Shown here piece by piece: positions 1 to 37,872 of a stretch of DNA of 37,872 nt. The position numbers were made by a program, and so were the translations under genes. The first letter of the stretch is position 1; each line of letters opens with the position of its first letter. Origin of the DNA: an uncultured Actinomycetes bacterium (lineage in GTDB: Bacteria; Actinomycetota; Acidimicrobiia; Acidimicrobiales; RAAP-2); contig CAIQUD010000085.1 of the NCBI GenBank assembly GCA_903874965.1, positions 1 to 37,872 on the forward strand. The letters are read 5' to 3'. The notes under the pieces are model-generated. The model had not been told where the DNA came from and did not search any database. It saw only the letters and a program-made list of their open reading frames with translations.

Positions 1-1
1 A

Positions 2-601
2 GCAATCACTGCCCTGACGAGCGACACTTCCATCACCGTCAATGTTGATGCCTCTGGAGGTTCAGGGACATTCGCCGCATGGACCTTCAGTATTGTTGGA
101 GCTGTTGGTGCAACCGGTGTAACCGGAGCAACGGGAGCAACTGGCGCAACGGGAGCAACTGGCGCTACGGGAGCAACTGGTGCAACTGGAGCAACTGGCG
201 CTACGGGTCCTCAAGGTGGCATTGAGGTCTTGTCTGGAAATACGATTGCAACGGGTGCTGCAGCAGAGTGGACATCCCCCACGACAACTGCGGCAGCTAC
301 TTCGGCGACAATTACCGGTGAATGGGTCGTACCGAAGACCGTGACGTTTGCTGCGTTCAACGTCGCCGTTAGTGGAGCACTTAGAGCGACAGGTACAACG
401 ACGGTCACATTGGAGTATGGGTCAACCACCGCGCTTGGATCGACGATTACTCTTGGAACTTTTGCGGGAGGCTCGACAACATGGACGGCGGGTTCACCGG
501 TGTGGGCGTCAATTCCAGCAGGAAATTTTGCATCGGTGAAGTTCACCAACGCTTCAGGAAACTTCTCGGCAACGACTGTCTCGTGGTCACTCTCGAACTG
601 A
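2..601 (+). CDS. Collagen-like Gly-Ala-Thr repeat protein, 5' end missing
   Basis: The reading frame is open from base 2 and ends with TGA at 599-601, so only the C-terminal 199 residues are in the window. About 32 residues of Ser/Thr/Gly-rich sequence come first. Thirteen uninterrupted Gly-X-Y triplets follow at 98-214, mostly Gly-Ala-Thr, closing with Gly-Pro-Gln. A roughly 129-residue Thr/Ser/Ala/Val-rich tail (215-598) looks like a beta-rich surface domain and ends in aromatic and Ser residues. Bacterial collagen-like repeats form triple helices on secreted or cell-surface proteins, so a surface role is inferred. No signal peptide or anchor is visible because the start is outside the window. 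The tail matches no family I recognise. Frame and repeat are certain; function is not. Confidence 0.8.
98..214 (+). repeat. Collagen-like triplet repeat, 9-bp units
   Basis: Thirteen consecutive 9-base units encode GAV, GAT, GVT, nine GAT and a final GPQ. Synonymous bases vary between GGA/GGC/GGT, GCA/GCT and ACT/ACG/ACC. The unit is therefore conserved more at protein than at DNA level, although alternate units share an 18-bp super-period. Such tracts can change length by slipped-strand recombination. Confidence 0.9.
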
Positions 602-953
602 CGCTCTTAGGCTGACGCTTCTCAATCGGTTCAGAAAAACCAAGGGATCAACTGGGGAATTGACTTGGGGCGCCTTGGTGCCGTCAAGACCAAGCGTTCG
701 CCGCCTCGCCAAGCTGCGTTGCATGCCCATCAAACAACTGAGTTCGAGTCAAGAGTCGAAACGCGTTAGGAAATTCCGAAGAGGGTGAACTCGGATCGAG
801 GCCAATCAGTAGTCAAGATGACCGATTGGGCAACACCGCGTATCACGATCAGGTCGAACCGGTCCGCGTGCAATATGTCTTCGGTTTAATGGAATCCAGA
901 TCAACTGGTCATGGTGGGATCTTTGAGTTGACCCGATGATGAGTTTGATTGAG
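602..953. other. Intergenic region without a supportable gene
   Basis: About 350 bases separate the collagen-like gene from tRNA-Leu. No reading frame here has protein-like composition. A weak inverted repeat (CTTGGT at 674-679 and ACCAAG at 689-694) could form a 6-bp stem but lacks a T-run. The promoter of the minus-strand tRNA cannot lie here because it would be on the clpP side. I see nothing else I can defend. Confidence 0.5.
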
Positions 954-1035
954 TGCGGGCGAGAGGATTTGAACCTCCACCCCCGAAAGGACCAGGACCT
1001 AAACCTGGCGCGTCTGCCAATTTCGCCACGCCCGC
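954..1035 (-). tRNA. tRNA-Leu (anticodon UAG)
   Basis: The reverse complement folds as a class II tRNA. It has a 7-bp acceptor stem (GCGGGCG with CGCCCGC), a D-arm, a CCAGG/CCTGG anticodon stem around a 7-base loop with anticodon TAG, an extended variable arm typical of Leu, and a GGAGG/CCTCT T-stem with a TTCAAAT loop. The discriminator base is A at 954. CCA is not encoded. Confidence 0.95.
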
Positions 1036-1109
1036 GTGAGGACATTCTAGGTCTGTACGTCATGCGGAAGTACTGCCATGACGTGCAACGAGAGGAACGT
1101 GCCAACCGG

Positions 1110-1115
1110 TAGCCT
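1110..1115 (+). promoter_or_regulatory. -10 box of a probable leaderless clpP promoter
   Basis: TAGCCT ends 7 bases before the ATG at 1123. The same hexamer precedes dut in this window at nearly the same distance. The spacing fits transcription starting at the start codon, as is common in actinobacteria. No Shine-Dalgarno sequence is present. Confidence 0.5.
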
Positions 1116-1122
1116 TGCAGGC

Positions 1123-1722
1123 ATGTCCACAACGATCTCTCCGCTTACCTTCGCAGCTGCAACCGGTGCCGAAGGAGCTGGCCTCAATGAGCGTCTCCTG
1201 AAGGAGCGCATTGTTTTCCTTGGCACGCAAGTGGACCAAGGTTCAGCCAATGCCATCTGCGCCCAGTTGTTGTTGCTCGAAGCTGAAGACGCCAACAAGG
1301 ACATTTCGCTGTACATCAACTCACCTGGCGGCTCGGTCATTGACGGACTCGCGATCTACGACACGATGCAGTACATCAACTGCGATGTCCGAACCATTGC
1401 TATTGGCATGGCGGCGTCGATGGGGCAGTTCCTTCTCTGTGCCGGCGCAAAGGGCAAGCGCTACGCACTTCCACACGCGCAGATCCTTATGCACCAGCCA
1501 TCTGGCGGAGCGCAGGGTCAAGCAACAGACATCTCGATTCACCTTCGTCACACCATTGAGTTGAAGAAGGGTCTCGCCGAGAGGATTTCTTTTCACACTG
1601 GCCAGCCGGTTGAGAAGATCGAGGCCGATTCAGATCGTGACCGCTGGTTCACCGCGCAAGAAGCCCTCGAGTACGGCTTCATCGACCATGTGATCGAGCG
1701 CTCTACCGCTCAGCAGGGCTGA
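1123..1722 (+). CDS. clpP: ATP-dependent Clp protease proteolytic subunit
   Basis: This is the serine peptidase subunit of the cytoplasmic Clp protease, which forms heptameric rings and degrades substrates fed by ClpX or ClpC. The protein is 199 aa from ATG 1123, the usual length. The triad is visible as Ser99 in GMAASMG, His124 in MHQP, and Asp173 in the SDRDRWF motif, with spacings of 25 and 49 residues as in E. coli ClpP. An upstream in-frame ATG at 1078 would add 15 unconserved residues. I prefer 1123 because a TAGCCT -10 box sits 7 bases before it. Neither a second clpP nor clpX is next to it, whereas actinobacteria often have clpP1P2 in tandem, so this may be one of several paralogues. 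Two bases separate it from the downstream ABC permease gene, suggesting co-transcription. Confidence 0.95.
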
Positions 1723-1724
1723 CC

Positions 1725-2690
1725 GTGGCGGAGACGCCGCCGATCGAGGCCGGCAGATCTCAAAAGGCAAGCCGATCGTTAACTGGTGACACCAGTGGCG
1801 TTCGCGTGGTCGCATCGAGCGTCACGCTTCGTCAACGATTTCAAGACCTCATGCGTTACCGAGAATTGCTCGGTGCTCTCGTTCGTTCTGAAATCAAGGT
1901 TAAGTACAAGAACTCCGCCCTTGGCATTGCGTGGACGATGGTCGCCCCTGCGGTGCAGCTGGCGATCTTCGGTGTTGTGTTTGGGATTTTTCTCAGCAAT
2001 GGCATTCCCGATTACCTGATCTACATCGCTTCTGGGCTGCTTGTTTGGACCTTCTTCTCGACCTCACTCATTGGTGGAACGGGTGTCATCGTCGGACGAG
2101 CAGGAATTGTCAAGAAGGTCTCGTTCCCGAGAGAAATTCTGTCGATTGCCACCGTTGGTTCACAGGCCTTCTATCTCATGCTGCAGTGGTCGGTCCTGGC
2201 ATTGTTCATGTTGCTGATGCGTCATGCTCCTGATTGGAGCGCACTGCCACTGGTTCTTGTTGGCTTCGCCACCACGCTGCTGTATGCGGTCGCCCTTGCT
2301 GTGCTCTTGTCCGCGGTCAACGTCTACTTCAGAGATACGCAACACTTGATCGAAATTTTCGTGCAGATTTGGTTCTGGATGACGCCGATTGTCTATACGT
2401 ACCAGCACAACATCCACGATCGAGCCGTTGGCAAGTGGTTCGATTTCGTCAACTGGCTCTACCTCTGCAATCCCATGACCCCAGTGATTCTGGCGTTTGA
2501 GCGCGCAATCTATGGACGTGTGACGGTGACCAACACCCTCACCCATCAGCCGTTTGATGTGCTGCCACGCTGGCCACTCTTGACGTTCTATGAGCTACTG
2601 CTTGGAACGTTTCTCGTTGGGCTCCTCCTTCTCGCTTTCGCGGTTCGAGTCTTCAGCCGACTTGAAGGCAACTTCGCGGAGGAGCTCTAA
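1725..2690 (+). CDS. Polysaccharide ABC exporter permease (Wzm/TagG type)
   Basis: This is an inner-membrane permease of the ABC-2 family that exports lipid-linked polysaccharide, teichoic acid or O-antigen-like polymers. It is 321 aa with a GTG start two bases after the clpP stop. A hydrophilic N-terminus of about 65 residues ends in the family signature around LVRSEIKVKYKNSALGIAW (52-70). About six membrane segments follow, and the conserved N-VYFRDTQHL-EIF-Q-WFW-TPIVY stretch lies at about 199-224. The ATPase gene follows after two bases, so the two form a transporter unit. The substrate cannot be read from the sequence and no glycosyltransferase cluster adjoins it. The true start might be internal, because the first 30 residues look unconserved. 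Confidence 0.9.
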   Translation: MAETPPIEAGRSQKASRSLTGDTSGVRVVASSVTLRQRFQDLMRYRELLGALVRSEIKVKYKNSALGIAWTMVAPAVQLAIFGVVFGIFLSNGIPDYLIYIASGLLVWTFFSTSLIGGTGVIVGRAGIVKKVSFPREILSIATVGSQAFYLMLQWSVLALFMLLMRHAPDWSALPLVLVGFATTLLYAVALAVLLSAVNVYFRDTQHLIEIFVQIWFWMTPIVYTYQHNIHDRAVGKWFDFVNWLYLCNPMTPVILAFERAIYGRVTVTNTLTHQPFDVLPRWPLLTFYELLLGTFLVGLLLLAFAVRVFSRLEGNFAEEL

Positions 2691-2692
2691 CC

Positions 2693-3898
2693 GTGGAAAA
2701 TGCTGTCGTTGTTGACAATGTTGCGAAGCGCTTTCGTCTCTATAAGGACAAGCACCGTTCGGTCAAAGAGCGCGTCCTTCATCCTGGGAAAGTCGACTAC
2801 CACGAGCTCTGGGCACTCAATGGTGTTGACTTCGACGTTCCGAAGGGCACGACCGTCGGCATCCTCGGCCACAATGGCTCCGGCAAATCAACGCTCCTCA
2901 AGACCATCTGTGGTGTCTTGCAGCCAACCTCGGGCGAAGTTCGAGTTCGAGGGAAGTTGGCTGGCCTCTTAGAGCTCGGTGCCGGCTTTGAACCGGAGCT
3001 CTCCGGTCGAGACAATGTCTACCTCAATGGAACGATGTTAGGGCTCCGTCGGAACGAGATCGATGCAGTGTTCGACGAGATCGTTGCATTCTCTGAGCTG
3101 GAACAGTTCATTGACACCCAAGTGAAGTTTTACTCGTCGGGAATGTACATCCGCCTTGGTTTTGCGGTCGCCGTCAACGTGGATCCAGAGATCCTCGTCA
3201 TTGATGAGGTCTTGGCGGTTGGCGATGAGCGATTCCAACGAAAGTGTCTCGATCGAATTAAGCAGTTCCAGGCCGATGGCCGGACCATTATTTTCGTCAG
3301 CCAGAGCCCCGAGCAGGTGCGGTCAATTTGCGATCAAGTCGTCGTGCTCCATCACGGCGAAATGGTGTTTCACGGAGAGCCAAGCGAAGGCATTCGAATC
3401 TTCCGAGAGCGCCTCAATGAATCAGACGATGGACCAGTTGGTGCCTCTGTTGTTGACGGTGATGTCGTCCAAGGGACCGATGTCGTCGTCGCACCACCAA
3501 TGAAGTTTGTTCGCGTGACTGCCGGTGCGCCAGGCACCGGGGGACCGGTCGCCACCCATGGTGCTGCAGAGTTCAGTCTCGAGATTCAGTCCGAGATCGA
3601 CGTTCCTGAGGTGCTGGTCACCCTGGAGCTCATTTCGCCACTGGGCATCGAGCTGTCAAAGGTTCGGAGCGATGAGCTCGGCTTGGCGTTCTCCCTTCAT
3701 GAAGGAGTGAACTCCTTCATCTTCTCGATTGATTCGCTGCCGTTTCTTGATGGCCGCCACCAGGTCAATGTGGGACTTTCGACGCCAGGCGAGGGTGGGC
3801 TCTTCGTCTGGTTCGAACAGGCGGCAATCCTCGAAGTGACCTATGCCGGCAAGTCCGAAGGTCTCGTTGATTTGGAAATCGAAGGACGAAGCGCCTAG
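2693..3898 (+). CDS. Polysaccharide ABC exporter ATPase with C-terminal domain (Wzt/TagH type)
   Basis: This is the ATPase partner of the upstream permease, 401 aa with a GTG start. The nucleotide-binding domain covers about residues 1-240, with Walker A GHNGSGKST (59-67), an ABC signature in the Wzt form YSSGMYIRL (147-155), and Walker B ILVIDE (167-172). The switch position after Walker B reads FVSQS, so Gln204 replaces the usual H-loop histidine. Residues 260-395 form a separate beta-rich domain like the carbohydrate-binding Wzt C-terminal domain, which selects the capped polymer in O-antigen systems. The last 4 bases overlap the 3' end of the convergent HAD gene. Substrate is unknown. Confidence 0.9.
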   Translation: MENAVVVDNVAKRFRLYKDKHRSVKERVLHPGKVDYHELWALNGVDFDVPKGTTVGILGHNGSGKSTLLKTICGVLQPTSGEVRVRGKLAGLLELGAGFEPELSGRDNVYLNGTMLGLRRNEIDAVFDEIVAFSELEQFIDTQVKFYSSGMYIRLGFAVAVNVDPEILVIDEVLAVGDERFQRKCLDRIKQFQADGRTIIFVSQSPEQVRSICDQVVVLHHGEMVFHGEPSEGIRIFRERLNESDDGPVGASVVDGDVVQGTDVVVAPPMKFVRVTAGAPGTGGPVATHGAAEFSLEIQSEIDVPEVLVTLELISPLGIELSKVRSDELGLAFSLHEGVNSFIFSIDSLPFLDGRHQVNVGLSTPGEGGLFVWFEQAAILEVTYAGKSEGLVDLEIEGRSA

Positions 3899-4653
3899 CC
3901 CTGTTCGGCCAACGCCAGCGTGACCTGAGCGAGTTCAGGGTAGGAGCGGAGTCGAGAGAGCGCTCCCAGTTTTCCGCAATTGATGCCAAGGTCGGCGGCG
4001 GCCAACATCCGGGCATCGCCCCGGGAATTGCCGTAGGCAACGAGGAGAGGCTTTTCTCCATCCCGTTCCAGACCTTGCGCGTGCATCCAGTTGGTGAGGC
4101 GAGCAATCTTTTCTTCGCCCCGACAGTTCCTTCCGTCATAGTGTCCGGACATCGTTCTGGCAGGTGTGACGCCGAGACGTGTTGACAACACCGCATCTGC
4201 TCGAAGCAAGTCCCCAATCGGACCGATGTAGGCCTCGACGCTTGCAGAGACGAGGACGACCTTGTGGCCGAGGTGTTGGTGCCAATCAACCATGGCCTTC
4301 ACTTCTGGGCGAAGGCGCTTCCGGTAATGGCGGGCGGCAAATTCGGTCGAGACGACCCGAACATGTTCTTCGGTGACGCCGTGAAGAATTGCGGTGAAGG
4401 TGCGTTCTTTTGTTTGGTCTGCTCGGCTTCCACCGAGCAGACCAGCCAGGAAGATCTGCGGTGAGAGTTTGATACAGGCAAGCATCGTCCTTGAGCGGCC
4501 GCCAACTGCTGCGAGCCAGGGGTACGTGGATCCACCGTTGGTGAGGGTTCCATCCACATCAAAGGCCGCAACGACTGACGAGGTTCTACTGACCTTGGTC
4601 AGAAGTTCTTGGAGCTCACGGGAAGCAGGTCGACGGCTGGAAGGAATCTTCAC
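3895..4653 (-). CDS. HAD-superfamily hydrolase, subfamily IB (SerB-like phosphatase)
   Basis: This is a probable Mg-dependent phosphomonoesterase of 252 aa, starting with GTG at 4653. HAD motif I is AFDVDGTLT, with nucleophile Asp32 and acid Asp34. Motif II is LVSAS (134-138). The motif III lysine is Lys182. Motif IV is GNSRGDARML (208-217). A helical cap lies between motifs I and II, as in the IB group that includes phosphoserine phosphatase and related lipid or sugar phosphatases. It converges with the Wzt-like gene with a 4-bp overlap and is divergent from the peroxiredoxin. A TACAGT box sits 6 bases before the GTG; GGGAG in the gap could also act as a ribosome-binding site. The substrate is not identifiable. 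Confidence 0.85.
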   Translation of the reverse strand: MKIPSSRRPASRELQELLTKVSRTSSVVAAFDVDGTLTNGGSTYPWLAAVGGRSRTMLACIKLSPQIFLAGLLGGSRADQTKERTFTAILHGVTEEHVRVVSTEFAARHYRKRLRPEVKAMVDWHQHLGHKVVLVSASVEAYIGPIGDLLRADAVLSTRLGVTPARTMSGHYDGRNCRGEEKIARLTNWMHAQGLERDGEKPLLVAYGNSRGDARMLAAADLGINCGKLGALSRLRSYPELAQVTLALAEQG

Positions 4654-4659
4654 GCTCCC

Positions 4660-4665
4660 ACTGTA
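4660..4665 (-). promoter_or_regulatory. -10 box of a probable leaderless HAD promoter
   Basis: Reading the minus strand, TACAGT is followed by the six bases GGGAGC and then the GTG start at 4653. This matches the TANNNT-N6-start pattern repeated in the window. Confidence 0.45.
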
Positions 4666-4719
4666 GGTAGCGGGGAACGGTCCGCTTGACGGGAACTCCT
4701 ATAAACCTGACCGACCAAG

Positions 4720-4748
4720 TCGACAATTGCCGAATCACCCGCTACGCT
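4720..4748 (+). promoter_or_regulatory. Candidate promoter of the peroxiredoxin gene
   Basis: TCGACA at 4720-4725 and TACGCT at 4743-4748 are separated by 17 bases, a good housekeeping-sigma spacing. Transcription would begin near 4755 and give a leader of about 50 bases ending in the ribosome-binding site AAGGAG around 4793-4798. Confidence 0.5.
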
Positions 4749-4805
4749 AACGACAGCGAAGGCGCTGGAGGCATCGGTCTCCAGCCTGACAAAAGGAGCC
4801 CCGCT

Positions 4806-5441
4806 ATGACAGTTCGACTCGGCGACGTTGCCCCCGACTTCACTGCTGACACGACGGATGGAAAGATTTCCTTTCACGAGTGGCTCGGTGACAGCTGGGG
4901 AATCTTGTTTTCCCACCCGAAGGACTTCACGCCAGTCTGCACGACTGAACTTGGTGCGTTCTCGGCTCGCAAGGCTGACTTCGACAAGCGCAACACGAAG
5001 CTCATCGCCGTTTCGGTCGATGACGTTGCCTCGCATGCCGCTTGGGCAGGCGACATTCTCGAGACCCAGGGGACTGCGCTTGCTTTCCCTATCATTGGTG
5101 ATGAGACCCGCACCGTTGCTGATCTCTACGACATGATCCACCCGAATGCCAACGACACGTTGACCGTTCGTTCAGTGTTCATCGTCGGCCCCGACAAGAA
5201 GGTCAAGCTCATCTTGACCTACCCAGCCTCGACGGGTCGCAACGTGGACGAGATCATTCGCGTGCTCGACTCCCTGCAGCTGACGGCTGACTACAAGGTC
5301 GCCACGCCAGCAAACTGGAAGGACGGCGAGGATGTCATCATCACGCCAGCCGTTTCCGACGAAGAGGCAAAGGAGCGGTTCCCGAAGGGATTCACCGCAC
5401 TCAAGCCATACCTTCGAGTGACCCCGCAGCCAAACAAGTAG
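4806..5441 (+). CDS. 1-Cys peroxiredoxin (Prx6-type)
   Basis: This cytoplasmic thiol peroxidase reduces hydrogen peroxide and organic hydroperoxides. It is 211 aa from ATG 4806, which is preceded by AAGGAG at good distance; an upstream extension to 4686 lacks conserved sequence. The active-site signature is PKDFTPVCTTE, with peroxidatic Cys45 and Thr42, and the family Arg is in TVRSVF. Cys45 is the only cysteine in the protein, so the resolving thiol must come from another molecule, as in Prx6. The C-terminal extension from about residue 160, with the VATPANWKDGEDVII and FPKGFTALKPYLR stretches, is also typical of Prx6. It is monocistronic, with its own promoter and a strong terminator at 5475-5511. 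Confidence 0.95.
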   Translation: MTVRLGDVAPDFTADTTDGKISFHEWLGDSWGILFSHPKDFTPVCTTELGAFSARKADFDKRNTKLIAVSVDDVASHAAWAGDILETQGTALAFPIIGDETRTVADLYDMIHPNANDTLTVRSVFIVGPDKKVKLILTYPASTGRNVDEIIRVLDSLQLTADYKVATPANWKDGEDVIITPAVSDEEAKERFPKGFTALKPYLRVTPQPNK

Positions 5442-5474
5442 TTCACTTGGGCGTGTGCCCAAACAACTTCAAGA

Positions 5475-5511
5475 CTGAGGGCCGGCCGCGAGGTCGGCCC
5501 TCAGTGCTTTT
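5475..5511 (+). terminator. Rho-independent terminator after the peroxiredoxin gene
   Basis: CTGAGGGCCG at 5475-5484 pairs perfectly with CGGCCCTCAG at 5495-5504. The stem extends inward by three pairs (one G-T) to close a GCGA tetraloop at 5488-5491. GTGCTTTT follows. The right arm overlaps the last codon of the convergent histidine kinase gene. Confidence 0.9.
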
Positions 5512-6877
5512 CGTCTATGGACTCCCAACGGATTCCAATCTTGAATCCGCCACCTTCGAGGTTCTCGGCAAAGGTGGTACCTCCATGGCTGGCAGCAACC
5601 TTGGCCACAATCGAGAGTCCGAGTCCCGAACCCGTGATCGACTTCGACGCCTCGGCACGGTAGAACCGGTCAAAGATCCGTCGAAGATCATCCTCTCCAA
5701 CACCAGGGCCATTGTCCTCAACCGAAAGTTCACCCGGGTGAACATGGAGGGTGACTGCTGCGGTCGGACCAGCAAACTTGACGGCGTTCTCAAGAAGGTT
5801 TGACATTGCTCGCTCGACACCTCGACGCTGGGCAATGAGCATGGTTGGACTCGAGTCAAGGTTTAACTCAATCCCAAACCTGCGTTGCGCTTGTTCAATG
5901 GCGCGATCAGCAAGTTCGGCAAGGTCGAGTTGTTCCGCAGGTTCTTCTTCAACTGGGGCGGTCGCGACATCAACAATCTCATCGACCAAAATCGTCAATT
6001 CACTGAGTTCGCTCGTGAGATTTCCAAGCAACTCTGTTCGTTGCTCTGAAGAGAGGCTGGTGTCATGGCGCTCGAGGAGTTCAATATTGGTGCGGAGCGA
6101 GGTAATTGGTGTCCGAAGTTCATGTCCCGCGTCCCGGACCAATTGGTGCTGTTGCGCCATTGAGGCCTCGAGCGCGTGGAGCATGGCGGCGAAACTCTTG
6201 GCAAGTCTTCCTACCTCGTCATCTCGACTGGTTGAGAGCGGCCCAGGAAGTTTGCCAGTGGCGGAGAACTCGTCAGTTGCTTCGGTGAGTTCAACCAAAG
6301 GCTTCGTCAAGCGGACGGCAAGGAACCAACCCGCGAGGGCACCAAGCGAGGCAACGAGCAACGCAAGAAGAGCGAATTCATTGCGGAGGCTCTCGAGCAC
6401 TCGGTCTCGTTGCCCAAGAGACTGGGCGACTTGGACGGCGCCGCCTCCAGGGAGACCAACCGTGATGATTCGAAATTGAACGGATCCAATCGTGTGGGTC
6501 GCGACAGCTCGACCGCCACCGCCAGCAGCGATGAGGCGATCGATCGGTGTGACGGGAAGGATTGGTCCAGTGTGAATGGGGGAGCGAACTCCACGAGCAT
6601 TAATCAACTGCACAGCAACCTGATCGAGGAGACCTCCAGGGCCGCCGGGTCCGAGTTGACCCGCAGGGTCACCTGGGAAGTTTTCGATGACTTCACCCGA
6701 AAGTGGGTCATAGTGCTCACGATGCCCGGTTAAGTAGTCAGCTGCAGCAAAGGCAGACCGATCGACTTCTGCCGTCATTCGGCTCGAAGTAGAGACATAG
6801 GCAACGGTTGCAACTGCAGCCGTCGACATCCCCGTCAGCACGGCGCAGAGGATGGCCAGCCGAAGGCGGAGGCTCAT
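5501..6877 (-). CDS. Sensor histidine kinase (MprB/BaeS-like)
   Basis: This is a membrane-bound sensor kinase of 458 aa. TM1 is at about 6-28 and a Gly/Pro-containing outer sensor region at about 30-165. TM2 is at about 168-188, followed by a HAMP linker to about 240. The dimerisation/phosphoacceptor domain has His252 in DAGHELRTPIT. The ATP-binding domain has the N-box NLLENAVKFA (Asn364), DNGPG (388-392) and GSGLGLSIV (416-424). It is translationally coupled to the response regulator by an ATGA overlap at 6874-6877. The order regulator then kinase, and the divergent secreted protein, suggest the pair senses an envelope condition; the signal is unknown. Its stop lies in the right arm of the convergent peroxiredoxin terminator. 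Confidence 0.95.
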   Translation of the reverse strand: MSLRLRLAILCAVLTGMSTAAVATVAYVSTSSRMTAEVDRSAFAAADYLTGHREHYDPLSGEVIENFPGDPAGQLGPGGPGGLLDQVAVQLINARGVRSPIHTGPILPVTPIDRLIAAGGGGRAVATHTIGSVQFRIITVGLPGGGAVQVAQSLGQRDRVLESLRNEFALLALLVASLGALAGWFLAVRLTKPLVELTEATDEFSATGKLPGPLSTSRDDEVGRLAKSFAAMLHALEASMAQQHQLVRDAGHELRTPITSLRTNIELLERHDTSLSSEQRTELLGNLTSELSELTILVDEIVDVATAPVEEEPAEQLDLAELADRAIEQAQRRFGIELNLDSSPTMLIAQRRGVERAMSNLLENAVKFAGPTAAVTLHVHPGELSVEDNGPGVGEDDLRRIFDRFYRAEASKSITGSGLGLSIVAKVAASHGGTTFAENLEGGGFKIGIRWESIDEKH

Positions 6878-7563
6878 TGAAGCCTCGCAACGTAACCTAT
6901 GCCGCGGCTGGTGTGAATGAGTCGCGGTTCTCCCTCGGCCTCAAGTTTGCGACGAAGGTAGCCAATGTAGACGGCGAGGTTTTTCGAAGCCGGGCCGAAG
7001 TCGTAACCCCAGATGAGGTCGTAGATCGTTGACTGCGAGAGCACCCGACCTTGTTGCTCGACCAGAAGTTCGAGCAGGTCAAACTCGGTCTTTGAAAGCT
7101 CAATCTCACGAGCCCCTCGATGGGCAGTCCGGGCTTGCAAGTCCATGGTGAGGTCAGCCAGCGTCAGCGTCGTGGCTTCAACTGGAGCGGTGCGACGGAG
7201 CAGTGCACGAACACGTGCCAACAATTCATCAAGCGCGAACGGCTTGGTTAAGTAGTCATCGGCGCCAGCGTCGAGTCCACCGACGCGGTCGCTGACTTCG
7301 GTTCTGGCGGTGAGCAACAACAGCGGTGTTCGAACTCCTCGCTCACGAAGTCGTCGAGTGGCCGACACGCCATCGACATTCGGCATCGAGATATCAAAGA
7401 TACAAAGGTCAGGTGCGACGGCACTGAAGGCCTCAAGGGCCGCTGCTCCGTCGTTCACTGCCTGAACGGAGTAGCCCTCAAGTTCCAGTGCCATCGTGAC
7501 GGACTGTCGAACAGCTCGATCGTCCTCTGCGAACAAGATGTGCTGCTTTGTAAGGTCTTCCAC
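6874..7563 (-). CDS. OmpR-family response regulator (MprA-like)
   Basis: This is a DNA-binding response regulator of 229 aa starting with GTG at 7563. The receiver domain (about 6-120) has the acidic pocket Glu13/Asp14/Asp15, phosphoacceptor Asp57 in CIFDISMP, and Lys107 in LTKPF. The C-terminal winged helix (about 130-228) has the typical ELSKTEFDLLELL and YIGYLRRKLE stretches. It overlaps the kinase gene by four bases. On the minus strand TAGAAC sits 6 bases before the GTG, consistent with a leaderless start. The 145-bp gap to the divergent secreted-protein gene is the natural place for a binding site, but I cannot define one. Confidence 0.95.
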   Translation of the reverse strand: MEDLTKQHILFAEDDRAVRQSVTMALELEGYSVQAVNDGAAALEAFSAVAPDLCIFDISMPNVDGVSATRRLRERGVRTPLLLLTARTEVSDRVGGLDAGADDYLTKPFALDELLARVRALLRRTAPVEATTLTLADLTMDLQARTAHRGAREIELSKTEFDLLELLVEQQGRVLSQSTIYDLIWGYDFGPASKNLAVYIGYLRRKLEAEGEPRLIHTSRGIGYVARLQ

Positions 7564-7708
7564 GAGACTGTTCTACACGGATGCATTAAGCAATGGGTAA
7601 GACGCAGGTTCACACCGATGCCTTACGTTGTTCTTTCCCTCATCTTGCCTGAGACCTCAATGCTGAATTCGTCGGCAAAGCGCCGGCACTCGAAGGAGGA
7701 AGTTCACT

Positions 7709-8461
7709 ATGAAATCCAACCGCCTCACCCGTGCCGCTTCAGTCACGGCAATCTCCGCCGGTCTGTTTGCCGGCACCTTTGGCATTGCTTCGGCTGCAAC
7801 GACGCATCACCCAGCCAAGGCAACGACCCATGCAACTTCAACGGCACCGAGCAAAGGAGCTCCAGGTGACCACCGCGGTCCAGGTGGGTTCCGTGGTCTC
7901 GGTGGCGTCATCACCGCGATCAATGGTTCGACTTTGACGGTCTCAGGACCAGATGGCAAGTCCATTTCCGTGGTGATGACGTCGTCTACCACCGTCTCTC
8001 GTGATGGAGCGACGGCGACGCAGGCATCGCTTGCTGTGGGCGACCACATCAACGTTCGTCCCGACATGGCATCGCTGCCTGCGACGCCTCCAACAACGCC
8101 ACCTACCTCGGTCAATGCCTCGGCGATTGATGTTCGTTCACCCGGTGTTGGTGGAAAAGTTGTTTCCGTCGACACGTCGGGAAGTACGTCAACGATTGTC
8201 GTGGCCGATGAGCAAGGTTTCTACCGAACCATCGTCACGAACGCGTCAACGACGTACCAAAAGGATGGCGCCACTGGCTCCGCTGCTGATGTGACCGTTG
8301 GTGCGCAGGTTCGAGGACTCGGAAGTGTCGATGCAAACCACACGACGCTTGACGCGTCGTCGATTGCCGTTGGACAGCCGAAGGCCCCGTCAACGTCGGC
8401 CGGAATGCCTGATGGCGATGGACCTGGTGGACCAGGTTTTGGTGGTCCAGGAGGTTTCTAA
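7709..8461 (+). CDS. Secreted protein with two DUF5666-like repeats
   Basis: This is an exported protein of 250 aa, ATG 7709 with a strong AAGGAGGA site at 7693-7700. A signal peptide with a basic start, a hydrophobic core and an ASA cleavage site ends near residue 29. Two related beta-rich segments follow, at about 70-118 and 148-205. Each runs from a valine/isoleucine strand through a G-S-T-hydrophobic strand to a closing A-V/T-V-G-x-x-hydrophobic turn, as in the DUF5666 fold. The tail is Gly/Pro rich (about 230-250). Function is not known for this family, though it is often found near envelope two-component systems. Here it is divergent from the regulator/kinase operon and may be a target or accessory sensor of it. 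A terminator follows at 8493. Confidence 0.8.
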   Translation: MKSNRLTRAASVTAISAGLFAGTFGIASAATTHHPAKATTHATSTAPSKGAPGDHRGPGGFRGLGGVITAINGSTLTVSGPDGKSISVVMTSSTTVSRDGATATQASLAVGDHINVRPDMASLPATPPTTPPTSVNASAIDVRSPGVGGKVVSVDTSGSTSTIVVADEQGFYRTIVTNASTTYQKDGATGSAADVTVGAQVRGLGSVDANHTTLDASSIAVGQPKAPSTSAGMPDGDGPGGPGFGGPGGF

Positions 8462-8492
8462 CTCCACTGACCAGCAACGCAACTGAAGGAGA

Positions 8493-8524
8493 GCTCTGGC
8501 CGCGAGGCCGGAGCTTTTCCTTTT
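8493..8524 (+). terminator. Rho-independent terminator after the DUF5666-like gene
   Basis: GCTCTGGCC at 8493-8501 pairs with GGCCGGAGC at 8506-8514 (one G-T pair) around a GCGA tetraloop, followed by TTTTCCTTTT. It lies between two convergent genes, 3 bases before the orn stop region. Confidence 0.9.
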
Positions 8525-8526
8525 GG

Positions 8527-9090
8527 TCAATCTGCTGGTGAAGACTCGCCGTCAACTTGAGTGACAAAGAATGACGACCGATATGCCTGAAGCTCGGTAA
8601 TTGACTCTCGAATGTCATCAAGTGCTCGATGGGAACCCTGCTTCGTGACGAGGCCATCAAGCTGTTCCGGGTACCACCGGCGGGCTAGTTCTTTGATCGT
8701 CGAGACATCAACCGATCGGTAGTGAAAGAAGCGTTCGAGCTCAGGAAGGTACCGAGCGAGGAATCGACGGTCGGTCCCGATTGAGTTTCCACAGAGGGGG
8801 ATCGTGCCTTCCTCGTTGATGTGGAGTCGAAGGAAATCGAGTGTGATGCTGGCTGCATCCTCAAGCGAAAGTGTCGACGCTTTGATTTCGTTCAACAGTC
8901 CCGATGAGGTGTGCATCTCGGTGACAAAGTCATCCATTTCTGCGAGCTCAGTCTCGGTTGCGTGAACGACAAGATCAGGACCCTCGGCCAAGATCGTCAG
9001 GTCGTCATTCGTCAAGATCGTTGCGATCTCGACGATGACATGGCGATCGGTATCGAGGCCGGTCATTTCCAGATCCATCCAAGCAAGCAC
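8527..9090 (-). CDS. orn: Oligoribonuclease
   Basis: This is a DEDDh 3'-to-5' exoribonuclease that degrades 2-5 nt RNAs and linear dinucleotides such as pGpG in the cytoplasm. It is 187 aa from GTG 9090. Catalytic residues are Asp6 and Glu8 in WMDLEMTGLD, Asp107 in GNSIGTDRRFL, and His154 and Asp159 in HRALDDIRES. The frame also opens at a TTG (9123), adding 11 unconserved residues. I prefer GTG 9090 because known Orn proteins begin only a few residues before this motif and because TATCCT lies exactly 6 bases upstream. It converges with the DUF5666-like gene and is divergent from dut with closely packed promoters. Confidence 0.93.
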   Translation of the reverse strand: MLAWMDLEMTGLDTDRHVIVEIATILTNDDLTILAEGPDLVVHATETELAEMDDFVTEMHTSSGLLNEIKASTLSLEDAASITLDFLRLHINEEGTIPLCGNSIGTDRRFLARYLPELERFFHYRSVDVSTIKELARRWYPEQLDGLVTKQGSHRALDDIRESITELQAYRSSFFVTQVDGESSPAD

Positions 9091-9096
9091 GGACGG

Positions 9097-9102
9097 AGGA
9101 TA
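9097..9102 (-). promoter_or_regulatory. -10 box of a probable leaderless orn promoter
   Basis: On the minus strand TATCCT is followed by CCGTCC and then GTG at 9090, the same 6-base spacing seen at dut and other genes. It decides the start chosen for orn. Confidence 0.55.
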
Positions 9103-9132
9103 GTGCCCATTGAGGAACCGCAAGGAAAGGCG

Positions 9133-9138
9133 TAGCCT
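9133..9138 (+). promoter_or_regulatory. -10 box of a probable leaderless dut promoter
   Basis: TAGCCT is followed by GAGGGT and the GTG start at 9145. It lies about 30 bases from the oppositely oriented orn -10 box, so the two -35 regions would overlap. Confidence 0.55.
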
Positions 9139-9144
9139 GAGGGT

Positions 9145-9582
9145 GTGCCCGCCATCAGAGTTCTGCGTCTTGACCAGGACCTCCCGCTACCTCAAGCGGC
9201 CAAAGATGGCGATGCGGGCGTCGATCTCAGGGCAGCCTCTGATGCCATCGTTCCTCCACTTGGGCGAGTGACGATTCCAACGGGGATTGCCATTGCGATC
9301 CCGGAGGGATTTGCGGGATTCGTGGTCCCTCGGAGTGGCCTTGCCAAGAGTCATGGCATTACGTGCCTCAATGCACCTGGACTGATCGACTCGGGCTATC
9401 GAGGTGAGATTGCTTGCATCCTGCACAACGCTGATCCGGATTCAGCATTCGGGGTGAAGCGAGGCGACCGAATTGCGCAGCTCGTGATTATGGCGGTTGA
9501 ATCGACAACATGGGTCGAGGTTGAGCGCCTTGACGAGACAGAACGAGGCGATGGCGGATTCGGACATACAGGGAAGATTTGA
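9145..9582 (+). CDS. dut: Deoxyuridine 5'-triphosphate nucleotidohydrolase (dUTPase)
   Basis: This homotrimeric cytoplasmic enzyme hydrolyses dUTP to dUMP and pyrophosphate, keeping uracil out of DNA. It is 145 aa with a GTG start. The five motifs are in order: DAGVDLRA (about 23-30), PRSGLA, GLIDSGYRGEI with the catalytic Asp, RGDRIAQLVI, and the C-terminal RGDGGFGHTG that closes over the active site. The last base of its stop codon is the first base of the WS/DGAT start codon, so the two genes are translationally coupled. It is divergent from orn, placing two nucleic-acid housekeeping genes back to back. Confidence 0.95.
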   Translation: MPAIRVLRLDQDLPLPQAAKDGDAGVDLRAASDAIVPPLGRVTIPTGIAIAIPEGFAGFVVPRSGLAKSHGITCLNAPGLIDSGYRGEIACILHNADPDSAFGVKRGDRIAQLVIMAVESTTWVEVERLDETERGDGGFGHTGKI

Positions 9583-11015
9583 TGCAACCACTCAGTCCAC
9601 TTGATGCAGCATTTGTCGCCTTTGAAACTGAAGGCGCGCCACTCCACGTCGCCGCAGTCTTGGTGCTCGAAGATCCATCCCCGACGCCTCGCAGCGCCGA
9701 GGAGGCCTACGCCGCTATTCGAGCCATGATCGAGCGACGCATTCATCTCGTACCAGTGATGCGGCAACGAGTGATTCAAGGGCCATTGGGGGCTGCTCCT
9801 CCTGTCCGAGCCGATGACCCTGACTTCGATCTCAACAATCACCTCGGACGTGCCGCACTGCCCAGCCCGGGCGGCGTGAAGGAACTAGAGGCCTATGTCG
9901 GCCGAATTATGTCGAGACCGATGTTCCTTGATCGACCGCTCTGGGAGATGCTCTTCATTGAAGGCCTCGAAGGCGGCAAGTTTGCGCTGATGGCGCGATT
10001 CCACCACGCCGTTCTTGACGGGATCTCCGGAGCGCACATTTTGGCGGAGTTCTTTGACCTCACCATGGAGCCGCGAGAGGTGGAAGCTTCTGGACCGTGG
10101 CTGCCAGAACCGGTGCCGACACAGCAAGAACTCCTCAATGGTGCAGGTGCTGCGTGGGTGAAGCAGCCGATCATTGTCGCCGAGGCTGTTGCGAGGACCG
10201 CCACCTCGCTTCTTCGAGCAATTGACCACAATCACGCGCTTGGTGAAGGCAAGACCCGCCCAACCTCGTTGCTCGCAGCTCCGAAGACGTCAATCAACGG
10301 AACGATCTCAGGGCAGCGGAGTTATGCCTGTGTCAATCTCGACTTCAGTGAAGTGAAGCGCGTTGGCAAGGCACTTGGTGCCACCGTCACGGACGTCGTC
10401 ATGGCACTGACGGCCGGGGCACTCAATCGCTTGATGGAAGCTCGAGGCGAGGTGTATGAGCAAGATCTCGTCGCGATGGTGCCCGTTTCCACCCGTCCCG
10501 AGAGCGAAATTGGATCCCTAGGCAATCAGATTTCGACAATGCTGGTGGGGCTCGCAACAACCATGGCTGATCCAAAAGCTCGCATCGCGTCAATCCGGGC
10601 GAGCGCGCAGGCAGCGAAAGAGCAAGATCGGGTTCTCGGGAGTCAACTCGTTGTTGATCTCACGCAGCTCTTGCCGCCATTCCTGGCGAACCTGCTGACT
10701 CGAGGCGCTCACAACTTGAAGATCTTCGACCACATCCCACCGGTTGGCAATGTCCTCGTGTCCTCAGTGCCAGGACCCGACTTCCCGCTCTGGTGTGGTG
10801 GGCTTCGGATTGCCACCTTGTATCCAGTTGGGCCAATTGCCGCAACCATTGGACTGAACGTGACGGCAATGCGATACCTCGATCACATCTCGCTGGGTTT
10901 CCTCGCCTGCCACAAGTTGGTGCCTGACTTGGAAGAGTTTGCCTCCATGGCGGAGGACGCTTTTGACGAGCTAAGGGACGCTGCAGATGGCCTCACTGCG
11001 TCGGCGACAGCCTGA
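9582..11015 (+). CDS. Wax ester synthase/diacylglycerol acyltransferase (WS/DGAT)
   Basis: This enzyme uses acyl-CoA to esterify diacylglycerol or fatty alcohols and makes storage triacylglycerol or wax esters at the membrane. It is 477 aa, the family length. It begins MQPLSPLDAAF, the conserved N-terminus. Catalytic HHAVLDG is at 141-147 (His141, His142, Asp146), preceded by a PLW motif near 119-121. The domain II NDVV motif reads TDVV in ATVTDVVMALTAGAL, a conservative change. The frame also opens at a TTG three bases earlier, but ATG 9582 in a TGATG overlap with dut is more likely. Such acyltransferases are abundant in lipid-storing actinobacteria. Confidence 0.93.
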   Translation: MQPLSPLDAAFVAFETEGAPLHVAAVLVLEDPSPTPRSAEEAYAAIRAMIERRIHLVPVMRQRVIQGPLGAAPPVRADDPDFDLNNHLGRAALPSPGGVKELEAYVGRIMSRPMFLDRPLWEMLFIEGLEGGKFALMARFHHAVLDGISGAHILAEFFDLTMEPREVEASGPWLPEPVPTQQELLNGAGAAWVKQPIIVAEAVARTATSLLRAIDHNHALGEGKTRPTSLLAAPKTSINGTISGQRSYACVNLDFSEVKRVGKALGATVTDVVMALTAGALNRLMEARGEVYEQDLVAMVPVSTRPESEIGSLGNQISTMLVGLATTMADPKARIASIRASAQAAKEQDRVLGSQLVVDLTQLLPPFLANLLTRGAHNLKIFDHIPPVGNVLVSSVPGPDFPLWCGGLRIATLYPVGPIAATIGLNVTAMRYLDHISLGFLACHKLVPDLEEFASMAEDAFDELRDAADGLTASATA

Positions 11016-11043
11016 TCACGCGGTAGGCTGTCAGGGCAGTCGC

Positions 11044-11118
11044 GCGGACGTGGCTCAGTGGTAGAGCACAACCTTGCCAAGGTTGGGGTCGCGGGTTCGA
11101 ATCCCGTCGTCCGCTCCA
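11044..11118 (+). tRNA. tRNA-Gly (anticodon GCC)
   Basis: It folds with a GCGGACG/CGTCCGC acceptor stem, a D-arm with GTGGTAGAGC, a CAACC/GGTTG anticodon stem with loop TTGCCAA (anticodon GCC), and a T-arm GCGGG/CCCGT around TTCGAAT. The discriminator is T11115 and CCA is encoded at 11116-11118. Confidence 0.97.
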
Positions 11119-11154
11119 AGAAGTCGCGATTCTCCATTGAGAGAAATTGTCATT

Positions 11155-11169
11155 TCACCAACTTGGTGA
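11155..11169. repeat. 15-bp palindrome after the membrane protein gene
   Basis: TCACCAACTTGGTGA is a perfect palindrome around a central base and sits directly beyond the stop codon of the minus-strand gene ending at 11171. As RNA it makes only a 5-bp stem with a 5-base loop and no T-run, so it is a weak terminator candidate or a protein-binding site. Confidence 0.4.
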
Positions 11170-11170
11170 G

Positions 11171-12868
11171 TTACTTGGTCGGCGCCGTTGCGTACTGAGA
11201 ACTTCGGTTCACGTAGACATATCGCACCGATTGTCCTCCGTTCCGAAGGGGATAGGTGAAGGACGTGACCAGGGTGTAGTTGGCCTTGAAGTAGGCAACT
11301 AGGGGCTTCGTCCACGCGATATAGCTCGTGAACGGCACTGACATCACGACGTAGTCCGCCCCTTCGAGATAACCGTGCCAGCGTTCCCCAAAGGCATCTG
11401 GCATTGGGTGTTCTGGGACACCGACATGGGGCTGATTGCCGTCATCTTCGGTGAGGAACATTCCGAACGGATCAACAACGGGTGGACACCCCGGATGAGT
11501 GGATAAGTACCGATTGGCTGCAATGAGGTCCGATGGAAAATCAGAAAGTGTGCACGCCCCAGGTGGAATCGAAGCGTTGAGATCAGCAGAAGGATCAAAG
11601 GCTGATGCGTTTTCGAGGATGGTGACCGAACGCACTGTAGGAAGAAATCCGAGGACCGCAACAAGACCGAAGGTGAGAGCGACACCACCACAAACAACAT
11701 TTAGCCCCACGGAACCCAGCCGCTCACCTCTCGTCGCACGGGCTCCCGCTCGGGTCACCGAAGCCACGAGCAGGCCAAGGAGTGGCGCGAGGAGCGCGGC
11801 AGGCAGGTAGGCGTAGTGGCTGGTGTAGTTCGGAGCACTCATCGTGATCATCCCGGCGAAGGTGACGACGCCGACTGCGAGGCAACACCATTCTGTTTCT
11901 GTTCGGTTGTTCCTCCACCATCCAAAGAGAGTGATCAGCCCAACGGCGAACGCACCGAAGGTTGCAAGAACGAGACCAGTTGAGGTTGAAATCGTTGCCC
12001 CATAGAAGATGTCAGCAAAGCCCGAGATCGACAAGAAGCGTTCGATGAACGCCGTTTGCGGCGTGCCGATGTAGCCCTTGCGGTGAAGTTGTGAAACGAG
12101 AATGTCATGGATGAATGGTCGTCCGCACGCAAGGAGGAATGGACCCCAAAACAAAATGAAGACGGTCCCGATACCAGCGAGATACCTCCACAAGAACTGA
12201 CGTAGGCTGACAATGACAAAGCCCGTGAGCGCGAGTGCTGGATAGAAGCCCCAAACTTTGACCGTGCAGGCAGCGGCGACGAGCACACCAACGAAGAAGA
12301 GTCCCTTCGGTGTTCCTCCTCGCCGATCCGAAGTGACGACCACCATTGCCAGTAAGACGAAGAGCAACACGTAGGGCTCGAGTTCAACGAGTGCATTGAC
12401 GTGAACCGTGAAGGGCCAAAGTGCCAGTGCCATGCTGGCCACGAGTGCTGCTGCTCGACCTGATTTCCTGACGAGGTAGCCAACAAGGAAACAGTTGATG
12501 GCCACGATGAGCACCGTTGCCATTTGCGCGGTTGCAAGACCAACTCCAGTCCCAGCGAGTCTGCCGATCCAAGCCCAAGGTTGGAGGAGGAAAACAATGC
12601 CTGGAGGATGGACGAGGACGAAGTCACGATAGGGAACCTGTCCCATCGTGAGCCGAAGAGCCGCCCCGTAATAGACGCCTTGGTCGTAGGTGACATTGAA
12701 TCCAGGTTCACCGTGGAGTGCTCCGGGCATGAGGAGTTGATCAATACCTAGAGCGAGGCTGACGAACGCGCCGAGCAAACTGGCATGAAATGCGGTGATT
12801 GCCTTGAAGACCCGTGGTTGAGCCACGGCAGAACCCATGCTGACGTTCATGACTTCCGCACGGTCCAC
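11171..12868 (-). CDS. Multi-pass membrane protein, GT-C glycosyltransferase-like (PMT/ArnT type)
   Basis: This is a predicted polyprenyl-phosphate-sugar-dependent glycosyltransferase of 565 aa. A first membrane helix near 28-46 is followed by an outer loop with an acidic residue (Asp62, in a TYDQGVYYG context). Next is PYRDFVLVHPPG (79-90), a motif frequent in actinobacterial GT-C proteins. About ten further hydrophobic segments follow to about residue 430, and then a soluble C-terminal domain of about 130 residues that would lie outside the membrane. The longest frame starts at GTG 12874. I prefer the second GTG at 12868 because TAAGTT lies exactly 6 bases before it. Donor and acceptor are unknown. 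It may work with the exporter or the GH36/GT-C genes nearby, but no operon links them. Confidence 0.75.
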   Translation of the reverse strand: MDRAEVMNVSMGSAVAQPRVFKAITAFHASLLGAFVSLALGIDQLLMPGALHGEPGFNVTYDQGVYYGAALRLTMGQVPYRDFVLVHPPGIVFLLQPWAWIGRLAGTGVGLATAQMATVLIVAINCFLVGYLVRKSGRAAALVASMALALWPFTVHVNALVELEPYVLLFVLLAMVVVTSDRRGGTPKGLFFVGVLVAAACTVKVWGFYPALALTGFVIVSLRQFLWRYLAGIGTVFILFWGPFLLACGRPFIHDILVSQLHRKGYIGTPQTAFIERFLSISGFADIFYGATISTSTGLVLATFGAFAVGLITLFGWWRNNRTETEWCCLAVGVVTFAGMITMSAPNYTSHYAYLPAALLAPLLGLLVASVTRAGARATRGERLGSVGLNVVCGGVALTFGLVAVLGFLPTVRSVTILENASAFDPSADLNASIPPGACTLSDFPSDLIAANRYLSTHPGCPPVVDPFGMFLTEDDGNQPHVGVPEHPMPDAFGERWHGYLEGADYVVMSVPFTSYIAWTKPLVAYFKANYTLVTSFTYPLRNGGQSVRYVYVNRSSQYATAPTK

Positions 12869-12874
12869 TTTCAC

Positions 12875-12880
12875 AACTTA
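12875..12880 (-). promoter_or_regulatory. -10 box of a probable leaderless promoter
   Basis: On the minus strand TAAGTT is followed by GTGAAA and then GTG at 12868. The box directly abuts the longer alternative start at 12874, which would leave no transcribed base before it; this supports the shorter protein. Confidence 0.45.
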
Positions 12881-12957
12881 GCGATCTCCACCTGCGGAGG
12901 TATGGGGTTCTTGGAAGTGAAGGCTGGACCGTTGGAACCGCATGGAAGAATGACACG

Positions 12958-13626
12958 GTGGAAACTTCAGATCGAGATCAACTTCTTCGAATGGCTCGTG
13001 CTCTCGAAGGAGCGACGCTTGCGTGGAATGTCGCAGGTGTCTTCGTGTTGGTCATTGCCGCACTCAAGGCACATTCCGCGGCACTCGGTGGATTTGGCAT
13101 TGACTCCGCCATTGAAATCATCGCCAGTGCGGTGGTCCTCTACGAACTCGGGGGAGTCGATGTTGCCCGGCAGCGAAGAAAACTTCGACTCATTGCCTGG
13201 GCATTTGCAGGACTCGCGGGCTATTTGGCGATTCAGTCCGTTTTCATCCTGGCCACCAACATGCGTCCGCATCACAGCGCATTTGGCATTCTCTGGACAG
13301 GACTCACCGCAATCGTGATGCTCGCACTGGCTTCGGGGAAGTTCCGGATTGGTGAAGCCATGGACAGTCAACTCCTGCTTACTGAGAGTCGAGTGACGTT
13401 GGTTGATGGTGTTCTTGCCGTCATCATCCTCGTTGGTCTCGTGCTCAATGCGTTTGTTGGATGGTGGTGGGCAGATCCAGCAGCAGCGCTGTTGATCGTC
13501 GCTTACGCCGCTCGTGAGTCCATTGGGGCATTTCGGATGAGTCGAGAAGTTCCTGATGATCAGGTTGGCGGTTGCGGACAGAGTTGCGCAAGCTGCACCA
13601 ATCTTTGCGAAACCCCTGCTGTCTGA
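12958..13626 (+). CDS. CDF-like cation transporter lacking the cytoplasmic domain, with Cys-rich tail
   Basis: This is a six-helix membrane protein of 222 aa related to cation diffusion facilitators. TM2 has FGIDSAIE, where Asp49 and Glu53 occupy the D-x3-D metal-site positions. The fifth helix carries ESRVTLVDG (Glu143, Asp150), and TM6 begins with ADPAAAL. The usual CDF cytoplasmic domain of about 80 residues is absent. Instead a short tail carries four cysteines at 206, 210, 213 and 217 (GCG-x2-C-x2-C-x3-C), which could bind a thiophilic metal. A divalent-metal transport role is inferred; direction and metal are unknown. AAGAAT sits 6 bases before the GTG start. It is divergent from the GT-C-like gene. 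Confidence 0.75.
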   Translation: METSDRDQLLRMARALEGATLAWNVAGVFVLVIAALKAHSAALGGFGIDSAIEIIASAVVLYELGGVDVARQRRKLRLIAWAFAGLAGYLAIQSVFILATNMRPHHSAFGILWTGLTAIVMLALASGKFRIGEAMDSQLLLTESRVTLVDGVLAVIILVGLVLNAFVGWWWADPAAALLIVAYAARESIGAFRMSREVPDDQVGGCGQSCASCTNLCETPAV

Positions 13627-13663
13627 CGGCCGTCACGCACGCGCCTGACCTCAGCGGTTGGTC

Positions 13664-14794
13664 TCAGGTTGGGAGGACGCCACCGTGGGCGAGGAACGCC
13701 AAAAGTTCAACGAGGTGCCGCCAACCCGCATAGACCAACTGCCCGTCCCACGCGAGCGGCATCACGAAGAGCAGTGCCGCAGGTAGACAACGATCAAGGA
13801 CTCGATGAAGTCGTTGGACGTCGAGTTGCGCGTGAATCTCAACTGCCGCAACAAGGAGAACCGGATAGAGCACCGAGGCAACAACACGAGACTCATCGAC
13901 GGCAATGAGTGGAATGAGAAATGACGCTGCGACCCCCGATCCGAGAAGGATCGACGTTCCGCGAAGTGAGCGAACTTCACGAGCCGAGAGAAGAATCCAC
14001 CCGACACCGAATGCGGTCGCCAAGATGATTGGGGCGTAGTCGAAGAGGCCATTGAGGAAACGATCATTAGAGTAGACGTCGGTAAAGACGCTCAATCGGG
14101 TTGTGGTCACGCCCCAGTGGTGAAGCAGGGCAGTGATTGCGAGTCCTCCGACTACAACGCCACCTGCCGAAGCTGCGAGGTCAACGAGCGCAGCTCGACC
14201 GTGGAGGTAGGCCTTGTAGCCCCCAACGACGAGCAACGAGAGCAAGGCAATCGGAAGGTTATTGAGCGCCAGCAGCATCCAGCCAAGCGCAGCGACTGCG
14301 GGCATCTCAGCGAACACGGCAACGGCTGCTGCGCCAATGGTGACCGCGTCGTAACCCCCAACCCAATTGAGCAGCACCGCTGGAATTGCCCCGCCGATGA
14401 GCAAGAGGGTGATCGTCGTCCTCAGTAATGGTGCCCTGCGCACCTTTGCCATGGCATAGGGAACGCAGAGGGCACCAAGAGCCAAGATCAGGTGAAAGCC
14501 TAGGTAAGCCCGAGCTCCCGAAAGGTGGAGAAAGCCTGCGAGGAGCGCAGAGACTGGCGAGGCAAGACGGAAATCATCCGGTGGCTGCAGCAGCGGTGAG
14601 GCATGCGGATTACCCATATTTGCGGCAAGCGCCATCATTCGGTCGGAAGCCGGATACACGCCGGCGCCATACTTGAGCAAGCAGATGAGCACGACGAGGC
14701 CCAGATGTGTTGGCGTACTTTGTCGAACTAGCCAAGCAATGCCTCGCGAAGGCAAGACGCTCGCCGTTTCGAGGTTACCTTCGGGCGAACTCAC
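13664..14794 (-). CDS. Multi-pass membrane protein, possibly GT-C-like
   Basis: This is a predicted integral membrane protein of 376 aa with about nine or ten hydrophobic segments from about residue 28 to the C-terminus. It has no motif I recognise with certainty. A short outer loop after TM1 contains a SDRMMAL stretch and a PPDDF acidic turn, loosely like the first loop of GT-C transferases. The frame is open back to 14923, but that would run 86 bases into the GH36 gene. I place the start at GTG 14794 because CACACT, a weak -10 match, ends 6 bases before it and the protein then begins just before TM1. It follows the GH36 gene on the same strand after 43 bases and may share its transcript. 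Function unknown. Confidence 0.6.
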   Translation of the reverse strand: MSSPEGNLETASVLPSRGIAWLVRQSTPTHLGLVVLICLLKYGAGVYPASDRMMALAANMGNPHASPLLQPPDDFRLASPVSALLAGFLHLSGARAYLGFHLILALGALCVPYAMAKVRRAPLLRTTITLLLIGGAIPAVLLNWVGGYDAVTIGAAAVAVFAEMPAVAALGWMLLALNNLPIALLSLLVVGGYKAYLHGRAALVDLAASAGGVVVGGLAITALLHHWGVTTTRLSVFTDVYSNDRFLNGLFDYAPIILATAFGVGWILLSAREVRSLRGTSILLGSGVAASFLIPLIAVDESRVVASVLYPVLLVAAVEIHAQLDVQRLHRVLDRCLPAALLFVMPLAWDGQLVYAGWRHLVELLAFLAHGGVLPT

Positions 14795-14837
14795 GAGTTG
14801 AGTGTGCCATGTTTGCCAACGTGAAGCACGGTGTTCG

Positions 14838-16520
14838 CTACTCGAACACCGTTGATCCCTTGGCATCGACGAGCTTCGCGGATGGGAGATTCCAATTGAT
14901 CTCCAAGGTGTAGGTCTCACCAATCACCTTGGGGCTGAGGGCGAACGGATTGGCGAGATTGAGCGTGCTATCCGCAGCGCTCTGGAGATCCATCAATTGG
15001 TTGAAGGTCTCCCACTCGTCAGAGCCATAGAGGCTGAGATCATCGGACGCGACCAAGTAGGCGCCGGTTCCCAAGATCGACGTTGCCAAAACACGTCGTT
15101 CGGCTGGCGAAAGTTCCGTGTCGGAGGGGCGCAACAGCAAGCAGTCCGGATCGTTGAGGAACCACCGCCGATGGAGCGGTGCACGGAGCACGCTCTGCTG
15201 GATCGCGTTCTTCGTGGCGACGGTTCCTTCTGGGAATCCGGGAAAGAAGATCTTCGGCTCGTAGAAGGGCGCCACATCTTCGGAAACGCGCATTGCGTCA
15301 ACAATGCCGACGACCGAAAGAAGCGGCCCACCGCATCCGAGCAGGTACGCATCGTCGCCAATGCCTTCGCGGATTGCCTGAAGTCCCCGCTGGAGTGCCA
15401 TGGCGCGCGTGAAGAGTCCATCTCCTGAACGCACTCCAGGGATGCCCGCTGCGAAGAGAAAGTCGACCTTGTGATATTCGAATCCCTGTTCGGAAAGGTG
15501 CCTGTAGGTCTCAAGGAGATGCGCAAGGACGTCGTCTCGGGTGGTATCGAGGGCAAAGACCTTGCCTCCCCATGTCTCGTGAAACAGAGCCGTCGCAGGA
15601 AGCCCTCGATCGTTCAACACCAACCAGTCGGGATGCTCCGTGGCGAGCTTTCCGCCTTCAATGGCGAGAAACGGTGCGCTCCAGAGCCCAGCGACACCGC
15701 CGTCGGCAACGATGCTTGTCGCGAGGTCACCAATTGGGGTTCCAAAACGAGGTGAGGTAGACGACCAATCACCAATCTCGGCCTGCCATCCATCATCAAT
15801 TTGGACGAGGCCGAGACCATGGGTTGCGGCGATTTTCCCATTTTCCTCAATGTGTTCTGAGGTGACGTTCGTGAAGTAGTGGTACCAACTGCACCAGCCC
15901 GTTGGGGCACCGCGATCGACTCTCGCGTTGCTTGCTAAACCGGCTCTCTCGGCGTAGGTCGAATAATTTGGTCCTGCTGGCCCTTCTCGATACCAAAGCG
16001 TGTCGAGCTCAAACTCCATACCAGGTTCGAGAATCACATCGTCAAGGAGATAGTGCGTCTCAACGGCAGTTTCAGAGACGGCGAACGTCAGCAAGCAGGT
16101 GGCGGCGGTCAAGGCACCGAGAACATACGTGTCCGTCAGGCAGAACGTGTCGACGGTGACCAACGCTCCGGCGCTGTCACGGTCGGCGAGCATCTCGCCT
16201 CTGAACCACCTTGGGGCATCACTTCGCTCTGGTCGGATGTCGCTTGGGCGGGCGCTTCTCACCGTTGACCAAGATTGCCAACCATGCTCAAGGACCGTTT
16301 GCATCTCGCCTGAGAACGTGGCAATGACACGGTCGAGATGAACGGGATATCCCACAAGGCTCCGGAGCACGATTTTGAAGGTCCGGCCAGGTGCATCGAG
16401 GTAGTCGTGAACGACCACTCCGACAGCCTGAACCGCCACTTCCTCGAGCCACTCGTCATCGACGGGGCCTTCTCCTTGATCTCGTGAAAGTCGTACAACG
16501 GCGGTCTCAAAGTTGAGCAT
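14838..16520 (-). CDS. Alpha-galactosidase-like glycoside hydrolase, family GH36
   Basis: This is a predicted retaining alpha-galactosidase of 560 aa. An N-terminal beta-sandwich of about 200 residues precedes a TIM barrel with GWCSWYHYFTNV at about 208-219 and QIDDGWQ at 240-246. The nucleophile is Asp353 in the KVDF motif (351-354). The acid/base is Asp415 in RVSED (411-415), and a GCGGPL segment (395-400) precedes it. A small C-terminal beta-domain closes the protein. No signal peptide is seen, so it probably acts in the cytoplasm. ATG 16520 is preceded by GGAGAG. It is divergent from a sulfatase-like hydrolase, 84 bases away, so the two could act on one decorated galactoside. Alpha-N-acetylgalactosaminidase or raffinose-family activity is also possible. 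Confidence 0.88.
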   Translation of the reverse strand: MLNFETAVVRLSRDQGEGPVDDEWLEEVAVQAVGVVVHDYLDAPGRTFKIVLRSLVGYPVHLDRVIATFSGEMQTVLEHGWQSWSTVRSARPSDIRPERSDAPRWFRGEMLADRDSAGALVTVDTFCLTDTYVLGALTAATCLLTFAVSETAVETHYLLDDVILEPGMEFELDTLWYREGPAGPNYSTYAERAGLASNARVDRGAPTGWCSWYHYFTNVTSEHIEENGKIAATHGLGLVQIDDGWQAEIGDWSSTSPRFGTPIGDLATSIVADGGVAGLWSAPFLAIEGGKLATEHPDWLVLNDRGLPATALFHETWGGKVFALDTTRDDVLAHLLETYRHLSEQGFEYHKVDFLFAAGIPGVRSGDGLFTRAMALQRGLQAIREGIGDDAYLLGCGGPLLSVVGIVDAMRVSEDVAPFYEPKIFFPGFPEGTVATKNAIQQSVLRAPLHRRWFLNDPDCLLLRPSDTELSPAERRVLATSILGTGAYLVASDDLSLYGSDEWETFNQLMDLQSAADSTLNLANPFALSPKVIGETYTLEINWNLPSAKLVDAKGSTVFE

Positions 16521-16604
16521 CTCTCCATCGTGCCACTTTGAACCCTGGACGCGGTGACGGGATTACTTCCTGCGGACCCCGCCATCGTCTGCGAGAGTAC
16601 GTAG

Positions 16605-18044
16605 GTGAACGTTCTCCTCATCACGCTTGATCAGTTTCGAGCCGATTGCCTTTCGATTGCCGGACATCCAGTCGTCAAGACGCCAAATCTCGACCGTCTC
16701 GCCGCTCGTGGCGTTCGGTTCGAGAACCACTACAGCCAAGCAGCACCTTGCGCTCCAGGACGGGCATCGCTCTTTACCGGCATGTACCAAATGAATCACC
16801 GGGTCGTTGCCAATGGCACGCCCCTCGAGGATCGATTCGACAACATTGCGAGAGCGGCAATCCGCAAGGGGTATACCCCGGTGCTCTTTGGCTATACCGA
16901 TCAAGGCATTGACCCCATGCTTGCCGAGTCACTTGATGACCCACGGCTCGACACCTACGAAGGTGTGCTTTCCGGCTTCACCGCGATCCTTCCTCTCGAT
17001 GACCGACAAGAAGGTTGGGTGGAGTACCTCAAGGCACTTGGCTTTGCCGTCACGTCGGGACATCAAGCCCTGGCAACCGAGTCCCTGCGTCCTGTCGAGC
17101 ATTCCGTCTCGGCCTTTCTCACGACAGGTCTGCTGGAGTGGATTGCTGCAACGGATGCACCTTGGTTTGCGCATGCCAGTTTCATTCGGCCACATCCCCC
17201 GTATTCGGCAGCGGGTGAGTATTCGACGATGTATGCGGATGCTCCGATTGAGCAACCCATTGCGCCGGGAGCCGAACTTCATGGTCTCCATCAAATTGCG
17301 CTGACGCTTCCTGGGATCGCCGCCCCAACTGACCCATCGGAAATGGAAGCGCTCATTCGTCAGTACTTCGGCATGGTGAGTGAAGTCGACGCTCAGATCG
17401 GACGAATTCTTGACTATCTCGAAGAGCACGAGATCGTTGACGACACCGTCATCATCTTGACGTCGGATCACGGGGAACAACTTGGCGATCATGGACTCCT
17501 CGAAAAATTGGGATTCTTCGAACAGAGTTACCGAATTCCTTGCATCGTGAGCGATCCCTTCCGGAAGGAATTCCATGGCAGCGTTGTCGGCGCCTTTACC
17601 GAGAACGTGGATGTCTTTCCGACAATTCTCGATCTCTTCCATGTCGATCCTTCACCGCAATGCGATGGAACATCCCTGCTCCCGTTTCTTGAGGGCACCA
17701 CTCCAAAGAGGTGGCGGACCGCCGCACACTATGAATGGGACTGGCGATATCTGCTCCTTGGAGAGCACCGGGTTGGCGGTCCGATCGACAAGAGACTCGA
17801 TCGGTTTAACCTCGTCGTTCACCGGACGCCGTCCTATGCCTACGTAGTTTTCGGAGATGGTGAGACCTTGCTGTTCGATCTGGAAGCAGATCCAACATGG
17901 CGAACAACGATCGACGATCCAGCGCTTGAGTTACGCATGGCTCGGGAGCTTCTTCAGTGGAGGTCAAACCACCTTGGAGGCGTCTACACCGGCCTTCTCC
18001 TCAACACCAAGCGCGAAGGACGTTGGCCCGCGTTAGCCCACTGA
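16605..18044 (+). CDS. Sulfatase-family hydrolase, phosphonate monoester hydrolase-like
   Basis: This is an alkaline phosphatase-superfamily hydrolase of 479 aa with a GTG start. The N-terminus NVLLITLDQFRAD supplies metal ligand Asp9. Cys49 lies in C-A-P-G-R-A-S-L-F-T-G, matching the CxPxR signature whose Cys becomes formylglycine, so a formylglycine-generating or equivalent maturation enzyme must act in the cell. The second metal site is TSDHGEQLGDHG. The overall layout, including TGMYQMNHR after the signature, RPHPPY in the middle and HYEWDWR near the end, resembles characterised phosphonate monoester hydrolases/arylsulfatases more than lysosomal-type sulfatases. It lacks a signal peptide. 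Its end overlaps the convergent TetR gene by 12 bases. Confidence 0.88.
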   Translation: MNVLLITLDQFRADCLSIAGHPVVKTPNLDRLAARGVRFENHYSQAAPCAPGRASLFTGMYQMNHRVVANGTPLEDRFDNIARAAIRKGYTPVLFGYTDQGIDPMLAESLDDPRLDTYEGVLSGFTAILPLDDRQEGWVEYLKALGFAVTSGHQALATESLRPVEHSVSAFLTTGLLEWIAATDAPWFAHASFIRPHPPYSAAGEYSTMYADAPIEQPIAPGAELHGLHQIALTLPGIAAPTDPSEMEALIRQYFGMVSEVDAQIGRILDYLEEHEIVDDTVIILTSDHGEQLGDHGLLEKLGFFEQSYRIPCIVSDPFRKEFHGSVVGAFTENVDVFPTILDLFHVDPSPQCDGTSLLPFLEGTTPKRWRTAAHYEWDWRYLLLGEHRVGGPIDKRLDRFNLVVHRTPSYAYVVFGDGETLLFDLEADPTWRTTIDDPALELRMARELLQWRSNHLGGVYTGLLLNTKREGRWPALAH

Positions 18045-18650
18045 AGCGGTCCGCGGAATCAGCCCGAGACCAAGTTGGTCGATGTAACGCTCGAAGCCTT
18101 CATCGCCCTGGTCGGTGCCAACAAGCCCCCATCCATTCCGCTCGAGAAGCACATAGCCATGGATGGCTGCCCATATTTGTTGGGCCAGCTCAATTGGCTC
18201 ATCAGGATCTAAGAATCCATCCTCCATGCATCGCTGAACCACTTGCACGAGGCTGTCGAAGGCCTTGGCTGCTGCTGTCATTGTTGGTTCTGTGGGCGAG
18301 AAACCGACAATGGCTTCTTGAAACATGATCGAGAACTCGGCCTCATGGGAAAGCGCGAAGGCTCGGTAGGAGCGACCTGTATCCCTGAGTGCCTCCCAAG
18401 AGTTCTCGAGTTGCACCGCGTTTTCGAACGATGCTCCAAGCTTCAAAAAGCCGCGCTGGTAGAGATGGTCAATGACGCCCGCCTTATCGCCGAAGTGGTT
18501 GTAGACGCTCATTGGGGCAACGGCAGCTGCTTCGGCAATGCGCCGAACGGTGAGCGCCGTCGGACCTTCGGCACCGAGCAAGCGAGCGGCTGCATCGAGA
18601 ATGGCAGAAGCGACGTCAGTGCTCGGAGTTCGGTGTCGGGCTGCGGTCAT
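18033..18650 (-). CDS. TetR-family transcriptional regulator
   Basis: This is a repressor-type regulator of 205 aa. The helix-turn-helix covers about 33-58 (LTVRRIAEAAAVAPMSVYNHFGDKAGVID), followed by a helical ligand-binding and dimer domain. The frame is open to 18692, but that extension lies within the operator; ATG 18650 is preferred because TAGACT lies 7 bases upstream of it. The gene is divergent from a DHA2 efflux pump and separated from it by a duplicated operator, so it most likely represses both the pump and itself and is released by a pump substrate. Its 3' end overlaps the sulfatase-like gene by 12 bases. Confidence 0.92.
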   Translation of the reverse strand: MTAARHRTPSTDVASAILDAAARLLGAEGPTALTVRRIAEAAAVAPMSVYNHFGDKAGVIDHLYQRGFLKLGASFENAVQLENSWEALRDTGRSYRAFALSHEAEFSIMFQEAIVGFSPTEPTMTAAAKAFDSLVQVVQRCMEDGFLDPDEPIELAQQIWAAIHGYVLLERNGWGLVGTDQGDEGFERYIDQLGLGLIPRTASVG

Positions 18651-18657
18651 GGTTTCC

Positions 18658-18663
18658 AGTCTA
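18658..18663 (-). promoter_or_regulatory. -10 box of the tetR gene
   Basis: On the minus strand TAGACT is followed by GGAAACC and ATG 18650. The box abuts the first operator copy, so a bound repressor would block it. Confidence 0.5.
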
Positions 18664-18699
18664 ATAGAACAACGTGCTAATAAATAGAACAACGTGCTA
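18663..18699. promoter_or_regulatory. Duplicated TetR operator
   Basis: AATAGAACAACGTGCTA occurs twice without mismatch, at 18663-18679 and 18683-18699, a 20-bp centre-to-centre distance or about two helical turns. Each copy is an imperfect palindrome (TAG-x-AC-x3-GT-x-CTA). The spacing suits two dimers bound on one face of the helix. Confidence 0.8.
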
Positions 18700-18703
18700 T
18701 AGT
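18698..18703 (+). promoter_or_regulatory. -10 box of the MFS pump gene
   Basis: TATAGT begins at the end of the second operator copy, so repressor binding would cover it. The transcript would start near 18710 and carries GGAGG at 18721-18725 before ATG 18732. No clear -35 is visible. Confidence 0.5.
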
Positions 18704-18731
18704 GAGTTCACCAACTTCTTGGAGGATCAGC

Positions 18732-20246
18732 ATGACGATGGAAGCACTTGTTCACACCGCTCGGCAACGGTGGCAGATTTTGGGCGTTCTTTGCCTTTCT
18801 GTCTTCATGGTGGTGGTTGACAACACCATTGTGAATGTCGCTCTACCCTCATTTGCTCGAGATCTCGGGAGTTCAAACTCCGGCCTGCAATGGATTGTCG
18901 ATGGTTACAGCCTTCCCTTTGCTGGCCTCCTGCTCGTTGGTGGGGGTCTTGCCGATCGGCTTGGCCGGAAGCCGGTCATGCAACTTGGCTTGGTGGCGTT
19001 TATTGCGACGTCAGTATGGGCAGCGCTTTCGACGTCGACCGGAGAATTGATTGCGGCCCGTGCGGCAATGGGAGTGGCCGCTGCGTTCATCTTCCCGGCG
19101 ACACTCGCAATTCTCACCAACGTCTTCACTGACCCTTCCGAGCGTGCCAAGGCGATTGGGGTATGGAGTGCTACTTCAGGAGCTTCGGTTGCCTTTGGAC
19201 CAATTGTTGGAGGCCTTCTCCTTCAGCACTATTGGTATGGATCGGTCTTCCTCGTCAATTTGCCAATTGGACTCGTCACTCTTCTCCTTGGCATGCGCCT
19301 CCTGCCAAATTCTTCGGCGCACACGGGCAAGCGATTTGATCTTTCCGGTTTGCTGGTCTCTGCGGTTGGCTTGACAGCCCTTGTCTTCTCGATCATCGAA
19401 GGTCCCTCCTGGGGATGGGGTTCGTGGAAGACGATTGCAGGCTTGGCGATTTCTCTGGCATTGCTCGTTGGATTCGCCGCGCTTGAACTTCGGACCGATG
19501 CGCCACTTCTCGATGTTCGAGTGTTTCGAATCAGGAGATTTAGCGCGGGAGCAATTTCCGTCTCGGTTGGCTTCTTCTGTCTGTTCGGGTTCATTTTTCT
19601 GGTGACGGAATACTTCCAACTGATCCGTGGCTATTCAGCGCTTTCGGCAGGTGTTCATACGCTTCCCTTCGCCATAACGACCGCCATCGTGACACCGATT
19701 GGCGCGATTGTCGCGCTGAAGTTCGGCGCACGATGGGTTGTTAGCGGTGGCTTGGTGCTCTTTGCGGCAGGACTCACTGTGATGGCGGTCTCTCCAATTG
19801 ACGTGCCGTATTGGTGGACCATTGTTGGATCGATGTCACTCATGGCGGCAGGTCTTGGTCTCGTGACTGCGCCATCGACCGAAGGCGTGATGAGCTCGCT
19901 GAACCCTGAGCAAGTCGGTGCCGGTGCTGCCGTGTCCAACACCACAAGAGAGGTCGGTGGCACGCTCGGTGTTGCCGTCCTCGGATCGGTGTTTGCCTCT
20001 TCCTTTTCAACAAAGGCCGCAAGTGCGCTGACTTCGGGAGGCTTTCCGCCGAAAGCAGCGGCAACCGCATCTGATTCAGTGGCGGTTGCGCTCGGGACTG
20101 CCCAACACCTTGGGAGCTCAACCGTTGCTTCGGTGTCGAATGCCTTTATGGACGGGCTCCATGTCGCATGCTTCACTGCGGCCGGCGTCGCTCTCTTTGG
20201 TGCCGTGGTCATTGCAGGGCTGCTCAAGGGCCAGCACGACGCTTAG
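18732..20246 (+). CDS. MFS multidrug efflux transporter, DHA2 (14-TM) family
   Basis: This is a proton-coupled exporter in the cytoplasmic membrane, 504 aa. About 14 membrane helices are visible. The DHA2 signature DNTIVNVALP is at 30-39, motif A is GGLADRLGRKPVM at about 71-83, and motif C has GPIVGGLLL in TM5. ATG 18732 is preferred over GTG 18702 because GGAGG sits 7 bases before it and GTG 18702 lies inside the -10 box. The divergent TetR gene and duplicated operator indicate inducible expression by a toxic or endogenous compound. The substrate is not predictable from sequence. Confidence 0.93.
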   Translation: MTMEALVHTARQRWQILGVLCLSVFMVVVDNTIVNVALPSFARDLGSSNSGLQWIVDGYSLPFAGLLLVGGGLADRLGRKPVMQLGLVAFIATSVWAALSTSTGELIAARAAMGVAAAFIFPATLAILTNVFTDPSERAKAIGVWSATSGASVAFGPIVGGLLLQHYWYGSVFLVNLPIGLVTLLLGMRLLPNSSAHTGKRFDLSGLLVSAVGLTALVFSIIEGPSWGWGSWKTIAGLAISLALLVGFAALELRTDAPLLDVRVFRIRRFSAGAISVSVGFFCLFGFIFLVTEYFQLIRGYSALSAGVHTLPFAITTAIVTPIGAIVALKFGARWVVSGGLVLFAAGLTVMAVSPIDVPYWWTIVGSMSLMAAGLGLVTAPSTEGVMSSLNPEQVGAGAAVSNTTREVGGTLGVAVLGSVFASSFSTKAASALTSGGFPPKAAATASDSVAVALGTAQHLGSSTVASVSNAFMDGLHVACFTAAGVALFGAVVIAGLLKGQHDA

Positions 20247-20335
20247 ACCCGCAAGGAGAATCTCTCAGAAATTCACTGGCGATCCCTCGGGTGGGTGTGG
20301 GAGACTGAACTATCCACAACCCAAGGGAGTAGCCC

Positions 20336-21238
20336 ATGCGTCGGTCAGTTGCCAAGGTATTCGCTGCAACAGCAGCGTCAGTCCTTCCCATCACCCTGGT
20401 CGCGAGTGCGCCCGCTGGAGCAGCTCCGAATCATGCAACGTGGGGCACGATTGTGAAGCAGACGGCAATTGCCAACGAACTTCCATCGGAACTCAAGACA
20501 TCAGGCATCCTCCGTGTTGCCTCCGACGCAACGTACGCACCAATGGAGTACTTGGCATCTGATAACACCACGGTTGTTGGTGTCGACGCAGACCTCATGA
20601 AGGCCGTTGCTCAAGTGCTCGGCCTCCAACTCCGCATCACGAATGAGACCTTCGATGGAATTATCACGAAGGTGCAGTCGAACACCTATGACGTCGGTGC
20701 TTCGTCGTTTACCGATACCAAGGCTCGTGAGAAGGCTGTCAACTTTGTTGACTACTTCCTGGCAGGTGAGAGCTTCTACATGAAGAAGGGCCACAAGGCC
20801 ATGTCAGGAACCGGCCTGACGCAGATGTGCGGCCTCAAAGTTGCCGTCGAGTCGGGTACCACCGAAGAAGCGGATGCCACGTCAGCCATTGCCGCTTGTT
20901 CCAAAGCGCACAAAGCAACGGTGACCGTTCGCTCCTACAACGACCAGTCGGCTGCAAACTTGGCGGTCTCCTCGGGTCAGGCAGATGTTGGTTTCCTCGA
21001 CCAGCCAATTGCTGGCTACGTCGTGTCAACGTCGAAGGGCGTCTTCGTGAACACGGGCAAGCCATTCGCCGCTGCGCCTTACGGTTTCGCTATTGGCAAG
21101 ACCTACGCAGGACTCGATAAGGCAATCTTGGATGCGACCAAGTACATCTACACCCACGGTCAGTATGCGGCGATCTTGAAGTTCTGGGGTCAGTCCAGCG
21201 GGTCGAAGGCAATTTCAGAGAACAAGGCAACCTTCTAG
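20336..21238 (+). CDS. Amino acid ABC transporter substrate-binding protein
   Basis: This is an exported binding protein of 300 aa for a polar amino acid or similar solute. The signal peptide covers about 1-29 with an AGA cleavage motif and no lipobox cysteine, so it is not an evident lipoprotein. The SBP family 3 fold is recognisable from LRVASDATYAPMEYL, VGVDADLMKAVAQVLG, FDGIITKVQSNTYDVGASSFTDT and the second-lobe segments around GLKVAVESGTT. ATG 20336 has GGGAG seven bases upstream. The permease and ATPase genes follow. A strong hairpin directly downstream (21299-21328) could end most transcripts here, leaving binding protein in excess. Confidence 0.93.
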   Translation: MRRSVAKVFAATAASVLPITLVASAPAGAAPNHATWGTIVKQTAIANELPSELKTSGILRVASDATYAPMEYLASDNTTVVGVDADLMKAVAQVLGLQLRITNETFDGIITKVQSNTYDVGASSFTDTKAREKAVNFVDYFLAGESFYMKKGHKAMSGTGLTQMCGLKVAVESGTTEEADATSAIAACSKAHKATVTVRSYNDQSAANLAVSSGQADVGFLDQPIAGYVVSTSKGVFVNTGKPFAAAPYGFAIGKTYAGLDKAILDATKYIYTHGQYAAILKFWGQSSGSKAISENKATF

Positions 21239-21282
21239 TTCTCGGTGACGAGGACGACGACAACTCAGCGACGTCCGACCTC

Positions 21283-22287
21283 ATGAATCCTGCAAATGAA
21301 ACGACCGACCCGCAAGGGTCGGTCGTTTCTGCGTCTCCACCACTCGAGACCGTTCCGCTTCGCCACTATGGGCGTTGGCTGTCCGCAGCGGTACTTGCGG
21401 TTCTTGTCGCGATGCTCATTCACACCTTGTTGTCGCACATCAACCGCAATGGGGTGACGAATGATCAGCGATTCCAATGGTCAACGGTTGGGAGCTACCT
21501 CTTCACCTCGAGTGTGATGCATGGTGCACTCGTCACCATTGAATTGACTGCAGCGGCGATGGCCGTTGGCGTCATCTTTGGGATCTTGCTCGCAACCATG
21601 CGGCTGTCAACGAATCGCCAACTCCGGTATGTGTCGTGGGTTTACCTGTGGTTCTTTCGTGGGACGCCGGTCTATGTGCAGTTGATCTTCTGGGCAAATC
21701 TCGCCTGGCTCTATCCAACACTGTCGATTGGCGTGCCATTCGGCCCGAGTTTTGTGACGATCACGACGAATGACTATGTCACGAACCTCTTCCTCGTCGC
21801 CGTCGTCGGACTCGCACTCAATGAAGCCGCCTACATGGCGGAGATTGTTCGTGCGGGCATCATTGCCGTCGATGCTGGGCAACTTGAGGCCGCTCAGGCA
21901 CTTGGCATGCGGCGAGCTCAGTCACTTCGACGAATCGTGCTGCCGCAAGCCATGAGGGTCATCGTCCCGCCAACTGGCAATGAGACCATTTCCATGCTGA
22001 AGACGACCTCGCTGGTTGGAGCTGCTCTTGGGGGAGGGGGCGAGCTCTACCGATCGATTCAGAACATCTACAACCTCAATTATTTGGTTCCACCACTACT
22101 GATCACTGGCTGTCTTTGGTATTTGACGATGACGTCAGTGCTTTCGGTTGGTCAGTTCTACATTGAGCGGTACTACGGCCGAGGTGTCGACGCAACGAGA
22201 TCGTCGAGCAGCAAGTTTTCCTCGACGCTCAAGCGCAGTTTTGGTCGGTCACCGCATACCGAGGTCCAGCCATTGGAGCGACCATGA
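21283..22287 (+). CDS. Amino acid ABC transporter permease (HisMQ/GlnP type)
   Basis: This is a membrane permease of 334 aa. A cytosolic tail of about 30 residues precedes TM1 (about 33-51). The core is about five further helices with RGTPVYVQL (about 127-135) and the EAA loop [22 protein letters not shown], which contacts the ATPase. An upstream start is needed to keep TM1 whole; the next in-frame ATG, at 21412, would cut it. ATG 21283 has no clear ribosome-binding site, and codons 6-16 form a perfect terminator-like hairpin, so its expression is probably lowered or conditional. The ATPase gene overlaps the stop codon (ATGA). Confidence 0.9.
21299..21328 (+). terminator. Terminator-like hairpin inside the permease 5' coding region
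   Basis: AAACGACCGACCC at 21299-21311 pairs perfectly over 13 bp with GGGTCGGTCGTTT at 21316-21328 around a GCAA tetraloop. The right arm ends in TTT, followed by CTG, so the U-run is short. It lies 60 bases after the binding-protein stop and within codons 6-16 of the permease. Confidence 0.75.
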
Positions 22288-23051
22288 CCAGTCGTCTCAT
22301 GGTTGAAGCGAGGGGCGTCGAGAAGTCCTTTGGACACGTCCACGTGTTGAAGGGCATTGATCTCGAGGTGAAGCCCGGGGAAGTCGCCTGCCTGCTTGGC
22401 CCCTCGGGTTCAGGGAAGTCAACGTTTCTTCGTTGCATCAATCACTTAGAGAAGGTCAGCGCAGGACGGCTTCTCGTCGATGGCGAATTGGTGGGGTACG
22501 AAGAACGTCGTGGGAAACTCTATGAGCTCACCGATCGAAAGATCTGCTCGAAGCGGTCTGAAATTGGCATGGTCTTTCAACGCTTCAACCTCTTTCCTCA
22601 CTTGACCGCTCTCGAGAACGTCATGATTGGTCCAAGGACGGTGAAGCGATCGACCCGATCGGATCTCGAGCGTCAAGCAATGGAACTCCTCGACCGCGTG
22701 GGACTTGCAGAGAAGGCGGCGAACTACCCATCGCAGCTTTCCGGCGGACAACAACAACGGGTCGCAATTGCTCGAGCCCTCTGCATGCAACCGAAGTTGA
22801 TGTTGTTTGACGAGCCAACGTCGGCACTCGATCCAGAACTGGTTGGTGAGGTGCTCAATGTGATGAAGGACCTTGCTGAAGACGGAATGACCATGGTGGT
22901 GGTTACCCATGAGATTGGCTTCGCCAGAGAGGTTGGCGACACGGCATATTTCATGGATGGAGGGGTCATTGTGGAGTCGGGTAAACCAATGGACATCTTG
23001 GTGAAACCACAGCACCCGCGACTTCAAGACTTCCTCTCAAAGGTTCTCTGA
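22284..23051 (+). CDS. Amino acid ABC transporter ATPase (GlnQ/HisP type)
   Basis: This is the cytoplasmic ATPase of the importer, 255 aa. Walker A is GPSGSGKST (39-47), the Q-loop is in [11 protein letters not shown], the signature is LSGGQQQR (152-159), Walker B is LMLFDE (172-177), and the H-loop is His209 in VVTHE. It starts in an ATGA overlap with the permease stop, completing a binding protein-permease-ATPase operon. All catalytic motifs are intact. Confidence 0.96.
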
Positions 23052-23072
23052 GCCGCAGCGCTCGAAGGCACG

Positions 23073-23078
23073 TAGCAT
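23073..23078 (+). promoter_or_regulatory. -10 box of a probable leaderless CoA transferase promoter
   Basis: TAGCAT is followed by CAGGCC and GTG 23085. The gene lies only 33 bases after the ATPase stop, so this box suggests an independent promoter rather than readthrough from the importer operon. Confidence 0.55.
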
Positions 23079-23084
23079 CAGGCC

Positions 23085-24254
23085 GTGCCTTGGCCCTTAG
23101 ATCGTCTTGCTGCTCCAACAGGACTTCCTCTTGAAGGGGTGAAGGTCCTGGACCTCTCGCGGGTTCTGGCTGGACCCTTTGCCACGCAACTGCTCGGTGA
23201 CCTCGGCGCCGATGTCATCAAGGTGGAACAACGGGGATCTGGGGATCCCATTCGCCAACTTGGACCACCCTTTGTTGGCGAGACGGCTAGTTATTACCTA
23301 GCGACTAATCGGAATCGCCGTTCGGTGGTTGCAAACCTCGACCAGGCAGAGGACTTTGGAATCGTTGCCGAACTCGCTGCGAGTGCCGACATCATTGTTG
23401 AGAACTTCTTGCCTCATCAAGCAAAAGAACTCGGGATTGATGGGTTGCGCGCCTCTCTTCCAGAGGCTGTATGGATTTCCGTGCGACCAGCATCGTCCAA
23501 AGGTCCACTCGGAGGTCTCCCAGCCTTTGACCTCTTGGCGCAGGCAAGATCAGGAATTATGGGGGTCACTGGTGAGGATGGCGGCGAGCCGCTTCGAGTT
23601 GGAACACCCATTTCCGATGTTCTGACTGGTCTCTACGCGGCGACTGCGGCGCTCGCTGGACTCCATCGCAGAACCCTGGAAGGACGAGGCACCCAAGTCG
23701 AAGTTCCTCTCCTTGAATCCATGGTGACTGGACTCGTCAATCAAGCGCAAGGTTTCCTTGTTACTGGGGTCAATCCAGTAGCGATGGGTAATCACCACCC
23801 ATCAATCACGCCCTATGGACCTGTTGACTGCGCCGATGGCTTACTCATGCTTGCGGTTGGGACTGAGAGTCAGTACCGAAGCCTTGTTCGACTCCTCGAT
23901 GATCCTCGGCTCACCAACAATCCACGTTTCGTTGATTTCGCCACTCGATCGAAACACCGTGAAGAATTGCTCATGATCCTGGCTGAACACTTCACGATGA
24001 AGTCGCGAGTCGAGTGGATCGACCTCCTCGGAATGGCCAAGATCCCAGCTGCTCCGATCAACTCCGTTGAGCAAGCACTCACAGATCCACAGATCCTTGC
24101 GGCCGAACTCTTGCTTGACGCGCACTACGACGGTGCGCCGGTTCGGTTGGTTGGCTCACCGCTCCTCGTCGACGGGCTCAATCTCCCCCTTCGTCGAGAC
24201 CCACCTATTCTCGGGGCTGATGATCTCGATATTCGCTCCGAAATGAATTCGTGA
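23085..24254 (+). CDS. Class III CoA-transferase (CaiB/BaiF family)
   Basis: This is a cytoplasmic CoA-transferase or acyl-CoA racemase of 389 aa with a GTG start. The N-terminal Rossmann-like part has VLDLSRVLAGPFATQLLGDLGADVIKVE (21-48). Asp149 in AFDLLAQARSG corresponds to the aspartate that forms the acyl-anhydride intermediate in formyl-CoA transferase and CaiB. The family's TGLYAATAALAGL segment and a typical C-terminal NSVEQALTDPQ stretch follow. The family includes carnitine, formyl, succinyl-benzylsuccinate and alpha-methylacyl-CoA enzymes; the substrate is not clear. The next gene starts within its stop codon (TGATG), so they are coupled. Confidence 0.92.
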   Translation: MPWPLDRLAAPTGLPLEGVKVLDLSRVLAGPFATQLLGDLGADVIKVEQRGSGDPIRQLGPPFVGETASYYLATNRNRRSVVANLDQAEDFGIVAELAASADIIVENFLPHQAKELGIDGLRASLPEAVWISVRPASSKGPLGGLPAFDLLAQARSGIMGVTGEDGGEPLRVGTPISDVLTGLYAATAALAGLHRRTLEGRGTQVEVPLLESMVTGLVNQAQGFLVTGVNPVAMGNHHPSITPYGPVDCADGLLMLAVGTESQYRSLVRLLDDPRLTNNPRFVDFATRSKHREELLMILAEHFTMKSRVEWIDLLGMAKIPAAPINSVEQALTDPQILAAELLLDAHYDGAPVRLVGSPLLVDGLNLPLRRDPPILGADDLDIRSEMNS

Positions 24255-24712
24255 TGGCTCGACGTCGGCCGATAACCACGACGATTCCTGCCGGTGATGT
24301 CAGCGCAATTGAAGCTGTGCTGACGGAGGTCATCGCCAGCAAGAGCTGGGTGAATTTTCTGCCTGGAACTGCGAGCGACCTCGAGGAGCACCTACCTACC
24401 TCTGGGCCATTCTCCGCATTGTTTGGCAAACCAGTTCGACCATTCGCCGAAATCTCTGTTGTTGTTGGCGCAGCCATTCAGATTGGGGTGAATCATCCTC
24501 TCGGTCGGCTCAACGCGACCGTGGTGTCTGATCGAGGCTTGACCTTCCCACGGGAGTGGAAGCTTTCACAGAATCACACGCGTCGAGGGCTTGTCGTCAC
24601 CGCAACCAATGACCCACACGCAATCGCCGTCTGGTGTGCCCGTGCGTTGGTCGAACTCACCCTCGTTCCTGCGCAACAGGAATGGACCATCGAGCGTTAC
24701 GACCGTCCCTGA
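24254..24712 (+). CDS. Protein of unknown function coupled to the CoA transferase
   Basis: I do not recognise this 152-aa protein. It is soluble and has mixed alpha/beta character with no cysteine motif, signal peptide or membrane segment. A basic N-terminus is followed by a likely helix (DVSAIEAVLTEVIA), a central hydrophobic strand pair (about 65-80), an RRGLVVTATND segment, and a C-terminal helix before LTLVPAQQEW. The start ATG shares its first base with the CoA-transferase stop (TGATG), which argues for a linked role such as an accessory subunit. Its end overlaps the convergent nitroreductase gene by 16 bases. Confidence 0.65.
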   Translation: MARRRPITTTIPAGDVSAIEAVLTEVIASKSWVNFLPGTASDLEEHLPTSGPFSALFGKPVRPFAEISVVVGAAIQIGVNHPLGRLNATVVSDRGLTFPREWKLSQNHTRRGLVVTATNDPHAIAVWCARALVELTLVPAQQEWTIERYDRP

Positions 24713-25398
24713 GGTTCGAATGGTTCGCCATCGAGTCCATCAATGGTGGTGAACGCAGCGACCTTGGCGCGTCGAAGCGTGCTCGGTTGAAACGTGGGAT
24801 ACCCAAGAGCCATGAGGCCAGCAAGCGCATGATGGGGCTGCATACCAAAGGTGCTCCGAAGCTCATCTTCGGACCGAACGACCATGGTGGTCAGCACACC
24901 ACCGATTCCATGTTCCCTGGCAGCGAGAAGCACCGACCATGCGAACGGGTAGATCGAACCTCCACCAGCGAAGCTATAGCGAGCTGAATCTCGATCGACC
25001 GCCGCAAGGTACCGAAGATCGGCAATGAGGAGGAGGAGAACTGGAGCTTTGTCGAGGTGCTCGGCAAATCCACCAGGTCCTTCGGCGGCTTGTGCAGCGA
25101 ACTGTGGCGCTTGAGCGATTGCGGCTGCTTCTTCTCCAAGGTCAGTGACAGGAGCCCATGGGACCAGTCCCGCTGCTCCCTGAGCCAGATACTCGTACCA
25201 ACCCGGCAAGTAGGCATCTCTGAGTAGCGTTCGTTTGGCTTCATCCTTGACAATGATGACTCGCCAGCCTTGTCGGTTGCCGCCGCTTGGAGCGAAGCGC
25301 GCGGTCTCGAGGATTGCGTCAAGTGTTGCATCGCTCACCGCACGATCCTCGAAACTTCGAATCGCAGCGGTTGAACGAAGGGCAGTGCTGAGGTCCAT
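24697..25398 (-). CDS. Nitroreductase-family FMN oxidoreductase
   Basis: This is a flavoenzyme of 233 aa that would use NAD(P)H to reduce nitro, quinone or related electron acceptors. FMN-binding sequence is visible at RSFEDRAVSD (14-23) and APSGGNRQGWR (36-46), and the C-terminal GIGGVLTTMVVRSEDELRSTFGMQ and MALGYP segments are typical. An acidic/alanine-rich insertion at about 85-112 is longer than in the smallest members and may form the substrate lid. It is divergent from the EthD/SnoaL/redoxin genes and overlaps the unknown gene at 24254 by 16 bases. TAGGGT sits 6 bases before its ATG. Confidence 0.9.
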   Translation of the reverse strand: MDLSTALRSTAAIRSFEDRAVSDATLDAILETARFAPSGGNRQGWRVIIVKDEAKRTLLRDAYLPGWYEYLAQGAAGLVPWAPVTDLGEEAAAIAQAPQFAAQAAEGPGGFAEHLDKAPVLLLLIADLRYLAAVDRDSARYSFAGGGSIYPFAWSVLLAAREHGIGGVLTTMVVRSEDELRSTFGMQPHHALAGLMALGYPTFQPSTLRRAKVAAFTTIDGLDGEPFEPQGRS

Positions 25399-25404
25399 GG
25401 GACT

Positions 25405-25410
25405 ACCCTA
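25405..25410 (-). promoter_or_regulatory. -10 box of a probable leaderless nitroreductase promoter
   Basis: On the minus strand TAGGGT is followed by AGTCCC and then ATG 25398, the spacing found at several other genes here. Confidence 0.55.
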
Positions 25411-25455
25411 ACGGTGGCCTCAATTGGGCGCCGTTGGAACGTTGGGGGAACGCTC

Positions 25456-26202
25456 ATGGAGAAGTTGGTCTACGTGGTCTGGATGCCGGAAGGCACGCCA
25501 CGAGCGGTCGTTGGATCGACGATGCGAGGGGAAGTGGCCCGTGCCCTTCTCGATGCTGGCGTGCTTGGGCTTGATCTCTATGTGGATGATGAATTTGCTG
25601 ACGTCCGGGCTCCAGTGCCACCACCTGAAAATGAGCAACTTCCTGATGCCGTTGTTTCGGTGTGGGTCGACGCCTATGACTTCCGGGACGAGATCGAGCG
25701 CATTCTTTCCAATGCCGTTGAGAAGATGGCCGGCTATCAAGTCGTCGAGTCGCTCTATGGCGACTACGGGAAGAATCCTCATTCGACTCCTCGCTCTTGG
25801 CCCGACGGAGAGCGTTCGCCAGGGATCATGACGGTTGCGTTCTTCCCGGAACGGCCCGGGATGGACGATGACGAGTTCTATACGTTTTGGCACACGAAAC
25901 AGTCGCCCATGTCCGAAGCGATTCAACCGAGATGTCGCTACGTTCGCAATGCCGTCTTTCGTCCAATCACTGAGGGCGCACCACCATGGCGAGGGATCGT
26001 TGCTGAAGCCTGGCCGTCAAAGGAGTCCGTTGAAGACCCATTCGAATTCTTCCTCGCCGGGGAAGATGCCGACGTGTTGACCGCGAATGTGACCACCATG
26101 ATTGAACACGGCGTTGCCTTCATGGACATGGAGCAACTTCGGAGTGTCACGATGAGCGAGTACTTCGTCAAGACCATTGGAGGGTTTCATGTTGAGTCCT
26201 GA
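25456..26202 (+). CDS. EthD-like dimeric alpha/beta-barrel protein
   Basis: This is a 248-aa cytoplasmic protein with two ferredoxin-like halves: about 1-110 starting EKLVYVVWMPEG, and about 130-225 with GIMTVAFFPERPGMDDDEFYTFWHTKQSPMSE. The second half carries the D-x2-FY-x-FW-H-x3 pattern typical of the EthD/stress-responsive A/B barrel group. Known members include a helper of cytochrome P450-based ether degradation and polyketide-type enzymes; no single reaction can be assigned. ATG 25456 follows GGGGGAA, which decides against the longer frame from 25414. The next gene starts before this one ends. Confidence 0.75.
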   Translation: MEKLVYVVWMPEGTPRAVVGSTMRGEVARALLDAGVLGLDLYVDDEFADVRAPVPPPENEQLPDAVVSVWVDAYDFRDEIERILSNAVEKMAGYQVVESLYGDYGKNPHSTPRSWPDGERSPGIMTVAFFPERPGMDDDEFYTFWHTKQSPMSEAIQPRCRYVRNAVFRPITEGAPPWRGIVAEAWPSKESVEDPFEFFLAGEDADVLTANVTTMIEHGVAFMDMEQLRSVTMSEYFVKTIGGFHVES

Positions 26203-26641
26203 ACAACTACGCGCCGCACATGCTCACTATGTAGAAGTTGCGAATGGTTGCTCGGCCAGCGGTCAGTGGCGAGCGTGGGCTGACCTCTTCGACCCTGAGG
26301 CAACGTATGAAGAGCACGTCTTTGGGTCATTCCGCGGACCCGACGAGATCTACAACTGGATTCAACCGCTGATGTCGAGTTTCCCGAATAGTGAGATGCG
26401 GAGCTTTCCCCATGAGTGGTGCGTGTTCGACGACGAGCGCGGCTGGTCAATCTGTTGGATTCAAAACCGATTTGACGATCCCGGCGACGGCAAGCTCTAC
26501 CAAGCACCCAACTGCACCATCCTTCATTTTGGTGACGATGGTCTCGTGGTGCATGAAGAAGACGTTTACAACCCAATGACCTTTGCCCCCGTCGTGACTG
26601 CATTCACCGAGGCATACGCCGCCCACCACCCTGAGAGCTAA
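26189..26641 (+). CDS. SnoaL-like (NTF2-fold) protein
   Basis: This is a 150-aa protein with a cone-shaped NTF2/SnoaL fold. A long N-terminal helix (about 3-35) is followed by the FDPEATYEEHVFGSFRGPDEIYNWIQPLM pattern that marks these domains, then a sheet ending in HEEDVYNP. Members are cyclases, isomerases, hydratases or ligand-binding proteins in lipid and secondary metabolism. ATG 26189 is preceded by GGAGGG, which lies inside the end of the EthD-like gene; the genes overlap by 14 bases and are surely co-expressed. Polar residues that could be catalytic (Asp, His and Glu in the pocket strands) are present but no reaction can be named. Confidence 0.8.
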   Translation: MLSPEQLRAAHAHYVEVANGCSASGQWRAWADLFDPEATYEEHVFGSFRGPDEIYNWIQPLMSSFPNSEMRSFPHEWCVFDDERGWSICWIQNRFDDPGDGKLYQAPNCTILHFGDDGLVVHEEDVYNPMTFAPVVTAFTEAYAAHHPES

Positions 26642-26655
26642 GGAACTTTGCTCAA

Positions 26656-27690
26656 ATGCTCACCTTCTTGACCGATGCGGCAGCACCAGTAGAGGGAACG
26701 GTTGTTGACCAACAATTGTTCTTCGCACCAGAGGCGCTCGAAGCCGCCACTGGATGGACGCTCAAAGATGTCGGTCTCTGCCGAGGTCCAGTGTGTGTCC
26801 CACTTCGAGGTATCGCGCTGCAACGCGAACATGGCATCGACCTCAAGCGATTTGCCGAGGTGCTTGGCAGACGGGTGGTCGTTGATCCGGACCGAGGTAT
26901 TGCCGCCATGGCGGTTGATCCATCAATTCGAGCCGGTGCACTGCAGGACAAGGTTGCGCCAGAGATTGTGCTTCCCGACCTCAACGGAGCGCTCAGGTCC
27001 CTTTCGGAATTCCGAGGTAGCAAAACCTTGGTGGTTACCTTCGCGACATGGTGCGGATGTCGTTATGACTTGCCGGGTTGGCAAGCACTTGAAGACGAAC
27101 TTCGCGATATTGGATTCAGGGTTTTGGCGATTGCCTTCGATGATGATCCTGAAGAGGTTCGCCCATTCACTGACGGCATCACCTTTCCGGTGTTGCTTGA
27201 TCGCCACCACGTGGTCTCCGAGGCCTATGCCATGAGCAATGTCCCAACGGTGGTGTGGATCGACGAAGATGGTCGTGTCGTGCTGCCGAACTCCGAAGCT
27301 TTTGGAACAGATTTGTTCGCAGACTTCACTGGTGTGAAATCAGCCCCCCATTTAGACGCCGTCAGAGCCTGGGTTCGAGAGGGCGTGCTTCCAGAAGTCG
27401 CCACGTCGGTGGTCGAGGACTTCACCGAGGGCGAGATTGATGCACGGCTCCATTTCCGCATCGGTGTCGAACTTCGTGATCGAGGGGACCTCGAAGGAGC
27501 AAGCAAGCACTTTGCACGAGCAAGCGAACTCGCCCCCTTTGACTGGACCGTTCGACGCGCCGCGATGCCACTGACGGGACGTGATCCCTTTGGTCAGGAA
27601 TTCCTCGATCTCTATGACGAATGGAAGGCCAATGGTGCACCGTTCCACGGCATTGCTTCAGTTGACGAAGTTAGGCATCTCGCCGAGTAA
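26656..27690 (+). CDS. Redoxin (TlpA/AhpC-like) with WCGC active site and C-terminal helical repeats
   Basis: This 344-aa protein has three parts. An N-terminal region of about 90 residues carries a Cys42-x4-Cys47 pair. A thioredoxin-fold domain (about 98-225) begins APEIVLPDLNG and has the sequence TFATWCGCRYDLP with Cys133 and Cys135. The usual redox motif in this position is WCxxC, so one residue between the cysteines is missing. A cis-Pro context (NVPTVVWIDEDG) is intact. The C-terminal part (about 255-340) has a TPR-like helix pair (FRIGVELRDRGDLEGASKHFARASELAPFD). No signal peptide is seen, so it should be cytoplasmic. It follows the SnoaL-like gene by 14 bases; its end overlaps the convergent exporter permease by 20 bases. 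Disulfide or peroxide chemistry is inferred. Confidence 0.8.
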   Translation: MLTFLTDAAAPVEGTVVDQQLFFAPEALEAATGWTLKDVGLCRGPVCVPLRGIALQREHGIDLKRFAEVLGRRVVVDPDRGIAAMAVDPSIRAGALQDKVAPEIVLPDLNGALRSLSEFRGSKTLVVTFATWCGCRYDLPGWQALEDELRDIGFRVLAIAFDDDPEEVRPFTDGITFPVLLDRHHVVSEAYAMSNVPTVVWIDEDGRVVLPNSEAFGTDLFADFTGVKSAPHLDAVRAWVREGVLPEVATSVVEDFTEGEIDARLHFRIGVELRDRGDLEGASKHFARASELAPFDWTVRRAAMPLTGRDPFGQEFLDLYDEWKANGAPFHGIASVDEVRHLAE

Positions 27691-28549
27691 GCAACACTGC
27701 GCCAATGGCGAGTGCAACAACTGCGTAGACCGCCATGGCGAGTACGCCAGCCCAAATCGAGAGCGACGTCGCCGACACGATTGGCTTTGAAGCCACCACG
27801 GTCTGCTGAATTTGCAAGGGGAGGAACTTCTCGAGGCGGTCCTTGAACGTCGCAGGAAGCAGGACCACCAACAAGAACAGTGGAAACAACAGGCCGACAA
27901 ATGCGGAGATCGCCCCAGCAGTGTGGCGGATCAGAAAACCAAGACCAAGGGTCAACAGCGAAAGCAGCGTGAGGAAGAGCGCCGTCGCGACGAGCGCCGT
28001 CATGACGCCTGGCCCCGACAGGGTCACGGTTGGTGGCTTTGCTGGAAGGTGCACGCCGTTGATGACAATTGGCTGGCTTCCTGATGCTGAACGAAGGATG
28101 GTCTGTCCCAAGAAGAAGGCGATCAACTCTGAAATCGCTGCGACGATGAAGACACTGATTGACAACACCACGGCCTTGGCAAGGAGCACGGTGGTCCGAT
28201 GTGGGATGGCGGCAAAGGTTGCTTTGATCGAGCCGGTGCCGTATTCGGATGAGACTACGAGGACGCCAAGTACACCAATAGCGAGTGAACCCATGGTGAC
28301 TCCGGCGAGGCTTGCAGTTACTGGATCGAACGTGAGTGCTTCTTCTGGACGCTTGCCCCACTGACTCACGGTGACGGCGCAGAACAGCGCACTGAAGCCA
28401 ATCATGATGAGAGAGAAGGTTCCGAGACACCACATGGTCGAACGAACCGTCCTGAACTTGATCCATTCAGATCCAAGCGCATGGCGAAACTTGTAGTGAC
28501 CAGTCGGAAGTTGACGCTTGGACGTCGGAGGGGCTGGAAGGGTTGTCAT
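27671..28549 (-). CDS. ABC-2 type exporter permease
   Basis: This is a membrane subunit of 292 aa with a cytosolic N-terminus of about 35 residues (KFRHALGSEWIKFRTVRST) and about six helices. The segment SSEYGTGSIKATFAAIPHRT after TM2 is typical of ABC-2 permeases in the antibiotic/lantibiotic-immunity and bacitracin-type group. It overlaps the ATPase gene by ATGA, so ATPase then permease form one transcript. Substrate unknown; typical roles are self-protection, lipid or peptide export. Its 3' end overlaps the redoxin gene by 20 bases. Confidence 0.88.
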   Translation of the reverse strand: MTTLPAPPTSKRQLPTGHYKFRHALGSEWIKFRTVRSTMWCLGTFSLIMIGFSALFCAVTVSQWGKRPEEALTFDPVTASLAGVTMGSLAIGVLGVLVVSSEYGTGSIKATFAAIPHRTTVLLAKAVVLSISVFIVAAISELIAFFLGQTILRSASGSQPIVINGVHLPAKPPTVTLSGPGVMTALVATALFLTLLSLLTLGLGFLIRHTAGAISAFVGLLFPLFLLVVLLPATFKDRLEKFLPLQIQQTVVASKPIVSATSLSIWAGVLAMAVYAVVALAIGAVLLTRRDA

Positions 28550-29460
28550 TTGCTTGGCTCCGATTGGCCGTGGAACTCAACGTCATCACTGGTTAACTCC
28601 ATGAAGGCTTCTTCGAGCGACGCAAGTTGGGGTGAGAGTTCATGGAGAACAATGCCGTGCTGTGCAGCGAGTTCCCCAATGAGTGCTGAAGGGGTCTCCT
28701 CAATGAAGAGGGCATCATCCACTTTGACGAGTTGGTGACCGCCTGAGGTGAGGAGATCAGCCAAACGGTCAAGCTCGGGGCTCATGACTTTGACCTTCTC
28801 GGTGGTGTACTGAGCAATGAATTGCTCAACCGTGGTGTCGGCCTTGAGTTTCCCGTGGCCAATGACGACGAGGTAGTCGGCAGTCATGGCCATTTCTGCC
28901 ATGAGGTGGCTCGAAACAAACACAGTCCGGCCTTCTGCAGCAAGGCTCCGAAGGAAAGTTCGAACCCAAACAATGCCCTCAGGGTCGAGTCCATTCACAG
29001 GTTCGTCAAACAACAGGACTTCAGGGTCACCGAGAAGCGCTGCGGCAATGCCGAGTCGCTGCCCCATGCCGAGAGAGAAGCCACCAGCGAGTTTTTTCGC
29101 CGGTTCGGTGAGGCCAACGGTGTAGAGGACCTCATCGACGCGACTCTTTGGAATCCCATTTGCTGCAGCCAAGGACCGGAGATGGTTATAGGCAGAGCGT
29201 CCAGGGTGAATCGACGACGCTTCGAGCAATGCCCCTACTTCACGAAGCGGCCAATTGGCGTCATGGAATGGCTTGCCATTGATGAGGACGCTTCCCGAGC
29301 TTGGACGATCGAGACCGAGCATGAGTCGCATGGTGGTGGACTTGCCAGAACCATTGGGACCAAGGAAGCCGGTGACCGCACCTTCACGAACGGTAAAGGA
29401 AAGATCGTCAACTGCGACCTTGTCGCCAAAGCTCTTGGTCAAATTGGTGACGGTGATCAT
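28546..29460 (-). CDS. ABC-2 exporter ATPase (BcrA/DrrA type)
   Basis: This is a cytoplasmic ATPase of 304 aa. Walker A is GPNGSGKST (34-42), the signature is the FSLGMGQR form (128-135), Walker B is VLLFDEP (148-154), and the H-loop is His185. A C-terminal regulatory extension of about 85 residues follows. The preferred start is ATG 29460, after GGCGGG and with the conserved start MITVTNLTKSFG; the frame opens at 29478 but adds only six residues. It is divergent from the cytochrome b cluster, with about 130 bases between them. Confidence 0.94.
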   Translation of the reverse strand: MITVTNLTKSFGDKVAVDDLSFTVREGAVTGFLGPNGSGKSTTMRLMLGLDRPSSGSVLINGKPFHDANWPLREVGALLEASSIHPGRSAYNHLRSLAAANGIPKSRVDEVLYTVGLTEPAKKLAGGFSLGMGQRLGIAAALLGDPEVLLFDEPVNGLDPEGIVWVRTFLRSLAAEGRTVFVSSHLMAEMAMTADYLVVIGHGKLKADTTVEQFIAQYTTEKVKVMSPELDRLADLLTSGGHQLVKVDDALFIEETPSALIGELAAQHGIVLHELSPQLASLEEAFMELTSDDVEFHGQSEPSK

Positions 29461-29591
29461 TGACCCGCCTTTCTCCAACGGCCATCGGAGGAACGAGTGT
29501 TCATCCCTTCACGAGCGCAGTCTATGGGCGTACGTTAAGGAAGAGGTAAGAGTGCGAGAGCACCAATGAATCCCTCATAGGAGTGTGGCCA

Positions 29592-29783
29592 ATGTCAGCA
29601 GGAGTACTCGAAGCGGTCAGATGGGGAGCCGTTATCCCACTTGATCACCCGAATCATTTCCTCACGTGGGGATGGTTGTCGATTTCCTACTCAAACTTGA
29701 TCGTAATCGGACTCATGGTGGTCACCTTTCTCGGTGCGATCCTGATTCCCTTTCCGGGACACAAGAAGAGTGGTGAAAAGTGA
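29592..29783 (+). CDS. Small single-helix membrane protein of the cytochrome b cluster
   Basis: This is a 63-aa protein with an N-terminal amphipathic stretch containing DHPNHFLTWGWLSIS, one strong membrane helix at about 34-54, and a basic end (PGHKKSGEK). ATG 29592 has GGAG eight bases upstream; a GTG at 29583 is an alternative that adds three residues. The cytochrome b gene starts in a four-base overlap with its stop (GTGA), and such small one-helix subunits commonly stabilise cytochrome b complexes. I know of no experimentally studied homologue. Confidence 0.8.
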   Translation: MSAGVLEAVRWGAVIPLDHPNHFLTWGWLSISYSNLIVIGLMVVTFLGAILIPFPGHKKSGEK

Positions 29784-30412
29784 CAACGGCCACTGACAAG
29801 AATTGGACTCGATCACTCCGAAAAGCAGGTGAGTCAGCGTTTCCTCCGGAACGACTTCTTCCCGACACGCAACCGAGTTACGTCGCCTCGTGGATCTACG
29901 TCTTTGGTGCGCTCACGATGGCGGCACTTGGAGTTGTCACGGCTACGGGATTGGTGCTGGCGGTCATGGGTCCAACTTGGTGGCACCACTCCTCAACTGG
30001 CCACTTCATCAATTCAATGCACCTTTGGTCGGTTGAATTGTTCTTCTTTGCCATGGTGGTTCACCTATGGGGCAAGTTCTTCATGGCAGCTTGGCGAGGC
30101 AACCGAGCGCTGACGTGGATAACGGGCGTCGTGAGTTTTGTTGTCTCCATTGGAACGGCATTCACGGGTTATCTCTCGCAGACGAACTTCGATTCACAGT
30201 GGATTGCCACGCAGGCCAAGGACGGCATTAACTCAACAGGAGGAGGAGCCGTCTTCAACGTCCTCAACTTCGGCCAGATGCTCATGTGGCACATCACGCT
30301 TCTGCCAATTGGCGTTGGAGCCATTGTGGTCTTCCACGTGCTGCTCGTTCGTCGTAGGGGAGTGGTTCCACCCTTTGAACTTTCCGGTGCAAAAGAGGAG
30401 GTCGCACAATGA
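29780..30412 (+). CDS. Cytochrome b/b6 N-terminal domain protein, diheme
   Basis: This is a four-helix quinol-oxidising-type cytochrome b of 210 aa with a GTG start. Heme ligands are His81 and His95 in the second helix (MHLWSVELFFFAMVVHLWG) and His171 and His186 in the fourth (MWHITLLPIGVGAIVVFHV). The pair spacings are 14 and 15. A 15-residue spacing in helix four is the cytochrome b6 pattern; bc1-type cytochrome b has 14. The C-terminal half of a bc1 cytochrome b is not present, and the next gene does not encode a classical subunit IV. It overlaps both neighbours by four bases, so the three proteins are made together. No Rieske or cytochrome c gene is in the window. Confidence 0.92.
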   Translation: MTTATDKNWTRSLRKAGESAFPPERLLPDTQPSYVASWIYVFGALTMAALGVVTATGLVLAVMGPTWWHHSSTGHFINSMHLWSVELFFFAMVVHLWGKFFMAAWRGNRALTWITGVVSFVVSIGTAFTGYLSQTNFDSQWIATQAKDGINSTGGGAVFNVLNFGQMLMWHITLLPIGVGAIVVFHVLLVRRRGVVPPFELSGAKEEVAQ

Positions 30413-31365
30413 CGAAGTCCTCAAGACGATTCAATATTGACCGTGATGTTGCACCATGGACCGGCGCAACCAGGCCTTATGACATTGCCAAGGAAGTAGC
30501 AATTTGCTTCTTGGTAATCGGTCTGCTCACGGTCGGGCTTTCCGTGCTGTTCTCCTCGCCGGATGATCCGGCGGTGACGCTCAAGCAGTGGGCCGTTTCG
30601 ACGCCGATTGACTTTGCGACGACGGCGGCAACCGAGCTCGATGGAACGGGTGGCACCGCTGGATATGGCCCTCCGTATAACACGGCGGCCGATGGACCAA
30701 TGGTGCTCGGCATCTCTCCAGCGAAGATTGCTGGCGTGCACATTCCCGTTGATGCGGCGAAGGACTTTGTCCTTTCACCAGTAGCGGCGTTGCCAGAGAA
30801 CCCTGTCGCTTCACAGGCGATTGCTACCTATGAAGCGGCAAGTGTTGAACAGCGCCAAACCTGGGCTGCCAACTATGACGCAGCCGTCACCGCATCGACT
30901 GTGACCACAGCTGGCGGGAAGGTGATCGTTGCGCCCGGTGACTATGGACCGGTTGCAACGATTGTCGATCAGCTTGTTGCGATGGCTCAGTCGGGCGCAC
31001 TCGACACGACCATGCTGACGCAGCAGCGATTCTTCTCCACGGACTTTACAAAGCCGCTGTTGTTCATCTCGGATGGAAGTTTCCTTGCCAACAAGGCTGC
31101 CATTGATCATCTCCAAGGCGACCAGTGGGGAATGATGAATGAGACAGGATCCTGGCCCGGCCAGGCATGGCTCTGGCTCTACACCATGTGGTATCAGGTG
31201 CCAGGGCTCTCCACCTCGGACAATGCGGACCTCCAAGTCTTCCTCATCATCATTGGCTTGACGCTGCTGCTCGCGTTCTTGCCCTTCATTCCTGGACTCC
31301 GTTCGATTCCTCGATGGACTCGTGTCTACAAGGTGATCTGGAAAGACCACTACCGAAACATGTAG
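30409..31365 (+). CDS. Two-helix membrane protein with large outer domain, cytochrome b partner
   Basis: This 318-aa protein has a cytosolic start with TRPYDIAKE, TM1 at about 29-48, an outer region of about 215 residues, TM2 at about 270-290 and a basic cytosolic end (PRWTRVYKVIWKDHYRNM). The outer region contains AGYGPPYN and GVHIPVDAAKDFVL but no CxxCH heme site and no Rieske motif. Similar proteins accompany b6-like subunits in several actinobacterial and acidobacterial genomes as far as I recall, but no function is established. The start overlaps the cytochrome b stop (ATGA). The position suggests a structural or electron-accepting subunit of a reduced cytochrome b complex. A terminator follows. 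Confidence 0.8.
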   Translation: MTKSSRRFNIDRDVAPWTGATRPYDIAKEVAICFLVIGLLTVGLSVLFSSPDDPAVTLKQWAVSTPIDFATTAATELDGTGGTAGYGPPYNTAADGPMVLGISPAKIAGVHIPVDAAKDFVLSPVAALPENPVASQAIATYEAASVEQRQTWAANYDAAVTASTVTTAGGKVIVAPGDYGPVATIVDQLVAMAQSGALDTTMLTQQRFFSTDFTKPLLFISDGSFLANKAAIDHLQGDQWGMMNETGSWPGQAWLWLYTMWYQVPGLSTSDNADLQVFLIIIGLTLLLAFLPFIPGLRSIPRWTRVYKVIWKDHYRNM

Positions 31366-31388
31366 TCATTGGCCTCAACTCAAACCGC

Positions 31389-31422
31389 ACAATCCCGCCC
31401 GTGAGGGCGGGATTGTTGCTTC
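31389..31422 (+). terminator. Hairpin terminator after the cytochrome b cluster
   Basis: ACAATCCCGCCC at 31389-31400 pairs perfectly over 12 bp with GGGCGGGATTGT at 31405-31416 around a GTGA tetraloop. The downstream tract TGCTTCTC is poor in T, so termination may be partial. Confidence 0.75.
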
Positions 31423-31457
31423 TCAAGTTGTACAAACTCCACCAGTTGTTTTCCGAT

Positions 31458-31467
31458 AGGTATACCT
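31458..31467. promoter_or_regulatory. 10-bp palindrome upstream of the di-iron operon
   Basis: AGGTATACCT is a perfect palindrome and contains TATACC, a possible -10 element. It is placed well to be an operator for the di-iron operon, although no dedicated regulator gene adjoins it. Confidence 0.4.
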
Positions 31468-31473
31468 TGAGGT

Positions 31474-31498
31474 GAGACAGTCCGACAAAGGATGTCTC
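31474..31498 (+). promoter_or_regulatory. Leader hairpin before the di-iron operon
   Basis: GAGACA (31474-31479) pairs with TGTCTC (31493-31498). Inside, TCC pairs with GGA after a bulged G, with loop GACAAA. It ends 11 bases before the GGAGGGG ribosome-binding site at 31510-31516, so it may shape initiation or mRNA stability. Confidence 0.4.
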
Positions 31499-31518
31499 AT
31501 TGGATCAATGGAGGGGTT

Positions 31519-32616
31519 ATGACCATCGACATGGAAATGGATCTTGAGTACCTCGAGCGTGCGCAGCGAGGTGAGTTCGACCTCGGGTGGCTTCGTTCAA
31601 CAACCTCAGAGTGGGGTGTTCGAGCTACGCCATCAAAGACCGGGCTTACCCTCCGCGACATATCAATTGGTTCCTATGGTGTGATCCCCGAACATGCGCC
31701 ACGAAGGTCCATGGCGCCTCGCGGGTCAGATGTAGAAGTTGGAGTTCCAGACCTCGGCTACACGATCAATGATCGTGCGGAAGTGTGGTCAGACAATGTG
31801 ATGGACCTCTACGAAGAAGCCGTTGCGCGCCAGTGGAGCGCAACGCGAGACATTGCGTGGAACGATCTTCGACCGCTTGACCCAGACGTTGAGCATGCAA
31901 TGTGCCAGTTGGCAACTGTGCTCTCCGAGGTCGAGATGGTTGCCGCAGATTTTCCAGCCAAGTGGCTCTGGCAGATCAATCAAGACTTTGTCGAAGCAAA
32001 GATGTTCCTCTGCACCCAGGTGATGGACGAAGCTCGCCATGCCGAGGTGTTCAGGAAGCGTGCTCTCGCGAATGGCGGAGGGCTGGGGAAGGCAACAGCC
32101 GTCATTGAGCGGTTCCTCCAACTCATTCTTGACGCGAAGAGTTACGACGAGGGCTCTGCGCTCATGCACCTCCTTGGAGAAGGAATTGTGTTGTCCCTGT
32201 TCAGGGCTGGAGAGGCACTTGCTCCTTCACCGGTGGAGCAGCAGATCTTCCGACTCTGCATGCAGGACGAGGCTCGTCACGTTGCCTATGGGACCATGCA
32301 CTTGAAGTACCGCCTTGCCGCAGATCCGTCCATGGCTTCGGACTTCCACGCCTATCTCGACAAGGGCGAAGAGATCATGACCATGATCTTCTCGACACCT
32401 GAGATTGTCGAGCCCACGTCGATTCTGGCTGCCGGAAGTGTTGAAGCAGCAATGGCCCTCGGCACTGGAGCTGGCGACATTTTGCGCAAGCAAATCATTG
32501 GCGATTACTTGAAGCGCTGTCGTCATGCGGGGCTTGATCGAGCCGGTCGACTGCAACTTCCTGAGACAATGTGGTTGGACGTTCCAGGGGCAACGCTTGA
32601 AGCGGTGGCGTCATGA
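31519..32616 (+). CDS. Ferritin-like di-iron carboxylate protein (R2/AurF-like oxygenase)
   Basis: This is a predicted soluble di-iron oxygenase or oxidase of 365 aa. The four-helix-bundle ligand set is visible in order: Glu137 or Glu139 in VLSEVEMVAADFP, Glu171-x2-His174 in DEARHAEVF, Glu221 in LLGEGIVLS, and Glu251-x2-His254 in QDEARHVAYG. The helix before the bundle carries RQWSATRDIAWNDL, a pattern shared by ferritin-like proteins of actinobacteria. The preferred start is ATG 31519 after GGAGGGG; an ATG at 31492 lies inside a leader hairpin. It is coupled by ATGA to a small protein and then a ferredoxin, a likely electron donor. Substrate unknown; N-oxygenation, desaturation or hydroxylation are all possible. 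Confidence 0.85.
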   Translation: MTIDMEMDLEYLERAQRGEFDLGWLRSTTSEWGVRATPSKTGLTLRDISIGSYGVIPEHAPRRSMAPRGSDVEVGVPDLGYTINDRAEVWSDNVMDLYEEAVARQWSATRDIAWNDLRPLDPDVEHAMCQLATVLSEVEMVAADFPAKWLWQINQDFVEAKMFLCTQVMDEARHAEVFRKRALANGGGLGKATAVIERFLQLILDAKSYDEGSALMHLLGEGIVLSLFRAGEALAPSPVEQQIFRLCMQDEARHVAYGTMHLKYRLAADPSMASDFHAYLDKGEEIMTMIFSTPEIVEPTSILAAGSVEAAMALGTGAGDILRKQIIGDYLKRCRHAGLDRAGRLQLPETMWLDVPGATLEAVAS

Positions 32617-33050
32617 AGACGGCCATTCGTCCCTTCCCCTCACATGAGGTGTTCGACCAAGCTATTGCCGTTGCAGAAGCGAATGGCACCTTGGCAAGCC
32701 TCGGAGCAGCTGACCTTCGACTTGGAATTGAGGTGCTCGACGACGAGGAGAAGAACTTCTTCGGGATCACCTTTGTCGATGATGTCGTGACCGCCACTGG
32801 ACCGGTTTCTGAAGATTGGTACCGACCCGAAGTGGTGTTGTCGGCAACCGCTGCGACCTGGGAAGAGATGGTGGAGGTCATTTCTGTCAATGGCCGTGCT
32901 GATCTTGGGCACACCATCAATTCGTTGAGCCTTGCCAACACACCTGTTTCCGTCCGCGGGGACGATCCAATGGGTGAGGACAAGCTCTATCGGTTTATGG
33001 GTTCGGTCCAGGCGGTGTTTGACGCCATTGGTCAGAAGTTGGCGGTCTGA
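32613..33050 (+). CDS. Small protein between di-iron oxygenase and ferredoxin, possibly SCP2-like
   Basis: This is a 145-aa soluble protein. The N-terminus (IRPFPSHEVFDQAIAVAEANGTLASLGAADLRLGIEVLDDE) suggests a helix then a strand. The centre is a beta-sheet (FGITFVDDVVTATG), and the C-terminal part (GHTINSLSLANTPVSVRGDDPMGEDKLYRFMGSVQAVFDAIG) loosely recalls the sterol-carrier SCP2 layout, in which a sheet is followed by a closing helix that gates a lipid pocket. I am not sure of this assignment. Its start lies in the ATGA overlap with the di-iron gene and the ferredoxin follows after two bases. A role as substrate carrier or regulatory component of the oxygenase is therefore inferred. Confidence 0.65.
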   Translation: MKTAIRPFPSHEVFDQAIAVAEANGTLASLGAADLRLGIEVLDDEEKNFFGITFVDDVVTATGPVSEDWYRPEVVLSATAATWEEMVEVISVNGRADLGHTINSLSLANTPVSVRGDDPMGEDKLYRFMGSVQAVFDAIGQKLAV

Positions 33051-33052
33051 AC

Positions 33053-33454
33053 TTGGCACTCAAGATCCTCCTTGAAGAGTGCATTGGTTGCGGTGGGTGC
33101 GAGTCGACGTGTCCGACTGGAGCAATCCAACAGGGCGACGGATTTCCCGTCCTCTACGGAGTCGACCCGCTTCGCTGCAATGACTGCAATCAGTGCCTCA
33201 CGGTTTGTCCAGTCGATGGGATTGCTGTCGATCCTGAATGGGCAATTTGCCATGGGCGGGGGTGTCCCCTCGCTTCCGCCCGGCTCGAAGGCGTGGCCTG
33301 CAGCGAGGGCGGCGCAAGCTGCCCAGACTGCGGCGCCATGTTGTGGCAACGCCCCGGTGAAGCGTGGGCCTGCCCGACATGTTCCGCTGCTCCTGGAACC
33401 CATGTTGCCTCTTGCCCGAAGGCAAAGAAGGCAAAGCGGCTGCGTTCTGCCTGA
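33053..33454 (+). CDS. Two-cluster ferredoxin with C-terminal Cys-rich module
   Basis: This is a 133-aa protein with a TTG start two bases after the preceding stop. The ferredoxin part has Cys10, 13, 16, 20 (CIGCGGCESTCP) and Cys42, 45, 48, 52 (CNDCNQCLTVCP), ligands for two [4Fe-4S] clusters. It then carries Cys66, Cys71 and Cys83, followed by Cys90-x2-Cys93 and Cys107-x2-Cys110 (CPDC...CPTC), a zinc-ribbon or small rubredoxin-like knuckle, and Cys121 before a Lys-rich end. The 13-residue gap between the CxxC pairs is too short for classical rubredoxin. It is the probable electron donor of the di-iron protein two genes upstream. The extra module is unusual. Confidence 0.88.
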   Translation: MALKILLEECIGCGGCESTCPTGAIQQGDGFPVLYGVDPLRCNDCNQCLTVCPVDGIAVDPEWAICHGRGCPLASARLEGVACSEGGASCPDCGAMLWQRPGEAWACPTCSAAPGTHVASCPKAKKAKRLRSA

Positions 33455-33504
33455 TCAAATCTTGAAGAACAACTCCTAGGCTGGAAGCCTCAAGGAGGCG
33501 GCTC

Positions 33505-34161
33505 ATGGTGTTCGGATTGAGGAAGTCAAGCGCAATGGTGGAGGCCGGAGCGGCTCTTCCAGGTCGACCGACGCCACAGGTGCCGACGCGCCCCCATTTG
33601 GTTCTTGGGACATCAATGGTTGCCCCCTACCCAGAAGGCACTGAAGTTGCCTCTGTCGCGCTTGGCTGCTTCTGGGGTGCGGAACGTGCCTTCTGGACCC
33701 TGCCAGGAGTGCTGACCACGGCCGTTGGTTATCAAGGTGGCTTTACGCCGAATCCTTCGTATGAAGAAGTGTGCTCCGGTCGGACGGGCCACGCTGAAGT
33801 CGTGTTGATTGCTTTTGACCCGACGAAGCTTTCCTATGCCACGCTCCTCTCGGTGTTCTTCGAGAACCACGACCCGACGCAGGGCATGCGTCAGGGCAAT
33901 GACGTTGGAACCCAGTATCGATCCGCGATCTACACCACAACCCTTGAACAAGCGGCAATGGCGGAAGCCGCTGCTCGCTCCTTCGGTCAGCGGCTTCAAG
34001 AGAACAAGCTCGGACCCATTACGACGGAAATTACAGCCGCAGGGTCGTTCTACTTTGCCGAGGAGTACCACCAGCAGTACTTGGCCGCCAACCCGAATGG
34101 ATATTGCGGACTGGCTGGTACCGGCGTGAGCTGCCCGGTTGGCTTGTTTGCGTCGAGCTAG
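33505..34161 (+). CDS. msrA: Peptide methionine sulfoxide reductase A
   Basis: This cytoplasmic enzyme reduces the S-epimer of methionine sulfoxide in proteins. It is 218 aa, with an N-terminal arm like that of E. coli MsrA. The catalytic Cys55 is in GCFWG. The recycling cysteines Cys201 and Cys210 lie in [11 protein letters not shown], so the three-cysteine relay is complete. Conserved RTGHAEVV and [11 protein letters not shown] are present. ATG 33505 is preceded by AAGGAGG. Its end overlaps the convergent nitronate monooxygenase-like gene by four bases. No msrB is adjacent. Confidence 0.96.
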
Positions 34162-35120
34162 TTAAAGCTTCGAAGGCGAGCAAGCGTTGCCTCGGCTTCG
34201 GCAACGATCTGACGAACAAGGTCACCAGCTGGAATGAGTGACGAAATCGCGCCCGCAGCTTGGCCAGCTGGGTAGCCCTCTCGGTCGGGATCAACGCCTT
34301 CAGTCTCGGGACCACCACCAAGGTGGAAGGTCTTATTGAAGGTCAGACCAAGTTGCTCTGGAAATGGCTTCAATTCTTCAGGGTGCGCTTCGAAGTAGGC
34401 GGTGGTTTCGTTCTTGATGACCCGCATGGTCTTGCCGGAAAATGCCCGGCTGATCGTCGTGCCGTCTTCGGCGGTTGCAAGCAGTCGTTCTTTGTAATGG
34501 GGGAGCCCTCGAGCTTCGGGTGTACCAATGAAGCGGGTTCCAATCCACACGCCGTCTGCTCCAAGAGCGAGAGCCGCCGCAAGTCCACGACCATCGAAGA
34601 TGCCACCGGCAGCAACGACAGGCACTCGACCCGCTACGACGTCAACCACCATTGGCACGAGTGGCATTGTTGCAACTTGGCCAGTGTGGCCTCCAGCTTC
34701 GGTGCCTTGCACAATGACGAGATCAACACCGCCATCAACTGCCCGGCGAGCATGTTCGACCTTGCCGCACATGGATCCAACGAGGACGCCATGCGTGTGA
34801 CAGAGATCAATCACCTCCGAAGGAACCCCAAGACCAGCCACGAACATCTTGGCCCCGCCTTCAATGAGGAGTTCGGTCTGCTGAATCATGCTGCCCGGCA
34901 TTGCCGTCAGGAGGTCGACGCCAAATGGCTTGCTCGTCAGTGCCTTGGTCTTGGCGATTTGTTCGACCATGGTGTCGACGCCCATGGTCGATGCACCAAG
35001 GCAGCCATAGCCACCGGCATTGCTGACGGCCGCTGCGAGTTCTGAATACGACACCCCACCCATGCCCGCGAGCATTACTGGGTGTTCAACTCCAAGCTTC
35101 TCAGTTAGCGCAGTCTTCAC
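34158..35120 (-). CDS. Nitronate monooxygenase-family FMN enzyme
   Basis: This is an FMN-binding TIM-barrel enzyme of 320 aa with a GTG start after GGAG. The N-terminus [31 protein letters not shown] is typical. His145 in GTEAGGHTG matches the catalytic histidine of the family, and phosphate-binding [28 protein letters not shown] follows. Members oxidise alkyl nitronates or, in the FabK-like branch, reduce enoyl-ACP; the sequence alone does not decide between these. It is downstream of nhaA on the same strand (46-base gap) and converges with msrA with a 4-bp overlap. Confidence 0.9.
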
Positions 35121-35166
35121 GGGGGCTCCATTCAGTAGTTGTTCTCAACCTAGTGAACGACGACGA

Positions 35167-36339
35167 CTATTTGCGATTCGGCCGACCGGCGATAACTGCC
35201 ATCCCGAGGAGAAACCCAACGAGTGACGCGAGCAGGAGGGCAAGTTTGGTCGCAGCGAGGAGATCACCTCTGCCGCTGAAGGCAATGGAGGCATAGAGGA
35301 GCGGGACGGTAAAGCCAACGCCACAAAGTGCAGCTGCTCCGAGCAACTGACGCCAGGAAACGCCTCGGGGGAGACCTCCAAGATGGAACATTTGGAGGAG
35401 GGCAACACTTCCGCCAATACCGAGCACCTTTCCGAATGTTCTTGCCAACATGAGACCAATGAAGGTCGTGAGCGGTGCAGCCGAACCAAGAGGGGAAACC
35501 TTGAGGGCAATCCCCGCGTTGGCCAACACGAAGAGTGGCAAGACCACGGCATTCGACATTCGTGCAATCGGTCGCAGCAACGATGTCGATGTGGAGGGTT
35601 CTGAGCGATCTTCGCCCGTTGGGACAAGAACTCCAACAATTGCGCCAGCCAAGATTGGCTCAATGCCGGACCGTGCCATGAACCACCAGAGTGCAACTGT
35701 GGCGATGACATACGGCCATCGGGAGAAGACCTTGGTCCTCATCATGACCACCATGAGCACTACGGCAATTCCGAGCAGCGCCCAGAGCAGAACAATGGTG
35801 GTTGAGCCGGTGAAGCCAAGAGCGATCACCGAGAAGATGTCATCGGCGACGGCAAGCGCCAGCACAAAGGCACGAAGTGTCGAGGGAACTCGGGCTCCCA
35901 AGAGTTGGAGGGCGCCAAGAGCGAAGGCGACATCGGTCGCCATTGGGATGCCCCAACCCTTGAGCACGGTGGCGTCACCCCCGCCAACAAGCGCCACAAG
36001 AACGAAAACTGCTGCAGCAACCACCATGCCGCCGAGCGCCGCCACAACTGGCGAGACCGCATGTTGGCTGTCGGCCAATGCCCCATGCCGTCGTTCATGG
36101 CCAACTTCGAGACCAATGGCAAGGAAGAAGATGGTCATGAGCCCCGAGTTGATCCAGTCGAGCGTTGAGGCGAGGACGGCGGGAAGCCCTAGATCAAAAG
36201 AGAATTGGTGATGGAAGACCGTCGAATAACTTGACGAATTCAGGTTCGCCCAGAGGAGCGCGAGGCCGAGCGCAGCAAGAAGCGCGATGGCCGGCCACCG
36301 AGAGGGGAGGTCCGCGTCACTCTGATCCGGAGAACTCAC
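35167..36339 (-). CDS. nhaA: Na+/H+ antiporter NhaA
   Basis: This electrogenic antiporter exchanges sodium or lithium ions for protons across the cytoplasmic membrane. It is 390 aa from GTG 36339, close to the 388 of E. coli NhaA. Asp136 in ATDVAFALG and the Asp166-Asp167 pair in AVADDIFSVIA correspond to Asp133 and Asp163-Asp164 of E. coli. The segment after the Asp pair reads IFSVIALGF instead of the more common LGAIIVIA. The frame stays open to 36777, but this crosses the divergent MarR gene and its translation is Arg/Ser/Pro-rich noise. GATACT lies 6 bases before the GTG. It is divergent from a MarR gene with 56 bases between the starts. Confidence 0.93.
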   Translation of the reverse strand: MSSPDQSDADLPSRWPAIALLAALGLALLWANLNSSSYSTVFHHQFSFDLGLPAVLASTLDWINSGLMTIFFLAIGLEVGHERRHGALADSQHAVSPVVAALGGMVVAAAVFVLVALVGGGDATVLKGWGIPMATDVAFALGALQLLGARVPSTLRAFVLALAVADDIFSVIALGFTGSTTIVLLWALLGIAVVLMVVMMRTKVFSRWPYVIATVALWWFMARSGIEPILAGAIVGVLVPTGEDRSEPSTSTSLLRPIARMSNAVVLPLFVLANAGIALKVSPLGSAAPLTTFIGLMLARTFGKVLGIGGSVALLQMFHLGGLPRGVSWRQLLGAAALCGVGFTVPLLYASIAFSGRGDLLAATKLALLLASLVGFLLGMAVIAGRPNRK

Positions 36340-36345
36340 TGAATC

Positions 36346-36351
36346 AGTATC
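36346..36351 (-). promoter_or_regulatory. -10 box of a probable leaderless nhaA promoter
   Basis: On the minus strand GATACT is followed by GATTCA and GTG 36339. It differs from TANNNT only at the first base and supports the start chosen for nhaA. Confidence 0.4.
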
Positions 36352-36363
36352 GCCGCGACACGG

Positions 36364-36374
36364 CCTGCAACAGG
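36364..36374. promoter_or_regulatory. Inverted repeat in the nhaA/marR gap
   Basis: CCTGCAACAGG is a perfect inverted repeat of four bases around CAA. It lies between the two divergent -10 boxes and is a possible MarR half of a wider operator. Confidence 0.35.
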
Positions 36375-36380
36375 AACCTT

Positions 36381-36386
36381 TAGAAT
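36381..36386 (+). promoter_or_regulatory. -10 box of the marR gene
   Basis: TAGAAT lies 9 bases before GTG 36396, giving a transcript with almost no leader. Confidence 0.5.
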
Positions 36387-36390
36387 AAAA

Positions 36391-36404
36391 CTGTTGTGAA
36401 ACAG
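36391..36404. promoter_or_regulatory. Inverted repeat over the marR start codon
   Basis: CTGTT and AACAG flank GTGA, so the repeat covers the GTG start and probable transcription start. Binding there by the MarR product would block its own transcript. This is a candidate autoregulatory operator. Confidence 0.45.
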
Positions 36405-36884
36405 AACAATCTCTCGAAACAAGCAGATGACTTCGCCCGTCAGTTTCTCCTGTGGTCCTTCCGCGTGCGGAAGGAAACGGCGGAAGATCCGCCGGAAAAT
36501 GCGCTTGTTGCGGCGGTTCGGGCAGATGATTCGCTCGCTCCACGTCACCTGGTGGCCATTGCAGTGATCTCAATTTCAGGAGAATTGACGGTCTCTGAAC
36601 TCGCTGAGTCTGACGGAATTGCCGTGTCGACCGCTTCGCTCCTCGTGAGCAAGCTCGTCGATGCAGGTTTGGTCGTTCGTCGGGAGGATCCGGAGGATCG
36701 TCGGCGGATCTGGTTGTCGATTCATCCCGACTATCGAGCTGAGGGAGAAGCGATCTTGGAGCAGCGCCTTGCGCCACTCCGACGCGTCTATGAGCGATTT
36801 ACTGCTCAAGAAATGGCCACCGTGCTCGAGGTGCTCGACGCGTTGGCACTTGAAGTTTCCGTATTCAACAACCAAGAAAAGTGA
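36396..36884 (+). CDS. MarR-family transcriptional regulator
   Basis: This is a dimeric winged-helix regulator of 162 aa with a GTG start. Residues about 45-115 form the DNA-binding domain, with a recognition helix around SELAESDGIAVSTASLLVSKLVDAGLVVRREDPEDRRRIWLSIH, where the DRR wing is typical. It lies 10 bases before an MMPL-type transporter gene on the same strand and is divergent from nhaA. The simplest model is repression of the transporter and itself; control of nhaA is possible because the promoters share 56 bases. Confidence 0.92.
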   Translation: MKQNNLSKQADDFARQFLLWSFRVRKETAEDPPENALVAAVRADDSLAPRHLVAIAVISISGELTVSELAESDGIAVSTASLLVSKLVDAGLVVRREDPEDRRRIWLSIHPDYRAEGEAILEQRLAPLRRVYERFTAQEMATVLEVLDALALEVSVFNNQEK

Positions 36885-36894
36885 GCAAGAACTC

Positions 36895-37872
36895 ATGGTA
36901 AATCGTTTCTACGAAGCCCTCGGCCGGACTGTCGTTCGGTGGCGGTGGGTCGTTCTGGTGCTGTGGTTCGTGGCTGCAGGCATTGCCTCGTCACTCCCAC
37001 AGATGGCGACTGAGTCGCAGAACCAGTCGAGTTCGTTCCTTCCTGCTTCGGCGCCAAGCCAGAAGGCCGCGGCCCTGCTGACGCCACTCGTTGGATCGAC
37101 GACGACGGCGCAACTCCAGGCGGTTTCTGTGTCGTCAACGGGTGCGTTCACGCCAACGGATCTCACGGCGCTCAAGGCGGTTGAGAACAAGGTCGCTGCC
37201 GTCAAGCATGTGACAGGGGTCAGCGTCGTTGGGATTGCGCACTCGAGTGATGCAGCCCAATTGCTCATCAAGACCAATGTGCCGTTCTTCAATCAACAAT
37301 TGCTCTCGACCACCTTTACGTCGGTCAAAGACGCCATTGCGAGTGTTCCGCTTCGAGCTGGGTTGAATGTCTATCCAGCTGGGCAAACTGCAGATTCTCT
37401 TGAAGGTGGCGGCAAGACCAAGTCGCAGAACACGACCATTGAACTGTTCTCGTTACTTTTCATCTTGGCGCTTCTCTTCCTCATTTTCCGTTCCGTTCTC
37501 GCGCCAATCTTGATTGTCATTCCAGCGGTCATGGTGTCGGCAATTGCGAGCGGCATCATTGGTGAACTTGGCGTGCATGGCCTCAAGATCTCGGCCATTG
37601 CTGTCTTTCTCCTGACGGTGCTCGTGCTTGGTGCAGGAGTTGACTACGGGCTGTTCTTGGTCTTTCGAGTTCGAGAGGAAATTGAAAAGGGAAGCGATCA
37701 CCGAAGCGCAGTCATTGAAGGCATCCACAAAGTTGGTGAGTCGATTACCGCTTCAGCAGGCACCGTGGTGGTCGCCTTGCTGACCGTGCTCTCTGCGACG
37801 TTCGGGATTTATCACGATCTCGCGATTCCTCTTGCCGTTGGGATTGTCGTCATGTTGATTGCCGGCTTGACC
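36895..37872 (+). CDS. MMPL-family membrane transporter, 3' end missing
   Basis: The frame from ATG 36895 is open to the end of the window (326 residues). MMPL proteins are RND-like exporters of lipids or drugs in actinobacteria. TM1 lies at about 15-35, followed by an outer domain to about residue 180. Several helices follow, with the diagnostic GAGVDYGLFLVFRVREE (about 247-263) whose Asp-Tyr pair sits in the proton-relay helix. The Asn-Gln-Ser-Ser-Ser-Phe-Leu-Pro stretch after TM1 is also typical. It follows the MarR gene by 10 bases and is probably under its control. Confidence 0.92.
   Translation, partial: MVNRFYEALGRTVVRWRWVVLVLWFVAAGIASSLPQMATESQNQSSSFLPASAPSQKAAALLTPLVGSTTTAQLQAVSVSSTGAFTPTDLTALKAVENKVAAVKHVTGVSVVGIAHSSDAAQLLIKTNVPFFNQQLLSTTFTSVKDAIASVPLRAGLNVYPAGQTADSLEGGGKTKSQNTTIELFSLLFILALLFLIFRSVLAPILIVIPAVMVSAIASGIIGELGVHGLKISAIAVFLLTVLVLGAGVDYGLFLVFRVREEIEKGSDHRSAVIEGIHKVGESITASAGTVVVALLTVLSATFGIYHDLAIPLAVGIVVMLIAGLT

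Follow-up and report, generated by a model that had tools for sequence, protein, structure and literature searches.

What might three tightly joined genes on a contig of an uncultured Actinomycetes bacterium do together? They occupy positions 31519 to 33454 of the window (the whole stretch of 37,872 nucleotides that was analysed) and lie on its plus strand, as do the stem and the residue motifs located below. Gene 1 (31519..32616, 365 aa) encodes a putative R2lox-like di-iron carboxylate oxygenase, gene 2 (32613..33050, 145 aa) a protein modelled in the SCP2 fold and proposed to carry a hydrophobic substrate, and gene 3 (33053..33454, 133 aa, 16 Cys) a 2[4Fe-4S] ferredoxin with a C-terminal Cys module. 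An earlier note had described an ATGA overlap at the first junction and a gap of 2 bases at the second, and the coordinates agree: the start of gene 2, at 32613, falls within the ATGA that it shares with gene 1, and two bases separate gene 2 from the TTG start codon of gene 3 at 33053. The ATG of gene 1 is preceded by a purine-rich GGAGGGG (31510-31516), and the frame is open from another ATG, at 31492, as well. A terminator-like stem (31398..31411) lies between the trio and the cytochrome-type genes upstream; we grade it as weak because the scan of this stretch gave one such stem, where chance alone predicts 1.8. Further upstream, after a cytochrome b-like gene, positions 30409-31365 encode a 318-aa membrane-type protein that has no significant Pfam family and is probably part of a bc-type complex; msrA starts at 33505, downstream of the trio. 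A functional link of the trio to these cytochrome-type genes or to msrA was rejected because most related loci have other neighbours.

Is this arrangement more than an accident of one contig? The earlier note had named a lack of co-occurrence of the three genes elsewhere as a finding that would refute its reading of them as one oxygenase unit. A profile of gene 2 gave 43 matches in 39 of the 397 genomes of the order, and gene 1 accompanies every one of them, adjacent in 41 cases and separated inside one cluster in 2. In these two (G220 and one copy in G331), one or two amidohydrolase genes stand between genes 1 and 2, joined in G220 by a HyuB-type gene. Gene 3 lies near nearly all gene 2 loci; it is absent nearby at L012, L102, L120, and L123, which are full-length, and divergent at L101. 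The distribution searches covered the phylum of the window: in a phylum-wide sample of 396 genomes, gene 2 matches occurred only in genomes of Acidimicrobiales, and a protein-pattern scan of the sequence collection returned only close relatives. The carriers are little-studied bacteria of soil, water, and mines. Gene 2 was found neither in the one genome of the same genus nor in the other genomes of the same family that were sampled, and such a patchy distribution indicates frequent gain and loss. A comparison of the window with L003, its nearest relative, shows the three genes to be under strong purifying selection, with dN/dS of 0.011 for gene 1, 0.056 for gene 2, and 0.060 for gene 3. These low values, and the recurrence of the trio in more than 40 further loci, argue that the association is not due to chance. 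In one bog genome (L004 5971-7954), the trio can still be recognised, but genes 1 and 3 contain TAG codons in frame, which reflect either decay or an assembly error.

Gene 1 had been credited with a full E, ExxH, E, ExxH set of di-iron ligands. In an alignment of 57 rows, the window sequence among them, all six are invariant (57/57): E139 (31933..31935), the E and H of E171-A-R-H174 (32029..32040), E221 (32179..32181), and the E and H of E251-A-R-H254 (32269..32280). We assigned the first ligand to E139 because the neighbouring E137 is kept in only 51 of the 57 rows; in the profile alignment, the first ligand stands one residue away from the position of E69 in R2lox. The AlphaFold2 model (pLDDT 85.6, pTM 0.84) folds into a four-helix bundle that carries E139, E171/H174, E221, and E251/H254, with one long helix for each ligand motif (H122-150, H155-186, H209-234, H238-268). 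Foldseek places R2lox and R2 on top (TM by target of 0.5-0.7), the former at about 20% identity. No Pfam family scores above its cut-off, and AurF, R2, and DUF455 appear at noise level. When sequences of solved structures were searched with a family profile built on 18 rows, a homologue of VlmB (6d9f) came first, at E 4e-11, with R2lox next to it (E 1.5e-10).

Does gene 1 then belong to one of these families? First, it has the dimetal ligand set of R2lox, four Glu and two His in a ferritin-like bundle, and scores 44.2 bits with the R2lox model NF006200 of NCBIfam, below the cut-off of 194. The ether cross-link of R2lox is formed by a Tyr (Y162 in GkR2loxI) and a Val, and the position of this Tyr, M216 in gene 1, holds M, L, or I in 57/57 rows. 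Second, the ribonucleotide reductase R2 family (PF00268) gives 13.2 bits, below its gathering threshold of 33.6. The radical Tyr of class Ia/Ib R2, which lies four residues past the first His ligand, corresponds to F178, a Phe in 57/57. Third, AurF (PF11583) reaches 15.2 bits, below the 29.6 required for gathering. AurF uses H223 as an extra His ligand, four residues ahead of the last ExxH Glu; the equivalent position 247 is C, A, S, V, or T, and never His, in all 57 rows. This absence bears on the possibility that gene 1 acts as an N-oxygenase, like VlmB or AurF, and that an N-oxidised metabolite is the product of the trio. VlmB converts a hydrazine to an azoxy compound (PMC11705231), and its homologue is the best match of gene 1 among the sequences of solved structures. 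Yet the fold search ranks R2lox and R2 first, the neighbours include no recognised gene for a tRNA-dependent or N-hydroxylating partner, and the extra His is missing at C247 and its equivalents, which makes N-oxygenation very unlikely in our view. Bacterial multicomponent monooxygenases left no trace either, with no match to a hydroxylase Pfam family and no gene for a second subunit at the locus. Gene 1 is thus not simply an R2lox, an AurF, or an R2, and is best read as a member of an undescribed subfamily of R2lox-like di-iron oxygenases.

A close comparison is with a sister di-iron subfamily (L045-L047, L050) that has the same ligands and is 34-42% identical to gene 1. Its members differ from gene 1 in having a TusA-like domain at the N terminus (PF01206, under the cut-off, with a weak Pfam match in L046) and in lacking genes 2 and 3 nearby. 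The tree separates them from the gene 1 group with full support, and they form a distinct, undescribed cluster; the open literature yielded nothing relevant on a fusion of TusA with a di-iron protein. They adjoin acyl-CoA dehydrogenases of the Rv1679 type, and three of the four loci (L045-L047) also encode a binding protein of the Rv1680 type. We did not accept that acyl-CoA dehydrogenase partners the trio in general: it has a fixed place only beside the TusA-fused sisters, and these genomes probably have many such genes. The genome of the window also encodes a second, AurF-like di-iron protein (L002, G000:C7:41-367), seen as well in L053 and in many relatives of the order, and about 33% identical to the core of gene 1.

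What does gene 2 contribute? Searches of its sequence against Pfam, NCBIfam, and solved structures gave nothing significant, the SCP2 family of Pfam matched none of 12 family members, and the SCP2 entries 1wfr and 2cx7 surfaced among solved structures at E 0.7. The AlphaFold2 model (pLDDT 86.1) is more telling. All five Foldseek matches at E<=0.001 are SCP2-fold proteins, headed by TT1886 (E 1.6e-4, TM 0.61), with UbiJ-SCP2. Gene 2 is thus assigned to the SCP2 fold from its model, at TM 0.5-0.6 and without sequence support. SCP2 proteins are binders of hydrophobic ligands, and from this property and the modelled fold, gene 2 likely encodes a carrier of a hydrophobic substrate, which fits the earlier suggestion that the middle protein could present the substrate. 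One could instead see gene 2 as a coupling protein that, like MmoB or TmoD, regulates the activation of O2: it is small, lacks a cofactor, and is always encoded with the oxygenase, and the succession of hydroxylase, small protein, and Fe-S protein recalls bacterial multicomponent monooxygenases. But gene 2 matched no family or structure of coupling proteins, and the fold matched by its model is one whose known members bind hydrophobic ligands, so we regard a coupling function as unlikely and retain the substrate carrier.

Gene 3 would provide the electrons. Its Fer4 score is 41.0 bits against a cut-off of 21.1, and two CxxCxxCx3C motifs supply eight Cys for two [4Fe-4S] clusters (C10, 13, 16, 20, 42, 45, 48, and 52; 33080..33208), conserved in 47/47 rows. 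The further module that had been noticed beyond these eight Cys is also well kept: it comprises C66-x4-C71-P, C83, C90xxC93...C107xxC110, and C121 (33248..33415), and all 16 Cys of the protein are found in 46 or 47 of the 47 rows. The additional eight may bind a third cluster together with a zinc or rubredoxin-like site. The extra module of one relative has weak similarity to zinc ribbons, and no convincing relative of the C-terminal module was found among solved structures. A role in anti-phage defence was considered and dropped, as PADLOC has no match to genes 1 and 2 and its BrxP match to gene 3 spans only the ferredoxin Cys motifs. At least 11 loci encode, between genes 2 and 3, a protein of roughly 70 aa with a CxxC motif (e.g., L042 6882-7091); it has a conserved PYGWWEW-like stretch and at most a weak match to zinc ribbons.

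The three roles put forward in the earlier note (oxygenase, partner that could present a substrate, and electron donor) are supported by these results. The trio had also been called a self-contained oxygenase. It does encode its own ferredoxin donor, but a ferredoxin needs a reductase, and since the unit in the window has none, "self-contained" is slightly too strong. Where could the electrons come from? About a dozen loci have two further genes beside the trio, often with one for an Rrf2-type regulator nearby: the first encodes a NapH-like membrane protein (Fer4_5), the second a GltD-like Fe-S flavoprotein that matches flavodoxin weakly. The NapH-like protein is present in 24 of the 39 genomes with the trio and in 60 of the 358 others (Fisher p 7e-9, not corrected for kinship), and it is plausible that it supplies the trio with electrons together with the flavoprotein. 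The two were rejected as obligatory partners because the window's own genome, which is 85% complete, has no NapH-like match. At two loci, a CofD-like gene (F420 biosynthesis) was recognised by eye just upstream of gene 1 (L007 4688-5770, L090 8708-9778).

Other neighbourhoods bear on the substrate. In a deep branch (L120, L123, L125), genes 1 and 2 cluster with two PF04909 amidohydrolases and with homologues of HyuA and/or HyuB, whose best NCBIfam models are subunits of caprolactamase and acetophenone carboxylase, well below cut-offs. At L113, a dihydropyrimidinase (8251-9717, above the NCBIfam cut-off) follows directly 3' of gene 3. Because some relatives thus cluster with genes resembling cyclic-amide hydrolases, the trio may act on a small ring compound instead of a lipid. 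The same clusters would suit a catabolic oxygenase that opens the breakdown of a hydrophobic ring compound, for example a lactam, a ketone, or an N-heterocycle. The hydrolases are, however, confined to this one branch and one other locus, and neither the window nor most other relatives have recognised neighbours of this sort, so that we find a catabolic role improbable for the trio.

The gene structure, the conserved ligands and Cys, the modelled folds, the linkage, and the purifying selection are directly supported, and the reading that we favour, and hold to be rather probable, is that the trio is a three-component, O2-dependent oxygenase fed by a ferredoxin, to which the SCP2-fold partner presents a hydrophobic substrate. 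The [4Fe-4S] clusters of gene 3 would pass electrons to gene 1, whose four-helix bundle would hold two metal ions, either Fe/Fe or the Mn/Fe pair of R2lox. Gene 1 would then activate O2 and either insert oxygen into a hydrophobic organic substrate or desaturate it, and this substrate would be held in the SCP2-fold cavity of gene 2 and handed over within a complex of the proteins. We infer the occupancy of the metal site, the flow of electrons from gene 3 to gene 1, the formation of the complex, and the hydrophobic nature of the substrate. Hydroxylation of C-H bonds is the leading chemistry because R2lox binds a fatty acid in its putative substrate channel (PMC6399176) and because GkR2loxI has been reported to be an alkane hydroxylase (PMC10867098); both agree with a substrate of hydrophobic nature.

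A bolder version, which we put forward tentatively and with the odds somewhat against it, is that the trio represents a new class of multicomponent di-iron oxygenases. The SCP2-fold protein would take the place of the usual coupling or acyl-carrier partner and deliver a membrane-derived lipid or terpenoid to the R2lox-like site, and the ferredoxin would carry a third Fe-S or zinc module. R2lox-like proteins occur widely, and few of their reactions have been assigned. If the trio is confirmed as an oxygenase with its own carrier and donor, the di-iron oxygenases would gain a new architecture. Since a candidate carrier and a candidate donor are here encoded with the oxygenase, there is a direct route to the substrate, which is to identify what the carrier binds. 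Reconstitution of the trio would take three small soluble proteins and a reductase.

How does the trio compare with known systems? A ferritin-like di-iron oxygenase with an electron carrier is of a known kind; the subfamily and its SCP2-fold partner appear to be undescribed, and we found no description of the combination of SCP2, di-iron, and ferredoxin proteins in the open literature. R2lox (GkR2loxI, 4hr0) is the best fold match of gene 1, with which it has in common the four-helix bundle and the Glu, ExxH, Glu, ExxH ligands, and it possesses a hydrophobic ligand channel. Gene 1 differs from it by its SCP2-fold and ferredoxin partners, by the lack of the cross-link Tyr, and by an NCBIfam score under the cut-off. 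Among the sequences in the PDB, gene 1 matches VlmB best, through its homologue 6d9f, and the ExxH pair is of like kind, whereas the partners of gene 1 are different and the identity is low over about 165 residues; an azoxy-biosynthesis context (VlmO, VlmA, and others) was not recognised by eye among the neighbours. The soluble methane (sMMO) and toluene monooxygenases also combine a hydroxylase, a small protein, and an Fe-S electron carrier, in contrast to which the trio has no family match, no second hydroxylase subunit, and another fold in its small protein. UbiJ-SCP2, from ubiquinone biosynthesis, has the SCP2 fold in common with gene 2. No sequence relation to the trio was found for UbiJ-SCP2, COQ7, or COQ9; the hydroxylases that UbiJ serves are flavin enzymes, and the fold of COQ9 is a different one. 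The di-iron hydroxylase COQ7 works with COQ9, a partner that presents the lipid, and on this comparison the trio would likewise have a hydroxylase that is served by a partner able to bind lipids.
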